A stretch of 64,000 nucleotides of DNA. Origin: Sphingobacterium sp. BN32 (lineage in GTDB: Bacteria > Bacteroidota > Bacteroidia > Sphingobacteriales > Sphingobacteriaceae). The position numbers and the translations under genes are program-made. Under the pieces are notes generated by a model. That model saw only the letters and a list, made by a program, of their open reading frames with translations. It did no database searches and was not told the origin of the DNA. Shown in pieces: positions 1 to 64,000 of this stretch (position 1 is the stretch's first letter; each line of letters starts with the position of its first letter). The stretch covers positions 2,356,001 through 2,420,000 of the forward strand of contig NZ_CP129963.1 of NCBI RefSeq assembly GCF_030503615.1, written 5' to 3'.

Positions 1-223
1 AGGGCATTACAAAAGTAGTTATTTCGTGAAAATAAATATAGGGTTGCTTAATAAAAAAGACTACTTGTAGTTGTTTGTCTACAAAAATTAAATAGTGTTC
101 GTAAACGTTAAAAAAGATTTGTATGCAAAAATAGGAATTAACATTAAGAAAAACACCAAAGTAATAGAAGAATGCCTTTAATAACGCTTATTTAACTTTT
201 TTTTATTTATTTCGTAATATAAA

Positions 224-883
224 ATGCCTGATATGAGTTTGACAGTCTTAGAGGAATATATTGAAACAGGGAATCATCAAGATTTAGATCTTTTGTTGAG
301 TAAAAACCCAGATTTATTGAAAGAAAGTACAAGCCATGAAATATCTCCTTTGCTCCTGGCGTGCTATTATCATAAAACACAGATTGTTCAAGTCATGCTC
401 AAATATCTATCCAGCATAACTATTCATGAAGCCTGTGCAGCGGGACTCAGCGAACAAGTACGATTTATGTTGGAACAGAAGCCAGATGTTATTAACGAGC
501 TTTCCTCACACGGCTTCTACCCCATTGGGATAGCAGCTCATTTTGGACAAGAAGAAATTGTCCGGATGCTGTTACGCAGCCACGCGAATCCGAACGCGGC
601 TTCAAAAAACGGGTATCAGGTCTATCCGATTCATGCTGCATTGAGCGCACAACACGATAATATTGTAAAAATGCTAATTGAGGCAGGCGCAGAAGTAAAT
701 GTTGTGCAATCTTCTCGTATTACCCCAATGCACCTAGCTGCTCAACAGGGAAATATTGATTTGATCATTATACTTTTGGAACATGGAGCTGACATCAGTA
801 TTAGATATGAGTTTGGCCAAACGGCATCTGATTTAGCAGCAGACAAAGGCTTCCATGATATAGCAGAAATATTAAAGAGCTAG
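224..883 (+). CDS. Ankyrin-repeat protein
   Basis: A 219-residue protein made almost wholly of ankyrin repeats, for example GFYPIGIAAHFGQEEIVRML near residue 95, a YPIHAALSAQHDNIVKMLIEAGA unit and TPMHLAAQQGNIDLIIILLE near residue 165. Such repeats form a protein-binding solenoid, and no catalytic domain is visible. No signal peptide is seen, so it is probably cytoplasmic. Its stop codon overlaps the stop of the convergent DUF2851 gene by 4 bp. The partner cannot be inferred from the sequence. The family call is secure, the function unknown. Confidence 0.9.
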   Translation: MPDMSLTVLEEYIETGNHQDLDLLLSKNPDLLKESTSHEISPLLLACYYHKTQIVQVMLKYLSSITIHEACAAGLSEQVRFMLEQKPDVINELSSHGFYPIGIAAHFGQEEIVRMLLRSHANPNAASKNGYQVYPIHAALSAQHDNIVKMLIEAGAEVNVVQSSRITPMHLAAQQGNIDLIIILLEHGADISIRYEFGQTASDLAADKGFHDIAEILKS

Positions 884-2160
884 CTACGGTTAATGATCGA
901 AGCGCCAATACCGCAATGTAAACAGCGCTTTTTTCCGCAATAAGAGCTTCGCAATTGCAAGACAGCCTGACTATCCAATGCGGATTCTAGAGGTAACCCT
1001 AAACTCTTGAAAGGGCGTACTAGCTTATTCTTCTCAACCGGCATGTGCTCTAACCATTCCAAAGAACGATTGACTAAACGACCATTGCCGACATACTTTC
1101 CATACGAAAATAAAATTAACGCAAAACTATTGATCACCAGCAGCTGAAAAAACTCCTTTGATATTGATGTGCTATGACCAACCGACTCCTTTTCAAAATG
1201 ATAATGATTTGACCAGAATTCAGGAATCTCTAAATTATCTACAAAATATTTTATTTCGTCCAACGATTCTGTCGTTGTTATCCACGAGAACCAAGAAGAT
1301 TGATGTGTATAAAGAGAAGCGAGTTGAGCTAGTTTAAAAGTGGGAAAATTTGCCGGACGCATCCGCATGAATTTCCATTGATATGGAGATAGACTTTCTA
1401 ATCCATGTAGCTTTTCGATATAGGCGTACTCTTTCTTTAAGTCCTGTACGTAGCTTTCTCTTTCTGAGGCATTTTGTAGGAAGCCCGCTTGACCGAAGAA
1501 CAATGCATGAACCAACCGAGGCTGGTGAGCGAATTTCTTCAGTAGTTTTAGATTCAGTAGCCTACTCAGTGCTTTAAACTGCTCTTTGTTTACCTTCATT
1601 CCAAATGCAGAAGCTATGAGAATCAGCGTCACCCTTTCCCAATCACCTTGCGTCTCTTTGAGAAGTACTTTCACGTGCTCATAGCGAACCTCTAAACGCT
1701 CGACAACAGCCCGTTGCAGTACCTGCAGTTTGATGTGCTTAGGCACATTCTTAATATCATAAGCGCAAGGGATAGGATTTATATTCTGCAACAAGGTGTT
1801 TGCTTTCCATACAATTTCGGGCTCGATTAATTCCTTGAGATTCAAGCTAGGCAACAAGGAACCATCTGCTAAATAACAAGGGTCCTCCCCTTCCCAAATC
1901 ACATGTAATATGACTGAATTGTATGCGGGATTTTCTTGATGGCCATGAATATACCAGTCTTTTGCTGACACATGCACTTCTACATTTCCTGAGATGTAGA
2001 TACCCTCGATGTATAACAACGCGCTTTGAAAATCAGGTCCAGCGTCATGGTTCCAGTCTCCAGGATGCAAAATACGTATGGGCAGCCCTGCGCTTGTAAA
2101 TAGGGGAATCTGACGAAACAATCTGAACCGCCAAATGAATTGAAGGATATCTTCGGACAT
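880..2160 (-). CDS. DUF2851 family protein
   Basis: A 426-residue protein with the DUF2851 N-terminal signature: an ILQFIWRFRLF start, then HPGDWNHDAGPDFQSA near residue 35 and GNVEVHVSAKDWYIHGH near residue 60. The family is common in Bacteroidota and has no established function. The ATG at 2160 is preferred over the in-frame GTG two codons upstream because family members start close to the SEDILQFIW segment. A cysteine cluster near the C-terminus (CGKKRCLHCGIGA) could bind a metal; that is an inference. The gene converges on the ankyrin gene with overlapping stops. Confidence 0.85.
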   Translation of the reverse strand: MSEDILQFIWRFRLFRQIPLFTSAGLPIRILHPGDWNHDAGPDFQSALLYIEGIYISGNVEVHVSAKDWYIHGHQENPAYNSVILHVIWEGEDPCYLADGSLLPSLNLKELIEPEIVWKANTLLQNINPIPCAYDIKNVPKHIKLQVLQRAVVERLEVRYEHVKVLLKETQGDWERVTLILIASAFGMKVNKEQFKALSRLLNLKLLKKFAHQPRLVHALFFGQAGFLQNASERESYVQDLKKEYAYIEKLHGLESLSPYQWKFMRMRPANFPTFKLAQLASLYTHQSSWFSWITTTESLDEIKYFVDNLEIPEFWSNHYHFEKESVGHSTSISKEFFQLLVINSFALILFSYGKYVGNGRLVNRSLEWLEHMPVEKNKLVRPFKSLGLPLESALDSQAVLQLRSSYCGKKRCLHCGIGASIINRS

Positions 2161-2210
2161 GCGCACAACCGAACATAGCCAATGTATATTAACTTAAATG
2201 CTAAAAAATA

Positions 2211-3263
2211 TTAGGAATGAATTAAGGTTTGAAGACTATCGGAGCCTACTTTCTCCATAGACCTTTGCTCGCCTTCAATCTGTGGTGCGGGGATGCCAGA
2301 AGACCAAGTCTCGGCTGACCGGAAAATCCGCGCTTCGTCCCACAAATCTGCAGCAATAAACATATCCAGGGTTTTCTTGCCCCCTTCTATAATGATCGAC
2401 TGCACATCCATTAAATATAATTGGTAAAGAATCTGTTGCGGAAGGTAAAGATCGAAGTTCTCAAGTTCGACGAACTTAAGATGCCCCTGCCATTCAGTCT
2501 TTACAGAATTGAACACAATGGTTTCCGCCTGATCATTTAGAATTGCAAAATCCTGAGGAACGGCTAAGTTTTTATCTATCAATACGCGCTTTGGATTCGT
2601 TCCTTTCCAATCTCGAACTGTAAGGCTCGGATTATCTAGGATCGCGGTATTTTTGCCGACCAAGATCGCATCTTCCTCAGCTCGCCATTTGTGAACCAAC
2701 TGCTTGCTTGCTACATTCGATATCCACTTCCGAGCAGCTTCCAGAGGAGCAAAATAGCCATCGGCTGTTTGTGCCCATTTTAAAATGACGTAAGGACGGA
2801 ACTTCTCTAACTTCGTGAAAAATCGACGATTTATCCATCGGGCCTCTTTCTCCAGGAGACCAACGTCAGTCGCTATTCCTGCATCTTGCAGTTTTTTTAA
2901 ACCGGCGCCATTCACTTTTGCAAAAGGATCTAAACATGCAATAACAGCTTTCTGAAATCCCATATTGACTAAAAGATCTGCACAGGGAGGCGTTTTTCCA
3001 TGATGAGCACAAGGCTCTAAACTAACATAGATTGTAGATTCGCTAAACATGGCTCTAGCCTCTTCCTCACCGTATCTGGCAATAGTTTGATTTACGGCAT
3101 TTACTTCCGCATGGGCCCCACCATAGGGAGAAGTGAAACCCTCGCCGATGATCTGATCCTGAAATACAATGACCGCCCCAACCATAGGATTCGGGCTTGT
3201 TGTCCCTGCCCCTAAAACTGCCAACTCCAAACAGCGCTGCATGTAATCTTGATCACTCATCAT
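2211..3263 (-). CDS. ribD: Bifunctional riboflavin deaminase/reductase RibD
   Basis: RibD catalyses the second and third steps of riboflavin synthesis: deamination of the pyrimidine intermediate, then NADPH-dependent reduction of its ribosyl side chain. The 350-residue protein shows the zinc deaminase motifs HAEVNAV (about 51) and PCAHHGKTPPCAD (about 83) in the N-terminal half. The C-terminal half is a reductase domain with IIIEGGKKTLDMF near 290. Length fits the family. The double ATG makes the start ambiguous by one codon. The gene is divergent from prmC with a 65-bp gap; no other riboflavin gene is nearby. Confidence 0.95.
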   Translation of the reverse strand: MMSDQDYMQRCLELAVLGAGTTSPNPMVGAVIVFQDQIIGEGFTSPYGGAHAEVNAVNQTIARYGEEEARAMFSESTIYVSLEPCAHHGKTPPCADLLVNMGFQKAVIACLDPFAKVNGAGLKKLQDAGIATDVGLLEKEARWINRRFFTKLEKFRPYVILKWAQTADGYFAPLEAARKWISNVASKQLVHKWRAEEDAILVGKNTAILDNPSLTVRDWKGTNPKRVLIDKNLAVPQDFAILNDQAETIVFNSVKTEWQGHLKFVELENFDLYLPQQILYQLYLMDVQSIIIEGGKKTLDMFIAADLWDEARIFRSAETWSSGIPAPQIEGEQRSMEKVGSDSLQTLIHS

Positions 3264-3328
3264 ACCGCAAAACTATTAATTATATGGTTAAAAACACAGT
3301 TCTCTATTGATTTTTGTAGGTTTGTAAG

Positions 3329-4183
3329 ATGGTAACCTTATTAAAAATTCGCCAAGAATTCGTTGAAAAGCTAGGCGATATTTACGACGCTGATGAGGCT
3401 AAAACCTTGTCTCAGATTGCTGTTGAAGCAGTAACGGGCTGGAATCGAATGCAACAAAATATGCAATTACAAACGACGCTCGACAAAGAAGTAGTGAATG
3501 CATTAAATGACATGTTACAAACATTACGAGCCGGGAAACCCATACAACATATTCTTGGTCGCGCACCTTTTTACCATATGGATTTTACCGTCAATCAACA
3601 TACACTCATCCCTCGTCCAGAAACGGAGGAACTGGTTGAACTTATCCTTACCGACCATAAAGGGAAAGAAAACTTAAAAGTTGTCGATATAGGCACAGGC
3701 ACAGGCTGCATCGCTATCAGCCTCCAAAAGCACTTATTCAATGCCATGACGACGGCAGTCGATATTTCCAGCGATGCCCTGGAAGTTGCTCGTGAGAACG
3801 CAAAGAGATTAGGTGTGGCAATCGATTTCCGCTGTTTGGACATTCTCGAATGGGAATTTACTTTCGGCGAGGGGCAGTTTGATATTATCGTTAGCAATCC
3901 GCCTTATATTACGCAAACAGAGATGCGTGATATGCATCGAAATGTTTTGCAATATGAGCCACATACGGCTCTATTCGTCCCGGAAGAAGCTCCCCTCCTC
4001 TTTTATGACTATATCGCCGATTTTGCTTTATCTCACCTTGCACCGCAAGGAACTCTTTATTTCGAGATCAATCAATACCTCGCTGAGGAAACAAAAGCGC
4101 TAATGCTTAAAAAAGGGTTTTCGACTGCAGATATCTTTAACGACATAAACAATGTTCCTAGAATGTTGAAAGCCGCTTTATAG
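3329..4183 (+). CDS. prmC: Peptide chain release factor N5-glutamine methyltransferase PrmC
   Basis: PrmC (HemK) methylates the glutamine of the GGQ motif in release factors RF1 and RF2. The 284-residue protein has an N-terminal helical region ending in GKPIQHILGRAPFYHMDF. The SAM-binding motif VVDIGTGTGCIAISL lies near 115 and the diagnostic catalytic motif IVSNPPYI near 190. Length is normal. A TAGGTTTG that looks like a -7 element lies at 3317-3324, too near the ATG to be assigned with confidence. A terminator-like hairpin follows. Confidence 0.95.
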   Translation: MVTLLKIRQEFVEKLGDIYDADEAKTLSQIAVEAVTGWNRMQQNMQLQTTLDKEVVNALNDMLQTLRAGKPIQHILGRAPFYHMDFTVNQHTLIPRPETEELVELILTDHKGKENLKVVDIGTGTGCIAISLQKHLFNAMTTAVDISSDALEVARENAKRLGVAIDFRCLDILEWEFTFGEGQFDIIVSNPPYITQTEMRDMHRNVLQYEPHTALFVPEEAPLLFYDYIADFALSHLAPQGTLYFEINQYLAEETKALMLKKGFSTADIFNDINNVPRMLKAAL

Positions 4184-4257
4184 AGTTTCAAAAAACATGC
4201 GGATAATTTGAGACCGGAGTATCCAATTAATCGCGATAGTGTTAGCAACATCGAATC

Positions 4258-4306
4258 AAAAAAAGGCCTAAATCAGCAAAAGGGAAACGTTAGGGCTATT
4301 TTTTCA
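4258..4306 (+). terminator. Probable rho-independent terminator after prmC
   Basis: Two arms, AAAAAAGGCCTAA and TTAGGGCTATTTTTT, pair with one internal mismatch around an 18-nt loop, and the second arm ends in a T tract. The position, 75 bp after the prmC stop and before the tRNA promoter, fits a terminator. Confidence 0.55.
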
Positions 4307-4356
4307 AACTGAAAAACAACGAGTTAAAAATTAGACCTTCTTTTTTTAACAAAAGA

Positions 4357-4388
4357 TTTGGACTGTATGGATGATTTTTCTACCTTTG
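4357..4388 (+). promoter_or_regulatory. Bacteroidota-type promoter of tRNA-Lys
   Basis: TTTG at 4357-4360 and TACCTTTG at 4381-4388 are separated by 20 bp. This is an exact match to the Bacteroidota housekeeping promoter (TTTG, 19-21 bp, TAnnTTTG). Transcription would start around 4394, about 40 nt before the mature tRNA. Confidence 0.85.
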
Positions 4389-4432
4389 CATCACTTCAAA
4401 CAACGAAGGGTACTACAAAATATCAAGTACAA

Positions 4433-4505
4433 GATTCCGTAGCTCAGCTGGTAGAGCAATACACTTTTAATGTATGGGTCCTGGGTTCGAATCCCAGCGG
4501 GATCA
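4433..4505 (+). tRNA. tRNA-Lys (anticodon TTT)
   Basis: The 73-nt cloverleaf folds without gaps. Acceptor arms GATTCCG and CGGGATC pair with one G-T. The anticodon arm is ATACA, loop CTTTTAA, TGTAT, giving anticodon TTT (lysine). The T arm is CTGGG TTCGAAT CCCAG and the discriminator base is A. CCA is not encoded. It has its own promoter and terminator. Confidence 0.97.
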
Positions 4506-4770
4506 CAAAAAAAAGCAACTCCAAAAGAGTTGCTTTTTTTGTGCCCGATGGATTCGAACAGAAGCGTCGGGAGGGGTTCGATTCTGGAAGGCTCAGGGTT
4601 AGTGTTTGGGAATCGCGGGGCTGAGCCACTCCCAGCGGGATCACAAAAAAAGCAACTCCAAAAGAGTTGCTTTTTTTTGTGCCCGATGGATTCGAACAGA
4701 AGCGTCGGGATGGGTTCGATTCTGGAAGGCTCAGGGTTAGTGTTTGGGGATCGCGGGGCTGAGCCACTCC
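4492..4770. repeat. Two-copy 138-bp tandem repeat carrying the tRNA 3' end and terminator
   Basis: Unit 1 (4492-4629) and unit 2 (4630-4770) are nearly identical. Each starts with the last 13-14 nt of the tRNA (TCCCAGCGGGATCAC), continues through the terminator hairpin, and then has about 95 bp including a TTCGAA-rich stretch and the short inverted repeat GGCTCA...TGAGCC. The two units differ by a few substitutions and by A/T tract lengths. Open frames across it on both strands are by-products of the duplication. Unit 2 abuts the decayed thioredoxin gene. Confidence 0.9.
4514..4541 (+). terminator. Terminator of tRNA-Lys
   Basis: A perfect 7-bp stem GCAACTC / GAGTTGC with loop CAAAA, followed by seven T, starts 9 nt after the tRNA. 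The same hairpin recurs at 4652-4678 as part of the tandem duplication. Confidence 0.9.
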
Positions 4771-5092
4771 AATTGATCTTCTTTTGTAGCATTAATCCAT
4801 TTTTCTTTCCTACTTTCATCATCCAGGGAAATACCTAAAATATCAAAATTTTTAGTTTTGAATTTTTGATGAGCTTTCACAACATATTGATTTTCATCTC
4901 TACACGGTCCGCATCAGCTTGCCAAAAAAATTCAATAATAAATATTTCCCTTTCAAACTATTCAGCGATACCAAATTTCCAGATGTATCCCTACCACTAA
5001 AATCAGGTGCTACTTTTCCAACTTGAACTGCGTTCATACGATCAATACTCTTGCGAAATTCTTTACCGGTGGATGTTTGCTGATACCGAAAT
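4771..5092 (-). pseudogene. Decayed TlpA/ResA-type thioredoxin gene (3' truncated)
   Basis: Reading left from the stop of the YD-repeat gene gives QVGKVAPDFSGRDTSGNLVS, then LNSLKGKYLLLNF. After a +1 slip in a run of seven T (4924-4930) the frame continues AS*CGPCRDENQYVVKAHQKF and ends FDILGISLDDESRKEKW...QLEW. This is the core of a TlpA-family periplasmic thiol-disulfide oxidoreductase with the CGPC active site. The conserved Trp before CGPC is a TGA stop (4914-4916). The C-terminus is replaced by the 138-bp tandem repeat, and no signal peptide or start remains. Frameshift, nonsense codon and truncation together argue for a true pseudogene. Confidence 0.85.
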
Positions 5093-5094
5093 AT

Positions 5095-5790
5095 CTACCT
5101 CTTATTTAATGCTTCTATCATTCTCAATATTTCAACAGTTCCTTTTCCGTCGTTATTTTCAATACGATCAATTCGACCACGTAAATCATATTCTATCCGA
5201 GTATCTCCAATTTGAATTACCCTGCCATGAAGATCATATTCAACACGCTGATCACCTATTCTATCCACACGACCACGTAAATCATAATCAACATCCTGAT
5301 TCCCAATTCTATCCACGCGACCACGTAGATCATAATCAACATCTTGATTCCCGATTCTATCGACACGACCACGGAGATCATATTCGACATCCTGCTTACC
5401 AATTCTAACAACACGGCCACGAAGATCATACTCAACGTCCTGATTCCCTATTCTAACAACACGGCCACGAAGATCATACTCAACATCCTGTTCACCAACC
5501 TTCACGATTCTATTTCTGAGATCATATTCAATTCTTTGATCACCAATCTGCGATAAACGCCCGCGTAAATCGTACTCTAAGTGGTCGCCTCCAATTCGAC
5601 CAGCACTTCCCGCATAGAATGGAAGTGTATTGACCAAGTTCCCTTTTCCGTCGATTAGAACTTTAGAATCACCATTCTGAATGGAAATAACGTTATTATT
5701 GATAAGATCGATAAGTCCTAAGGAGATATTTTGCGCATGCACGTAGGTCGTGAAAGAGAAAAGTAGAAATGTAAAAAAGAGAGATTTCAT
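5095..5790 (-). CDS. Secreted YD-repeat (RHS-like) short protein
   Basis: A 231-residue protein with a clear signal peptide (MKSLFFTFLLFSFTTYVHAQ). It then has a short linker and nine tandem 16-residue units of the form EYDLRGRVxRIGNQDV from about residue 71 to 215. The units resemble the YD repeats of RHS proteins but there is no toxin or core domain. The ATG at 5790 is chosen because the signal peptide starts there. Central units are almost identical, suggesting recent expansion. The frame after its stop codon runs directly into the thioredoxin remnant. A possible -7 element (TAAATTTG on the minus strand) lies at 5867-5874. Function unknown. Confidence 0.8.
   Translation of the reverse strand: MKSLFFTFLLFSFTTYVHAQNISLGLIDLINNNVISIQNGDSKVLIDGKGNLVNTLPFYAGSAGRIGGDHLEYDLRGRLSQIGDQRIEYDLRNRIVKVGEQDVEYDLRGRVVRIGNQDVEYDLRGRVVRIGKQDVEYDLRGRVDRIGNQDVDYDLRGRVDRIGNQDVDYDLRGRVDRIGDQRVEYDLHGRVIQIGDTRIEYDLRGRIDRIENNDGKGTVEILRMIEALNKR
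5146..5577. repeat. Nine 48-bp coding tandem repeats
   Basis: The repeat tract of the YD-repeat gene, 48 bp per unit. Units in the middle (about 5240-5480) are nearly identical at the DNA level, the outer ones diverged. This is the pattern expected of unit gain and loss by slippage or recombination. Confidence 0.85.
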
Positions 5791-6117
5791 ATGCCAAATT
5801 GAGGTTAACAACTATCGATTTGACAAGTAAAAACAGCCGACGTTTAATGCTGTCTATTCGAATATTCAAATTTATTATTAGTAGAAATTGAAAGATGTTA
5901 TTGAGGAAATCAAAATTAGATAAATTGGAAGATAAACAACTTACAGAAGTCAAGAAAATGAAAAACGCATCCTAATAGATGCGCTGAAAGGAATGAAATC
6001 ATTGCTTCTCAAATCTTAGATTAGATCCAATCGATCGCCATTAATTTCCATAATCATATAATAGTGAATATGAAACCTTCATAAACTGACTTAAAAACAG
6101 TCGTTCATGAACTATTC
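5791..6117. other. Intergenic region
   Basis: 327 bp between the start of the YD-repeat gene and the stop of the UbiA-fusion gene. It holds the likely terminator at 5955-5985 and a -7-like CAAATTTA at 5867-5874 for leftward transcription without a convincing -33 element. No coding or RNA feature is seen in the rest. Confidence 0.5.
5955..5985 (-). terminator. Probable terminator of the UbiA-fusion gene
   Basis: CGCATC (5966-5971) and GATGCG (5978-5983) form a 6-bp stem with a 6-nt loop. On the minus strand it is followed by TTTTTCATTTT. Confidence 0.5.
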
Positions 6118-7632
6118 TCAAATCAAGCGAAAAAAAGGCACTAAAGCAAACCATAAGATGTACATCAAGGCAATAGCCATTATCCCATCAATACGGTCAG
6201 GCTTATTTCTCTTTTGAATAAAATTGAAAAACATCAGCAAAAGAATCCCGCCATGAATCGCTGCCAAATAAATTATATTGCCATAGGCGTCTTTAACGAG
6301 ATCAATTTGGTTCAACAACGCCACTGATATCAGCGACATTAATACGAAGAAACCTGCAAGATAAGCCCCTCCGGTCTTGCCTAATCGTACCACCAATGTT
6401 CCTTTGTTACCAGCCTTATCCGCCTGATAATCTGGAACACCAGCCATAATAATCGCAGGGATAATGGAGAAAAACAAAGGAATTCCTAATAGCCATGGGT
6501 AGGAATGATTGAAATCGCCACCCTGAAAAATAAAACCGCATAGAATAACCGCGAAGCTATGCGTAAATCCTACAATTATTTCTCCCATTCCATGATAGGA
6601 AAACTTCAAAGGTGGAGCGGTGTAGGAAATAGCGATACCAAACAGTAAAACTACACTCAATACTATCGTTGGAAAACTGCTTATGGAGACAATTCCTAAA
6701 AGTATAGTGGACAAACTGAGGGCAATCAACAGTCCCTTCATCGCTCTGATCAACTCATCATCCGATATTACACCGCTAACCAAAACCCTTGAGCCTCCTG
6801 AAAAAGGACCAAATGATTGGTTTAGCTTATCGGTTTCCTTGTCGTAATAATCATTACTAAATACGGTAATCACTTCAATCAAAAACAGCACGAGGTAGCC
6901 CAGTAAAAATACCGTCCAGTTAAAGGAATCGAATAACTTTGCATAGGCAAATGCGCCGATACCGTAGGCGAAGAAGGTCATGGGGTAAAACTGTAATCGG
7001 ATAGCCTGTATCCATGGCATCAGCTTTTTTATAAAGCGCTCTCTTGCATTTAAGACGCCGTTGCGGAGCGCATAACCTTGTTGATAGACTTTTTTCAACC
7101 AAAGATCCTTCTGTTCCTGGCTGGAATGCTTTATAGGACTCAGAAGCATCTTACGTACGGGGCTGACTCCACAGAACTTCAACGTCGCATTTTCCATAGA
7201 ACGACGCGAGGGTGCTCCATTCACAATTCGATCGATCAGCACAGGTGTATCCATCGTAATAATCAGCTGTGCAGTTTTGGGTTTCAGCAATTTCTCAAAA
7301 GCGTCGGGTTGTATTTCGTAAAATGCAAAGCCCGGCACAAATACCCGATCGACAAATCCCTTCATCAGTGCCGGCATATTGCCCCACCAAGTCGGATAAA
7401 TAAAGACCAGATGGTCCGCCCATTTAATTAGTTCCTTTGCCCTCACTATATCGGGTTCTGAAAATTGATCTTGAGGCGATGGAACGAGTACATTCAATTC
7501 AAAGTCTAAATCTGATAGTCGCAGAAACTCAACCTCCGCGCCTGCCGCCAGCGCACCAGCGCTGTATGCGTCTGCCAATGCCGAACAATAGCTGTCGGGG
7601 CGTGGATGTCCCAAAATGACAAGTACCTTCAT
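6118..7632 (-). CDS. NAD(P)H quinone-reductase-like / UbiA prenyltransferase fusion
   Basis: A 504-residue two-domain protein. Residues 1 to about 190 are a flavodoxin-2 fold NAD(P)H oxidoreductase (MKVLVILGHPRPDSYCSALA start; FIYPTWWGNMPALMKGFVDR near 85). The rest is a UbiA-type membrane prenyltransferase with two Asp-rich motifs, NDYYDKETD and DYQADKAGNK, and about eight membrane segments. UbiA enzymes attach a prenyl chain to an aromatic acceptor; the reductase half might reduce a quinone substrate or product. The start at 7632 is chosen because homology begins there. The gene lies 63 bp downstream of ppk1 on the same strand. The exact substrate is unknown. Confidence 0.85.
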   Translation of the reverse strand: MKVLVILGHPRPDSYCSALADAYSAGALAAGAEVEFLRLSDLDFELNVLVPSPQDQFSEPDIVRAKELIKWADHLVFIYPTWWGNMPALMKGFVDRVFVPGFAFYEIQPDAFEKLLKPKTAQLIITMDTPVLIDRIVNGAPSRRSMENATLKFCGVSPVRKMLLSPIKHSSQEQKDLWLKKVYQQGYALRNGVLNARERFIKKLMPWIQAIRLQFYPMTFFAYGIGAFAYAKLFDSFNWTVFLLGYLVLFLIEVITVFSNDYYDKETDKLNQSFGPFSGGSRVLVSGVISDDELIRAMKGLLIALSLSTILLGIVSISSFPTIVLSVVLLFGIAISYTAPPLKFSYHGMGEIIVGFTHSFAVILCGFIFQGGDFNHSYPWLLGIPLFFSIIPAIIMAGVPDYQADKAGNKGTLVVRLGKTGGAYLAGFFVLMSLISVALLNQIDLVKDAYGNIIYLAAIHGGILLLMFFNFIQKRNKPDRIDGIMAIALMYILWFALVPFFRLI

Positions 7633-7695
7633 ATAAAACTCTTTCTTATACAACAGGCTGCGAAAGAAAGTGTTTAAAATCAATGAAAAACCCCG

Positions 7696-9741
7696 TCAGA
7701 TAGACTTGTGCTTTTGCTTTTGCTGTAGGTACTGAAGAATGGCTTCCTGCGATGACATACCAGATCCGAATTCGACCCTACCATTATGGCCCTCGGGTAA
7801 AATCCAGGTTCCACTAACATCATCTTGGTTCTGAAGCTCTAAATAACGCAGTAGCTCTTCTTTATGATCGATATGATTAATAGGGAAACAAACTTCGACA
7901 CGGTGAAAAATATTGCGATGCATCCAATCGGAGGAACCTAGAAACAGAAGCTCTTCGCCAGCATGGTGAAAATTGAAAATCCGAGAATGTTCTAAATAAC
8001 GTCCCACGATTCGCTTCACCCTTATATTTTCGCTCAAGCCCTCCCTTCCAGCTACTAATCGGCAGATTCCACGAACGATTAACTCTACCTTAACCCCACT
8101 CTGTGAGGCCTCATAAAGTTTACTTATAAGCGTTTCTTCCTCTAGATTATTGAGCTTGATTCGGATGTGTCCTTTAAGCCCTTGCTTTGCTTCATTGATT
8201 TCGAAATCAATAAGATCGAGAAAGTCATCGTATAAATTAAAATGAGCAACCAGCAATTGCTGAAAATCAATCTGCTCGTCTGCGTTTTTCCTCCTGTTTT
8301 GTGATAGGAAAGAGAATAGAAGATGTAATTCCTGCAATATTCCTTGTTCAGCAGTTAGAAGCGAGTGATCGGTATATTGCTTCGCGGTATTCTCATTCAA
8401 ATTTCCGGTCGACAGTAATCCATAGTATCGTCTATCGCGAATAACCAACGCTATTTTAGCATGCACTTTAATCTTCGGAATTCCATAGGAAATCTGCACG
8501 CCCTCTTTCGCTAATCGTTTTGCCCACTGTATATTATTATCCTCATCAAACCTCGCTTTCAATTCGACAAACACAAAGACCTTTTTCCCATTTCTTGCAG
8601 CATTGAGCAAAGCGTGTCCAATTTTAGAATCCTTCGCCAAACGATAAACTGTGGTATAGATATGGGTCACAGCAGGATCTAACGCAGCTTCATTAAAAAA
8701 ACGGAGAACCGTGTCATAAGAATGATAAGGTGTATGAAGCAGGATATCTTCCTGATCCATCAAATTAAAAATACGCGATTCATCTAATCTCGGTAAGAGA
8801 ATGGGAACATGTGGAGAATATTTTAGATGATGCTCAGCAATCGGAAAATCAAAGAAATCCTTCAGATTATGATACTGCCCCCCTGCCATGGCGTTTGACT
8901 TCTTGAGTTGCAGAAAGTCCAAGGCTTTGCTCAATTCTTCCTTTGGCAAATCAGCTGCATAGAGAAGCCTCGTTGCTAAACCGAAATCTCGCTTCTGTAA
9001 TTCTTTCAGTAGCTCCTCACTTAAATCAGTCCCGGCCTCCTCTTTGATATTCAGTTCCGCATTTCGTGTCACCTTAAAGCTCGATAGATGAACGATATTT
9101 TTGAAAATTCCTAACTCACTGATAAAATGCTTAATAATATCATCTATAAAGAAAACATAACGCCGACCTTCATGCATAATCAGCTTGAAGCGTGAAATAT
9201 GGTTACTTGGAATATTGATGATAAAACGTCGATCGTCGGACGTGAGGATAAAAAAGTAAATATGATTGTTCTCCGGAAAGAATGAAGCTGACTCCTTCAG
9301 ATCAATAATATGTAGGTAGGAAGCAACATCTACTAGGAAATAAGTTCGAAGCTCCGAGATTGCAAATTCAGGAATCGCTTTTCCATAAATTAAGATAATG
9401 TCCTGCTTTTCTAGCGAAGGGATAATCCCCTGTACCAAGATACTTCCAAAGCGCTTCTGTTGCTTTCGGATGATGCGTTTGACTATCTTAAAATGATTGT
9501 ATGTAGGTGGATTGTCAGCACTTAACTTATTCTTTTTATCTAACTTTCGCTGCCCAATCAAAAGCGGCATGCGGACGCGAAAAAACTCATCAAGATTAGA
9601 AGAGTAAATCGCCAAAAATTTCAAACGCTCTAGTAATGGCGTACTTTCCTTTGCAGCCTCTTCCAGCACACGCTCGTTAAAATATAGCCAGCTAATGTCC
9701 CGATCAATAAATATCGATTCCTTGCCTACTCGTGTTTCCAT
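7696..9741 (-). CDS. ppk1: Polyphosphate kinase 1
   Basis: PPK1 reversibly polymerises the gamma-phosphate of ATP into polyphosphate. The 681-residue protein has the family N-terminus (IDRDISWLYFNERVLEEA). The catalytic region has IKVHAKIALVIRD around residue 430 (the phosphohistidine HxK motif of the phospholipase D-like fold) and a second conserved His in RYLEHSRIFNFH around 585. Length is normal. No ppx gene is adjacent. It may be cotranscribed with the UbiA fusion. Confidence 0.95.
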   Translation of the reverse strand: METRVGKESIFIDRDISWLYFNERVLEEAAKESTPLLERLKFLAIYSSNLDEFFRVRMPLLIGQRKLDKKNKLSADNPPTYNHFKIVKRIIRKQQKRFGSILVQGIIPSLEKQDIILIYGKAIPEFAISELRTYFLVDVASYLHIIDLKESASFFPENNHIYFFILTSDDRRFIINIPSNHISRFKLIMHEGRRYVFFIDDIIKHFISELGIFKNIVHLSSFKVTRNAELNIKEEAGTDLSEELLKELQKRDFGLATRLLYAADLPKEELSKALDFLQLKKSNAMAGGQYHNLKDFFDFPIAEHHLKYSPHVPILLPRLDESRIFNLMDQEDILLHTPYHSYDTVLRFFNEAALDPAVTHIYTTVYRLAKDSKIGHALLNAARNGKKVFVFVELKARFDEDNNIQWAKRLAKEGVQISYGIPKIKVHAKIALVIRDRRYYGLLSTGNLNENTAKQYTDHSLLTAEQGILQELHLLFSFLSQNRRKNADEQIDFQQLLVAHFNLYDDFLDLIDFEINEAKQGLKGHIRIKLNNLEEETLISKLYEASQSGVKVELIVRGICRLVAGREGLSENIRVKRIVGRYLEHSRIFNFHHAGEELLFLGSSDWMHRNIFHRVEVCFPINHIDHKEELLRYLELQNQDDVSGTWILPEGHNGRVEFGSGMSSQEAILQYLQQKQKHKSI

Positions 9742-9837
9742 ACGTGATTATTACCCTTTTATCTTAGTGAGGCCAAGATAATTGATATTTTTAGGAAAAG
9801 GAGTAGGGAATGCTATCAATATAGGAAAATCTGCTAT

Positions 9838-10473
9838 CTATCTTTGATTTGCTTTACGTGCAAGTTCAAATAACTCAGGACCAATATGGCAGTATCCGCC
9901 GGGGTTCTTATCCAAGTATTTCTGATGATATTTCTCTGCGACATAAAAATTCTTCAAGGGCAGCGCCTCCACGACGACCGGTGCATTAAAACCTTTCGCA
10001 AGCGACTCTAACTTCGACAGAACTAAAGCCTTCTCTCCCTCATCGACAAAATAAATACCTGAGCGATATTGCGTTCCTATATCATTGCCCTGTTTATTTA
10101 AAGTGGTAGGATCGATCGTTTTTAAAAATAAATCGATCAACAAGCCCAATTCCACAACCCTCGGATCATAGATTACCCGAACGGTCTCGACAAAACCGGT
10201 CTTTCCGGTGGTTACTTGTTTATAGGATGGATTAACAATATTCCCATTCGCATAGCCAACTTCCGTTTTTGTGACGCCACGGACTTGCTGAAAGAAATGC
10301 TCCGTACCCCAGAAGCAGCCTCCCGCAAAATAGATTTCCTTCAGATCTTTACTAATCGGTTTAACGGTATCTGTAGGCTGCGCCTCCACATTTTGGGGTA
10401 TTTGCTTATTAGACATCAACAGAAATCCGCCCACGAATGCCAAAAGTAGTACAATAACAATAGTCGTTTTCAT
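9838..10473 (-). CDS. msrA: Peptide methionine sulfoxide reductase MsrA, membrane-anchored or exported
   Basis: MsrA reduces the S epimer of methionine sulfoxide in proteins. The 211-residue protein carries the catalytic motif YFAGGCFWGTEHFF at about 48-61, where the Cys is the nucleophile, and a YHQKYLDKNPGGYC C-terminal segment. The first 20 residues are hydrophobic (TTIVIVLLLAFVGGFLLM), so it is probably exported or anchored and acts on envelope proteins. No MsrB domain is fused. It is divergent from the GyrI-like gene across 193 bp. Confidence 0.95.
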   Translation of the reverse strand: MKTTIVIVLLLAFVGGFLLMSNKQIPQNVEAQPTDTVKPISKDLKEIYFAGGCFWGTEHFFQQVRGVTKTEVGYANGNIVNPSYKQVTTGKTGFVETVRVIYDPRVVELGLLIDLFLKTIDPTTLNKQGNDIGTQYRSGIYFVDEGEKALVLSKLESLAKGFNAPVVVEALPLKNFYVAEKYHQKYLDKNPGGYCHIGPELFELARKANQR

Positions 10474-10666
10474 ATTTCTTTGTTTAAAGGAAGTATGTTC
10501 TACCCTAGCAAAATCGCTAACATTCAGAACTTTACTTTCTATTCAAATTTAGGAAAATCCTATTAGTAAAAAATATTTTTTATGGAATAGATAGTGTTTT
10601 TCTCCCTGCTGCCATAAGGCTGTCAATGGGACGCTTAATTTTGCTTATATCATAAAATTTATCAAA

Positions 10667-11128
10667 ATGAGGACAGAGACAATCGAACAATTCTATGTTA
10701 TCGGCATCAGCACAAGAACTTGCAATGCAAACGGACAAGCTGCCCGGGATATCGAAGCGTTATGGGGTAAATTCTGGAACGAAAAGATCCAAAATCAGAT
10801 TCCTAACAAAACCAGTGAAGACATCTATGCAGTTTATACAGATTATGAATCTGATTTTAATTATCCCTACACGACAATTATCGGTTGCCCGGTAAATTCC
10901 CTTGAGCACGTCCCAGAGGGTTTCGTCGGCGTCAATATCGAAAAAGCAACCTATACAAAGTTCCTGTCTAAAGGAAAAATGCCGGAGGCAGTCGGCAAGA
11001 CATGGTTTGAAATATGGGCAAATACAGATCTAAAGCGAGCATACAAAGCCGATTTCACCGTGCATGGTAAGAAATATTACGACGGCGACGAAGCAGAGGT
11101 GGAAACTTTTATTTCACTAATAGATTAA
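10667..11128 (+). CDS. GyrI-like effector-binding domain protein
   Basis: A 153-residue stand-alone GyrI-like/AraC effector-binding domain: a start TETIEQFYVIGISTRTCNAN, the middle DIYAVYTDYESDF and an end strand ADFTVHGKKYYDG. The fold binds small molecules or DNA gyrase in characterised members. No DNA-binding domain is present. TAATTTTG at 10636-10643 matches the -7 element well but lacks a good -33 partner. A strong hairpin with a T tract follows the gene. Confidence 0.8.
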   Translation: MRTETIEQFYVIGISTRTCNANGQAARDIEALWGKFWNEKIQNQIPNKTSEDIYAVYTDYESDFNYPYTTIIGCPVNSLEHVPEGFVGVNIEKATYTKFLSKGKMPEAVGKTWFEIWANTDLKRAYKADFTVHGKKYYDGDEAEVETFISLID

Positions 11129-11182
11129 AAGAGATAGAAATCTGACAAATGGCGTATAACCTTGTCTTTATAAAAGCTTAAT

Positions 11183-11225
11183 ATTGCGAGGGTATCGAGA
11201 TGTTCGAATACCCTCGCAATTTTAG
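11183..11225 (+). terminator. Long hairpin, probable terminator, ending 10 bp before the next start codon
   Basis: ATTGCGAGGGTAT (11183-11195) and ATACCCTCGCAAT (11208-11220) form a perfect 13-bp stem, followed by TTTT. It sits after the GyrI-like gene. Its 3' arm ends only 10 nt before the ATG of the methyltransferase gene, so it may also mask or regulate that start. Confidence 0.75.
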
Positions 11226-11230
11226 TAAGC

Positions 11231-11854
11231 ATGAGCGAAACATTCAATTCAAAAGGCCATTGGGATGGCATTTATGAAGCAAAACAAATAGGAGATTTTA
11301 GTTGGTATCAAGCCGTTCCCAGCTCATCGCTAGAATCGATCAAGGAATTAAAACTTAGCCATGACGCCAAAATCATCGACGCTGGTGGAGGCGACACCTA
11401 TCTGGTGGATTATCTTCTTGAACAGGGATATAACAGCTTGACGGTGCTAGATATTTCTTCCAAAGCTATTGCGCGCGCAAAAGAAAGACTTGGAAAAAAT
11501 GCCGACAAGGTCGAATGGGTCGTATCTAATGTCATCGATTTCCACGCGGATGTGCAATATGATTTATGGCATGATCGCGCTGCATTTCATTTCTTGACAC
11601 AACCCGCCGATATAAAGAAATATTTGGAAATTGTTCGTAATCACATCAAGAAAGACGGGTATCTTTTAATCGCTACATTTTCGGAAAATGGTCCTAAAAA
11701 ATGTAGTGGGATTGAGATTAAGCAATATAGCTTAACAGCACTTCAGCAAACTTTTCAAGCTCACTTTGATTGCATTCGTTCCGAAAACATGGATCATACT
11801 ACACCTTCAGGCGCCGTACAGAATTTTAGTTTTTGCGTATTCCAGCCTAACTAA
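11231..11854 (+). CDS. Class I SAM-dependent methyltransferase
   Basis: A 207-residue protein with motif I KIIDAGGGDTYLVDYLLEQG at about 45-64 and the acidic motif II LTVLDISSKAIARAKERLG. WHDRAAFHFL near 117 resembles thiopurine-type or metalloid-type small methyltransferases. The substrate cannot be assigned. The start abuts a strong hairpin (11183-11220), which is odd for initiation. The gene appears monocistronic and converges on the pxp transporter gene. Confidence 0.85.
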   Translation: MSETFNSKGHWDGIYEAKQIGDFSWYQAVPSSSLESIKELKLSHDAKIIDAGGGDTYLVDYLLEQGYNSLTVLDISSKAIARAKERLGKNADKVEWVVSNVIDFHADVQYDLWHDRAAFHFLTQPADIKKYLEIVRNHIKKDGYLLIATFSENGPKKCSGIEIKQYSLTALQQTFQAHFDCIRSENMDHTTPSGAVQNFSFCVFQPN

Positions 11855-11895
11855 GCGATGGAGTAGCATGCAGCGATAGCGCTAGCTAAATCTGC

Positions 11896-13074
11896 CTAAT
11901 TCAAAAAGAGCTCAAGAATAACCTTCGAACTCATATAGCTTAATACCGCAATGATCAATACGCCGACAATCGTCAGGATTGCAGGTTGCTTATAGTCGCC
12001 AACAATATCGGTGCGATATGCTGCAATTAGCATAACAGCAAGAGACAAAGGCAGGATAATTCCGTTGACAGCCCCCGCAATGATTAAAAGCTCAACAGGC
12101 TTTCCAACGAGCATAAACACGAGCGTCGAAAACAGAATAAAAGCGATAATAATCCAGTTCTCGTACTGCGCAATCTTGGTGTGGAAGGATTTCAGGAAGG
12201 AAACCGATGTATATGCTGACCCGATTATGGAAGTGACTGCTGCAGCAAACATCACTAATCCAAATAGTTTATATCCAAAGTTTCCTGCCGCCAGTTGAAA
12301 TACCGAAGCAGTAGGATTGCTCGGGTCGATAATCAATCCCTGACTGATGATACCTAGCGATGCTAAAAACAGAAATATGCGGATGAGTGAGGCTACTGAA
12401 ATCCCCATCACCGCACTCCTATTCACACTGCTGAGGTTTTCTTTCCCCTTAATGCCGGCATCAATCAAACGATGCCCTCCCGCGAAAGTAATATATCCTC
12501 CAACCGTTCCGCCAACAAGGGTAATGATCGCCATGAAATCTATTGTTGTGGGTGCGACCGTTCTTAATGCTGCTTCTTTTACTGGTGGAGCAGATATTAC
12601 AGCAATAACGATGATGACAATTATCATGATAAAGCCCATGATTTGAGCAAAAAGATCCATTGCTTTGCCCGCTTGCCGGTTTGCAAAAACCGCGATTGCT
12701 AAAATTGCAGAAATAATAGCCCCCGTCGCAACATCCAGCCCTACTAAGGCTTCCAAGCCCAAGCCAGCACCAGCCACATTACCGATATTGAATGCCAGAC
12801 CTCCCAATACGATGAGCAGCGCTAGGAATGCCCCAAGCCCGGGAAGTAGTTTATTGGCAATATCTTGTGCCCTCATCTCCGACAGGCTGATAACCCGCCA
12901 AATATTCAATTGCACACCGATGTCGATTAGGATCGAAATAAGGATAACAAAACCAAAACTTGCGCCTAATGATTGCGTGAAAACCGTAGTCTGGGTTAGG
13001 AATCCAGGTCCAACGGCAGATGTTGCCATCAATAATGCGGCTCCTACTAAGGCCGATTTATTTTTATTTTTCAT
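11896..13074 (-). CDS. NRAMP-family transporter linked to 5-oxoprolinase (YcsG-like)
   Basis: A 392-residue integral membrane protein with about ten to eleven helices. The first (SAVGPGFLTQTTVFTQ) matches the NRAMP helix-1 region, but the metal-site DPGN is replaced, as in YcsG-type members. In Bacillus subtilis ycsG sits next to ycsF (pxpA). Here the gene overlaps the pxpA stop by 4 bp, which suggests translational coupling and a role in importing 5-oxoproline or a related compound. The substrate is inferred from context only. Confidence 0.8.
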   Translation of the reverse strand: MKNKNKSALVGAALLMATSAVGPGFLTQTTVFTQSLGASFGFVILISILIDIGVQLNIWRVISLSEMRAQDIANKLLPGLGAFLALLIVLGGLAFNIGNVAGAGLGLEALVGLDVATGAIISAILAIAVFANRQAGKAMDLFAQIMGFIMIIVIIVIAVISAPPVKEAALRTVAPTTIDFMAIITLVGGTVGGYITFAGGHRLIDAGIKGKENLSSVNRSAVMGISVASLIRIFLFLASLGIISQGLIIDPSNPTASVFQLAAGNFGYKLFGLVMFAAAVTSIIGSAYTSVSFLKSFHTKIAQYENWIIIAFILFSTLVFMLVGKPVELLIIAGAVNGIILPLSLAVMLIAAYRTDIVGDYKQPAILTIVGVLIIAVLSYMSSKVILELFLN

Positions 13075-13829
13075 CGAATGCTGATATCAAAATCCGTTAA
13101 TTGTTGCTGAATTTGCTTTGCGAATTCAGCGGCACCTTCATGATCTCCGTGTAAACAAATAGTGTCAGCTTCGATGGGTAAAGCATCACCGCTCACTGTT
13201 ATGACTTCACCTGTCTGCAATATGCGAACAATCTGTGCTATAGCCGCGTCCACAGTTTTTAATATGGCATTGGGCTCCGTACGCGGCGTTAAACTCGCAT
13301 CAGCCTGATAAGTACGATCTGCGAAAACCTCGTGAAATACCGATAATCCCCTATCCTTTCCTGCACGCGTTAGTTCACTTCCCGATAGTCCATATAAGAT
13401 TAGCGATGAATCCAATGCTTGAATAGCATCCGCAATGGCATCCGCATAAACCTTATCTTTCGCAGCGAGGTTATACAGCGCCCCATGCGGCTTCACATGA
13501 TGTAACTTAGCACCTCGCGCTTGGGCGATTGCTGCTAGCGCACCAATCTGATACAATACGGCCGCATAGACTTCCTTCGGAGTCATCGATATAGCCCGAC
13601 GTCCGAAACCCGCTAAATCTGGGTATCCTGGATGCGCGCCTATATGTACGCCATGTTGAATCGCTAAATAAATTGTTTTCATCATGATGTTTGGATCGCC
13701 AGCATGAAATCCACAGGCGATATTCACCGAAGAGACAAAAGGCATAATCGCTGCATCGTTTCCCATAGTCCATGAGCCGTAACTCTCCCCCATATCGCAA
13801 TTTAAATCTATAAACTTCTTAGCTTTCAT
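13071..13829 (-). CDS. pxpA: 5-oxoprolinase subunit A (LamB/YcsF family)
   Basis: One subunit of the bacterial ATP-dependent 5-oxoprolinase PxpABC, which opens 5-oxoproline (a spontaneous glutamine breakdown product) to glutamate. The 252-residue protein has the family signatures FIDLNCDMGESYGSW at the start, VNIACGFHAGDP near 35 and HVKPHGALYN near 107. It overlaps pxpC by 11 bp and the transporter by 4 bp, so the operon is tightly coupled. Confidence 0.95.
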   Translation of the reverse strand: MKAKKFIDLNCDMGESYGSWTMGNDAAIMPFVSSVNIACGFHAGDPNIMMKTIYLAIQHGVHIGAHPGYPDLAGFGRRAISMTPKEVYAAVLYQIGALAAIAQARGAKLHHVKPHGALYNLAAKDKVYADAIADAIQALDSSLILYGLSGSELTRAGKDRGLSVFHEVFADRTYQADASLTPRTEPNAILKTVDAAIAQIVRILQTGEVITVSGDALPIEADTICLHGDHEGAAEFAKQIQQQLTDFDISIR

Positions 13830-14781
13830 ATTTTAGTTTTACACCTTGTCTTAATCTATTTATTTGCTGCTCTTGCTCCAACAAAAGCTTCTGAGCGGCA
13901 CGCAAGTCAATTTCTTCAAATTGGATATGCTCACCCGGCTTTAGTTGTGCCAGTAAAGGGATATCGATACTTGCGACCTGACCTATGATCGGATATCCGC
14001 CGGTGGTCCCATGATCCGCCATCAAAATAATTGGCTGCCCGTCGGCAGGAAGCTGAATCGTTCCAAAGCAGACTCCGGATGAAAGAAGCTCCCGCTTATC
14101 TTTCAAATGAAGCATCTTAGATTTCAATCGATACCCCATCCGATCGGATGAATTGCTTATTTCAAAGGACTGTTTAAACAAATCCGATAAGCTATCCTTT
14201 TCCAAACGAGCGGTATGAGGACCTGCTATGATACGGATTTTACGGCTTGCAAGATTCGGATACAAGGAACTGTCCATCGACCAGTTGAAAGTAGATGAAA
14301 CTGATTCAAATGCTTTTAAAAAGGAAATTTGATCTCCTTTGACCAGCGCCTGTCCGTTCAACCCGCCCATCTTTCCACTTAAATAAGTCGAACGACTTCC
14401 TAAAACAAGCGGAACATCCAATCCTCCGTAAAAGCAAATATACGCTCTACAGCCTTCCGAATCCGCCTTACCGAAGGAAAGTACCGCATCCTTAGGGACG
14501 TAAATCGGTTTCCACATGGCTATTTCTTTTCCATTAAGCTTAGGTAACAGATTCGCACCTGTAATGCTTATAAGTTGATCCTGATCGAAGCGAATACTCG
14601 GTCCTGTCCAGGTGCATTCAATAGCTGCAGCCGATTCATCATTTCCAAGAAGTACATGACCTAATCGCAGCGCCAATCTGTCCATCGCACCACTCACTGG
14701 TACCCCTTGGCGTTGAAAACCCCACCTGCCCAAATCTTGAACAGTACTCAATAAGCCGGCCTTTATGATGCTAATTCCCAT
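13819..14781 (-). CDS. pxpC: 5-oxoprolinase subunit C (KipA-like carboxyltransferase domain)
   Basis: A 320-residue PxpC/KipA protein: GISIIKAGLLSTVQDLGRWG at the start, GVPVSGAMDRLALRLGHVLL near 25, and ILMADHGTTGGYPIIGQVAS near 255. It forms the catalytic complex with PxpB. ATG 14781 is preferred over an upstream start because the family homology begins at GISI. The gene then overlaps pxpB by 11 bp. Confidence 0.95.
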   Translation of the reverse strand: MGISIIKAGLLSTVQDLGRWGFQRQGVPVSGAMDRLALRLGHVLLGNDESAAAIECTWTGPSIRFDQDQLISITGANLLPKLNGKEIAMWKPIYVPKDAVLSFGKADSEGCRAYICFYGGLDVPLVLGSRSTYLSGKMGGLNGQALVKGDQISFLKAFESVSSTFNWSMDSSLYPNLASRKIRIIAGPHTARLEKDSLSDLFKQSFEISNSSDRMGYRLKSKMLHLKDKRELLSSGVCFGTIQLPADGQPIILMADHGTTGGYPIIGQVASIDIPLLAQLKPGEHIQFEEIDLRAAQKLLLEQEQQINRLRQGVKLKYES

Positions 14782-15460
14782 CCCTATGCGATTTAAAATA
14801 CTTATATTCCTCTTCCGTAATAGCAGCAAACTTCACCCGGTCACCTGCCATCAGCAACGAAGGTTGCTCTCGCTGTATATCAAATAAAGCAATCGGAGTT
14901 TGCCCTATAAGTTGCCAACCTCCCGGTGTTTCCATCGGATAGACTCCCGTCTGCTCCCCAGCGATACCCACAGAACCTGCCGGAATTTTTAATCGCGGGG
15001 TCGAACGACGTGGCGTGGATAATATCTTATCCATCCCTCCCAAATAAGGGAAGCCCGGAGCAAAACCGATCATATAAACCAAATATTCCGCATCCGTATG
15101 ACGTTCAATGATTTCTTCAACGCGAAGGCCTGTATGCTCGCTCACAACAGGGAGATCAGGACCATTATACCAAACGGGAATAACCTTCGGTTTCAAGTAT
15201 GCTATTTCTCGGTTATAGCCCTCTTCCAGAATCGCATTCGTCAAATCAACCAATCGATCATAAGAAATTGCCAGTGGATTATAATGTAATGTCAAAGTGG
15301 TATATCCAGGCACAGCCTCCAGTATCCCGGGAATCTCTCGCTCGATAAATCCTATTGTCAGTTGTCGAATTTGCATATTGATTTCCGGAGCGATAGTCTC
15401 GCCAAAATCGATCAGCAGTGCGGCATCTCCTAGGGGGCAATAATTCACATTTTTTGACAT
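14771..15460 (-). CDS. pxpB: 5-oxoprolinase subunit B (KipI-like)
   Basis: A 229-residue PxpB/KipI protein: YCPLGDAALLIDFGE near the start, IPGILEAVPGYTTLTLHYNP, and the family signature MIGFAPGFPYLGGMD near 130, then TGVYPMETPGGWQLIGQTP. ATG 15460 is chosen because the upstream in-frame extension has no homology and would overlap the helicase gene. It is the first gene of pxpB-pxpC-pxpA-transporter and lies 28 bp after the helicase stop, so the operon may be read through from it. Confidence 0.95.
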   Translation of the reverse strand: MSKNVNYCPLGDAALLIDFGETIAPEINMQIRQLTIGFIEREIPGILEAVPGYTTLTLHYNPLAISYDRLVDLTNAILEEGYNREIAYLKPKVIPVWYNGPDLPVVSEHTGLRVEEIIERHTDAEYLVYMIGFAPGFPYLGGMDKILSTPRRSTPRLKIPAGSVGIAGEQTGVYPMETPGGWQLIGQTPIALFDIQREQPSLLMAGDRVKFAAITEEEYKYFKSHRDGN

Positions 15461-15488
15461 ACTATGACGATTACAAATTGATTGAAAA

Positions 15489-18227
15489 TTAACGCCAAAT
15501 ATTGACGTGTTGCACGCTGGTATCCTCACTGAAATGGTTTGCTAATGCGGCGACCTTCGAACGAATCAGCAACTTCCTACCCGCCATATTCTTGGTGAAG
15601 ATTAATTCGCAGGAACCGACCTCCTCGCGCCAGAAGCTTGCAAAATCATTCGCCAGTGCCGCACGCTTACTCAGCATTTCGGGCACAGCGTGATAATCAT
15701 ATTGCCTCAGTACTTTCAGCGCTAAACTCTTTCGAATAATAATATAGCGCGGCGAATTAATAGGTTCCACGACCTCTTGAATCATCTGCACAAACAAAGA
15801 CTTTTCATAGGTCGTTCCGCCATCCAAATGACAGAAGACCGCCCCTTCTCGATCCGCAAAGGTAAGAACACGAAGATCCTTCAAACTCGTTGTGAATATG
15901 CCGTTTTTGCATAAGGTTTTAATCAAGGCGTTTCCGATTTTGTATATATCCTTGGTTATATCCCTGTATTTGGCATAATATCGAAATGTTCTCATCGTCC
16001 TAGCAGAGAAAAATACGGTCCCTACAGCAAACATACCCATCATCAACGTACCTCCCGGCGCCCCCAACCACTTCATCATTTTCATGGAAATTTGCGTACT
16101 CCATTCTAAGTAAAATACTACAGCTGAGCCCAAGGAAGCTACCATATTTCCGATGGTCTTTTTCATTTCTGCAGCCTTCATTCCTTGATAAGCATCAGGC
16201 TCAAGAAAGGGCAGCTTTATCTCCTCCAACAGCTGTGTACCCTCAGCTATCGCCTCATTCCATTTTTGTGGAAGTCGGCTACGTTGGCCTGCCAAAACAA
16301 AACTATGCTTATTAAACTGCGTAATGTTCTCCTCATTTACCTCGGTCGGAAAAGCAATACGCGAAAGTCCATTCTCGATGCCACCACGTTCATCTTCTAC
16401 CAAGCCGACGAAGTTGCGGAAACGACGTCGCAATAGTGCGATCTCTTGCCCGCCATCAGCAACAGTTGAATCAACACAGGCAATATGCCAAATGTTACTC
16501 GTCTTATCCGGCACATTTAGGTTGGTGCGAATAGCCCGACCACGCATCTGATTGGATGAAACAAAAGAACCCACAACAGAGGCCAAAATAAGGCTATTGA
16601 TTGCTGGAGCATCCCATCCTTCCCCACGTAATGCTTTGGTACCTATCAAAACCTCAATTTCACCGGCCTCAAAAAGACGCGTAACAATGGCAACCATCCA
16701 ATCGCGACTTTGATCAGTAACCGGTATCATATAGTAGGCTGTATCGAAGACCAGCGGCTTGATATACAGCGATTCACTAGGATTCAACAATTGATATGCA
16801 GTCCGTAGCGGATCGACAGCTGCTTGAGGAAGGATAACAATCGTACCTGATAATACGCCTATTTTTTTGTTGTTTCGGTTATTCCTTCGCAATTGTTCAA
16901 AAATAGGCAGCACGCCAATCTTACGCAAGGGCGTCGAGTTTTCCGGGCTGTTGACTAGATATTCCTTACGCACGAAATCAGTAAGAATAACCTGTCGAAG
17001 GCTTCTTCCAATAATACCAAATTCAAAATTACTGATGTGTTCAATTGCGGTTAATTTACTTACACTAGCATGGAGCTTCTGAAGTATCTTAGTCCCTTGT
17101 TCGAACTTAATGCTGCGACGCTCAATGATACCTAAACGTCTTAATCGATTCAGTAATACCTTCCGTTCATCTTCGAAATGATCTTTAAAAAAACCTTTTT
17201 CTTCGAAAAGATAATTACGTAGAAGTTCCTCCATCCAGGAAAAGTCCAGATCGGGAAGTTGTAAATCCTCCTCCCGATGCGGAATCCCTAGCAATTCAAA
17301 ATGCAAGGAGCTGATTTCAATCGAGTGCGATCGAAGAAAAATCAAACTAGCGGAATAAAACGCCAAGTTCTCATGTATCTTGAATTCATTTGCCAAAGGG
17401 TCGACAACAGAAGGATGTGTGGAAATCGCTCGGATAAGGTTTTCATCATTCTTAATCTCTTCAAAAAGCTCGACCGCTCTGGTTCTATAGCTCCGAATAA
17501 GCTGAAGCTCCTCCGCCGTTGGCTGACAACAATAAACATAATCTTGATGCGGACATAAATCCCCCTGTTGTATCAACTCAGGCACCGTAATCTCAGCATC
17601 AATCGGACCATTTAGATCCAAATATCGGCTCCACTCCAACCCAGATACATCGTAGGGCGGGGTTGCTGTCAATCCTACCATTTTTGGCTCTATGCCTTTT
17701 TTTAGTCGATCGAGAGTTTGCCACCATTCATTTTTTAAATGATGTGCTTCATCCAGAATAAAGGTTTGCACAGCTTGTTCCTGAAGTCCTTTTAATATCT
17801 TGGGTAAATTCAGAAAATTCGAGCGTGCCTTTTCAACGACATCCGTTTCATCGACATAGTCCAATTTGAAGTTTCCCTCTTTACGGTCGTTGCAGGCCGC
17901 ATGCAAGCCCTGATAGGTCACGACAGTAATTAGCTTTGGATGCCGGATATCTTTCGAAATGTAATCAGGGACATCCTGCTGTTGAACAAACAATTCAGTG
18001 AACCGCTGTATCCATTGATTACGGATGGCGAGCGTTGGTGCTAATATGAGCGTGGGCTCTCCTAAGCGGAGCATAACTTCCAGCCCGAGAACCGTCTTTC
18101 CAGAACCTGGAGGAGCAATAACGTGTAAATGAGCATCGTCCATATGTGACGATAACTCATCAAGTACGCGTTGTTGATAGCTACGCCAGGGATATTTAAA
18201 TTTTATATTGGCAGAAAATACGCTCAT
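15489..18227 (-). CDS. Superfamily 2 DEAD/DEAH-box helicase with possible membrane segments
   Basis: A 912-residue protein. The N-terminal half is an SF2 helicase: Walker A APPGSGKT at about 38-45, ILAPTLAIRNQW (motif Ia region), ILDEAHHLKNEW (DEAH) near 155 and GLTATPP (motif III). The second RecA-like lobe carries VLIGTKALRGEGWDAPAINS and SSNQMRGRAIR (motifs V and VI). Near 695-745 two hydrophobic stretches (NMVASLGSAVVFYL, GGTLMMGMFAVGTVFF) could be membrane segments. A C-terminal domain of about 170 residues is not recognised. It resembles restriction- and defence-type helicases, but no nuclease or methylase is adjacent. Function is unknown. Confidence 0.85.
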   Translation of the reverse strand: MSVFSANIKFKYPWRSYQQRVLDELSSHMDDAHLHVIAPPGSGKTVLGLEVMLRLGEPTLILAPTLAIRNQWIQRFTELFVQQQDVPDYISKDIRHPKLITVVTYQGLHAACNDRKEGNFKLDYVDETDVVEKARSNFLNLPKILKGLQEQAVQTFILDEAHHLKNEWWQTLDRLKKGIEPKMVGLTATPPYDVSGLEWSRYLDLNGPIDAEITVPELIQQGDLCPHQDYVYCCQPTAEELQLIRSYRTRAVELFEEIKNDENLIRAISTHPSVVDPLANEFKIHENLAFYSASLIFLRSHSIEISSLHFELLGIPHREEDLQLPDLDFSWMEELLRNYLFEEKGFFKDHFEDERKVLLNRLRRLGIIERRSIKFEQGTKILQKLHASVSKLTAIEHISNFEFGIIGRSLRQVILTDFVRKEYLVNSPENSTPLRKIGVLPIFEQLRRNNRNNKKIGVLSGTIVILPQAAVDPLRTAYQLLNPSESLYIKPLVFDTAYYMIPVTDQSRDWMVAIVTRLFEAGEIEVLIGTKALRGEGWDAPAINSLILASVVGSFVSSNQMRGRAIRTNLNVPDKTSNIWHIACVDSTVADGGQEIALLRRRFRNFVGLVEDERGGIENGLSRIAFPTEVNEENITQFNKHSFVLAGQRSRLPQKWNEAIAEGTQLLEEIKLPFLEPDAYQGMKAAEMKKTIGNMVASLGSAVVFYLEWSTQISMKMMKWLGAPGGTLMMGMFAVGTVFFSARTMRTFRYYAKYRDITKDIYKIGNALIKTLCKNGIFTTSLKDLRVLTFADREGAVFCHLDGGTTYEKSLFVQMIQEVVEPINSPRYIIIRKSLALKVLRQYDYHAVPEMLSKRAALANDFASFWREEVGSCELIFTKNMAGRKLLIRSKVAALANHFSEDTSVQHVNIWR

Positions 18228-18435
18228 TCATGATCTTTTTCTAGGGATTAAGATACAGAAACAACAGAATCGAACCAAACGAATATACTATAGAATTGAT
18301 AGTTTAATCACGTGCCCAAGGTTGCAGCTTGTTCGTTTTCATATTTCTCTTAAATTTTAAGATTATTATTCTGTATATTTATGATAATTGCCTATCAGGC
18401 TCTACGAAAACAATATAACCGAAATCTAAACTTAA

Positions 18436-19017
18436 ATGACAGTCTCAGATCGAGATCTATTCCATTTAATACAGACTGATAATCAACGAGCATTCAAGGA
18501 GCTCATGAATCGGTATTGGCGGCCTATGTACTTGATGGCCGAGTCTGTATTGAACGATAGCCCCACCTCGGAAGATATTGTCCAGGACGTATTCATCAAT
18601 ATTTGGAACAAGCGGTCCAGCATTGATATCACCCACTCCATTAAAGTCTACCTTTTCGCATGCACCCGCTACCAAATCTATCGACAAATCCAACAGAAAA
18701 AGGCTCCTCATGTGGATATCGATCAGTTTAGCCAAATGGTTCCAGACCCTTACGATCCGCAGCAAGCGCTTGAATATCGAGATTTACTCGATCGCTTAGA
18801 AAGCCTGATCGACCAATTACCGCCTCGCTGTAGAGAGGTATATAGACTAAAACGCGAAGACAATCTTTCCCAAAAGGAAATCGCCGAAGCACTTCAAATT
18901 TCCAGAAAGTCGGTAGAAAACCAATTAACGATTGCGTTGAAAAAATTAAGAGCCGGACTGAGTAGGTATATATGGCTATCAACCTTTTTATTGTCGACTA
19001 TTGGGGGATTGATTTAA
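18436..19017 (+). CDS. ECF-type RNA polymerase sigma factor
   Basis: A 193-residue sigma-70 family ECF factor. Region 2 holds AFKELMNRYWRPMYLMAESV and EDIVQDVFINIWNKR; region 4 holds LPPRCREVYRLKREDNLSQ and EIAEALQISRKSVENQL near 150. It belongs to the FecI-like Bacteroidota sigma factors that pair with a FecR-type anti-sigma factor, which follows 31 bp downstream. The C-terminus ends in a hydrophobic stretch (YIWLSTFLLSTIGGLI), often seen in this group. Confidence 0.93.
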   Translation: MTVSDRDLFHLIQTDNQRAFKELMNRYWRPMYLMAESVLNDSPTSEDIVQDVFINIWNKRSSIDITHSIKVYLFACTRYQIYRQIQQKKAPHVDIDQFSQMVPDPYDPQQALEYRDLLDRLESLIDQLPPRCREVYRLKREDNLSQKEIAEALQISRKSVENQLTIALKKLRAGLSRYIWLSTFLLSTIGGLI

Positions 19018-19048
19018 AATAACGCTCTATATATGTAAACCTGTTATT

Positions 19049-20164
19049 ATGGAGCAATCAATTTTAAAATCCATTATTGATATTCTTTCACGAAAAGCCG
19101 ACAAGGAAAAGCTATCGGATATCGATAGCGAACTGCTTGAGACTTTTCAGAAGGATGAATGGCAGTTAAAATATGGTGCTCAAGATGAAGTCAAAAACAG
19201 AATTCACCAAGCAGTGCAGGCAGAAACGAAGAAAAAAATTATCTCTTACAATTTTAAGAGTACCTTATCGAAGATAGCTGCAATATTAATTGCGACACTT
19301 TCTATCGGATATTTCTTGATGAAACAGGGACCGAAGGACACATTGATCTCCAAGGAACAGCGGACGAGCAAGGTTGAAGCTTCCGGTTTAACTACTTCTG
19401 ATGGCGCGTACAAAGATCTTCATGCCATGAAGGTTGGAGAATCATTTACCAACGATAAATTTACGCTCGTCAAATCTAGTGCCGCCGTGCTGCGGATAGA
19501 ACCAAATGACGACACTAAGGAAATCATACAAATCAATATCAAAACTGCTGGGAACGAAACATATAGGATCGAGTTGGAAGATCAAAGCAGCGTGACACTT
19601 GACGTAAACAGCGAGCTATCTTTTCCGAACCGATTTGTTGAAAACAGCCGTATTGTTACCGTTGAAGGAAGGGCATATTTTGAAGTTCAGACAGATACTG
19701 CCAGACCATTCATTGTAAAATCAAATAAAATAGAGGCCCTTGTGACCGGAACCTCCTTTGTTTTCAGCAGCAAAAAAGATGAGAAATCAGCTTCGATATC
19801 ACTAATTGAAGGACGCTTACAAATCAAAGGAAATAATCATTCAAAACTGCTTAAGCCAGGGCAAAAAGGACATTTTAGTCCAGATGGGATAAAGGTTTCA
19901 GCATTTGATGAGTACGAAACATTAGCATTCACAAGAAACGAATTTATCTTTAATGACCAACCGATCAACGAGATTATGGCTGTCCTGTCGAATTGGTATC
20001 GTATGGAATATAGCTTAAAGAACGTTGACCCGGAAGCTTTCCGCTTCACACTAAAAATTGATCGCAAAAAGAGCATTCAGGAAGTACTAGAAATTATCGA
20101 GATGACGGGCGATTTAAAGGCTTCAATTGTGGGAAACAAAATAATAATCAGTTCCATGAAATAA
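19049..20164 (+). CDS. FecR-family anti-sigma factor
   Basis: A 371-residue membrane regulator: a cytoplasmic N-terminus of about 75 residues, one membrane segment (KIAAILIATLSIGYFLM), a periplasmic FecR domain with the motif GRAYFEVQTDTARPFIVKS near 210, and a C-terminal DUF4974-like part (RNEFIFNDQPINEIMAVLSN). Normally such a protein senses the state of a partner TonB receptor and controls its sigma factor. No TonB receptor follows; the next genes are DUF1080 and an oxidoreductase. Confidence 0.93.
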   Translation: MEQSILKSIIDILSRKADKEKLSDIDSELLETFQKDEWQLKYGAQDEVKNRIHQAVQAETKKKIISYNFKSTLSKIAAILIATLSIGYFLMKQGPKDTLISKEQRTSKVEASGLTTSDGAYKDLHAMKVGESFTNDKFTLVKSSAAVLRIEPNDDTKEIIQINIKTAGNETYRIELEDQSSVTLDVNSELSFPNRFVENSRIVTVEGRAYFEVQTDTARPFIVKSNKIEALVTGTSFVFSSKKDEKSASISLIEGRLQIKGNNHSKLLKPGQKGHFSPDGIKVSAFDEYETLAFTRNEFIFNDQPINEIMAVLSNWYRMEYSLKNVDPEAFRFTLKIDRKKSIQEVLEIIEMTGDLKASIVGNKIIISSMK

Positions 20165-20203
20165 CATATCTAAATGTAATACATAAACCTAACATAAATC
20201 AAC

Positions 20204-20920
20204 ATGACAAACGCCTTCCTTATCAGCAGCAGCATTTTTGCCATGCTCTTCGTAGGACTACAAAAACTTCCCCAGACTCATCAAGCAACGACCATCATCC
20301 AGCATAGCCAATCAGAGAAAAAAGGGCCTTGGATAGATCTCCTGGCGAACAACACATTAGATGCTTGGCATCAATACAACGGTTCCACCATCAAAGGATG
20401 GAAAGTGGAGAACGGCATGCTTTCTACCAATGGAAAAAACGGTGATATCGTAACCAATCAGGAATTTGAAAACTTCGAATTAGAAATGGACTGGAAGATA
20501 GAAAAGTCTGGCAACAGCGGCATATTCATTTATGTTGTGGAACATCCGGATCATAAACATATGTACCAGACAGGGCCGGAGTTTCAAATCATCGATAACG
20601 AAAACTATCCGCAAAAACTAACCGAGCAACAGAAGACGGGAGCCATGTCGGATGTCATTGCACCCAGTCTTTCGCCCTTGAAGCCCGCCGGTCAGTGGAA
20701 TAAAACAAAGATCGTTTCCAAAAATGGGAAGGTCGAGCACTGGTTGAATAAAAAGCTGATCCTAACCTATCAGATCGGATCTACTGAGCTGAAAGCACAG
20801 ATTGCTAAGAGCAAGTTTGCTGCACTGCCCTATGCCAAGGTGGCTAAGGGTAAGATAGGGATTCAAGATCATGGCGATCCCGTATATTTTAAAAACATCA
20901 AAATTCGTGAAATAAACTAA
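20204..20920 (+). CDS. DUF1080 protein (3-keto-disaccharide hydrolase domain)
   Basis: A 238-residue exported protein with a hydrophobic N-terminus followed by a DUF1080 concanavalin-like domain: WIDLLANNTLDAWHQYNG, GWKVENGMLSTNGKNGDI, FENFELEMDWKIEKSGNSGI and a TGPEFQIIDN motif near 128. Family members include enzymes that cleave 3-keto glycosides. The oxidoreductase 12 bp downstream could make the 3-keto sugar, so the pair is a plausible oxidise-then-hydrolyse unit. Confidence 0.9.
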   Translation: MTNAFLISSSIFAMLFVGLQKLPQTHQATTIIQHSQSEKKGPWIDLLANNTLDAWHQYNGSTIKGWKVENGMLSTNGKNGDIVTNQEFENFELEMDWKIEKSGNSGIFIYVVEHPDHKHMYQTGPEFQIIDNENYPQKLTEQQKTGAMSDVIAPSLSPLKPAGQWNKTKIVSKNGKVEHWLNKKLILTYQIGSTELKAQIAKSKFAALPYAKVAKGKIGIQDHGDPVYFKNIKIREIN

Positions 20921-20932
20921 ACCTAGAATACC

Positions 20933-22435
20933 ATGGAAAACAACTCGAGAAGAGAATTTATCAAAAATGCCAGTATGTTAACCGGATTTACTATCGTATC
21001 AAATACGGTCCTAGGCAAGAAATTTGGACATATTGCGCCCAGCGATAAACTGAATATTGCAGGGATTGGCGTCGGTGGAATCGGGAGAAGAAACCTTAAC
21101 AATATGAAAACCGAGAACATCGTAGCATTATGCGATGTTGACTGGAAATATGCCTCAAAAACCTTTAACGACTACCCGAAAGCGCAGCGTTTTAAGGATT
21201 GGCGCAAGATGTTTGATGAAATTGGAAAGAGCATTGACGCGGTATGCGTAGCCACGCCAGATCATACCCACGCCGGGGTAACAGCGCATGCGATTACCCT
21301 CGGCAAGCATACTTATACTCAGAAACCATTAACGCATAATGTGTATGAATCCAGGCTGTTGACGAAATTGGCAAAACAATACGGCGTAGCCACACAGATG
21401 GGAAATCAAGGTAACTCCTTCGATTGGTGCCGTGAGATTGCTGAATGGATTCAATCGGATGCGATTGGAGAGGTGTATGAAGTGCATTGTTGGACCAACC
21501 GTCCGATATGGCCTCAAGGATTAATGAAACCAAAAGAGGGCATGCCAATTCCTAAGGATTTGGATTGGAATCTATTCTTAGGACCTGCTGAGTATAGAGA
21601 ATATAATTCAGTCTACACACCTTGGAACTGGAGAGGTTGGTATGACTTCGGAACAGGTGCACTCGGCGATATGGCTTGTCACATTATGGACCCAATTTAC
21701 TGGGCATTGAACCTGAAGTACCCGACCAAAGTAAACGGAAGCTCAACCTTAAGTAATCTTTACTCGCCACCTCATGCAGAGATTGTGAAATACACATTCC
21801 CGGCACGTCCAAAAGCGGGCAAGGTGAAGATGCCGGAAGTCGACGTCTACTGGTATGACGGTGGATTGCTGCCGGACAGACCAAAAGAGCTGGCTCCAGG
21901 CATGATGATGGGCGATCCTGATGGGGGTATCATCTTCGTCGGTAAAAAAGGAAAGATCATGACCGGTTGTTACGGCATGAACGCTACACTCCTACCTGTG
22001 GAAAATATGAAGGATTTCAAAAAACCAAGCCCATGGATTCCTCGTGTAAAAGGCGGAAATGGCGATATCTGGAAAACCGATGCGCATGAGCAAGATTGGA
22101 TCAGAGCAGCAAAAGAATCGAAGGATAACCGAACTGAAACCAGTTCTAACTTCCAATTCTCGGGTCCATTTAATGAGATGGTCGTGATGGGCGTACTAGC
22201 TGTAAGGCTCCAAGCACTAAACCGAGAGCTGCTTTGGGATGGTGAAAACATGAGATTCACCAATATCAATCCTAACGATGAAATTAAAGTCGTTTCAGTT
22301 GATGAATTCAACGTAATTGACGGACACCCAAGGTTTAACCGTCAGTCAATTACCCTAAATGCGGCCCAAGCGGCTCAGGACTGGATCAATAAGCCATACA
22401 AAAACGGCTTCTCACTCCCACCAATGCCAAAATAG
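20933..22435 (+). CDS. Gfo/Idh/MocA oxidoreductase with Tat signal
   Basis: A 500-residue protein with a twin-arginine export signal (NSRREFIKNASMLTGFTI). A Rossmann domain follows (LNIAGIGVGGIGRRNLNNM near 37, ALCDVDW), then the family motifs VATPDHTHAGVTAHAI and GKHTYTQKPLTHNVYE with the catalytic-type Lys. The C-terminal part is typical of Bacteroidota periplasmic members. It likely oxidises a sugar or sugar derivative using a tightly bound NAD cofactor. It is last in the sigma-FecR-DUF1080 run and is followed by a terminator. Confidence 0.92.
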   Translation: MENNSRREFIKNASMLTGFTIVSNTVLGKKFGHIAPSDKLNIAGIGVGGIGRRNLNNMKTENIVALCDVDWKYASKTFNDYPKAQRFKDWRKMFDEIGKSIDAVCVATPDHTHAGVTAHAITLGKHTYTQKPLTHNVYESRLLTKLAKQYGVATQMGNQGNSFDWCREIAEWIQSDAIGEVYEVHCWTNRPIWPQGLMKPKEGMPIPKDLDWNLFLGPAEYREYNSVYTPWNWRGWYDFGTGALGDMACHIMDPIYWALNLKYPTKVNGSSTLSNLYSPPHAEIVKYTFPARPKAGKVKMPEVDVYWYDGGLLPDRPKELAPGMMMGDPDGGIIFVGKKGKIMTGCYGMNATLLPVENMKDFKKPSPWIPRVKGGNGDIWKTDAHEQDWIRAAKESKDNRTETSSNFQFSGPFNEMVVMGVLAVRLQALNRELLWDGENMRFTNINPNDEIKVVSVDEFNVIDGHPRFNRQSITLNAAQAAQDWINKPYKNGFSLPPMPK

Positions 22436-22477
22436 GGCTCAGCGTCTTAGGTAAAAATAAATAGTATTATAAATTAG

Positions 22478-22512
22478 AGAAGGCTGTCCAAGCGGGCAGC
22501 CTTCTTAACTTT
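22478..22512 (+). terminator. Terminator of the sigma/FecR/oxidoreductase unit
   Basis: AGAAGGCTG (22478-22486) and CAGCCTTCT (22497-22505) form a perfect 9-bp stem with a 10-nt loop, followed by TAACTTT. It lies about 40 bp after the oxidoreductase stop. Confidence 0.75.
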
Positions 22513-22630
22513 GAACACAGATTGAAATTCATCTTAGCATTCTTCTTTTGCTAAATTTGCCTATCTTCAAAGGACATCGATACATGCGTCTATGTAAAGA
22601 GGAAAGTTATTCGAGACTTCTTCGACACAG

Positions 22631-22726
22631 AACCCTTTCAAAGCCCTTTCAAACCCAATACAAACCCAATGCAGAACCCTTTTGAAAGGGGAATGAAAGG
22701 GGTTTAAATTGGGTTATATTGGGTTG
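22631..22726. repeat. Phased CCC/GGG repeat element, locus 1
   Basis: Between convergent genes. CCC tracts begin at 22633, 22644, 22654, 22665 and 22677. GGG tracts then begin at 22688, 22699, 22711 and 22721. Steps are 10-12 bp and average 11. Flanks are TTTC or AAT around the CCC tracts and GAAA or ATT around the GGG tracts, so units are AACCCAAT or CCCTTTC and their complements. The centre, CCCTTTTGAAAGGG (22677-22690), is nearly palindromic. A second element of the same design is at 49492-49605. Between the terminator and this element (22513-22630) nothing else is seen. Confidence 0.85.
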
Positions 22727-22762
22727 ATATTGCTTGCATGTCAGACTATGCTCATTTCCTCC

Positions 22763-24154
22763 CTACTTAGCCATTCGTACTATTTTGGGTGTAAAACTAC
22801 CCAAGACAGAAACCAACTCCTCCTGAAGACGCATCACTTTCTGTATATCCTTATAAGCCATAGGGGCCTCATCAACTGATCCTCCTAATAGCTCCACGCC
22901 CTTAGATTCCAGATCTGCTAACATCTCACTGCGGCGGATCGTATCCTTACATTCGCCGCGCGACTTGATACGTCCGGCCCCATGGGATGCAGAATTTATG
23001 CTCAGGGGATTTCCTTTCCCTTCTACAATATAACCTTGAGCCGTCATCGAACCTGGGATAATCCCTAAAACGCCCTCAGACGCCGGAGTTGCTCCCTTAC
23101 GATGTACGATACATTCTTTTCCATCGACAAACTCTTTCCAAGCGAAATTATGGTGATTTTCGATGGTCAGCATCGCTCTCTTTCCCAAAGCTTTTGCCAA
23201 TCGACGATGTATATCATCATGACAAGCCTTGGCATAATCGCCTGCCAAGTTCATAGCGGTCCAATACTCCTGTCCATCGTGTGTATCCAGATCTAACCAA
23301 GCCAAATGCTGTACTTGCTTTGGAAGTGGACACTGCTTCTGCGCCAAATAGGTATAATGCTTTGCAATGTTTGCGCCTAAGCCGCGAGAACCAGAGTGTG
23401 AGAGAACCGCTAGATAGGATCCCTTGCTAAGTTTCCAGTCTGCTCGATCTTCATACAAGTCGACAATCCCGAATTCCACAAAATGGTTTCCTCCGCCAGA
23501 AGATCCCAGCTGTTTATAGGCTTTGTCCTTTAAAGATTTTAACAGCGGTATTTCCTGAAATGCAGCATGCGAAAAGATCTCGTGATCTGCTCTTGACTTA
23601 TGCTTTTCATAGAGTCCAAAAGCCGTGTTATCTTTCAAGATATTCCGAAGTTGGAATTCGCGTCCCTTCAAATAGCTTGCAGGAAGATCGAATATCGACA
23701 GACTCATTCTACAGCCAATATCGACGCCGACGCCATAAGGAATAACTGCGTTATCGGTCGCTAGGACTCCCCCAATTGGCAATCCATAACCTGCATGTGC
23801 ATCTGGCATCAGTGCCCCCTGCACGGCGACAGGTAATTTCAGGGAATCGTAAAGTTGACGCTTTGCCAATTCGTCGATCTCGTTTTCTCCGAATATCTCA
23901 AAAGGAACACGTTGTGTCCGCAACTGATGCATTCTTACCTCTACCGGTTTGATCATCCCTTCGGCAACCTTTCCCCAGGTACCATGTCCCATGTATTTGT
24001 CTGGAAACAACAAGACTTGCTTGGCTTCCTGTAATATGGTTTCTTTTTTATCGCGCTTGCGATATCGCGATATTTGCCCTAGAGCAATATTTATCGCATT
24101 ATTTTGCGGAAAACCCAGTTTGATTAGGTCTTTCCCGGAAAGTTTATTTCCCAT
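22763..24154 (-). CDS. rtcB: RNA-splicing ligase RtcB
   Basis: RtcB joins 2',3'-cyclic phosphate (or 3'-phosphate) and 5'-OH RNA ends using GTP and Mn. The 463-residue protein shows MPDAHAGYGLPIGGVLA, YGVGVDIGCRMSLS, SSGGGNHFVEFG, SHSGSRGLGANIAKHY, ENHHNFAWKE and HGAGRIKSR, where the His accepts GMP; it holds the metal-binding Cys, Asp and His set. ATG 24154 is chosen because MGNKLSGKDLIKLGFP is a typical start; the upstream in-frame extension is not. The promoter at 24469-24500 would give a leader of about 300 nt. Confidence 0.96.
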   Translation of the reverse strand: MGNKLSGKDLIKLGFPQNNAINIALGQISRYRKRDKKETILQEAKQVLLFPDKYMGHGTWGKVAEGMIKPVEVRMHQLRTQRVPFEIFGENEIDELAKRQLYDSLKLPVAVQGALMPDAHAGYGLPIGGVLATDNAVIPYGVGVDIGCRMSLSIFDLPASYLKGREFQLRNILKDNTAFGLYEKHKSRADHEIFSHAAFQEIPLLKSLKDKAYKQLGSSGGGNHFVEFGIVDLYEDRADWKLSKGSYLAVLSHSGSRGLGANIAKHYTYLAQKQCPLPKQVQHLAWLDLDTHDGQEYWTAMNLAGDYAKACHDDIHRRLAKALGKRAMLTIENHHNFAWKEFVDGKECIVHRKGATPASEGVLGIIPGSMTAQGYIVEGKGNPLSINSASHGAGRIKSRGECKDTIRRSEMLADLESKGVELLGGSVDEAPMAYKDIQKVMRLQEELVSVLGSFTPKIVRMAK

Positions 24155-24468
24155 TGTAATAAAAATTGAATTGAATATTCCGGTTGATCCTGTAGATTGA
24201 AAGATCAAACAAAGACCATCCGATTTAAAATGACGGGCTTTTTAAATAAAACTTTCTTAGTTCCGTTACGAAGGAGGATACCTAGTAAGTCCTTAATTTT
24301 CATCAAGGAACACTTAAGTGCTACGTAAAATAAGAATAATAAGATCTTCTTAAGAAAAAAGCACGAAGCAAGCCACAGCAAATCCATTTGCTGCAAACGC
24401 TCGAGAAGTTGGGGTACTTACAAACATATCTTCGTCTTTTTTAAAGGGTTAAAAATATTTATCGGGGT
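24155..24468 (-). other. Long leader region upstream of rtcB
   Basis: About 310 bp between the strong minus-strand promoter and the rtcB start. It contains a 25-codon open frame directly after the predicted transcript start (24350-24427). Inside that frame is a hairpin with 7-bp arms CAGCAAA and TTTGCTG around TGGA. A minus-strand run of six T at 24355-24360 follows. A second open frame of 32 codons (24205-24303) is Lys/Leu-rich and unconvincing. Whether all of the region is cotranscribed with rtcB cannot be seen. Confidence 0.5.
24350..24427 (-). CDS. Possible 25-residue leader or small peptide upstream of rtcB
   Basis: ATG at 24427 lies about 35 nt after the predicted start of transcription, preceded by the purine-rich AAAAAAGACGAAGAT. 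The peptide begins MFVSTPTSRAFAANG, continues with the hydrophobic FAVACFVLF and ends at TAA. It has one Arg, no acidic residues and a hydrophobic half, so it could be membrane-associated or a regulatory leader. The coding part overlaps a perfect 7-bp hairpin. I do not recognise a family with certainty. Confidence 0.4.
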   Translation of the reverse strand: MFVSTPTSRAFAANGFAVACFVLFS

Positions 24469-24500
24469 CAAAAGTAAAATATACTTTTAGCTTGTGCAAA
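24469..24500 (-). promoter_or_regulatory. Bacteroidota-type promoter reading towards rtcB
   Basis: On the minus strand TTTG (24497-24500) and TACTTTTG (24469-24476) are separated by 20 bp, an exact consensus match. Predicted start of transcription is near 24462. Confidence 0.75.
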
Positions 24501-24519
24501 TTATTTTATCGTCTTGTAG

Positions 24520-25164
24520 TTAGTCATAGAAAAACTGGTCGACAAAATACCATAGGATTTCTTTCTCTGACCCTAAGCGATTTAGTATGCGATTCCAGGA
24601 TTTCTCCGAGAACTCGATGCGATTACCAAAGCTGTCTGAATAAGACCATTTGTTAAAAATATCCTTCCTCAACGTCGCTTGATCGCCGTTTTCCTCGTAT
24701 TCTAAATCTCCGTGAATATTTCGTCTAATGCTTGTCGAACTGCCCTGGCTTTTGTCTCTTACAAATTCGTGTCCGAAGGTATCGGTTCCACTCTCCCGCG
24801 TATTGCCACGGTTATCTTTTGTGATGATCGTTCCGAAAATATCAATGGAATAGATCGACTCGTAGCCTTCACTATTTCTATTCTGCCAGATCAATTCTTG
24901 AAAAAACTTTTGCTGTGCATCCTTACTATTCAGAACACCTGGCATAAATCGACCTAAATATTTGTTCTCAAACTTCTCATGATTCTTTCTGGAGTCGGAA
25001 AAAACCAAATCGCCAAATATGTTTTTCTCCAGTCTTGCGTTGTAGGAGTCTTTATTGGATTTAAAAAGTAAAGTCCCAAAAATATCGGTTTCATAACGGC
25101 CATGTTGAGCAAAGGCTAGACTTACGGTAAATACAAGACTTAGGATAATAAATAGCTTTTTCAT
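24520..25164 (-). CDS. Secreted protein with DIFG-type repeats
   Basis: A 214-residue protein with a signal peptide (MKKLFIILSLVFTVSLAFAQ). It then has a series of short units built around (D/N)(I/T)FG: TDIFGTLLF, KNIFGDLVF, IDIFGTIIT, TDTFGHEFV, RNIHGDLEY and KDIFNKWSY. They are spaced about 15-25 residues and separated by charged stretches such as KDNRGN. The pattern suggests a repetitive beta-strand fold exposed outside the cytoplasm. ATG 25164 is chosen for the signal peptide. No family is recognised. It is a single gene with its own flanks. Confidence 0.7.
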   Translation of the reverse strand: MKKLFIILSLVFTVSLAFAQHGRYETDIFGTLLFKSNKDSYNARLEKNIFGDLVFSDSRKNHEKFENKYLGRFMPGVLNSKDAQQKFFQELIWQNRNSEGYESIYSIDIFGTIITKDNRGNTRESGTDTFGHEFVRDKSQGSSTSIRRNIHGDLEYEENGDQATLRKDIFNKWSYSDSFGNRIEFSEKSWNRILNRLGSEKEILWYFVDQFFYD

Positions 25165-25282
25165 AACGATCAATTTAACAGTTTGAATTGGCATTATGAA
25201 AAAAGTTTAAAGCTTAACGAAAATTTAATATTGACTTGGGATGGTGTGATTGGGACGGTGGGAAAGCTTGCTTGGAGAACTG

Positions 25283-25309
25283 AAAAAGGCAGATTGGTTC
25301 TGCCTTTTT
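25283..25309. terminator. Bidirectional-type terminator hairpin
   Basis: AAAAAGGCAGA (25283-25293) and TCTGCCTTTTT (25299-25309) form a perfect 11-bp stem with a 5-nt loop and A/T tracts on both sides. It would end leftward transcription from the 82-residue gene at 25383-25631. Confidence 0.8.
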
Positions 25310-25382
25310 ATGATCTTCAGTAAGACAACTAAGTTATGCGCATTATAAAATGCTTAGTTTTCCCTCTAGTTAATTGGGCTCA

Positions 25383-25631
25383 CTAATGATTTCGAATTGC
25401 ACTAATTAATTCAGACTTTGTCATCTTTGACCGTCCACTTATCCCAATTTCCTTCGCCTGACTCATCAGATCTGTTTTCGACCGCTCTTCCAATTTCTCC
25501 GATTTATGGTCTATTGTTCCTGCTTTTTGCGCATTAGCAATCCTTGCTGCTTTTTCAGAACTCATCCCCTCTTTCTTTAAGGCTTGATAAGTATCCTCTT
25601 TCTTAATACGCGGATCTTTCTTTCCTGGCAT
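25383..25631 (-). CDS. Small Rho-N/SAP-like protein (DUF7218 type)
   Basis: An 82-residue charged protein. The first half, KDPRIKKEDTYQALKKEGMS followed by SEKAARIANAQ, matches the small DUF7218-type plasmid/stress proteins. The second half, KTDLMSQAKEIGISGRSKMT followed by KSELISAIRNH, is a Rho N-terminal-like helix-extended-helix domain that can bind nucleic acid. Role unknown; single gene. Confidence 0.8.
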   Translation of the reverse strand: MPGKKDPRIKKEDTYQALKKEGMSSEKAARIANAQKAGTIDHKSEKLEERSKTDLMSQAKEIGISGRSKMTKSELISAIRNH

Positions 25632-25784
25632 AGCTATTAGTTATTGATTACTAAGGAGAACAATCGAGAAATAGAATCGTTGAAATAGAAAACAGGCTAA
25701 TGCCATTTTCAATTGAGCATAGAACAAATTTATTCGGGCGTCGCGCTAACCGCAACAGAACTAAATAACAGCATCCTAATCTAA

Positions 25785-25815
25785 CAAAAAAGGAACTGTC
25801 TTTCGACAGTTCCTT
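25785..25815 (-). terminator. Terminator of the halogenase-like gene
   Basis: AAGGAACTGTC (25790-25800) and GACAGTTCCTT (25805-25815) make a perfect 11-bp stem with a 4-nt loop, followed on the minus strand by TTTTT. Confidence 0.85.
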
Positions 25816-25848
25816 CTTTCTCTTTACTAAGACTCTTTTCTCAACATA

Positions 25849-27078
25849 TTACTGCTTAATTAAATAAGCCATATTTTTCACAATATTATGATGCTTTGCA
25901 ACAAACGGATTCTCCTTATTCCAGACATAACCTGCCAACACCGCGCATATCTTTTGCTTGACATCTGGATTTTCCGGACGATGGTAAAACAGCTCTTGCA
26001 AGTTCCCGGTATACCATTCCTTCACGTAGGTTGTGAACACATCAATTCCGAATTTCATATAAGCGGAATACTCCTGATCCCAATCAATGTTTTCTCCTTC
26101 CAATTGGCGTTTTGCCAATTTAGCCGCTAATATCCCCGACTCCGTCGCGAAGCAGACACCTGAAGAGAAAACAGGGTCTAGAAACTCCGTGCTATTCCCT
26201 GTCAATGCATAACCCGCGCCGTGGAATTGAGATACTGCAACGGAATAATTCGTAAGTCGAATAGGATCAAATTCGTAAGGCAGTCCGCTGAATCGTGTTA
26301 CGTAATAATCCGACAGCTTAATTGCTTCCTGAATGGCTTCATGGTTATCCATTTTGGCAGAAAGCTTATCAATATAGGCTGTTGGTCCGACAATACCGAC
26401 GCTCGTTTTGCCATTTGAGAATGGAATAACCCATAGCCAGACCTCAGTTTCTATAATATCGAAGGAAATCTGCGTGCCTTCTACGCCTTCTGGACGACGC
26501 ACATCATCGATATGCGTAAAGATAGCCGAGTGGTAATCCAACTTCGAAGGCATCTCCAGATTTAATAAACGCGGTAATACACGCCCATACCCACTGCAGT
26601 CGATTAGGAATTTCGCGGAAATAGTCGATAGCTCGCCGGCTTTATTGCGAACCGTTGTTTCCGAATCCGTGCCATTGAACGATACATCCAAAACCTCTGT
26701 TTCAAATGCAATATCTACACCTTTTCGCTGTAATTCATCTGTCATCGCCTTATCAAAATCAGCGCGCGGAATCTGCCAAGTCCAGTCCCAACCTTCGCCA
26801 AACTTATCACTAAAATCGAATACACAGTGTTCTTCGCCTCGGATAAAACGGGCACCCGGCTTCTTCTCGAAACCATAAGCGTTCAAGGCCTCCAACAGAC
26901 CCGCTTCCTCGAAATGATCCATCACTCTAGGAATCAAGCTCTCACCGACGACCACACGTGGAAACTTTTGCTTTTCTACAACTTTGATGTTCACGCCATG
27001 TTGCTGCAAATAACCCGCTGCAACGGCACCACTTGGTCCTGCACCAATGATCAAGACGTCAACAATTTCGTTTTCCAT
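25849..27078 (-). CDS. Flavin-dependent halogenase-like oxidoreductase
   Basis: A 409-residue FAD enzyme of the geranylgeranyl reductase/halogenase superfamily. It has GAGPSG at 12-17, FPRVVVGESLIP at 39-50, a Lys in KKPGARF (73) at the place of the catalytic Lys of halogenases, WLWVIP at 214-219 (the WxWxIP halogenase motif) and FLDPVFSSG at 299-307 (FxxPxxSxG). A second look-alike, WTWQIP, is at 99-104. The motifs favour a halogenase acting on a phenol, but related hydroxylases and reductases share some of them. It is divergent from the pigment operon across 101 bp, so it probably modifies the aryl head of the pigment. Confidence 0.8.
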   Translation of the reverse strand: MENEIVDVLIIGAGPSGAVAAGYLQQHGVNIKVVEKQKFPRVVVGESLIPRVMDHFEEAGLLEALNAYGFEKKPGARFIRGEEHCVFDFSDKFGEGWDWTWQIPRADFDKAMTDELQRKGVDIAFETEVLDVSFNGTDSETTVRNKAGELSTISAKFLIDCSGYGRVLPRLLNLEMPSKLDYHSAIFTHIDDVRRPEGVEGTQISFDIIETEVWLWVIPFSNGKTSVGIVGPTAYIDKLSAKMDNHEAIQEAIKLSDYYVTRFSGLPYEFDPIRLTNYSVAVSQFHGAGYALTGNSTEFLDPVFSSGVCFATESGILAAKLAKRQLEGENIDWDQEYSAYMKFGIDVFTTYVKEWYTGNLQELFYHRPENPDVKQKICAVLAGYVWNKENPFVAKHHNIVKNMAYLIKQ

Positions 27079-27179
27079 AGCTATAAGTAATATTTAAATT
27101 CTATTTTTGCGGTACAAAAATTTGTTCCAAAATTACATACATTTAGAACATTTGAAAGAGAAGTAACTAATTATTTTAA

Positions 27180-28697
27180 ATGAAAACCATAAACGATTAT
27201 CTAACGATTAAAGATTTTAACGACGTTCTATTTAAAAATGAAAAAATAGAGATAAGCAAAGCGCTAATCGACAGAGTAAACAATTGTTATGATTTTTTAC
27301 AAAGCTTCTCGAAGAATAAAGTCATCTATGGTGTCAATACCGGTTTCGGCCCGATGGCACAATATAGAATCCAGGAACAGGACCAATTACAACTTCAGTA
27401 CAACCTCATTCGTAGTCACTCTTCCGGAACGGGACAAGCGCTTTCGGCAGAACATGTAAAAGCGAGCATTTTAGCACGCTTGAACAGTCTCTCTTTAGGG
27501 AAATCAGGCATACATATCTCTGTTATCGAATTGATGCGCGAACTGATCAATCAGGATATCATTCCATTGATATTTGCACATGGTGGCGTCGGTGCGAGTG
27601 GCGATTTAGTACAATTGGCGCATTTGGCCTTAGTGCTGATCGGGGAAGGTGAAGTGTTTTACAAAGGCGAGCGACGAGAAACAAAAGCTGTTTTCCAAGA
27701 GCTGGGTTTAAGCCCTATTGAGATTAAATTGCGTGAGGGCCTCGCCTTAATCAATGGTACTTCAGTAATGACGGGCATAGGCATCGTGAATACCTATAAA
27801 GCACAGAAATTGACCGACTGGTCGATTAAAGCTTCATGTTTTATCAACGAACTCGTGCAGGCATATGATGATCATTTCTCGATCGAATTGAATTTGGCAA
27901 AACTACACGAAGGACAAAGGGATATCGCACAAGCCATGAGACATCATTTGGCAGATAGTCAATTGATCAAACGCAGGCATGAACACCTTTATAACGGCAA
28001 TAATAACGAAGATATTTTCAAAGAAAAAGTACAGGAATACTATTCCTTACGCTGTGTGCCACAAATTCTGGGGCCAATATTAGATACGGTTCGTAGCGTA
28101 GAGCATATTTTGGAGAAAGAAATCAATTCGGCGAATGATAACCCTATTGTCGATGTGGAAACACAACAGGTGTATCACGGTGGAAATTTCCACGGCGATT
28201 ATATTTCCTTAGAGATGGACCGCTTAAAGCTTGTCGTGACCAAGCTCTCGATGCTAGCAGAACGACAACTTAATTATTTATTAAACTCGAAGATCAATGA
28301 GATGCTGCCGCCTTTCGTGAACTTGGGCAAACTTGGATTTAATTTCGGTATGCAAGGAGTTCAGTTTACTGCGACTTCAACAACTGCCGAAAACCAAGCT
28401 TTATCAACTTCGCTTTACGTGCATAGCATCCCGAACAATAATGATAATCAGGATATTGTCAGCATGGGAACCAATGCGGCAGTGATCTGCAGCAAGGTCA
28501 TCGAAAACGCTTTTGAAGTGCTTGCGATTGAGTGGATTACGATTGCGCAGGCGGTAGAAGCGCTTGAAATTGAAGATCGTTTAAGCTCTGCATCGAAAGC
28601 CATATATCGTGAACTTAGAGAAATCGTGCCGGTATTTAAAGAGGATATTGTGATGTATCCGATTGTCAATAATGTAAAAGAATATTTAACCAAATAA
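27180..28697 (+). CDS. Aromatic amino acid ammonia-lyase (probable tyrosine ammonia-lyase)
   Basis: A 505-residue member of the histidine/tyrosine ammonia-lyase family, first gene of the pigment operon. The Ala139-Ser140-Gly141 triad (HGGVGASGDLVQLAHLALVL region) cyclises to the MIO cofactor. Tyr50 in YGVNTGFG is the conserved catalytic Tyr, and QLQYNLIRSHSSGTG at 71-85 lines the substrate-selectivity loop. Enzymes of this type in flexirubin clusters convert tyrosine to 4-coumarate, the aryl starter. No hut genes are nearby, so tyrosine is much more likely than histidine as the substrate. Confidence 0.88.
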   Translation: MKTINDYLTIKDFNDVLFKNEKIEISKALIDRVNNCYDFLQSFSKNKVIYGVNTGFGPMAQYRIQEQDQLQLQYNLIRSHSSGTGQALSAEHVKASILARLNSLSLGKSGIHISVIELMRELINQDIIPLIFAHGGVGASGDLVQLAHLALVLIGEGEVFYKGERRETKAVFQELGLSPIEIKLREGLALINGTSVMTGIGIVNTYKAQKLTDWSIKASCFINELVQAYDDHFSIELNLAKLHEGQRDIAQAMRHHLADSQLIKRRHEHLYNGNNNEDIFKEKVQEYYSLRCVPQILGPILDTVRSVEHILEKEINSANDNPIVDVETQQVYHGGNFHGDYISLEMDRLKLVVTKLSMLAERQLNYLLNSKINEMLPPFVNLGKLGFNFGMQGVQFTATSTTAENQALSTSLYVHSIPNNNDNQDIVSMGTNAAVICSKVIENAFEVLAIEWITIAQAVEALEIEDRLSSASKAIYRELREIVPVFKEDIVMYPIVNNVKEYLTK

Positions 28698-28700
28698 ATC

Positions 28701-29819
28701 ATGAATCTAAAAAACGCACTAGTCATTGCTGCGCTATTCGCTTCGCAATTTGGGTTTGCTCAGGAGCTTGCCCAAGTAACTTTTAATAAAAAAGCTGGTT
28801 TTATCAACAAAGCGGGCCAGGAAGTGATTGCCTTGCAGTTTGAAAAGGTAGGTGATTTTAGTGATGGTGTGGCTCCGGCTTTGCAGAACAAAAAGTGGGG
28901 ATTCATAGATGAAAAGGGTAACTGGGTCATTGAACCGACATTCGATCGCGTAAAGGCGTTCGATCATGCTGTAGCGGTTGTGGCGCAAGGAGGATCTTGG
29001 TTCTACATCAATAAGAAAGCTGAGCGACTTAACCTTGTATCAACCGATAAGATCTATGACTTTGAAAATGGACTTGCTTTCTTCAAACAAAACAATAAGA
29101 TAGGCATCATTGCTCCCGATGGAACAGAAATATTAGCACCTAAATACGACCTTATTCGCAAATTTGACGGCGATTATGCGCGTATCAAGAATTTTGAGCG
29201 TTGGGGAATTATCGATAGGTCCGGAAAAGAGGTCATTCCAGCTGATTATGATGAAATTGGCAATTATATGGATGGATCGGCTTATGCGAGAAAAGGCACA
29301 CAGTTTGGCGTGGTTGTTCAAGGCGAGTTTAAAGGTTTGGAAGCCGTAGATAAGATTTGGGATTTCTCAACTGATGGTTTAGCCTACGCACGCAAGAACA
29401 AGAAACTCGGCTTTATCGATACGAAAGGTAATTGGGTCGTAGAGCCACAATTTGATAAGGCGCGTGCTTTTGTAAACGGCCTTGCACCAGTTTACAATGG
29501 CTCTAAATGGGGATATATTGACACAAAAGGCAATCTAGTTGTTGAATATCAGTTTGAGGATGCCGAAGTATTCAGTACCGACGGACTTGCGCCGGTAAAA
29601 GTTGGAAAAAACTGGGGATTTATCGATAAATCCGGTAAATTAGTTATACCTGCACAATATAGTATTACCGCATTTGGTTTGGATATGTTTGATGCGGGCA
29701 GCAAAGGCTTCATCAATGGTGTAGCGCGGGTTAAGTTCAACAAAACTTGGGGCTTTATCGATACAGAAGGAAATGTAGTTGGAAAGTGGTATGATAATGC
29801 CGAACTATTTAGTAAATAA
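28701..29819 (+). CDS. Secreted WG-repeat protein
   Basis: A 372-residue protein with a signal peptide (LVIAALFASQFGFAQ). At least eight WG (KWG) repeats of the form KWGFIDxKGNWVIEPxFDxxxxF follow across its length. The fold is a beta-rich solenoid of unknown function. The gene lies 4 bp after the ammonia-lyase gene, and its TAA overlaps the ketoreductase ATG (TAATG), so it is translated as part of the pigment operon. A structural role in the envelope or in pigment placement is conceivable but unproven. Confidence 0.85.
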   Translation: MNLKNALVIAALFASQFGFAQELAQVTFNKKAGFINKAGQEVIALQFEKVGDFSDGVAPALQNKKWGFIDEKGNWVIEPTFDRVKAFDHAVAVVAQGGSWFYINKKAERLNLVSTDKIYDFENGLAFFKQNNKIGIIAPDGTEILAPKYDLIRKFDGDYARIKNFERWGIIDRSGKEVIPADYDEIGNYMDGSAYARKGTQFGVVVQGEFKGLEAVDKIWDFSTDGLAYARKNKKLGFIDTKGNWVVEPQFDKARAFVNGLAPVYNGSKWGYIDTKGNLVVEYQFEDAEVFSTDGLAPVKVGKNWGFIDKSGKLVIPAQYSITAFGLDMFDAGSKGFINGVARVKFNKTWGFIDTEGNVVGKWYDNAELFSK

Positions 29820-30562
29820 TGGCAGAAACAAAAAAGTATGCAATAGTGACTGGTGGGTCGCGGGGAATCGGTAGAGCAATTTGTAAGAAAATTGCCGAGG
29901 ATACAGACTACCATGTCTTAATAAATTATCATTCGAACGAATCTGCAGCTTTGGAAACCTTAGCGGAGGTTCGAGCCGCTGGTTCGGATGGTGAAATCAT
30001 AAAATTCGATGTCGGCAATGCAGAAGAGGTGAAGTCGGTACTAACCGCATGGGAAGCAAAAAACCCGGACGCCTTGGTTGAGGTCATCGTTAATAATGCG
30101 GGAATGACTAGAGATGGTCTTTTCATGTGGATGCCGCTACAGGATTGGAACGACGTAATACAGACCAGTTTAGGAGGATTTTACAATGTAACGAACTTCT
30201 TTATCCAGAAATTATTACATAATCGCTACGGACGTATCATCAATATGGTCTCTGTTTCTGGAGTCAAAGGCACGCCCGGGCAGACGAATTATTCAGCGGC
30301 GAAAGCAGCAATTATCGGGGCAACAAAAGCTTTGGCGCAGGAAATCGGGAAGCGTAATATCACAGTCAATGCGGTTGCCCCGGGCTTTATCAAAACAGAT
30401 ATGACTGCAGAGATGGACCAGAAAGAACTGAAGAAGATGATTCCAGTAAACCGCTTCGGGGAAGCGGAGGAAGTAGCGGACTTGGTATCGTTTTTAGCAT
30501 CAAAAAAATCTGGTTATATTACAGGAGAAGTTATCAATATCAATGGAGGGATTTATTCATAA
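29819..30562 (+). CDS. 3-oxoacyl-ACP reductase (FabG-like, pigment pathway)
   Basis: A 247-residue short-chain dehydrogenase with the NADPH-binding TGGSRGIGRA at 11-20, NNAG at 92-95, catalytic Ser145 and YSAAK at 158-162. In aryl-polyene synthesis (ApeQ role) it reduces each beta-keto intermediate. Its position among dedicated ketosynthases and carrier proteins argues against the primary fatty-acid role. Confidence 0.93.
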   Translation: MAETKKYAIVTGGSRGIGRAICKKIAEDTDYHVLINYHSNESAALETLAEVRAAGSDGEIIKFDVGNAEEVKSVLTAWEAKNPDALVEVIVNNAGMTRDGLFMWMPLQDWNDVIQTSLGGFYNVTNFFIQKLLHNRYGRIINMVSVSGVKGTPGQTNYSAAKAAIIGATKALAQEIGKRNITVNAVAPGFIKTDMTAEMDQKELKKMIPVNRFGEAEEVADLVSFLASKKSGYITGEVININGGIYS

Positions 30563-30565
30563 GGG

Positions 30566-31792
30566 ATGAATAACAGAGTGGTGATTACAGGTATGGGGAT
30601 TTACAGCTGCATCGGGACGAGTCTTGATGAAGTTAGAGCATCCCTATATGAAGGTAAGTCGGGGATTATTTTTGATCAGGAACGTAAGGAATATGGCTTT
30701 CGCTCGGCTTTAACCGGGCATGTCCCTAGTCCGGAGCTCAAGGCACTATTACATAGACGCCAGCGCGTCACCATGGGCGAAGAAACCGAATACGCCTACC
30801 TTGCTACCTTGGAGGCTTTGCGCGAAGCAAACATTGCTGTGGATGCTTTCAACGAGCGTGAAATCGGATTAATCTATGGAAATGACAGTGTTTCCAAAGC
30901 GATCATTGATGCAACGGACATCGTGAGAGAGAAAAAAGATACGGCTTTAATCGGTTCAGGAGCCATCTTTAAATCGATGAACTCCACGGTAACCATGAAC
31001 CTATCGACGATTTTCAATATCCGCGGGGTCAACATGACCATTTCCGCTGCTTGTGCATCGGGTTCTCATGCGATAGGTTTAGGTCATATGATGATTAAAA
31101 ATGGACTTCAAGATTTAGTAATCTGTGGTGGAGCACAGGAAATCAATAAATATGCGATGGCTAGCTTTGATGGCTTAGGTGTATTTTCTGCAAACGACGA
31201 GGATCCGACCAAGGCTTGTCGCCCCTTCGACGCCAACCGCGACGGACTTGTCCCTAGCGGAGGTGCAGCGACCGTAATCTTAGAGAGTTTGGAAAGCGCC
31301 TTAAAACGTGGAGCTCCTATTTTTGCGGAAGTTGTTGGCTATGGCTTCTCTTCCAATGGCGGACACATCTCAACCCCCAATGTGGAAGGACCAGCATCCG
31401 CCATGCGAAAAGCATTGGAACAGGCCAACATGGATCCTTCGGAAATTGAGTATATCAATGCTCACGCAACATCCACCCCAGTAGGCGATGCTAATGAAGC
31501 ACAGGCTATCGATGAAGTCTTCGGCGCAACACGTCCCTATGTAAGCTCTACAAAATCGATGACAGGTCACGAATGTTGGATGGCGGGTGCCAGCGAAATC
31601 ATCTACTCTACCTTGATGATGAATCATGGCTTTATTGCACCAAATATTAACTTCGATACAGCAGATGAGTACTCTTCAAAATTGAATATCGTGACTGAAA
31701 CGAAAAATCAAGATTTTGCTGTATATTTGTCCAATTCTTTTGGATTCGGCGGAACGAATTCTGCCATGATCGTGAAGAAGTTCAAATTATAG
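30566..31792 (+). CDS. Beta-ketoacyl-ACP synthase (complete active site)
   Basis: A 408-residue KAS I/II-type condensing enzyme. The nucleophile Cys163 lies in ISAACASGSHAIG; the two catalytic His lie in NAHATSTPVGD and STKSMTGHECWMAG; FGFGGTN is near the C-terminus. It resembles the ApeR-type synthase of aryl-polyene clusters, which may begin or support chain growth. The next carrier protein begins six bases after its stop. Confidence 0.93.
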   Translation: MNNRVVITGMGIYSCIGTSLDEVRASLYEGKSGIIFDQERKEYGFRSALTGHVPSPELKALLHRRQRVTMGEETEYAYLATLEALREANIAVDAFNEREIGLIYGNDSVSKAIIDATDIVREKKDTALIGSGAIFKSMNSTVTMNLSTIFNIRGVNMTISAACASGSHAIGLGHMMIKNGLQDLVICGGAQEINKYAMASFDGLGVFSANDEDPTKACRPFDANRDGLVPSGGAATVILESLESALKRGAPIFAEVVGYGFSSNGGHISTPNVEGPASAMRKALEQANMDPSEIEYINAHATSTPVGDANEAQAIDEVFGATRPYVSSTKSMTGHECWMAGASEIIYSTLMMNHGFIAPNINFDTADEYSSKLNIVTETKNQDFAVYLSNSFGFGGTNSAMIVKKFKL

Positions 31793-31797
31793 TGGAA

Positions 31798-32058
31798 ATG
31801 AATATTGAAATTGAAGACATCGTCAGCAAAATAAACGAAATCTTAGTGGAAGAGTTCGAAGTTGATGGAGATGTAATTGAAGCAGACAAAAACTTAAAAG
31901 AAACGCTAGACTTAGATAGTTTGGATTATGTGGATTTGGTAGTGATTATTGAATCTAATTTTGGCGTTAAATTGGTAGAGTCTGATTTTACAGAAGTCGT
32001 TTCCTTTCAAGATTTTTACAACCTAATTGAAAAGAAAATCTTGGCTAAACAAGATTAA
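31798..32058 (+). CDS. Acyl carrier protein 1
   Basis: An 86-residue ACP with the phosphopantetheine Ser41 in LDLDSLDYVDL and a typical four-helix acidic sequence. ATG 31798 is preferred to the in-frame GTG at 31792, which overlaps the stop of the preceding synthase gene. One of two carrier proteins in the operon (ApeE/ApeF-like). Confidence 0.92.
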   Translation: MNIEIEDIVSKINEILVEEFEVDGDVIEADKNLKETLDLDSLDYVDLVVIIESNFGVKLVESDFTEVVSFQDFYNLIEKKILAKQD

Positions 32059-32060
32059 AA

Positions 32061-32951
32061 ATGAGTCAATGGGACGGTAAATCCAAAGGTACCTTACTGG
32101 GGTACCAAATTTTCGTCAACATTATTAAAAAACTTGGTGTCAGAGCAGCATATGTATTGTTGATCCCTGTGGCGCTATATTATGTGCTAGCCTATCCCAG
32201 GACAGCGAAGGCCATGTTTTATTACTACAGAAAACGTCAGGGCTTTCCATTCTTTAAATCCATACTTGCACTCTACAAAGGATATTTCGTATTTGGTCAG
32301 GTTTTGATCGATAAGTTCGCCCTATTTGCTGGGCTCAGAGATAGATTTACCTTCGATTTCGATGGGATTGATATTCTGAAACAACTTCTGGAAGAGAAAA
32401 AAGGCGGGATTTTGATTAGCGGCCATATTGGCAATTTTGAGATTGCCGAGAAGTTCTTCGCGGATATAGATTTCAACCAACAGATACATATTGTCGCTGC
32501 CGATCAGGAAAGAACAGTCATTAAAGAATACTTATCCAGCATTTCTAAGGATAATTCTCATATTAACTTCATTCATATCCAGGAAGATATGTCGCATATC
32601 TTCGAAATCTCCGCAGCATTGGCAAACAACGATCTGATTTGTTTGACAGGGGATAGATATTTTGATAACTCTAAAACTTTGTCAGCCGAACTATTGGGTG
32701 AGAACGCACTATTTCCCGCAGGCACGTTCATGATTGCCTCTCGCCTCCAAGCGCCCATTGCCTTTGTGTATGTAATGAAAGAACCTAATCTACATTACCA
32801 TCTTTATACGCGCAGAGCTCCGGCTATAAAACATCGAGATGCTCAAGCGGTACTAGATGCATATACGCAAAGTATGGAGCACATGCTGCGAAAATATCCA
32901 TACCAATGGTTTAATTTTTTCGATTTTTGGAAATCAAAAAGCCAGGATTAG
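32061..32951 (+). CDS. LpxL/HtrB-like lysophospholipid acyltransferase
   Basis: A 296-residue membrane-associated acyltransferase with an N-terminal hydrophobic segment (AAYVLLIPVALYYVLAYPRT) and the HxxxxE catalytic motif in SGHIGNFEIAE near 122. LTGDRYFDNSK and LFPAGTFMIASRLQAPIAFV follow. Homologues in aryl-polyene clusters are thought to attach the polyene acyl chain to a lipid or glycolipid. It starts 2 bp after ACP 1. Confidence 0.87.
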   Translation: MSQWDGKSKGTLLGYQIFVNIIKKLGVRAAYVLLIPVALYYVLAYPRTAKAMFYYYRKRQGFPFFKSILALYKGYFVFGQVLIDKFALFAGLRDRFTFDFDGIDILKQLLEEKKGGILISGHIGNFEIAEKFFADIDFNQQIHIVAADQERTVIKEYLSSISKDNSHINFIHIQEDMSHIFEISAALANNDLICLTGDRYFDNSKTLSAELLGENALFPAGTFMIASRLQAPIAFVYVMKEPNLHYHLYTRRAPAIKHRDAQAVLDAYTQSMEHMLRKYPYQWFNFFDFWKSKSQD

Positions 32952-33061
32952 TTCCAGCTTTATTTCCTTAATATTCAAACCTTTTTACCCGAATGTGGTC
33001 AAAGTATTTAGGGTGGTACAGTTCGCTGGCGAGCGCCGCCAAACGAACGAAACCGCACTAT

Positions 33062-33069
33062 TAACTTTG
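33062..33069 (+). promoter_or_regulatory. Possible internal promoter (-7 element)
   Basis: TAACTTTG matches TAnnTTTG exactly and lies in the only sizeable gap (155 bp) of the pigment operon, 38 bp before the next gene. No good -33 TTTG is found at the right distance, so support is partial. Confidence 0.35.
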
Positions 33070-33106
33070 ATTTTGCTATTTTAGCGAGCTAAATAACATA
33101 GAATAC

Positions 33107-33547
33107 ATGGATCAGAAGCTTGAATTTCCCATAGATGACCAAAGTATCATTTACCAATGCATACCTCAGCGTCCGCCTATGGTGATGGTTGATGGCTTGC
33201 TGGATTACCATGTGAACGGTATTTTAGCGACATTTACCGTTGCCCCTGACCATATCTTTGTAAAAAACGAAATCCTTCAGGAAAGCGGATTAATAGAACA
33301 TATGGCGCAATCTGTCGCCTTGCATACTGGTTTTGGTTATTACCTACGTGAGGAACAAGCGCCTATCGGTTATATTGGGAGCATCAGCAATTTGGAGATT
33401 TATCAATGTCCCAAAGTAAATCAGCAAATCAGGTCAGAGGTAACCGTATTGCAGGAATTCTCAGGTGTTACCCTTGTAGAGATAACAAGCAAAGTGGAAC
33501 AGACCATTATTGCGACAGGACAGATGAAGACTGTCGTGGCAAAATAA
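33107..33547 (+). CDS. Hotdog-fold 3-hydroxyacyl-ACP dehydratase (ApeP-like)
   Basis: A 146-residue hotdog protein with IPQRPPMVMVDGLLDY at about 20-35, the ApeP-like motif, and ESGLIEHMAQSVALHTG near 63 with a His in the helix that carries catalytic residues in this group. ApeP partners with the second dehydratase (ApeI-like, at 39710) to dehydrate the hydroxyacyl chain to the trans-enoyl chain of the polyene. Confidence 0.85.
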   Translation: MDQKLEFPIDDQSIIYQCIPQRPPMVMVDGLLDYHVNGILATFTVAPDHIFVKNEILQESGLIEHMAQSVALHTGFGYYLREEQAPIGYIGSISNLEIYQCPKVNQQIRSEVTVLQEFSGVTLVEITSKVEQTIIATGQMKTVVAK

Positions 33548-33579
33548 TTTTCTTCTCAGAAAAAGCTAAATGGATTAGC

Positions 33580-33587
33580 TACTTTTG
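33580..33587 (+). promoter_or_regulatory. Possible internal promoter (-7 element)
   Basis: TACTTTTG matches TAnnTTTG exactly, about 33 bp before the thioesterase ATG at 33620. It has no clear -33 element. Transcription would start near 33594, after the alternative ATG at 33590. Confidence 0.35.
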
Positions 33588-33619
33588 TAATGCATACTGG
33601 CGAGCGCCAATATCAAGCT

Positions 33620-34066
33620 ATGAATAGACGAAAAGAACGATTTAAGACCGATAAGATTTTACAGCATACCGAATACTTCAAAGTTAAGTTTAACGAAACT
33701 GATGCCTTGGGTATTGTATGGCATGGCAACTATATCGGCTATTTCGAAGACGGTAGAGAGGCATTCGGCAGGCATTATGGAATATCCTATAAGGATATTC
33801 AGCAAAACGGATATGCTACCCCTATCGTTAAAGTTCTTAGCGAACATAAAAGGCCGCTTCGCTATGCGGATGATGCCTATATCATAACAACTTATGTCGA
33901 TTGCGCGGCCGCAAAAATGATCTTCAACTTTGAAATCTATAATGCCCAGGATGAGTTAGTATGTACCGGAGAAACCGTTCAGGTATTTACAGATTTTGAA
34001 AACAACCTCATTTTGTCTATCCCTCCTTTTTTAGAAGAATGGAAAAAGAAAGTGGGGATGTTATGA
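33620..34066 (+). CDS. 4HBT-family acyl thioesterase
   Basis: A 148-residue hotdog thioesterase with the family motif ETDALGIVWHGNYIGYFEDG near 27-46; the Asp is the usual catalytic residue. It could release or edit polyene chains on the carrier proteins. ATG 33620 is preferred because homology begins soon after and a possible transcription start lies between it and the upstream ATG at 33590; the choice is not certain. Its stop overlaps the next start as ATGA. Confidence 0.85.
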   Translation: MNRRKERFKTDKILQHTEYFKVKFNETDALGIVWHGNYIGYFEDGREAFGRHYGISYKDIQQNGYATPIVKVLSEHKRPLRYADDAYIITTYVDCAAAKMIFNFEIYNAQDELVCTGETVQVFTDFENNLILSIPPFLEEWKKKVGML

Positions 34067-35178
34067 TACAAGCCTACATTCAAGGATCCAATATCATAAG
34101 TCCGCTGGGCCTTACGACGGATGAAAACTTCGAAGCTGTACGAAATGGAACGACCGGCATTCAGCAGCGTAAGTTGAACGGCATCCTCGAAGAGGTTTTT
34201 GTTTCATCCATTGATGAGGATCAAATTGTTAATTTATTTGATCGTCTCGACTTGCCAAGCGGAGCTTCAAGAATAGAAAAGTTGGCTACTGCAGCCATTT
34301 TCCCCTTAATTGAACACAAAAAATCTTTAGCGAACAGTTTATTAATCATCTCGACTACAAAAGGCAATGTTGAGGCCTTAGCGCAACATAATTCTGATGC
34401 TGCTGATATCCCGACCTTAGCGAAAAATATTGCAAGCTATTTTGGTTTCGAAAAGGAGCCTATGGTTGTGAGCAACGCCTGTGTTTCGGGCTTAATGGCT
34501 ATTTCGATAGCCAAACGCTATTTACAAATGGGGCTATTTGATGATGTGTATGTTGTTGCGTTTGACGAGGTTTCCGCTTTTGTACAATCAGGGTTCAATT
34601 CTTTTCAAGCAGTAAGTTCGGAGGCCTGTCGGCCGTATGACCAAAAGAGGGCTGGTGTTACTTTAGGTGAGGCGGCCGTTGCCTGTTACATTTCGACAGA
34701 AAAGCGAGCAGATAGCATAAGAATTGCAGGAGATGCGAATATAAACGATGCGAACCATATTTCGGGACCTTCCAGAACCGGCGAAGGTTTATTTCTAAGC
34801 ATTCAGAAAGCCTTGGAAGAGGCGAAATTTACCGCTGAAAATATGGATTATATCGTGGGACATGGCACCGCAACGATCTATAATGATGAAATGGAAGCCA
34901 TAGCGTTCAATCGCGCGGGCTTGTCCACCGTTCCGCTCGCGAGCTATAAAGGGAATTATGGGCATACGTTAGGTGCTTCAGGGCTTTTGGAATGTGTGCT
35001 TTTAGTAGAATGCATGCGAAGAAATGTTTTATTACCCAGCAAAGGATTTGAAGAATTGGGCACCTCACAATCTATAGAAGTTTTGAAAACTGAACGTAAG
35101 GGTACTATTCAGGTCGCTTTAAAGACGGCTTCCGGATTTGGAGGAACAAATACGGCCTTAGTGCTCTCAAAAGATTAA
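34063..35178 (+). CDS. Beta-ketoacyl synthase 2 (complete active site)
   Basis: A 371-residue ketosynthase shorter than the FabF norm: nucleophile Cys140 in VVSNACVSGLMAIS, His in VGHGTATIYNDE and His in GNYGHTLGASGLLE. The catalytic triad is complete. ATG 34063 overlaps the thioesterase stop (ATGA), which supports coupling and decides against the upstream ATG at 34039. With KS 3 and two degenerate partners it forms the chain-extension set. Confidence 0.9.
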   Translation: MIQAYIQGSNIISPLGLTTDENFEAVRNGTTGIQQRKLNGILEEVFVSSIDEDQIVNLFDRLDLPSGASRIEKLATAAIFPLIEHKKSLANSLLIISTTKGNVEALAQHNSDAADIPTLAKNIASYFGFEKEPMVVSNACVSGLMAISIAKRYLQMGLFDDVYVVAFDEVSAFVQSGFNSFQAVSSEACRPYDQKRAGVTLGEAAVACYISTEKRADSIRIAGDANINDANHISGPSRTGEGLFLSIQKALEEAKFTAENMDYIVGHGTATIYNDEMEAIAFNRAGLSTVPLASYKGNYGHTLGASGLLECVLLVECMRRNVLLPSKGFEELGTSQSIEVLKTERKGTIQVALKTASGFGGTNTALVLSKD

Positions 35179-35180
35179 GG

Positions 35181-35774
35181 ATGCAGAAAATCAGTCAACA
35201 TATAGCTATCCGCAATAACAGGGTTCTTTGGAACGACAATGTCTTTTTCGAGGGACAGCAGACAGATTTTAAGGACTTCGCGAAAGAACTTTATCAGCGC
35301 TTAGGGATTAATTATCCGAAGTTTTACAAGATGGATAATTTATGTAAATTAGCCTTCTTAGCATCTGAAATAGCATTAAAAGACATTCAAGAAAAGGATA
35401 TTGCATTAATATTCAGCAATAAGGAAGGCAGCTTAGACTCCGATATGCAACATCAGAAGCTGATCAGCGACGTAGATAGCTTCTACCCTAGCCCGGCGGT
35501 GTTCGTTTATACACTTCCGAACATCAGTATCGGAGAAGTAAGTATTCGACATCAGTTGAAATCGGAAAGCATGTTTTTGCTTGCCGACAGTTATCAATCG
35601 GACTACATCGCACCGTACTGCGAGCTGTTGATCAATAGCGGCAAAGCCAAGAAAGTGCTTTGCGGATGGTTAAAGATGATAAATGGAGACTATCAGGCCA
35701 ACTTCTATTTGGTTGAACTTGAGGGAATCTTAGAACATAACATAGAAAACATAGATCAGATTATAAATAAATAA
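35181..35774 (+). CDS. Small ketosynthase-fold remnant protein
   Basis: A 197-residue protein that matches only the N-terminal half of the thiolase/ketosynthase fold: CKLAFLASEIALKDIQEKDI then IALIFSNKEGSLDSD near 75, and SPAVFVYTLPNISIGEVSIR near 110. The place of the catalytic Cys region has no Cys nucleophile. The reading frame is intact and tightly packed in the operon, so it is a conserved accessory or structural subunit rather than decay. Similar small proteins occur in flexirubin-type clusters. Exact role unknown. Confidence 0.75.
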   Translation: MQKISQHIAIRNNRVLWNDNVFFEGQQTDFKDFAKELYQRLGINYPKFYKMDNLCKLAFLASEIALKDIQEKDIALIFSNKEGSLDSDMQHQKLISDVDSFYPSPAVFVYTLPNISIGEVSIRHQLKSESMFLLADSYQSDYIAPYCELLINSGKAKKVLCGWLKMINGDYQANFYLVELEGILEHNIENIDQIINK

Positions 35775-35779
35775 TAATA

Positions 35780-36037
35780 ATGACGGAATTAAAGGATCTG
35801 TTAAAACAACAGATAATTGAGGTGTTAAATCTGGAAGATATTAGTGTGGCGGACATTCAAGATGACGACGCCTTATTCGGAGACGGGCTTGGCTTAGACT
35901 CCATAGACGCGCTAGAACTAATCGTACTCTTAGATAAGCAATATGGTATCAAGCTTGCTGATCCTAAGCAAGGTAAGGAGATCTTTGCCTCGATCAATAC
36001 GCTTGCTGCTTTCGTAGAACAAAACCGCACGAAATAA
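35780..36037 (+). CDS. Acyl carrier protein 2
   Basis: An 85-residue ACP with phosphopantetheine Ser41 in GLGLDSIDALELIVLLDKQY. The sequence differs clearly from ACP 1 and is closer to the ApeF type. It begins 6 bp after the preceding gene and is followed 6 bp later by KS 3. Confidence 0.92.
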   Translation: MTELKDLLKQQIIEVLNLEDISVADIQDDDALFGDGLGLDSIDALELIVLLDKQYGIKLADPKQGKEIFASINTLAAFVEQNRTK

Positions 36038-36042
36038 TAAGA

Positions 36043-37236
36043 ATGCCGATCGGAGTCGCTGTAACGGGAATGGGAATTGTTTCGTCGATAGGTCTTTCTG
36101 TCGATGAGAACTTCCAATCGTTGATGGACAGGCGAACCGGCATCTCTTATTTAGAGAACTTTCATTCGAAACATGCCGCTCATATTAAGGTTGGAGAAAT
36201 AAAAGTTAGCAATGAGGAATTTCAGGAGCGTTTAAATCTCCCAATCGATCTTAGTTTTACAAGAACCAGTCTACTAGGTGCCTATGCGGCAAAACAGGCT
36301 ATAGTGGATGCGGGGATATCAGAGATAAATTCGGTCAGAACAGGTCTAATATCCGCAACAAGTGTAGCCGGCATGGACACAACTGAAAAATACTTTAAAG
36401 ACTTTCAGGAACAACCTGCCCTGCAGAAATTCATCAACAGCCATAACGTTGGTGATAGCACAAACAAAATCGCCGATTACTTGGGAATCCGGGGAATGGT
36501 CAGTGGGATATCCACAGCTTGTTCTTCCGCTGCAAATGCGATTATGTTAGGTTCATCACTGATTGAAACCGGTCGGCTAGACCGCGTAATCGTCGGTGGA
36601 ACGGATGCACTGAGTAAATTTACAATCAACGGTTTTAATAGTTTGATGATCCTTTCGGACAGAGATAATGCCCCTTTTGATCAAAATCGTAAAGGTTTAA
36701 ATCTCGGAGAGGCAGCGGCATATTTGGTTCTGGAATCCGAAGATCAAGTACAAAAAGAAAATAAGCAGGTATTAGCTTTCCTCAGTGGTTATGGCAATGC
36801 AAATGATGCTTACCATCAAACGGCTTCTTCCGAAACGGGCGAAGGTGCATACCTAGCTATCCTGAAAGCGTTGAAGAAAGCAAGCTTACAGCCAAAGGAC
36901 ATTGATTATATTAATGTTCATGGTACTGCTACTACTAATAACGACCTTTCAGAAGGAAGAGCATTGCAAAGGATATTTGAATCAGTTCCGGATTTTAGTT
37001 CTACAAAATCTTTTACCGGTCATACCTTAGCGGCAGCAGCAGCGATTGAGGCTGTATACAGCATACTGGCGCTGCGAGCAAACGTCGTTTTCCCGACGCT
37101 GAACTTTCAAACAAAGATAGAAGAATTTGATCTAGTGCCTGCAACAGAGCTTATTCACAAAGAGATCCATCACGTTCTATCTAACTCCTTCGGCTTTGGC
37201 GGAAACTGTTCAACACTCATCTTCTCAAAGAGTTAA
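36043..37236 (+). CDS. Beta-ketoacyl synthase 3 (ApeO-like, complete active site)
   Basis: A 397-residue FabF-like ketosynthase with nucleophile Cys160 in ISTACSSAANAIMLG, His in NVHGTATTNND and His in STKSFTGHTLAAAAAIEA, plus SFGFGGN near the end. It lies directly before the degenerate ketosynthase-like gene, the arrangement of the ApeO/ApeC (KS/chain-length factor) heterodimer in aryl-polyene clusters. It is the likely main elongating enzyme. Confidence 0.93.
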   Translation: MPIGVAVTGMGIVSSIGLSVDENFQSLMDRRTGISYLENFHSKHAAHIKVGEIKVSNEEFQERLNLPIDLSFTRTSLLGAYAAKQAIVDAGISEINSVRTGLISATSVAGMDTTEKYFKDFQEQPALQKFINSHNVGDSTNKIADYLGIRGMVSGISTACSSAANAIMLGSSLIETGRLDRVIVGGTDALSKFTINGFNSLMILSDRDNAPFDQNRKGLNLGEAAAYLVLESEDQVQKENKQVLAFLSGYGNANDAYHQTASSETGEGAYLAILKALKKASLQPKDIDYINVHGTATTNNDLSEGRALQRIFESVPDFSSTKSFTGHTLAAAAAIEAVYSILALRANVVFPTLNFQTKIEEFDLVPATELIHKEIHHVLSNSFGFGGNCSTLIFSKS

Positions 37237-37238
37237 CA

Positions 37239-38285
37239 ATGAAATGTTATATTAACGGTTTAGGATCAGTAGGCATACAGTCATTAGATTTTAATGTGCG
37301 GAATGATGAGCCATGTGTCCTTAAGCCCACAAACAAAGCGATACATCCCTCCTACAAGGAACTGATTCCCGCTGCAGCATTAAGGCGAATGTCGACATCT
37401 GTAAAGATGGGGATTTACGCCTCGCATCAAGCCATGCAGGATGCTCAGGTGGAAAACTTGGATGCCATTATCACAGGCACCGGCCTAGGATGCCTTCAAG
37501 ACTCTGAGAAATTCTTAGAGGCCATGATTGAAAATGATGAAGAATATCTTACACCGACTTCCTTTATACAATCGACACATAATACCGTCGCGGCACAGAT
37601 TGCATTGCAATTAGGCTGTAAAGCCTATAACTTTACTTATGTAAATGGAGCGAACTCTTTCGAAGCGGCCCTGTTGGATGCCATGATTCAGATAACAAGC
37701 TGCAATGCCGACTCGGCGCTTGTAGGTGGTATTGATGAGACCTCAACTCAATTTGATCGCTTATTCCAGCTTTCCGGGTTATATAAGGCACACGATACAT
37801 CGATAGATTTCAGAAACCCCAGCAGTCCCGGCGCATGTTTAGCTGAGGGTGCTAACTTTTTCGTCCTATCGAATAAAAGAAATAAGGAATCCTATGCTCG
37901 ATTGATTGATGTGCATTATTTCAATCGACCTCAGCAAACCATTCAATTGGAAGTTGAAGGATTTCTAAAAAGGAATAAGCTCAACTTAAATGAGATAGAC
38001 CTTGTTTTTCTTGGCTATAATGCAGACAGTCAAGACCAAAGGCACTTTGAAGAATATGCATCGCTATTTCCGGAAATCGCGCATGCCTATTACCAGCATC
38101 TATCGGGTACCTTCTTTACGTCATCGGCATATGGCTTAAAACTCGCTGCTGAAGTCCTAAAAAATCAGGAAGCACCAACCAATATCATCTACAATGATAT
38201 TAAACCTAAGCAGCTTGAAACAATCTTATTAATAAATCAATCGCGAGGAGTTGATCATAGCTTAGTGCTTATTCAATCATGTTAA
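37239..38285 (+). CDS. Degenerate ketosynthase, chain-length-factor-like
   Basis: A 348-residue ketosynthase fold: VKMGIYASHQAMQDAQ, FIQSTHNTVAAQIALQLGCK, then YVNGANSFEAALLDA. The nucleophile Cys position is lost (NGAN where an active enzyme has xACAS). The segment YYQHLSGTFFTSSAYGLKL keeps the second His region. This is the expected pattern of a chain-length factor partner (ApeC role) for KS 3. Its end overlaps the deacetylase start by 7 bp. Confidence 0.85.
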   Translation: MKCYINGLGSVGIQSLDFNVRNDEPCVLKPTNKAIHPSYKELIPAAALRRMSTSVKMGIYASHQAMQDAQVENLDAIITGTGLGCLQDSEKFLEAMIENDEEYLTPTSFIQSTHNTVAAQIALQLGCKAYNFTYVNGANSFEAALLDAMIQITSCNADSALVGGIDETSTQFDRLFQLSGLYKAHDTSIDFRNPSSPGACLAEGANFFVLSNKRNKESYARLIDVHYFNRPQQTIQLEVEGFLKRNKLNLNEIDLVFLGYNADSQDQRHFEEYASLFPEIAHAYYQHLSGTFFTSSAYGLKLAAEVLKNQEAPTNIIYNDIKPKQLETILLINQSRGVDHSLVLIQSC

Positions 38286-39052
38286 AACATCAGTACATTC
38301 GAATAATCATTGTCATTGCTAGTTTCGTTGCTGCAATTGGCTACTTATATGATTATTGGAGCATATACTGGTTTGTACTTATTGCGTTGATCGGGTTAGG
38401 ATTAACCGCATGGGGAGTTTTTGATATTCGTTTAGGGTATTTCGGGAAAACTCACTTCAAAGCGAACAGAAAAAGCGCAAAAGAAGTCTCTCTGACATTC
38501 GACGATGGCCCCTGCCCTTATACCAATCAGGTGCTTGATTTACTGGATCAATACGACATGAAAGCTACTTTCTTTTGCATTGGTCAGCAGGTATTAAAGT
38601 ATCCTGAGATTGCAAACAAAATTATAGAAAGCGGACATAGCATAGGAAATCACAGCTTTACGCATCGAAAAGATATTGCTTTCTCTAATGTAGGAGAAAT
38701 GATAACTGAGATTCAGCTCGCTGATGAGGCTTTAGCAAAAGCTACCAAGTACACAACGCCGATGTATCGCCCTCCCTTCGGAGTGACTAATCCGAATGTA
38801 ATTAAAGCCTGCAAAGCGAGCAACAAACAGATTATTGGATGGAGTATTCGCTCGCTCGATACGGTGATCAAAGATGAAAAAAGAATACTGAACCGCATCG
38901 TACCGCGTTTAAAGGCTGGTGATATTGTGCTTCTGCATGATACCTCGGAGCGTACTGTTCGTGTGCTGGAACAGTTGTTGATTAAAATGAAGGAGATGAA
39001 TTTACAATCTATACCAGTGGATAGATTACTAAAAATAGAAAGAAATGGGTAA
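38279..39052 (+). CDS. Polysaccharide deacetylase (NodB domain), membrane-anchored
   Basis: A 257-residue protein with two N-terminal membrane segments, then a NodB domain: VSLTFDDGPCPYTNQVLDLL (Asp pair), HSIGNHSFTH (metal His pair), MYRPPFG and DIVLLHDTSE. It removes acetyl groups from a carbohydrate in family precedent. Overlaps on both sides place it inside the pigment operon, so the final product may carry a sugar. The substrate is not known. Confidence 0.9.
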   Translation: MLKHQYIRIIIVIASFVAAIGYLYDYWSIYWFVLIALIGLGLTAWGVFDIRLGYFGKTHFKANRKSAKEVSLTFDDGPCPYTNQVLDLLDQYDMKATFFCIGQQVLKYPEIANKIIESGHSIGNHSFTHRKDIAFSNVGEMITEIQLADEALAKATKYTTPMYRPPFGVTNPNVIKACKASNKQIIGWSIRSLDTVIKDEKRILNRIVPRLKAGDIVLLHDTSERTVRVLEQLLIKMKEMNLQSIPVDRLLKIERNG

Positions 39053-39677
39053 GTTGAAAGGACTATTTATTATATCATTCTTGTTGACCACAGTTTCGAG
39101 TTTTGCTCAAACAAAGATGAGCACTGCAGAGGCTGCAACCTTCAAGAGCAATGTAGAGAAGCAATCGCAAAAGATTACAAGTATCACCGCTAATTTCGAA
39201 GCCAGTAAATATGTTTCTGTGCTCAAGAACCCGGTGAATTCTACAGGTATTTTCAGACTGAAGGGTAAAAAGCTACTTTGGCGCTATGATGCCCCACAGC
39301 AGAATGCGATGCTTTTTGATCAGGATAAACTTTACATGAAAGATGAAAAGGGCAAGAAATCGACCATAGACTTAAACAAGAACCGCAGGTTTCGTCAATT
39401 GCAAAGCTTAATGACGGAGACGAATACCGGCAATGTCTTCGATGAAACGAACTTCAACATCAACTATTTGAAGAATGGAACAGAGAAGCTAGCAATCTTA
39501 ACACCCAAGAACAAAGACATGGCAAGGTTTATTAAGCAGGTGGAGCTAACCTTTAACAATAATGAATATACCGTATCTGAAATCAAGATTGTAGAGAAAT
39601 CGAATGATTATACACTATTCAAGCTTAAAAACAAGAAATTTAACAGCAGTATTAGCGATAGCGAGTTTAAATTGTAA
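39045..39677 (+). CDS. LolA-like outer-membrane carrier protein
   Basis: A 210-residue periplasmic protein with a signal peptide (GLFIISFLLTTVSSFAQ) and a LolA-like beta-sheet domain: ITSITANFEASKYVSV, STGIFRLKGKKLLWRYDAPQ and LYMKDEKGKKSTIDL. Aryl-polyene clusters carry such proteins, thought to move the hydrophobic product across the periplasm. It overlaps the preceding gene by 8 bp. Confidence 0.88.
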   Translation: MGKLKGLFIISFLLTTVSSFAQTKMSTAEAATFKSNVEKQSQKITSITANFEASKYVSVLKNPVNSTGIFRLKGKKLLWRYDAPQQNAMLFDQDKLYMKDEKGKKSTIDLNKNRRFRQLQSLMTETNTGNVFDETNFNINYLKNGTEKLAILTPKNKDMARFIKQVELTFNNNEYTVSEIKIVEKSNDYTLFKLKNKKFNSSISDSEFKL

Positions 39678-39709
39678 TTTTGTCTACCGACTAAAAACAT
39701 TTGACATAT

Positions 39710-40072
39710 ATGCTGATCCCTGATTTTTATACCGTATTGCAAAGCAATCTCACTGAGACGCAAGTCGATGCTCAGATAAAACTGAACGCACAGCACCCGA
39801 TCTTTCAGGGACACTTCCCTGATAACCCGGTAACACCAGGTGTCTGTATGTTGCAGATATGCAAGGAATTAACCGAGACTGCTACTAATAAGTCACTAAA
39901 GATCAGTTCTTGCAAAAATGTGAAATTCACGGCATTAATCAATCCTTTCACAGATCCGGAGCTACAGATAAATTTAGCCATTAAATCGGAATCGTCCTCA
40001 TACAAAATCAGCGGCACAGCCTATTTCGGTGATACGCTAGCGATCAAGATATCAGCGTTATTAACGGCTTAA
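39710..40072 (+). CDS. FabZ-like hotdog dehydratase (ApeI-like)
   Basis: A 120-residue hotdog protein with the FabZ motif HPIFQGHFPDNPVTPGVCML near 28-47, where the His is catalytic. It is the likely partner of the ApeP-like dehydratase at 33107. ATG 39710 is preferred over the in-frame TTG at 39701. The glycosyltransferase gene starts 2 bp after its stop. Confidence 0.87.
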   Translation: MLIPDFYTVLQSNLTETQVDAQIKLNAQHPIFQGHFPDNPVTPGVCMLQICKELTETATNKSLKISSCKNVKFTALINPFTDPELQINLAIKSESSSYKISGTAYFGDTLAIKISALLTA

Positions 40073-40074
40073 TT

Positions 40075-41253
40075 ATGTTGGAAAGCTTGGCCATTAATCA
40101 ACGTGTTTGTGTCATTATTCCGACCTACAACAACGCTAAGACGCTGCAAAGGGTCGTCGATGCTGTATTGCAGTATATTACAGATGTATATGTCGTTAAT
40201 GATGGCAGTACAGATGCTACGGCGAATATCCTCTCCCAATATGATCAAATCGTAATCATCAATCAACCCGAGAACCGAGGAAAAGGCAAGGCCCTACAGG
40301 CAGGCTTTAAGCGCGCTCTGGAAGATGGTTTTGATTACGCAATAACGATCGATTCTGACGGCCAGCATTATCCAGATGATATCCCTGTATTTCTTGAAGA
40401 ACTGTCTAAACACAGCGAGCCGGTCCTACTGATCGGAAACCGCGACATGCAACAAGCCGGTATCCCCGGAAAAAGCAGTTTTGGAAACCGTTTCTCGAAC
40501 TTCTGGTTCTGGTTTGAAACAGGAATCCGATTGGAAGATACTCAATCCGGATATCGTATGTATCCGCTCAAGCATCTTCCGAAAAAGCTTTATACCAACA
40601 AGTTCGAATTCGAAATAGAAATTATCGTTCGAACAGCTTGGAACGATGTATTGGTAAAAAATATCCCTGTAAAAGTACTTTACGACCCTGCCGAGCGGGT
40701 TTCTCACTTTAGGCCCTTCCAGGATTTCACCAGGATCTCCATCCTCAATACGGTACTCGTAGTAATCACTTTACTTTATATCAAACCACGTAATTTCTTT
40801 CGAAAGCTAAAAAAAAAAAGCTTTAGCAAATTCTTAAAGGAAGATATCCTGCAAACCCAGGACAGCAATGAAGTCAAAGCCATGTCGCTTGCGATGGGTG
40901 TATTCATTGGGATCATCCCGGCTTGGGGCTTTCAAACTGTCCTCTGTATCAGTATTGCGGTTGCCTTACGATGGAACAAGGCTTTAGCATTTCTAGGCTC
41001 CAACATTAGTATTCCGCCATTTATTCCGGTCATCGTGTTTCTAGCCCTGCAGATTGGCGGCTTCCTAGTTCCCTCAGACCAGCCTATTCATCTTGATTTC
41101 GACCATATCAATATGGAGGCTATCAAAATTCATCTGTTACAATATGTGCTCGGGAGCTTTCTTTTAGCTATTTTTGCTTCCATCAGCATAGGCTTGATAT
41201 TTTACTTGATCCTTAAATCCGCCAGCAGGAAAGCAAAGAAGCATGTCGAATAG
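40075..41253 (+). CDS. Family 2 glycosyltransferase with C-terminal DUF2062 membrane domain
   Basis: A 392-residue two-domain protein. Residues 1 to about 245 are a GT2 enzyme: VCVIIPTYNNAKTLQRVVDA, VVNDGSTDATA, ENRGKGKALQAGF and the DxD-type TIDSDGQHYPDD. The rest is a DUF2062 domain of about four membrane segments (MGVFIGIIPAWGFQTVLCIS). It could add a sugar to a lipid acceptor of the pigment. It overlaps the exporter gene by 11 bp. Confidence 0.9.
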   Translation: MLESLAINQRVCVIIPTYNNAKTLQRVVDAVLQYITDVYVVNDGSTDATANILSQYDQIVIINQPENRGKGKALQAGFKRALEDGFDYAITIDSDGQHYPDDIPVFLEELSKHSEPVLLIGNRDMQQAGIPGKSSFGNRFSNFWFWFETGIRLEDTQSGYRMYPLKHLPKKLYTNKFEFEIEIIVRTAWNDVLVKNIPVKVLYDPAERVSHFRPFQDFTRISILNTVLVVITLLYIKPRNFFRKLKKKSFSKFLKEDILQTQDSNEVKAMSLAMGVFIGIIPAWGFQTVLCISIAVALRWNKALAFLGSNISIPPFIPVIVFLALQIGGFLVPSDQPIHLDFDHINMEAIKIHLLQYVLGSFLLAIFASISIGLIFYLILKSASRKAKKHVE

Positions 41254-44200
41254 TTTTTATTCCATTTATAAACTCATCCAAAAGCACCCAAAGATCGCAT
41301 TGCTTAGTGCAATGTTGTTCCTGATTGCTTCTGTAATGGTTATTAAAAACATCCGATTCAATGAGGATATCAATAAAGTGATTCCTATTGATGATTCACA
41401 GGCGACTGCAACCAACATCATACAGCAGATGTCCTTTACGGATAAAATCTCCGTCATCTTCAGTAAAAATGCAGAAGCTACGGATGATGACCTAAAAGAT
41501 GCCGCACAAGCTTTTCTAGACAGCGTAGTCAATTACGAGCAATATTACAACAACATCCAGGGAACCCTCGATGAGGATTTATTCGATCGCTCCTTTGATC
41601 TCGTGTACACGCACTTACCGCTGTATCTTGACGAAACAGACTATGCTGCTATTTCGCAGAAACTGCAGAAAGACAGCATCCGAAACCAGATAGACCAGAA
41701 CTATACTACCCTAATGGGCAGTGGGGCTGCATTTATGAAAGATATCATCGTTAAAGACCCGCTGCAAATATCCTTTCTTGCGTTAAAAAAACTGCAGCAA
41801 TTTCAAGGTGGCACAGACTATGTTTTTGAAGACGGCTTCCTGTTCTCCAAAGACAAGTCCAAACTCTTTCTGTTCATTAACCCGAAGTTTGGAGGTGCTG
41901 AAACAAAGAATAATGAAGTATTTGTAGACAGCCTGCGCAGTATACAACATGCGTTGAATAATGAATTTAAAGCCGTCGAGACTTCCTATTTCGGAGCCGC
42001 ATTTATCGCCGTAGCCAATGCGAAACAAATAAAACACGATATCCTAACGACGGTAGCCATTTCTGTCAGCCTGCTGATGCTAATGCTGATCTTCTACTAT
42101 AGAAACTGGTTCGTGCCACTGATTGTGATGATTCCCTCGGTCTTTGGTGGACTACTAGGGATTATTTGCCTCTATTTCATACGATCAGAGATCTCAGCGA
42201 TATCATTGTCCATCTCAGCCATTCTAATTGGTATAACGATCGATTATGCCTTACACTTCCTTACGCATTCCAAAAGCAGTTCCAGCCAGAAAGAGCTCTT
42301 TCGAGATGTCTCGCGCCCATTATTGATGAGCAGCTCAACCACCGCTATTGCCTTCCTGTGTCTGCTATTTGTTCGCTCGGAAGCATTGATGGATTTAGGC
42401 ATATTTGCCAGTATTGCCGTGGTAGCCACCGCCCTATTTACACTCATTATCCTACCTCATGTCTACCGAGGAAAGGAGATAAAGCATGCACACATGATCG
42501 ATCGTGTCGCGCAGTATCCCTTTGAAAAGAATAAGCTACTGATTGGTTTCTCGCTCCTCCTCATCATCATTAGCCTTTTCACTTATCATAGAGTGAGCTT
42601 TGACGGTGACCTCTCTAAGATAAACTATATCCCGAAAGATCAGCAGGAAGCGGAAAAAGCACTCAATCAAGGACAAGAAATCTTGAAAAACCTCTTTATC
42701 GTTAGTTATGGAGATCAAGAAGCAGCGGTATTAGCGAACAGCCAAGCGCAGCTAAGCCAACTTCAGCAAGACAAGCGCATCAATAGCGTCCAATCCATTA
42801 ACAGCCTTGTGCCAAGCCTAGAGGCCCAGCAAGATGCCATAAAACGATGGAATGCCTTCTGGACAAGTAGCAGAAAACAGGCAGCAATCGATGAAATCGA
42901 GCAGGCAAGCCTGGCGAAGGGCTTCGTAGAACAAACACATCAGCCTTTTTATGAAGCATTAAATCGCGAGTACAGCAGCATCAGTTTACAGGACATCGAA
43001 GACTTCGATCCACAATTCTACCGCGAATTCGTTCATGGCGATAGTAGTCAGTTCATTATTTCCACACTGATTTCATTATCCCCTGAAGATCGAGATCAAT
43101 TTGTTAAAAGCTTTGAAGAAAACAATAAAGGCAAAAACAGCATCATTATTGACAGGCAAGCACTCAATGAGCAATATCTGGGCTACCTCATCAACGATTT
43201 CAACAGCTTGGTGAGCTACTCCTTCCTAGCGGTTATCCTCATTCTATTCCTATTTTACAAGCGCATAGAATTAGTAATCGTTGCATCCATCCCAATAGCG
43301 TTAACCGGTTTCATTACTGCAGGCATTATGGGGCTTATGAACGTACCTTTCAATATCTTCAGCAGCATCGTATGCACCTTGGTATTCGGACATGGAATCG
43401 ACTTTACGATATTCATGACCAGTGCGCTGCAGAAACAATATACGAACGGTAAAGATGAAATGCCAATCTATAGAACCTCCATCATCCTTGCCGTCTTAAC
43501 TACCATTTTGGCGATTGGAGCACTCATATTTGCCAAGCACCCCGCATTGAAATCCATTTCTTCAATCGCACTTATTGGGGTAAGCGTTGCTGTATTGGTT
43601 ACATTCGTACTTTACCCCCTACTATTTAAATTCCTGTTTTTTAACCGAGTAAAGAAAGGCCTTTCCCCGATCAACTTGGGATTGCTATTACAGAGCATCT
43701 TCCTTTTCTCCTATTTTGCTATTGCCAGCGTGGTCGTTTCTGTACTTATCCGCACGCTATTCTGGGTATTACCGATATCCAAGTTGAAGAAGCAAATCCT
43801 GTTCTCGAAATGGATGTCCTGGTACATGTCCTCCGTGCTCCACCTGAAACATCAGGTAAAGAAAAGAATATACCATATCGACCGTATTGAGGACAATCCT
43901 CCAAGCATATTGATCGCCAACCATAGTTCCTTCTTGGATAGCCTGAGTATGGGCATGCTGCATTCCAATATTGTTTACTTAGTGAACGATTGGGTGTACA
44001 ACTCGCCTGTGTTTGGGCGTGCCGTGCGCTTTTTAGGCTTTCTGCCAACCTCAGCAGGCATCGATGGGCAAACAGGCAGCTTGAAAGAACGCATAGGAAA
44101 TACATTCTCTGTTGTCGTATTCCCGGAAGGCACGCGATCGAAGACTTCGGAGGTACATCGATTCCATAAAGGCGCATTTTTTCTGTCCGAAGAATTGCAG

Positions 44201-44896
44201 ATGCCAATTACACCAGTCTATCTGCATGGCAATGCTGAAGCCCTGCCAAAAGGCGACTTCATCATTTATGATGGTCTAGGCGATATACATGTAGGCGAAC
44301 CGATAGATCCTAATGATCCTCAATTCGGACATGGCTATGCGCAACGCGCTAAAAACATCGCACGTTATTTCAAAGAAACCTATAAACAGATTAGGCTTCA
44401 GCAAGAAGATGAAAACTACTTCAAAGCGAAACTATTCTTAAATTACCTCTATAAGGAAGGCGATATTCTAAATCAAGTTAAACTTGACTTTAAAAATCAT
44501 AAATCCTTATACTACAAATTATTTTCAGAAATACCGGAAAACGCTAAGATCGCTCATATCACTAGCGACCTCGGCCAAGTCGACTTTCTACTTGTCCATC
44601 AATTTGCCGCACGAAAGCTTCGAACCTTGAATATTAACGAAGAGCATCGCGATATCGCCAAGGCAAGTTTTATTGTTCATAAATTCCATATCCAATATGT
44701 AGCTCAGCTGGATGACCTGTGGAACAATCAGGAATTACTTTTGCTCTCGGCAATTTCCCAAATTGATTTAGAAATCCCTACACATATACAGAAGATCATT
44801 GTTCTTTGCGCTGATATTAGCGAAGATTTTGTAAATTTCTCACTGCATCATCAAGAAACAAATTACCGCGTATATCTTAGAAATGAAGGAAACTAG
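41243..44896 (+). CDS. MMPL/RND exporter fused to PlsC acyltransferase and a C-terminal domain
   Basis: A 1217-residue three-part protein. Residues 1 to about 830 are an MMPL/RND-type exporter with two sets of membrane helices (SLLMLMLIFYYRNWFVPLIV; SYSFLAVILILFLFYKR) and two periplasmic loops. At about 893-899 is the PlsC motif NHSSFLD and near 960 FPEGTRSK, so a lysophosphatidate-type acyltransferase domain follows. The last 130 residues (KIAHITSDLGQVDFLLVHQF) look like a methyltransferase fold without a SAM-binding loop. The fusion suggests that acyl transfer and export of the polyene lipid are coupled. Confidence 0.9.
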   Translation: MSNSFYSIYKLIQKHPKIALLSAMLFLIASVMVIKNIRFNEDINKVIPIDDSQATATNIIQQMSFTDKISVIFSKNAEATDDDLKDAAQAFLDSVVNYEQYYNNIQGTLDEDLFDRSFDLVYTHLPLYLDETDYAAISQKLQKDSIRNQIDQNYTTLMGSGAAFMKDIIVKDPLQISFLALKKLQQFQGGTDYVFEDGFLFSKDKSKLFLFINPKFGGAETKNNEVFVDSLRSIQHALNNEFKAVETSYFGAAFIAVANAKQIKHDILTTVAISVSLLMLMLIFYYRNWFVPLIVMIPSVFGGLLGIICLYFIRSEISAISLSISAILIGITIDYALHFLTHSKSSSSQKELFRDVSRPLLMSSSTTAIAFLCLLFVRSEALMDLGIFASIAVVATALFTLIILPHVYRGKEIKHAHMIDRVAQYPFEKNKLLIGFSLLLIIISLFTYHRVSFDGDLSKINYIPKDQQEAEKALNQGQEILKNLFIVSYGDQEAAVLANSQAQLSQLQQDKRINSVQSINSLVPSLEAQQDAIKRWNAFWTSSRKQAAIDEIEQASLAKGFVEQTHQPFYEALNREYSSISLQDIEDFDPQFYREFVHGDSSQFIISTLISLSPEDRDQFVKSFEENNKGKNSIIIDRQALNEQYLGYLINDFNSLVSYSFLAVILILFLFYKRIELVIVASIPIALTGFITAGIMGLMNVPFNIFSSIVCTLVFGHGIDFTIFMTSALQKQYTNGKDEMPIYRTSIILAVLTTILAIGALIFAKHPALKSISSIALIGVSVAVLVTFVLYPLLFKFLFFNRVKKGLSPINLGLLLQSIFLFSYFAIASVVVSVLIRTLFWVLPISKLKKQILFSKWMSWYMSSVLHLKHQVKKRIYHIDRIEDNPPSILIANHSSFLDSLSMGMLHSNIVYLVNDWVYNSPVFGRAVRFLGFLPTSAGIDGQTGSLKERIGNTFSVVVFPEGTRSKTSEVHRFHKGAFFLSEELQMPITPVYLHGNAEALPKGDFIIYDGLGDIHVGEPIDPNDPQFGHGYAQRAKNIARYFKETYKQIRLQQEDENYFKAKLFLNYLYKEGDILNQVKLDFKNHKSLYYKLFSEIPENAKIAHITSDLGQVDFLLVHQFAARKLRTLNINEEHRDIAKASFIVHKFHIQYVAQLDDLWNNQELLLLSAISQIDLEIPTHIQKIIVLCADISEDFVNFSLHHQETNYRVYLRNEGN

Positions 44897-46406
44897 ACGT
44901 TTTGATGTAGTCGTAATGGGAAGTGGACTGGGCGGTCTAGTCACAGGCTTATTGCTTGCAAAGGCAGGAAAGAAGGTCTGCATATTGGAAAAAAACAACC
45001 AATACGGCGGCAATCTGCAAACCTTCGTTCGTGATCGGGAAATCTTCGACTCGGGAGTGCATTACATCGGATCGCTTGCTGAAGATGAAAACCTAGGTCA
45101 GTATTGGAAATATCTAGGCGTTTTAGATCAGATTCAATTTGAAAGAATGGATCGCAATCAGTTTGATATCATCCGTTTCAAAGACGATCCCTTAGCCTAT
45201 CCACAGGCACAAGGCCACGAAAATTTCATCCTACAACTTAGCAAGCGCTTCCCAGAGGAAGAAAACGCTCTTCGAAATTATATAGAAACGGTACAGCATT
45301 ATTGTGCTCAATTCCCCTTGTACGAACTTAGAGAAGGCTTTGGTTATGACGAGGCTCTGATGCGAGATAGCTGTATAGAGGTCATCTCATCGCTGACACA
45401 GAACAACAAATTGCAAGCCGTTCTTTTGGGAAATGGCTTCCTCTATGGTCTACACACCGATTCACCCTTTTACATGCATGCATTGATCGTCAATTCTTAT
45501 ATCCAAAGCGCTTGGAGATGCATACGTGGCGGAAGCCAGATCAGCAAAGCTTTCACAAAGCAATTACGCTTGCATGGAGCAAAACTGTATACCTATCAGG
45601 AGGTGGAGCACTTGAACTTTGAAGGGGATCGAATTACCAGTTGCGAGACCAAAGACTACATTTATGAGGCGGAAACCTTTGTCTCGAATATAAGCGTTTT
45701 AAAGCTCTTTAATCTATTCGACGACTACAACCACCAGAAACCCTACGTTAAGCGCTTAGAAAGCCTAAAAGAGGGACCCTCAGCATTCTCAACGCATATT
45801 GTGTTAAAAGAAAATACAATTCCGTATTTCAATCATAATATTTATCATTTTGATGAGCCTGACGATGCGCTGAGTTATGAAAATAATTGGAAAGGCGATA
45901 AACCCAAATCCATCATGATCTCCTGTAGTCCGCAACACGCGAATTCAAAATTCGCAAGCAGTATTTCCTTGTTGACTTATATGGATTTCAAACAGGTGGA
46001 GCAATGGAAAGAAACGCATAATACGGTCGCGGAGCCCTCGCATCGTGGCGATAGCTACGACGAATTTAAAAATAGAATTTCCAAAGAAATGATCGACATA
46101 TTATCATTATACTTCTTTGAAATTCAGAAAAATATTAAATCCATATATACTTCTACTCCACTTACCTACCGAGACTACATCGGGACACGAAGCGGGGCAA
46201 TGTATGGAATAGAGAAGCATGCATCGAACCCTTTGGCGAGCATGATATCCCCAAAAACCAAGGTGAAAAACCTATATCTGACCGGACAAGATGTTCGTTT
46301 GCACGGTATTCTTGGCGTGACAATTAGCGGCTTTATGGCTGCAGGTGAGATACTTGGAAGAGAAGAGTTCTTTGATCATTTCCTAAAGTCTGTACGAGAT
46401 GCGTAG
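44883..46406 (+). CDS. CrtI-like (phytoene desaturase family) FAD oxidoreductase
   Basis: A 507-residue protein with the FAD-binding start VVVMGSGLGGLVTGLLLAKA, LEKNNQYGGNLQTF and the family C-terminus NLYLTGQDVRLHGILGVTIS. The family includes carotenoid desaturases, retinol saturases and isomerases. In this operon it may act on the polyene double bonds. Other carotenoid genes are absent from the window. It overlaps genes on both sides (14 bp and 8 bp). Confidence 0.85.
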   Translation: MKETRRFDVVVMGSGLGGLVTGLLLAKAGKKVCILEKNNQYGGNLQTFVRDREIFDSGVHYIGSLAEDENLGQYWKYLGVLDQIQFERMDRNQFDIIRFKDDPLAYPQAQGHENFILQLSKRFPEEENALRNYIETVQHYCAQFPLYELREGFGYDEALMRDSCIEVISSLTQNNKLQAVLLGNGFLYGLHTDSPFYMHALIVNSYIQSAWRCIRGGSQISKAFTKQLRLHGAKLYTYQEVEHLNFEGDRITSCETKDYIYEAETFVSNISVLKLFNLFDDYNHQKPYVKRLESLKEGPSAFSTHIVLKENTIPYFNHNIYHFDEPDDALSYENNWKGDKPKSIMISCSPQHANSKFASSISLLTYMDFKQVEQWKETHNTVAEPSHRGDSYDEFKNRISKEMIDILSLYFFEIQKNIKSIYTSTPLTYRDYIGTRSGAMYGIEKHASNPLASMISPKTKVKNLYLTGQDVRLHGILGVTISGFMAAGEILGREEFFDHFLKSVRDA

Positions 46407-48018
46407 TACACTTTGTCTTTTTCTAGTCTTATTCCTCTTCTCATCTTGTGGGTCGGTCAAAAACCTTAAAAAAGAAAGCGCAAGATTTCAGCAAGAGTTC
46501 GATAGTACTCATGTTAAACTAGAAAGCCAAGATCAATTGAGTCGCTCGCCCTATGGAAACCTGCAATTGCGCCTGCAAGGGAATGATTTTGAACTGGGTT
46601 ACAAAAAAGGACTGATTACCAAACCCTTATTACAGCATCAGGAGGACGTCTTTTTTCAGAAAGTCGCAGAATTTGTACCAAAGCCAAAACGACAGCGCTT
46701 GCTGATGAAATTTTTAAAATGGTATCACCGTGATATTCTGAAGGATATCCCCCTCAATTATCGAAAAGAGATATATGGGCTATCCAAACATGCTGCAAAT
46801 AAGTACGATTATGTAGGCAGCAAATACGAAAGAAGCTTGCTCCTACACGGTGCACATGATATCGGCCATGCCATGCAGGACCTGATGCTCGTTGGCTGTT
46901 CCAGTGTCGCCCTATGGGATAGCCAAACCGAAGACGGCAAACTATTGATCGGGCGGAACTTCGACTTCTATGTGAACGACGCATTCGCCGAAAACAAAAT
47001 TGTCGAGTTCATCGCGCCTACGGAAGGTTACAAATATGCGGCGGTATCCTGGCCGGGAATGATTGGCGTGGTTTCAGGAATGAATGAAAAGGGCTTGACA
47101 ATCAGTCTTAATGCCGGTAAATCAAGTATTCCCCTTCGCGGAAAAACGCCAATCTCTATTGTTGCCCGCGACATTTTGCAACATGCGCAAAACATTGATG
47201 AAGCTATACAAATTGCAAAAGGCTTTAAAGTTTTCATCTCCGAATCGGTATTGATTGGTTCTGCGCAAGATAACAGGGCGGTCAATATTGAAATGAGTCC
47301 CAAACGCTTTGACGTTTTCGAAGTTAACAACGATATTCTTTTCTGTACCAACCATTTCCAATCGCCTACTTACACAAAAGATAAAAGAAACAAATCTCAT
47401 ATCGCCAGCTCCCACAGCCAATATCGCCTGGATAAATTGATGCAATCTTTCAGCAAGAAAGCAATTTATCAGCCTGAAGATATCGCCAAGGTATTGCGCG
47501 ATGCAACAGGCTTGAAGAATGAAGATATAGGGTATGGAAACGAAAAAGCACTGAACCAACTCCTAGCCCACCATGCCGTAATCTTTAAACCCGACGAACT
47601 GTTGATGTGGGTATCGAATAATCCTTATCAACTTGGCACAATGGAAGCCTATGATCTACGTAAAATATTCCAAAATAACGAGCCAATTGAGGCTATTAAA
47701 AAACTAGAGATCTCGGCAGATCCGTTTCTAAAAACGAAAGCCTTTGCTGATTTTCAGCAGTTCAAAAAACTACTTCCTGAAATGGAGCAAGCTGCAAAAA
47801 CAAAACAGCACCTCTCAGACAACAAGCTACAGCGATTTGAGCAAACTAATCCCAACCTTTGGTTAACACATCAAGTTTTGGGGGATTACTATTTTAAGCA
47901 TCAAAACTGGGAAAAGGCCAACCATTATTACGAAATTGCACTTAGCAAAGAAGTGAGTTCTGAAAAAGCAAAGGAGCATCTGCAGAAAAAACTTCAAAAA
48001 GCAAGAAAGAAACTATGA
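46399..48018 (+). CDS. Lipoprotein of the C45/acyl-CoA:6-APA acyltransferase-like Ntn family
   Basis: A 539-residue protein with a lipoprotein signal (LVLFLFSSCGS, lipobox Cys at 17). The main domain is of the Ntn hydrolase/C45 type: LMLVGCSSVALWD with the likely nucleophile Cys, LLIGRNFDFYVNDAFAENK and MNEKGLTISLNAGK. The C-terminal part has a TPR-like helix pair. Family members cleave or form amide or ester bonds with acyl groups, so it may transfer the polyene chain at the outer membrane. No self-processing start is seen, as the nucleophile is internal to the precursor. Confidence 0.8.
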   Translation: MRSTLCLFLVLFLFSSCGSVKNLKKESARFQQEFDSTHVKLESQDQLSRSPYGNLQLRLQGNDFELGYKKGLITKPLLQHQEDVFFQKVAEFVPKPKRQRLLMKFLKWYHRDILKDIPLNYRKEIYGLSKHAANKYDYVGSKYERSLLLHGAHDIGHAMQDLMLVGCSSVALWDSQTEDGKLLIGRNFDFYVNDAFAENKIVEFIAPTEGYKYAAVSWPGMIGVVSGMNEKGLTISLNAGKSSIPLRGKTPISIVARDILQHAQNIDEAIQIAKGFKVFISESVLIGSAQDNRAVNIEMSPKRFDVFEVNNDILFCTNHFQSPTYTKDKRNKSHIASSHSQYRLDKLMQSFSKKAIYQPEDIAKVLRDATGLKNEDIGYGNEKALNQLLAHHAVIFKPDELLMWVSNNPYQLGTMEAYDLRKIFQNNEPIEAIKKLEISADPFLKTKAFADFQQFKKLLPEMEQAAKTKQHLSDNKLQRFEQTNPNLWLTHQVLGDYYFKHQNWEKANHYYEIALSKEVSSEKAKEHLQKKLQKARKKL

Positions 48019-49301
48019 TTCCAAAAATAGAGACCCGAGAAAAGTCAGAAATTAGAGCTTTCCAAGACGAACTGTTAAGAAAACAGATCGCCTATTTAAT
48101 GGCGAACTCCCCTTTCTATCAGCGAAAATTTAAAGCGGAGAACATACAGCTTGACACCATTCAATCTATTGATGATCTATCAAAAGTTACCGTTACGACA
48201 AAAACGGACTTGCAATTATTCAACGATGACTTCCTCTGCGTTCCTAAAAAAGCCATTAGAGACTATTCAACAACATCCGGTACGCTCGGTGACCCCGTCA
48301 CCTTTGGTCTAACAGACCAGGATCTGGATCGCCTTGCCTATAACGAATTGCTTTCTTTCGAATGTGCTGGCGTAAAAGAAGGGGATCTGGTACAACTCAT
48401 GACGACCATTGACCGCCGTTTTATGGCCGGCATGGCTTATTTCCTCGGTCTGCGAAAACTCGGTGCTGGCATCATCCGCGTGGGAGCGGGCGTGCCGCCA
48501 TTGCAATGGGACTCTATTCTGCGCTACGAACCGAAATATCTCATCGCCGTGCCTTCTTTTATCCTCAAGATGATCGAATATGCCGAAGAGAATGATATTG
48601 ATTATAAAGCATCATCAGTCAAGGGTGTGATCTGTATTGGCGAATCACTACGTACCGCTAATCTTCAACCTACGCTCTTGGCGAGCAAAATACAGGAAAA
48701 ATGGCCTATTCAGCTGTATTCGACCTATGCGTCTACAGAAATGAGTGCCGCATTTACGGAATGTGAAGCCTTTCAGGGAGGGCATCAACACCCGGAGCTG
48801 ATCATCACCGAAATACTCGATGATCAGGACCTACCCGTACAAGATGGCGAATTAGGCGAGCTTGTGGTGACTACATTAGGCATCGAAGCGATGCCTTTGC
48901 TGCGCTTTAAAACAGGCGACCTCGTTAGAAAGTATAGCGAACCCTGCTCCTGTGGGCGAACAACGGATAGACTTGGCCCCGTAGAAGGCAGAAAACAACA
49001 AATGATAAAGTATAAGGGGACCACGCTTTATCCACCTGCTATGCACGACGCTGTAGCGCATTTCAGCGAGGTCAAACTGCACCTGATCGAAATATCATCC
49101 AATGAAATAGGGACGGACGAAATACTGATTCGCATCTTCGCAACAGACAGTTCGGAAGAATTCGCCAGCAAACTGAAGGACTATTTTAGAGCCAGACTAC
49201 GTGTCACGCCACACATCAGTTTTGAAGAAGAAGCGACATTACAAAAGATAATATATAACCCACTTAGCCGAAAACCCATTACTTTTATTGATAATCGATA
49301 G
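48015..49301 (+). CDS. AMP-binding acyl/aryl ligase (phenylacetate-CoA ligase type)
   Basis: A 428-residue adenylating enzyme of the PaaK type. It has the P-loop STTSGTLGDPVTFG near 93, IQLYSTYASTEMSAAFTE with the Tyr-x-x-Thr-Glu motif, LLRFKTGDLVRKY, and GRKQQMIKYKGTTLYP. As the last gene of the operon it is the best candidate to activate 4-coumarate and load it on a carrier protein (ApeH role). It overlaps the preceding gene by 4 bp. A strong terminator follows. Confidence 0.88.
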   Translation: MIPKIETREKSEIRAFQDELLRKQIAYLMANSPFYQRKFKAENIQLDTIQSIDDLSKVTVTTKTDLQLFNDDFLCVPKKAIRDYSTTSGTLGDPVTFGLTDQDLDRLAYNELLSFECAGVKEGDLVQLMTTIDRRFMAGMAYFLGLRKLGAGIIRVGAGVPPLQWDSILRYEPKYLIAVPSFILKMIEYAEENDIDYKASSVKGVICIGESLRTANLQPTLLASKIQEKWPIQLYSTYASTEMSAAFTECEAFQGGHQHPELIITEILDDQDLPVQDGELGELVVTTLGIEAMPLLRFKTGDLVRKYSEPCSCGRTTDRLGPVEGRKQQMIKYKGTTLYPPAMHDAVAHFSEVKLHLIEISSNEIGTDEILIRIFATDSSEEFASKLKDYFRARLRVTPHISFEEEATLQKIIYNPLSRKPITFIDNR

Positions 49302-49308
49302 ATTATCG

Positions 49309-49401
49309 TTAAAATTTGTTAATAAGAGGTGCCCCAGAAACGAAAGGCACTTGAATTGCGTTAGGTATATAAAGCAAAAGTAATAAGAGTAAAAATTTCA
49401 T
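49309..49401 (-). CDS. Possible 30-residue hydrophobic peptide, antisense after the pigment operon
   Basis: On the minus strand ATG at 49401 starts a frame beginning MKFLLLLLLLYIPNAIQVPF and ending with a short polar tail and TAA. It lies in the 3' trailer of the pigment operon, between the ligase stop and the terminator. The hydrophobic start looks like a signal or membrane peptide. Low-complexity A/T sequence can give such frames by chance; no promoter is evident. Confidence 0.25.
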   Translation of the reverse strand: MKFLLLLLLLYIPNAIQVPFVSGAPLINKF

Positions 49402-49426
49402 AATTTAGGTTAATAATTGGTTTGGT

Positions 49427-49464
49427 AAAAATCCTGAAGCTCCCCGCTTCAGGATTTTTTTTAT
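49427..49464 (+). terminator. Terminator of the pigment operon
   Basis: AAAAATCCTGAAGC and GCTTCAGGATTTTTTTT form a perfect stem of more than 12 bp with loop TCCCC and an eight-T tail. It lies about 125 bp after the ligase stop. Confidence 0.93.
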
Positions 49465-49491
49465 TCCCGTTCGACTCACTCGTTTTCCACT

Positions 49492-49605
49492 CCCATTCCA
49501 CTCCCAATTCACAGCCCTTTCCAAGCGCTTATGATTGGGTTAAACATTGGGTTTGTATTGGGTTTATATTGGGTTTCAATTGGGTTTGAATTGGGTTTAA
49601 AAGGG
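49492..49605. repeat. Phased CCC/GGG repeat element, locus 2
   Basis: CCC tracts begin at 49492, 49503 and 49515. The palindrome AAGCGCTT (49523-49530) is at the centre. GGG tracts begin at 49537, 49549, 49560, 49571, 49582, 49593 and 49603. Steps are 10-12 bp, mean 11, and the phase continues across the centre (22 bp from last CCC to first GGG). The right half is a series of ATTGGGTTT units. It lies between the pigment operon terminator and the convergent NUDIX gene. It shares design with the element at 22631-22726. Confidence 0.85.
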
Positions 49606-49662
49606 AACTGACCTGTACCAGATCTATTCCAGTCCTCACTTAAACCTCAGGAAAACATAATG

Positions 49663-50064
49663 CTAATCGATTAATCCCTTTTCCAATAGATCTTGGAAAA
49701 TAAGTACGTCTACGGGGCTAGACTTCACATGGTCCGCATATTCGAAATATGCAATCTTTTCAATTTCGCTCGATGCCACCGGAGTTCCACGGAATTCAGC
49801 GGTATAACAAGACATCTTTACCTCTACCCCTTGCGGAAACTTGAAGGGGTCTGCTTGGGCGCGAAAAGTTCCGAAGTATGCAATACTATCAGGGATAATA
49901 TCCACATCCAATTCCTCCTTCACCTCTCGGATCAGCGTTTCCTGATCCGTTTCGTTGCCATCACGTTTACCACCAGGCAAATACCATAGCTCTCGATTCT
50001 TGTTGATTGAGCTCAAAATCTTACGATCTTTGATATAAATAAGGGCAACTTTATCGATTTCCAT
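49663..50064 (-). CDS. NUDIX hydrolase
   Basis: A 133-residue protein with the NUDIX box GGKRDGNETDQETLIREVKE followed by ELDVDI near 33-58. The REVKEEL metal-binding core is intact; the usual Gly near the box end is Asp. Such enzymes cleave nucleoside diphosphate derivatives, and the substrate is not predictable. A single gene, convergent with the pigment operon. Confidence 0.9.
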   Translation of the reverse strand: MEIDKVALIYIKDRKILSSINKNRELWYLPGGKRDGNETDQETLIREVKEELDVDIIPDSIAYFGTFRAQADPFKFPQGVEVKMSCYTAEFRGTPVASSEIEKIAYFEYADHVKSSPVDVLIFQDLLEKGLID

Positions 50065-50163
50065 GGCATGTAAAAATAGGTGGAACCCTATTATAACGCC
50101 AGTAAGGACAAAAAAGTTTTAATCGGATCTTTGATATTTTGAAAACAGGCTAGCCTTAAAATT

Positions 50164-50200
50164 AGAGAGGCAGACTCCGCATATGGAGCCTGCCATCTCT
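50164..50200 (-). terminator. Possible terminator of the TonB/PepSY operon
   Basis: GGCAGACTCC (50169-50178) and GGAGCCTGCC (50185-50194) pair with one A-C mismatch, with further AGAGA/TCTCT pairing outside. The minus-strand continuation is CTAATTTTAAG, a weak T tract. Confidence 0.4.
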
Positions 50201-50244
50201 GACACCTATGAATGAAACATAATTACAAGGTCTTACTATCTCTT

Positions 50245-52665
50245 CTAGCTTCCGCCGCGAATACGGCTCTGCTCTTCGCTCTTCTTATTTAGCCGATCGA
50301 AAGCTTTTCCATTTGTTCCTATTTTATAGGACAAGGAGAGCAGGAAAGTCCGGCTATCTAGATTGATATATTGATTCATACGAACATTGCCTGAGAAAGA
50401 TTCAGTCTGATAACGACGTGTTTTAAAAATATCATTGGCAGCAAATTTCAGGTTCAACTTATTGTCCAGAAGCCGCTTCATTACACCGGCAGAAACATGG
50501 CCGGAGGATTTCTGTTTAAAAACACCATCCGATTGTGGCGATTGATAAGCCGCTATCAATTCAAACGACCACTGCTTCGGCAGGTTCAAGGTATTTGTAC
50601 TTAAAAGATTTACCGACCACTGCCTATTATCGATCTTTTCCTCGCGGAAGGATCCGAAGAAGTAATTCTCATGTACAGTAATGTTATTGATGCTGCTGAA
50701 GGATTTAATAGGCGAGAATGAATAGTTCAGGTTGACGCCTTTATTTCGATAGCCCTCGATATTATGCAAACTTCGAATGGTCACCTGCTGCTCCGGCAAC
50801 TGCGTGAGGACGCTAGTCATCACATCCTTAACGTCGGTGTAGAACAGCGAAAGATGAAGATCTTTCAGAAACGAATAGTTCAATTCGAAGTTATGGGCTA
50901 ATTCGGGTTGCAAGAGCGGATTCCCCTCCCAGAAAATAGAAGCATCCACAAAATGGCGGAATGGATTCAAGTCTTCATAATCCGGTCTATTGATCCGACG
51001 GCTATAGGAAAACTGAAATTGATGGTTATCGTTGATTCGATATCCTAAAGACCCGCTAGGAAACAGATTCGTGTATTCTCGTTTATTGACGCTATTGCTT
51101 GTTAATTGATTGCCCACTGCGTTGGTATGTTCAGCGCGCAAGCCCGCCATCAAGGTCCATGATCCCGACTCCAGATGATAATTCAAATAGCCTGCATGGA
51201 TCTGCTCTTCAAAAAGAAAGTGATTGCTTGTACCCAAATCGCTAACCCAGTCGGCTACTTGTAATGTATCATTGATTGCATTGTTGTCCGAATTCATCCA
51301 ACTGCTCTTCCATCCGATTTCGAATCGTTGCTTATTTGATAGATGATGCAGGTAATCAACTTTTCCCACAGTGAGTTTACTCACCGATGGTGTTTGGTTT
51401 TTACGCATGGAAACAAAAGCTTGTTCATAATCCGTTTGCTGATAATAGGTGTTCAATGCTTGATCGGCATCGTAATCAGCATACATATAGTCAACATCGG
51501 CAGACAGGACATGCTCCTTCGCTCCTATTTTTTGCTGAATATTAAAGTTGATATTATTGGTATTCCACCGACTCACATTATCGTTATAGGTCAGGGCATT
51601 GGAAATAGGAGACGCAGAAGTTTCGAAGACATTTTTATAGCCTGCGTTCCTATTTTTGTATGTTCCAAAGTTCCCTGACCATAACAGGCCTAATTGCGTG
51701 TTTATAAGAGGATGGTAATCAAACCCAACCTTCGCGTTATTCGTATTTAGTGGTTCATCTGTTAGCGAGTATTGATTGGAAACTGCGGAACCGCCCGCTA
51801 TCCCCAATTGGGCATAATAGCGATCAAAGTTTCTATATTCTTCTTCACCCCTATAGGCGTAATCATAACTTCCATATATATTGAAAGCCTTTTCTTGCTT
51901 ATTGAAATTTATTCCTGCCCCATAGCGTTCTTTCCTACCGCCTCCGCCAAAGCTGTTGATTGCAAAATTAAAACCAGGCTTTTTCCCATCTTTCAATACA
52001 ATGTTAATCATCCCCCCCATGCCTGAGGCATCAAACTTGGCCGAAGGGTTGCTGATCAATTCAACGGATTTTAAGGAAGACGACGACGTCCCTTGGAGCA
52101 AAGTAGCCAATTCCTTTTTCGACAGATAAGATAATTTTCCATTGATCATGACTCCTACATCCGCCTTTCCGCGCATACTGATGTTACCATCATCATCTAC
52201 TTTTACACCTGGCGCACGTTGCAGGATCTCTAGCGCGGTCAAGCCATCGGAAAGCAGACTATTCTCCACATTGATGACCATACGATCTGACTTCTGTTCA
52301 ATCAAACGCCTCGTTCCAGTTATGGCGACCGCATCAATCCTGTTGGCTTGCGCTTTCAAGATGATTTCGCCCAGGTCTATCACCCGATCTGCAACCACGA
52401 TATCATGCCGCGTTGCCTCGCTATGTCCTAAATAGGAAAACCTTATTTCATATCGCCCGGCGGGCAATTTCTGAGAAAACTGTCCTTTGGCATCGCTTGA
52501 TAAAGTAACTGTACTGGAATCGACTTGCTCAATACGGATACTGACTTGATCCAGTGCTTCACGAAATTCATTCAACACAATCCCTTTGATGCCTGAAAGA
52601 GACTGCCCTATACAGAGAGTCGAAATAAAAAGTAATACGGCTAATAAAGTAAAATGAAACTGCAT
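50245..52665 (-). CDS. TonB-dependent outer-membrane receptor with regulatory N-domain
   Basis: An 806-residue outer-membrane protein with a signal peptide (LLAVLLFISTLCIGQ). A carboxypeptidase-regulatory-like beta-sandwich (GIKGIVLNEFREALDQVSIR) comes next, then a plug (AVAITGTRRLIEQKSDRMVI; TALEILQRAPGVKVDDDGNI) and a large beta-barrel (GSLGYRINDNHQFQFSYSRR). It is the outer-membrane-beta-barrel subgroup. Third in a minus-strand run after the siderophore receptor and PepSY genes, so it is probably iron-regulated. Substrate unknown. Confidence 0.88.
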   Translation of the reverse strand: MQFHFTLLAVLLFISTLCIGQSLSGIKGIVLNEFREALDQVSIRIEQVDSSTVTLSSDAKGQFSQKLPAGRYEIRFSYLGHSEATRHDIVVADRVIDLGEIILKAQANRIDAVAITGTRRLIEQKSDRMVINVENSLLSDGLTALEILQRAPGVKVDDDGNISMRGKADVGVMINGKLSYLSKKELATLLQGTSSSSLKSVELISNPSAKFDASGMGGMINIVLKDGKKPGFNFAINSFGGGGRKERYGAGINFNKQEKAFNIYGSYDYAYRGEEEYRNFDRYYAQLGIAGGSAVSNQYSLTDEPLNTNNAKVGFDYHPLINTQLGLLWSGNFGTYKNRNAGYKNVFETSASPISNALTYNDNVSRWNTNNINFNIQQKIGAKEHVLSADVDYMYADYDADQALNTYYQQTDYEQAFVSMRKNQTPSVSKLTVGKVDYLHHLSNKQRFEIGWKSSWMNSDNNAINDTLQVADWVSDLGTSNHFLFEEQIHAGYLNYHLESGSWTLMAGLRAEHTNAVGNQLTSNSVNKREYTNLFPSGSLGYRINDNHQFQFSYSRRINRPDYEDLNPFRHFVDASIFWEGNPLLQPELAHNFELNYSFLKDLHLSLFYTDVKDVMTSVLTQLPEQQVTIRSLHNIEGYRNKGVNLNYSFSPIKSFSSINNITVHENYFFGSFREEKIDNRQWSVNLLSTNTLNLPKQWSFELIAAYQSPQSDGVFKQKSSGHVSAGVMKRLLDNKLNLKFAANDIFKTRRYQTESFSGNVRMNQYINLDSRTFLLSLSYKIGTNGKAFDRLNKKSEEQSRIRGGS

Positions 52666-52705
52666 ATATATCTTGTGTCGTTACGGAAAATTAAATAGTT
52701 CTAGT

Positions 52706-53935
52706 CTAGGATAAGGCTGATTTAACCTGCTCGCTGCTCCTATCGCTTTTTTGGAAACGAGCAGCTGTTGTTTTCTTCTTTTTCTTTCTTCTGCCCCACC
52801 AGATCAAAAATCCTGTAATAGGTAGGGAGCTTGCAATAATACCGGCTAGGAAGGTCGATAGCTTACCGAACTGTCCCCACCATTGTCCCATATGCAATTG
52901 CCATATGGTATTTTCCACTTTTTCATGAATGACGTACGGTCTTTCAATAGAAATCTCTTCTCCAGTATATCGGTTGTAAACGACAAAGTCGAAGTTTTCG
53001 GTGCTCTTTAAGCCAGCCACTCCTAATTGAATCGCATAGGCACCTACTTTATCCAACTTATAGACCCAAATACCAGCGTTTTTCTTTTCGGGATGGGCCT
53101 TCAACGCCCTGTAAGCAAATTGGGCGAGATCCTGTGGTTTTCTTTTCTCATCAGCCTTCGGCAAGATCGTTTCCACGTGTTCGGAGGAACCGCCGAATGC
53201 CTTGCTAATCACCTCGCCAACAGAATGAAAGAAGATAAAAATACCCGTCATGCTCAGAATAAAGCATATTAAGAGGGAATAAAAGCCATAGACATTGTGC
53301 AGGTCATAATTCAAGCGTTTGAACCTTGCTTTCCATTTGATCGTAAAGGAGTCATTGACTGTTTTTTTAGTCCATCGCTTCGGCCACCATAATATGAGGC
53401 CGGTTATGCATCCTAGTGCAAAAATGATCGTAGAAATCGTAACGATCCAATGCCCCACCTCACCTGCAAGCAAAGATGAATGCAAATGTGCTGTTACAAA
53501 GAAGAAGTGGGCATTCGGATCGGCTTTCAACACCTCTGCGGTGTAGGGGTTAACATATATAAAAGTGAGCTTATTCGTGTCTTTATGGAATGCACGGATG
53601 CGCATGCTCCGGTTTGCTTCTTGAAAGAAGACCATTTGCGACAATTGATAGTTAGGATCAAATTGTTGCACCGCAGCAATGATCTCTTCGGCGCTCGCCT
53701 TTTCCTTGCCTACCGAAACATAGCGCGCATCGCCGGCACTGTATTCTAAGATCTCATCACAATACACAATGAGCGTACCTGTTAAGCAAACAAACACCAG
53801 TATAACGCCCGATATTAGACTAGGCCATAAATGCAGCCAGGCATTCAAGCGGGAAAACCAGGTCTTCCCCTTTTTCTTCGCCGGAGCATCTGCCGACGCC
53901 GCTTTTCCTGTTGATCTTAATTTGAAGTTAGCCAT
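52706..53935 (-). CDS. PepSY-associated transmembrane protein
   Basis: A 409-residue inner-membrane protein of the PepSY-TM family. It has a Lys-rich N-terminus, a membrane segment (WPSLISGVILVFVCLTGTLI), a periplasmic PepSY part (EEIIAAVQQFDPNYQLSQMV), further helices (VGHWIVTISTIIFALGCITG; FYSLLICFILSMTGIFIFF) and a C-terminal helix ending in an Arg/Lys cluster. Homologues reduce ferric siderophores or support their use. Its place between two TonB receptors fits iron uptake. Confidence 0.9.
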   Translation of the reverse strand: MANFKLRSTGKAASADAPAKKKGKTWFSRLNAWLHLWPSLISGVILVFVCLTGTLIVYCDEILEYSAGDARYVSVGKEKASAEEIIAAVQQFDPNYQLSQMVFFQEANRSMRIRAFHKDTNKLTFIYVNPYTAEVLKADPNAHFFFVTAHLHSSLLAGEVGHWIVTISTIIFALGCITGLILWWPKRWTKKTVNDSFTIKWKARFKRLNYDLHNVYGFYSLLICFILSMTGIFIFFHSVGEVISKAFGGSSEHVETILPKADEKRKPQDLAQFAYRALKAHPEKKNAGIWVYKLDKVGAYAIQLGVAGLKSTENFDFVVYNRYTGEEISIERPYVIHEKVENTIWQLHMGQWWGQFGKLSTFLAGIIASSLPITGFLIWWGRRKKKKKTTAARFQKSDRSSEQVKSALS

Positions 53936-53999
53936 TTCCTTTGGAGTTTAGGGAAGCCGGATGCCTCGCGACATCCGGCAAATTGATGGATATATGTAC

Positions 54000-56420
54000 T
54001 TAGAACTTAAATGACAGGTTTGCTAATATTTCGAAAGGCTTCTGTGGTTTTCCGTAGAAATCCCAGTATTGTATATCGCCCAGATTATTCAATTTCACAC
54101 CGATTCTATATTTCGGTTTATCGTAAAATGCAGTAGCATTGACAGTAGTGTAAGCGGGTACCGCAAAGACTTCTTGCACGTCTAAATAGACTTTATCGAC
54201 ATAGTTGATGCCCGCACCGAGGCCAAAGCCTGTCAGACTTCCTTGTAAAAACTTATAGGAAGTCCATACATTCGCCACATGTTTCGGGGCCCAGTTTTTT
54301 CTTTTGTTCATATTGGCCTCTATACTTTTCACATATTTAATATCGTTGTATCCATAGCCGGCTATAATATTCCAACCGTTGATTGGGTTTGCGATGAAAT
54401 CAAACTCTACACCGCGACTTCTCAACTTCCCATCTTGCACATAAACGTCCTGAGTAACCTCTCGTAAGCTGTTGGTCACATCGATATTATAGTAACTTAA
54501 GCTGGTATTGATACGACCATCTAAGAGTTCGCCTTTTGCGCCGAACTCATATTGATTAGCCTGCTCAGGCTTCCAGTTCATCATAACCGGCTCTAAGCTT
54601 AAATCCTTATCGCTCGGTAAACCCTGTGAGGCTGCCATGTTCCGGAAGCTATTCATGTAGTTAGCAAACAAGGATAATTGTCCTTTGATGGGTTGATAAA
54701 CCAATCCGAATTTTGGTGAAAGCGAGGTCTGTTCATAGCCTTCTAACGTTCTCACTGTATTTTTCTTGGGATCTTTATTCGGTGTGAAGGTATAGGTTTC
54801 ATCGGCCATATAATGATTCACACTTAAACTCAGCATAACAAACAAGCGATCAGCGAGGTTGGTCACGTTCGATAAATACCCATTTAGTATTTTATTGCCA
54901 GAACGACCGTAAGAATCTCCTGGGCTCTTAGCATCTCTGGACTTCAAGATATCGGCTCTGGTAATCGGCTTCCATGCCTGATCGGTAATACCTACCGTAT
55001 CGAAGGTGAGAAATGCCGGTGCCATCGATAGATCCGTGTTTTTGTAGAATGAATAGTCCGCTCCTACTACCAACGTATTCTTTAGGTTGGAAATAAAGAA
55101 GTCGCCGACAAAATTCTGTTGAAGCGAATTGTAGGTCAGATTATAGCGGTCGAATATACGATAGCGACGTTCGATTTGATTGTCATTCAAATAAGTCGGA
55201 ACAAAGAAAATAGACTCCTTATCACCACTTTGATTGAATTGATAGGATGTCCTCGATGTCCAGTGATCGGATATCTTATACGCTAATTCGGTATTTACGT
55301 TCATATTCGCACGAGACGTCATAATATCATCGCTCAGTAAGGCTCGATCATACGCTAAAGGCACCTTATCCATTGTTCCGTAGGTCAATTTCTGCGTGTT
55401 GCGCATATAGGCTAACAATGTTTTTTCCGGAACATAGATATCAGCATCAAAGCTAACGGTCGTTCTGTCGTTTGGTTTGAAGAGCAAGCTTGTTGCAAAG
55501 GCGAAAGCCTGTTGTTTTCCAGCATCTTGGAAACCATTCTGTGTCGTTCCCATCACGTTAAAGCGCGCTAAAGCTGTTCGGTCGCTATTCAATGGTGTAT
55601 TGACATCTGCTGTAATACGATTCATTCCCCAGCTTCCGGTGGTATAAGCTACTTCACCACGAAAAGACTCAAATGGCTTTTTCGTTACCGAATTGACAAC
55701 CCCACCATAGGAAGTAACCTGCGCACCGAATAAGGTGGCCGATGGCCCTTTCAATACTTCAATACGCTCCAGGTTATAAATTTCATTGGCGGTTCTTGGG
55801 CTACTTGGAAGTCCATTGCGCATGGTAACTCCTGCATTAAATCCGCGCAAAAAAACCTCATTACCACTATCATTAACGCCATTGCTCGCTACTGCGCCGG
55901 CGACCTGAGACATCGCCGAATTAAATTCTGTAGCGCCCATTTCCTGTACTAATTCCTTGGTCAAGACCGAATAGACCTGCGCATTCTGCAAATTTGCTAA
56001 TGGCATCCTTGCAATATCTGATGTTTCTTTCCTTGAAAACTTGTTGCGCTGTATATCAGAAACAATAACCTCCCTTAATTGGTTGGCTTGCGACTGTACG
56101 GTTATTTTATCAACATTTTTCGTTTCGTTGGCTATGATACGTACCGGGATTTCTCGAACCGAATAGTTCGCATAGCTTATCACGAGCGTGTAATTGCCGG
56201 CAGGCGCCGATAATGTATAGGTACCGTTCGTTGTTACAGAAGTGCCGTAGCTGGTATTTTTAAGTTTGACAGATGCATAAGCAAGTGGTTTGCCGTCCAT
56301 CGTGAAGACCTCCCCTGTCAGATAGCCGCTTTGCTGCGACATCCCCAAAAATGGAAGCAGGAGTAGCAAGAGCAATAGCAAATTTGTGATTGAATGTTTT
56401 AAAGTAGAATTGTGTTGCAT
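54000..56420 (-). CDS. TonB-dependent siderophore receptor
   Basis: An 806-residue outer-membrane receptor. It has a signal peptide, a carboxypeptidase-regulatory-like domain (GYLTGEVFTMDGKPLAYASV), a plug with GNEVFLRGFNAGVTMRNGLP and YNLERIEVLKGPSATLFGAQ, a barrel, and a terminal aromatic residue (LSFKF). The plug motifs match the siderophore class (FhuA/FpvA-like). First gene of the minus-strand iron operon, divergent from the AraC regulator. Confidence 0.93.
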   Translation of the reverse strand: MQHNSTLKHSITNLLLLLLLLLPFLGMSQQSGYLTGEVFTMDGKPLAYASVKLKNTSYGTSVTTNGTYTLSAPAGNYTLVISYANYSVREIPVRIIANETKNVDKITVQSQANQLREVIVSDIQRNKFSRKETSDIARMPLANLQNAQVYSVLTKELVQEMGATEFNSAMSQVAGAVASNGVNDSGNEVFLRGFNAGVTMRNGLPSSPRTANEIYNLERIEVLKGPSATLFGAQVTSYGGVVNSVTKKPFESFRGEVAYTTGSWGMNRITADVNTPLNSDRTALARFNVMGTTQNGFQDAGKQQAFAFATSLLFKPNDRTTVSFDADIYVPEKTLLAYMRNTQKLTYGTMDKVPLAYDRALLSDDIMTSRANMNVNTELAYKISDHWTSRTSYQFNQSGDKESIFFVPTYLNDNQIERRYRIFDRYNLTYNSLQQNFVGDFFISNLKNTLVVGADYSFYKNTDLSMAPAFLTFDTVGITDQAWKPITRADILKSRDAKSPGDSYGRSGNKILNGYLSNVTNLADRLFVMLSLSVNHYMADETYTFTPNKDPKKNTVRTLEGYEQTSLSPKFGLVYQPIKGQLSLFANYMNSFRNMAASQGLPSDKDLSLEPVMMNWKPEQANQYEFGAKGELLDGRINTSLSYYNIDVTNSLREVTQDVYVQDGKLRSRGVEFDFIANPINGWNIIAGYGYNDIKYVKSIEANMNKRKNWAPKHVANVWTSYKFLQGSLTGFGLGAGINYVDKVYLDVQEVFAVPAYTTVNATAFYDKPKYRIGVKLNNLGDIQYWDFYGKPQKPFEILANLSFKF

Positions 56421-56457
56421 ACACTATTTTTATTTAGAATAATTACAAATAATGGAG

Positions 56458-56465
56458 CAAATGTA
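56458..56465 (-). promoter_or_regulatory. Possible -7 element of the siderophore receptor operon
   Basis: On the minus strand TACATTTG matches TAnnTTTG exactly, 38 bp before the receptor start. The nearest TTTG upstream is 24 bp away, longer than usual, so the -33 element is weak and activation by the divergent AraC-type protein would be plausible. Confidence 0.4.
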
Positions 56466-56525
56466 TTAGTTTTGACGGCTATGGAATATCAAATAGAGGA
56501 TTAATAATATCAAAAAAAGGATATT

Positions 56526-57503
56526 TTGAAAACAATCTCCATTGAGAAATTTTACGGAAACGACTTATTATCAAAGCTTTTTGAACCCAAACCATCTGAA
56601 TGTTGTAAATACGGTTTCCAACATCGTATCATAAAAAATGAGTTCGTAGAAGCTGCGCTTCAGTGCCTTTGTTTAGACGACATCATTATTTCGTATCAGG
56701 AATGGGATCTTAAGCAAGCCTTTCAGCTACTTATCAATCATCCCGAAGAACTCGTCAAATTGCAGTTTGAAATAGAGGGCGACTCGAAGTTTAGAAGTGA
56801 TGATCTGAAGAAAATTGATATCCCGGAAGGGCATTATCAATTTATCTATATTCCCAATGCTAAGGGACATCTCGAATACTCCCGTTCCAGAAAGGTGCTG
56901 GATTTACATATCTCGCTGGAGCATTTACTGCAGTTCCTGACCTCCCAAGGCCTAAGCGATAAGGAAATTCGCGAACATCTCTTGATTAAACATTATAGTT
57001 TCTTCCGCTCGGCGATGAAGATTACCCCACAACAACATGCACTAATTAAAGAATTGCTAACTCACCAATATCAGGAAGGTTTTGCGAAAGAGTTTATCCG
57101 CATAAAAGCATTGGAACTGATCTATTCAGCATTTAAGGATAATGCGAAGACGGCTTCTGAAACGAAATGGCGAGTGGAGGATCGAACGATATTGTTAGAA
57201 ATAAAAAACTATTTAGACTGCCACTTCCAACAAGAGCTGCACCTGAAAAGTATCTCGCGGCAGTTTGGAATCAATGAGTTTAAACTGAAGAATGCCTTTA
57301 AGGATCTTTTTCAGGATACAGTTATTAATTACGTTAGGAAACAGCGCCTGAAATATGCACATCACCTTTTGATGCATAGCAATATGGAGATTAAGGAGAT
57401 TGCGTTTATCAGCGGGTTCAAATATGCGCATCATTTCTCGCAGGTATATCTGCAGCATTATGAGCGACTGCCAAGCGAAACAAGGCAAGCAATTAACAGG
57501 TAA
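56526..57503 (+). CDS. AraC-family transcriptional regulator (TTG start)
   Basis: A 325-residue regulator. The C-terminal 100 residues are an AraC double helix-turn-helix: LHLKSISRQFGINEFKLKNA and MEIKEIAFISGFKYAHHFSQ. The N-terminal part is an effector domain typical of Bacteroidota iron-locus regulators. The only reasonable start is TTG at 56526 with AAAAGGATA upstream; no suitable ATG follows in the first part. Its divergent placement next to the siderophore receptor suggests control of that operon. Confidence 0.87.
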   Translation: MKTISIEKFYGNDLLSKLFEPKPSECCKYGFQHRIIKNEFVEAALQCLCLDDIIISYQEWDLKQAFQLLINHPEELVKLQFEIEGDSKFRSDDLKKIDIPEGHYQFIYIPNAKGHLEYSRSRKVLDLHISLEHLLQFLTSQGLSDKEIREHLLIKHYSFFRSAMKITPQQHALIKELLTHQYQEGFAKEFIRIKALELIYSAFKDNAKTASETKWRVEDRTILLEIKNYLDCHFQQELHLKSISRQFGINEFKLKNAFKDLFQDTVINYVRKQRLKYAHHLLMHSNMEIKEIAFISGFKYAHHFSQVYLQHYERLPSETRQAINR

Positions 57504-58610
57504 TTAGTTAGCTAATTTCAGCTCATTGCCAATTTTACTTGCCACGCTCTTGATTACGGGAGGGATTCCAAAACGGTCTAAATCCTTCCAGAATTCTTCG
57601 GTATACTTGCTTTTTTCTTCTAGGAATTGCCAGCGCTTATCGTTCGGCTTTAAAGCCTTGTATTCGGCCTTCGTTAGGAAGCTGCGCTCCATGACGTAAA
57701 ATTCCGTAGAATAATCTCTTGGCATATAACCATGCTCCTTTTGCCTTTTTATAGATGCAGATACCGTAGACACTCGACTGATTAGATCCATAATGGAGGG
57801 ATTCGTGTAGTTATTTCCCTGATAGGACTCTGAACGGGTGCTTTTGTACACATCGAATTTAATTCTGAAAAAACTGACATGTACTTTCTTCCCCGGCGGG
57901 AAGACATTGTAAAAAACCTGCGTATTGCCATCCGCTCCGACTTGGGAATAGCCCATTGCTAGGCCTTCATTTTCGATAACCGTGCGATTGCCACTATTCT
58001 TCAACTTCGCTCCCTTCACTCCCTCTATTGCTTCCAACAAGCTTTTCGATTGAATATTACCAATTGATGGTTTGAAATACATTAGAGATCCCTGCGTGTC
58101 TTTGAGCTCTTGATTCGCTTCTGCATTACTAAAAAGACGATATTGATGCAGTTCCATCTTCGACTTTCCTTTATTCTTATTGATCGGAATATAATAAGAC
58201 ACAATTCCATCATAGAGATAGCGAGGACGATTGTTGAAGGTCTCGTAATTCCTGAAATACCCCTTCAGCACTACATAGTCATATTTCTCGCGATCCATTA
58301 CGGTCACCTCTTCCAAAGCGACACTCCGGGCTTGCATACGGATAACCTTTGCTTTCAGAAATTCAGCATAGGGTATATCTAAGTTCTGGTAAGAGATATG
58401 ATTTAGCGTGATGGTCGATGCCTTCACTGCCTGTAAGGAATCCAAATGGATCTCGCCATTCAAATCCGATGAACCTATCAAGAGCCCGGAATCGGTGTAG
58501 ACATTCGCACCAGCAATGCGGGTATTACTGAGGCTGTCAACGACTTGGATCTGTGCCTGAAGGCTACTTATGCTAAACAGTAGGGTAAATAGAAATATGG
58601 CAATTCTCAT
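57504..58610 (-). CDS. Secreted protein with carboxypeptidase-regulatory-like domain
   Basis: A 368-residue exported protein with a signal peptide (MRIAIFLFTLLFSISSLQAQ) and a short N-terminal carboxypeptidase-regulatory-like sandwich (NTRIAGANVYTDSGLLIGSS). An unrecognised C-terminal region with a KYDYVVLKGYFRNYETFNNR segment follows. ATG 58610 is chosen for the signal peptide. The gene is convergent with the AraC gene, with stops adjacent. Function unknown. Confidence 0.75.
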   Translation of the reverse strand: MRIAIFLFTLLFSISSLQAQIQVVDSLSNTRIAGANVYTDSGLLIGSSDLNGEIHLDSLQAVKASTITLNHISYQNLDIPYAEFLKAKVIRMQARSVALEEVTVMDREKYDYVVLKGYFRNYETFNNRPRYLYDGIVSYYIPINKNKGKSKMELHQYRLFSNAEANQELKDTQGSLMYFKPSIGNIQSKSLLEAIEGVKGAKLKNSGNRTVIENEGLAMGYSQVGADGNTQVFYNVFPPGKKVHVSFFRIKFDVYKSTRSESYQGNNYTNPSIMDLISRVSTVSASIKRQKEHGYMPRDYSTEFYVMERSFLTKAEYKALKPNDKRWQFLEEKSKYTEEFWKDLDRFGIPPVIKSVASKIGNELKLAN

Positions 58611-58709
58611 ATGGAGCGGGTTTGATAGCGCTAAAGTATACATTTACTCGAATTGCCAGTATACAGATTAACATACTTTAACTGACGAATTAGTTCATTG
58701 GAAACCTTA

Positions 58710-59891
58710 CTAAGGATTAAATATCAGCATGATAAAGACGATAAATAAAGTCAAGTGCATCAGTCCGATGATGGGCGAAGTTCTTCTCCCCATAAAACTC
58801 ATTAAGCTAAGTAGTAGCGTCAAAACAAAAAGTATGGTTTCCGTTCCTGTTAGCCCAAAGAGTACCCTCTTGCCGGCTATCAATCCGACGATCAATACAG
58901 CTGGCACTGTGAGTCCAACGGTGGATACGAAAGCGCCATGACAAAGATTGATCGCTCGTTGGAACTCATTATTTAATGCAGCCTTGACGGCAGTCATCGA
59001 TTCGGGTGTAAACACAATAATGGCAATCAGCACACCTCCTAATAACATTGGCAACTGGGCCGCTTGTATCCCATAGTCTACAACGACCGCCATATGATGC
59101 GATAGAAGAACAATCGGCAGTATCATCCCTAGAAGCACAATCGAGCGGATAAGAATTTCTGATTTAGCAGCGCTTGCGGTATGCGGAGTATCGCTCGCTT
59201 CCAAATCAGTATTGATGAGGGTATCAGTAAACCTAATCTCCATCTGGCCGGCTGGTGGCTGTATGTAATGATGGCGGTATTTCGTCATCTGGAAATATAG
59301 AAATGCTGCATACAACAATGCCACAAGACCTGAAAGAATAATCGCCTGCGTTGTGCTAAATGAACCATCGCCGGCTCCGCTGATAAAGTTGGGAAGCATC
59401 ATCGAGATACCGCCGAGCATGATAATCATGCTGTGATAGGCCATGGCGCCCTGCGCATTGTACTCCTGCTCGCCGTATTTCATTCCGCCCAGTAACAGAC
59501 ATAATCCCATTACCAAATTCATAATAATCATCATGACCGAGAAAATGGAGTCTTTACCGATGCTAGGGTTTTCAGTTGGGCCTAACATAACGGCCGCAAT
59601 TAATATGACTTCAATGGATACGATGGATAGCGTGAGTATCAAAGTACCGTAGGGTTCCCCCAGCTTATGTGCCAATTCATCGGCTTCTCTTACGACGCCG
59701 AAAGCGGCTCCCACTATGGTAGCCAACAATAGCACGAAGACTGCAACAGCAGTCCATCCGCCCATTTGCGCGCCCATCAAGTCATGTCCGAAAAAGCTGA
59801 AAATAGCAACGACTAGCCATACCAGTCCTAATCGAAGCCAAGTCGACATAGGAATGACCTCTCTGATGGATATTTTTTTTACCGTATTCAT
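58710..59891 (-). CDS. chaA: Calcium/proton antiporter (ChaA-like)
   Basis: A 393-residue inner-membrane cation exchanger of the CaCA family with about eleven helices and two alpha repeats: LGEPYGTLILTLSIVSIEVI near 78 and FTPESMTAVKAALNNEFQRA near 288 with the conserved acidic residues. The ChaA group exchanges Na, K or Ca for protons. A minus-strand TATTTTTG (59923-59930) could be its -7 element. Confidence 0.88.
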   Translation of the reverse strand: MNTVKKISIREVIPMSTWLRLGLVWLVVAIFSFFGHDLMGAQMGGWTAVAVFVLLLATIVGAAFGVVREADELAHKLGEPYGTLILTLSIVSIEVILIAAVMLGPTENPSIGKDSIFSVMMIIMNLVMGLCLLLGGMKYGEQEYNAQGAMAYHSMIIMLGGISMMLPNFISGAGDGSFSTTQAIILSGLVALLYAAFLYFQMTKYRHHYIQPPAGQMEIRFTDTLINTDLEASDTPHTASAAKSEILIRSIVLLGMILPIVLLSHHMAVVVDYGIQAAQLPMLLGGVLIAIIVFTPESMTAVKAALNNEFQRAINLCHGAFVSTVGLTVPAVLIVGLIAGKRVLFGLTGTETILFVLTLLLSLMSFMGRRTSPIIGLMHLTLFIVFIMLIFNP

Positions 59892-59944
59892 GATTCTATC
59901 TTTGCAATAATTTTAAACCTTGCAAAAATAGCACCTCTATCTTC

Positions 59945-59968
59945 CTCGAAAATTATCCTGGGATAATA
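59945..59968 (-). terminator. Possible terminator of the Crp/Fnr gene
   Basis: ATTATC and GATAAT (59952-59967) form a 6-bp stem with a 4-nt loop followed by TTTTC on the minus strand, 16 bp after the gene stop. The stem is short. Confidence 0.4.
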
Positions 59969-59983
59969 AAAGGCTGGTTAAGA

Positions 59984-60544
59984 TTACTTCTCTTTCCGAA
60001 TCCGACTTAAACTGACAGGTGTCATTCGCAGGAAAGAAGCAATGTACTTAAGTGGAACACGCTGAAGCAGCGCCGGCGACTCTTCGACCAACTCATCGTA
60101 GCGCTCCTTCGCAGATTTTATCTGCGAAGAGATCCATCGCTTCTCCATCTTCAGCAGCTCCCCTTCCACGATTACTCTACCCAAATTGGCAATATGTATG
60201 TCGCGAAGGTATAAGGATTTCAACTTCTCAATGCCGATTCCATAGAGGGTGCTGTCCTCCATCAATTCGACATCTTCATAAGACTTCACCTGTTCTACAT
60301 AGCTGCGCATCGACAATACGATATCACCTTCCAGTCCAAACCAAAACGTAATGTCCTGCTCAGGTTGTGGAGAATATGCCCGAACCAGGCCTTTTGTAAG
60401 AAAGTATACTTTGCGTTCCAAGCGGTCGGACTCGAGAAGGATATGCCCCTTTGAAAAACGGACTTCCTGCATCTCGTTTACCAAGAGTTCCAAAGAGGAC
60501 GCAGGAAGCTCATAAAAATTGTTTAATAGTTGTTCAATTGTCAT
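59984..60544 (-). CDS. Crp/Fnr-family cyclic-nucleotide-binding-domain regulator
   Basis: A 186-residue protein with an N-terminal cNMP-binding beta-roll (SKGHILLESDRLERKVYFLT; GLVRAYSPQPEQDITFWFGL) and a C-terminal winged-helix region (RVPLKYIASFLRMTPVSLSR). ATG 60544 is chosen because MTIEQLLNNFYELP is a usual start and gives the family length; a 70-residue upstream extension lacks homology. No Fnr-type Cys cluster is visible. Target genes are not evident. Confidence 0.88.
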   Translation of the reverse strand: MTIEQLLNNFYELPASSLELLVNEMQEVRFSKGHILLESDRLERKVYFLTKGLVRAYSPQPEQDITFWFGLEGDIVLSMRSYVEQVKSYEDVELMEDSTLYGIGIEKLKSLYLRDIHIANLGRVIVEGELLKMEKRWISSQIKSAKERYDELVEESPALLQRVPLKYIASFLRMTPVSLSRIRKEK

Positions 60545-60620
60545 GGGTGAAGACGCAAACCTCTTATCTATCGGATCTGCACTCCTAAAATAGTAAGAAT
60601 TAACGCAAATAGCGATAGAA

Positions 60621-60646
60621 ATAGTAGTTAGTAGATAGTAGTTAGT
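60621..60646. repeat. Two direct copies of ATAGTAGTTAGT
   Basis: A 12-bp sequence repeated exactly at 60621-60632 and 60635-60646 (period 14 bp), about 80 bp upstream of the Crp/Fnr start. It could be a regulator-binding site or simple slippage. The rest of 60545-60850 shows no gene. Confidence 0.5.
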
Positions 60647-60852
60647 GTAAAGACCTATGGTTGCCTTCATACTCCAGTCTTTATATAGCAAACCAGATAT
60701 CCTGCTCATCATTTCATCCTTCCTTTCCTGGTTCAAGGCAAATCCCCCTATCAAACAAAAGATAAAACTTATTACAAATCAAATAAGTTACAGTATTTGC
60801 AATTGAATGCCATCTTTTCACCTCATTCTTAACTCATTCTTCCCTAAAATAA

Positions 60853-60883
60853 TTGTTAATTAAAATAATATGCCTTATTTTAG
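60853..60883 (+). promoter_or_regulatory. Probable promoter of the thiamine operon
   Basis: TTG (60853-60855) and TATTTTAG (60876-60883, one mismatch to TAnnTTTG) are 20 bp apart. The start of transcription would be near 60890, at the edge of the riboswitch. Confidence 0.6.
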
Positions 60884-60889
60884 CATTGA

Positions 60890-60970
60890 CTTTAGGGGTG
60901 TCTGCATAAATGCAGGCTGAGATTTTACCCTTATAACCTGATCCAGATCATACTGGCGTAGGGAAAAGTA
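60890..60970 (+). ncRNA. TPP riboswitch (THI element)
   Basis: The conserved core is complete: TTAGGGGTGTCTGC, then GGCTGAGATTTTACCC, ACCTGATCCAGATCATACTG and GCGTAGGGAAA. It lies 75 nt before thiS. When bound to thiamine pyrophosphate such elements shut off the genes downstream. The mode (terminator or ribosome-site masking) is not clear, since no strong terminator is visible between it and thiS. Confidence 0.96.
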
Positions 60971-61044
60971 AGATGTCAACATGGGTGCCATATGCATCGA
61001 TGTAGCCATTCCTAAAGTTTTTACCCATAAAAAACAATATAGGA

Positions 61045-61251
61045 ATGGAACTAACAATCAATCAACAGTCCAAACATTTCGATAAAGCTCCGGAGAGTCT
61101 TGCTGCCTTGCTCGCATCAGAGTTTGCTGTGTTACGCAAAGGCACGGCTGTCGCTGTCAATAACAGAGTTATCCCTATGGTAGAATGGGCAGAAACTAGG
61201 TTATTCGACAAGGATCATATTCTAATCATCACCGCAACCCAAGGCGGCTAA
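61045..61251 (+). CDS. thiS: Sulfur carrier protein ThiS
   Basis: A 68-residue ubiquitin-like sulfur carrier for thiazole synthesis. It ends in the required Gly-Gly (ITATQGG), which is adenylated and thiocarboxylated. The short family pattern (LTINQQ near the start, VAVNNRVIP in the middle) is present. ATG 61045 has AGGA just upstream. First gene under the TPP riboswitch. Confidence 0.95.
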   Translation: MELTINQQSKHFDKAPESLAALLASEFAVLRKGTAVAVNNRVIPMVEWAETRLFDKDHILIITATQGG

Positions 61252-61262
61252 CGACTAAATAA

Positions 61263-63091
<1,829 letters not shown>

Positions 63092-63092
<1 letters not shown>

Positions 63093-63673
63093 TGATTGTC
63101 ATCAGTAACGAACAGGCGGTGAAAAATGAGACAGCGATCATGCGACATTTGTTGCAGTATGATATTCTATTGCATATTCGCCGCCCCATGATAAGTTCGT
63201 CGGCTTTCGAAAGCTTAATCCAAGCGATAGGAATTGAACAGCTTGATAAGTTAGTGAGCCATCAGCAGCATGATTTGGCTGCAGAAATGGGGTTTACACG
63301 TTTGCATTTCAATAGTCAAGATCGCAAGAAAGGTCTGCATGTAAAATATCAAGGAACTTTGATCTGCTCAACTTCCACGCATAGCATAGCAGAGTTCAAT
63401 TCCTTAGATGACAGTTGGAATTATGCTTTCTTGAGTCCTTTTTACCCCAGCATTTCCAAGCAGGGTTATGGCGAAGGAAGTGCAATCTTGAAGGAACTCC
63501 CGCGTAGAACAAATCAAAACTGTAAGCTAATCGCATTAGGCGGTATTCATAAAGACAACTTACAGCAAGCATTAGACGCGGGTGCAGATGATGTCGCTAT
63601 GCTGGGTTCCATTTGGCAAGCTGAGAATCCGGTAAGCTATTTAGCATCTTGCTTATCGAAGGTTGAATTATAA
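63092..63673 (+). CDS. TenI/ThiE-family protein
   Basis: A 193-residue TIM-barrel of the thiamine phosphate synthase/TenI family: a C-terminal phosphate site with KLIALGGIHKDNLQQALDAG and VAMLGSIW, and LSPFYPSISKQGYGEG near 118. The usual VHLGxxD-type motif is replaced by LHFNSQDRKKG, so a TenI-like role (thiazole tautomerase) is more likely than a true ThiE, which follows as the next gene. It overlaps thiC by 1 bp. Confidence 0.85.
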
Positions 63674-63676
63674 ATA

Positions 63677-64000
63677 ATGATGAATAGAAATAGAAGATTA
63701 CCTCGATTAATGTTTATTTCGAACGGGACAGCGATGGATGAACAGTTGGCGGGTATCCGATTGGTATTAGAATCGGGTGTAGAGTTTATTCAGGTGCGCT
63801 GGAAAGAGGCTACTGCGACGCAATTGAAAGACCTTGCCGAGGCGGCCATACAGCTTTGTATGCAGTATAACGCCATATGTATAGTCAACGATTTCCCGGG
63901 GCTAGCGAAATCGCTAGATACCGACGGCGTACATTTAGGCTTGGAAGATGATGCTATTATATCTGCGAGAAAACAACTCGGCAATGATAAAATAATCGGT
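63677..64000 (+). CDS. thiE: Thiamine phosphate synthase ThiE (5' part, cut by window end)
   Basis: The frame from ATG 63677 stays open for 108 codons to the window end. It reads LPRLMFISNGTAMDEQLAGI, then VEFIQVRWKEATATQLKDL (substrate-binding Arg and Lys) and CIVNDFPGLAKSLDTDGVHL followed by GLEDD, the ThiE signature. ThiE couples the pyrimidine and thiazole halves of thiamine. The start lies 3 bp after the preceding stop, within the same operon. Confidence 0.9.
   Translation, partial: MMNRNRRLPRLMFISNGTAMDEQLAGIRLVLESGVEFIQVRWKEATATQLKDLAEAAIQLCMQYNAICIVNDFPGLAKSLDTDGVHLGLEDDAIISARKQLGNDKIIG

Follow-up and report, generated by a model that had tools for sequence, protein, structure and literature searches.

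What is the row of nine short C and G tracts that lies between two convergent genes in the chromosome of Sphingobacterium sp. BN32? The row belongs to the 64,000-nucleotide stretch analysed here (the window, whose numbering is used below), where a sequence-only reading had noticed, at 22631-22726, tracts that follow one another on a lattice of about 11 bp, with a switch from CCC to GGG that keeps the phase. Both features proved real. The chain, CCCCCGGGG, occupies 22633-22723 with centre spacings of 11, 10, 11, 12, 11.5, 11, 11.5 and 10 bp, i.e. within 10-12 bp throughout. Against its 9 tracts, dinucleotide shuffling of the whole window, repeated 60 times, gave longest chains of 3 (39 shuffles), 4 (18 shuffles) or 5 tracts (3 shuffles). 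The convergent setting was also correctly described: the gene for a Gfo/Idh/MocA family oxidoreductase (20933-22435, + strand) ends at 22435, and that for an RtcB family protein (22763-24208, - strand) has its end at 22763. The array had been placed beyond a terminator as well, which is supported only in part: a GC hairpin is visible on inspection at about 22480-22507, but a terminator scan found none.

When the window segment was used in a BLAST search of its own genome, 49 matches on both strands, corresponding to about 40 places, were obtained. A first set of 41 copies was made of 39 fetched stretches and of the two copies present in the window. Once oriented by their arms, all 41 aligned without a gap over 105 columns, which gives good support to the proposed helical phasing. 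The sequence model derived from them gave 159 matches in the genome, 150 of which were reduced to 132 separate places (18 were dropped as overlaps); with 4 further places from other scans, the 4.37-Mb genome contains at least 136 copies, mostly intergenic. The true number may be higher, since the model scored no more than 150 of the 2013 first-look candidates.

The plan of the element is an imperfect dyad core with a long and a short arm, built of rigid 11-bp units in which the GG/CC phase is fixed. Read on the element strand, a short left arm of CCC units precedes the core (about AGCCCTTTC-NGAGCGGTTATGA) and a long right arm of GGG units (TATTGGGTTTG, AAAGGGCTTT and relatives); the step is of 11 bp throughout and of 12 bp across the dyad. 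The long arm extends exactly four units past the core in 65 of 81 copies, and the short arm mostly one to three. The first copy of the window (22615-22745, - strand; offsets -61 to +69 from the dyad in the family alignment, set by eye) has its dyad between 22683 and 22684. Its long arm and adjoining core half (22631-22679, - strand), with 11-bp units such as AAAGCCCTTTC and AAACCCAATAC, bear five CCC tracts on the + strand, i.e. GGG on the element strand; the other core half and the short arm (22684-22726, - strand) bear four GGG tracts on the + strand. The second copy (49460-49610, + strand; dyad between 49521 and 49522) contains a chain of 7 GGG at 49537-49605 and has an unusually long right arm, of 7 units past the core.

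A column profile was drawn from 98 of 100 copies (41 plus 57; two weak copies from G078, another member of the genus, were left out). The columns carry strong information between about -58 and +67 relative to the dyad, and a weaker 11-bp pattern, outside the GGG/CCC lattice, extends to about -83 and +99; the length of 130 bp is therefore a cut made by eye. The GC content varies with a period of 11 bp on both sides of the dyad, with an amplitude of 0.22 in the stronger, right arm versus 0.09 in the other. Runs resembling TAGTAGTTAGTAGTTAG and TAGATATTAGACATTAG directly flank many elements (L015, L038, L045 and others).

The distribution of the copies along the chromosome is far from random. The closest two of the 132 places are 10.9 kb apart. 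In 10,000 random placements the minimum never exceeded 2.4 kb, and the gap variation was never as low as the observed one (CV of 0.73 versus a random mean of 0.99). For the 136 places the median gap is 25.1 kb; no gap is below 10 kb, where 36 were expected, and 42 are of 20-25 kb, where 10.5 were expected. When the places were drawn from 1,500 candidate positions chosen at random, as a crude substitute for intergenic regions, every one of 5,000 runs had 19 or more gaps below 10 kb. The 132 places are divided between the two strands (64 and 68). Adjacent copies were on the same strand in 49 of 131 cases, and in 60 of 127 among the matches listed for G078, which is perhaps a sign of alternation.

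Position lists, from which opposite-strand duplicates were removed by hand, were also made for two relatives. G078 has at least 128 places; among the matches listed, one gap is below 10 kb against 31.7 expected, and the median is 26.3 kb. Its overall gap variation, again among the matches listed, is not low (CV of 1.10 versus 0.99 for random), owing to several large gaps, one of them of 404 kb; that 404-kb interval, at 41-445 kb of G078:C1, has no copy among the matches listed. G012 has at least 29 places, none closer than 26 kb among the matches listed, with a median gap of 87 kb. Among the large gaps of the BN32 genome, one of which spans 163 kb (3.99-4.15 Mb), three copy-poor ones of 117-147 kb were read. 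Three extra copies turned up in two of them, which leaves copy-free stretches of about 89, 96 and 146 kb. The last (G000:C1:2821200-2967800, L276-L283) is probably in large part a conjugative island, since the 9 proteins tested include a TraG-type (TraG/DUF3875) conjugation protein, a topoisomerase, a DNA polymerase III alpha subunit and TonB-dependent receptors; a large N6-methylase-like protein and a multicopper oxidase are also encoded there. The 89-kb stretch (9 proteins tested, with an alanyl-tRNA synthetase and a type I restriction system) is not clearly of foreign origin.

Are the positions themselves conserved? The model gave 150 matches in G078 and 108 in G079, a third species. Against 59 sampled G078 copies, 28 of 81 copies from BN32 gave clean pairs, where about 37 would be expected if all sites were common to both (81 x 59/128, a rough estimate). 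These pairs were picked by hand: matches resting on short flanking repeats were left out, and of L300 and L317, which both matched the G078 locus L238, only L300 was kept. Over the nine GG/CC columns of the lattice, 6 of 252 positions were changed (2.4%), against 215 of 1344 (16%) for the core columns off the lattice; before hand selection the values were 2.1% and, for the other core columns, 22%. The low figure for the lattice is partly built in, the nine columns having been chosen as conserved in the family. Identity was 82% over the 120-bp element, 72% in outside blocks of 100 bp (which begin about 90 bp from the element and may include coding sequence) and 59% after shuffling. Some pairs are unequal in arm length, as in L011/L226, where the difference is a single 11-bp unit. 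In L027/L210 the two outer arms have changed together, with an exact mutual match in G078 (by eye). With at least 136 places in its own genome, sites common to G078 and the shuffling results given above, the array is neither a pattern at chance level nor one limited to two unconserved sites. It belongs to a conserved, evenly spaced family of DNA elements.

Dispersed, mostly intergenic, palindromic and in many copies, such a family could be an old non-autonomous mobile repeat (MITE or REP-like), restrained in its spread by target immunity or purged of close copies, and today of little or no function; the existence of a second family in the same style (see below) goes in the same direction. Yet there are 28 ortholog pairs against about 37 expected if all sites were common, flank identity at the G078 ortholog sites is roughly 83-94%, and both the lattice and the length of the arms seem to have stayed under constraint well after insertion. 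Two BN32 sites were probed for absence in G078: that of L298 holds the element, and that of L020 holds only a core remnant, beside an IS110-family gene. Present mobility is disfavoured, given the positions shared with G078 and the absence of close copies, and we regard the mobile origin as quite unlikely. REP and BIME sequences are likewise short, palindromic, intergenic and numerous, and BIMEs are reported as bound and cleaved by gyrase (PMC6379681). The present element differs from them in being unclustered (10.9 kb at the minimum, no gap below 10 kb among 136), in its 11-bp units, and in the positions and lattice common to species.

The IS110-family element of G078 (L351-L362) is present in 12 copies, nine in the same strand and three in reverse; one of them, L352, abuts a core remnant of the phased element. 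The idea that it targets the phased element was abandoned, because another repeat, CCAGGAAAGGAAGG, adjoins the right junction in 8 of the 9 same-strand copies. The latter is a distinct dispersed repeat that occurs near phased elements too.

In G079 the architecture is kept with different units, the common ones being GGGTGAGAAAG and the core about CCCTTTGCAAAGGGG. Two of 20 copies sit at the same junction as a BN32 copy by both flanks (L338/L019 and L343/L041), and a third, L334, has a one-flank match, to two BN32 loci (L317 and L300); the remainder of the 20 had no adjacent match in the 81 BN32 loci. Since about half a coincidence is expected by estimate, the apparent sharing of positions with G079 is suggestive only.

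The change of units between species bears on the type of protein that may bind. One candidate is a clade-specific, sequence-specific chromosome-organising protein (nucleoid, anchoring or loop-boundary) that would contact one 11-bp unit per helical turn and delimit segments of roughly 25 kb. The rigid 11-bp register, the recognisable unit consensus within a species, the rarity of close copies in two genomes and the restriction to one clade among the genomes searched are in its favour. However, units and core differ between G000, the BN32 genome, and G079 while the lattice is constant, and a protein that reads bases would need to track these changes; we consider this solution rather unlikely. 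The matS and parS types of macrodomain and segregation sites are also repeated chromosome-organising sites; the element differs from them by a far longer phased array instead of one short consensus, and by its chromosome-wide distribution.

The clade restriction comes from several searches. A four-tract pattern was found in 47 of 93 genomes of the genus, with at least 19 matches (overlaps counted) in nine, BN32 included; a five-tract pattern was found in 23 of 295 genomes of the class, the matches listed besides those of BN32 being largely poly-G or local tandem repeats. For both, the reversed-pattern control was uninformative, as the pattern reads the same backwards. The model matched 10 of 59 relatives (BN32 included), with many matches only in BN32 and G012 and one or two weak ones in the others. 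An exact 28-mer from the element had no match in a set of genome contigs that may omit the genome of the window and those near it. A looser 18-mer matched at least 104 stretches, mostly, among the matches listed, from Planctomycetota and with no named close relative; it was also found in five viral contigs, and the one inspected was an isolated match. In MAG contigs of Phycisphaerae (Planctomycetota; L109, L075, L089, L092 and L144), runs of TTGGGTTTG at 10-11 bp steps resemble the element unit strikingly, though the phylum is unrelated. In the literature, surveyed mostly in overview, we found no report of this element family and no regular, sequence-encoded set of topological sites.

Several other members of the genus carry a second type of element (L244-L263, L052, L062, L063, L066), with GGGGGTTAACA units and reversed polarity, the long GGG arm coming before the core. 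A model built from 13 of 20 candidate loci found it at 14-16 places each in G026, G107 and G016, and at none in five other single-contig genomes. In G107, 15 of 16 places switch strand only twice around the chromosome, being on + as far as 1.56 Mb, on - between 2.77 and 5.73 Mb and again on + at 6.0 Mb, as if the strands were oriented to replication. In L058 and L063, from different species, copies of this type are followed downstream by gene starts that resemble each other (MAIQKDGPNGAFIGKVGS-like). L246 (G095) and L255 (G106) show a third type, which shares the 11-bp lattice but has GGGTTTAGTTA-like units.

Does the element act as DNA or as RNA? A simple ORF caller found no ORF of at least 80 aa across the dyad for 93 of 98 elements; the other 5 have one, the longest being of 302 aa (L209). 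By the same caller the neighbours are convergent in 34 cases, co-directional in 50 and divergent in 14, while all adjacent gene pairs of the same loci are distributed as 81, 254 and 68. Of the 98 elements, 34 thus have convergent neighbours, compared with about 47 of 305 other adjacent pairs, a crude comparison given the ORF caller. In the 50 co-directional contexts, the element is oriented with transcription 22 times and against it 28 times.

A hairpin, either a torsion-buffering cruciform extruded from supercoiled DNA or an RNA stem-loop, would account for the near-perfect palindromes seen in some copies. As RNA, L041 reaches -63.9 kcal/mol (z of -9.6), and the window copy has folding z values of about -3.0 and -3.2 on the two strands. 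The arms of a copy also match each other better than swapped arms do, at 0.751 versus 0.691 (sd 0.007) for the inner stem and 0.566 versus 0.535 for the next unit, but the outermost unit is at the level of the swapped control (0.434 versus 0.426). Arm matching can also come from template switching at quasi-palindromes. With a long arm of mostly four units facing a short arm of one to three, conserved outer units are left without partner, orientation does not follow transcription, and Rfam gave no match to the element in 7 copy-bearing loci outside the window, only a tRNA elsewhere in L016. Covariation in the 41 copies gave 558 Watson-Crick cells versus 522 expected, 23 G-T cells (23.7 expected) and 21 A-C cells (18.5 expected); in a count over 1764 cells, G-T was not clearly above A-C (63 and 50). 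The RNA hairpin is disfavoured by the transcription-independent orientation and by the lack of a clear G-T excess over A-C, and hairpins of either kind appear improbable as the basis of the family, even with the arm matching in their favour. Action as DNA is favoured over action as RNA because orientation is independent of transcription and because the long arm exceeds the length that can pair.

An architectural function of the family is likely. Among the natures first proposed for the array, which also included a mobile repeat and an RNA hairpin, a structural repeat or a binding array for a nucleoid protein fits best. We are reasonably confident that the element is an architectural site for DNA binding or wrapping, and it is probably wrapped by protein: wrapping is favoured over recognition by a base-reading protein because the unit sequence turns over and the GC phase stays, and a change of units between species on a fixed 11-bp lattice is what indirect readout leads one to expect. 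Each element would be a double-stranded site wrapped around a dyad-symmetric protein, which would read the phased GC/AT bendability more than the exact sequence, and the long arm would form the main wrapped segment.

Among known wrapping proteins, gyrase is preferred because approximate length, symmetry, period and the dominance of one arm fit. The gyrase motif of E. coli is described as 130 bp long, with a central 36 bp (-16 to 19) and two 47-bp arms that have a GC periodicity of 10.75 bp (PMC6379681), and in the strong gyrase site of phage Mu (SGS) the right arm is reported as essential and the left as dispensable (PMC10052514). Like strong gyrase sites, the element has about 130 bp around a central part, a GC period of about one helical turn in the arms, and one dominant arm. 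It differs from them by its many evenly spaced copies in one chromosome, its exact 11-bp register, the CCC-to-GGG strand switch, the sequence dyad and the weak signal beyond 130 bp. The excess of convergent neighbours, the orientation independent of transcription, the spacing and the conservation of the lattice between orthologs also count for gyrase.

The comparison with Mu gave mixed results. The right arm of the SGS is at the 97th-98th percentile of Mu for 10.5-11 bp GC periodicity, and the left arm at the 57th-84th. Its GC peaks are about 2 bp (right) and 1 bp (left) off those of the element, for which chance is about one in ten by rough estimate. When the GC template of the element was run over Mu, the SGS was not singled out (rank 2,392 to 10,630 of 36,588, i.e. 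top 7-29%), the best z within 3 bp being 0.55-1.51 over eight scales and both orientations; this speaks against gyrase. So do the change from CCC to GGG tracts between the two sides and the real unit consensus, which go beyond what GC content needs; the matching of arms within a copy, not needed by a wrapping site; and the observation of dense sets in no more than some members of a single genus, when gyrase itself is universal. The extension of the phased signal past the 130-bp motif weakens the case further. We therefore view gyrase as the leading candidate for the wrapping protein, with the elements as putative distributed strong gyrase sites, but at a probability that stays short of an even chance. 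If so, gyrase acting at distributed strong sites would keep supercoiling even along the chromosome, with the sites more frequent in the gaps between convergent genes, in which positive supercoils accumulate.

A wider proposal, which we advance tentatively and with more doubt than belief, is that the family may be a ruler built into the chromosome: a clade-specific set of well over 100 wrapping sites that selection would maintain at a density near one per 25 kb. Each site would be a phased platform of at least 130 bp that defines or serves one supercoiling domain, and its units could turn over as long as the 11-bp lattice stays. The phased signal past 130 bp and the less even overall spacing in G078 weaken this proposal. 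It has long been asked whether the topological domains of bacteria are tied to evenly placed sites defined by sequence; in E. coli the domain boundaries look mostly stochastic or driven by transcription. With at least 136 recognisable, regular and conserved sites, the present genome would make this question directly testable.
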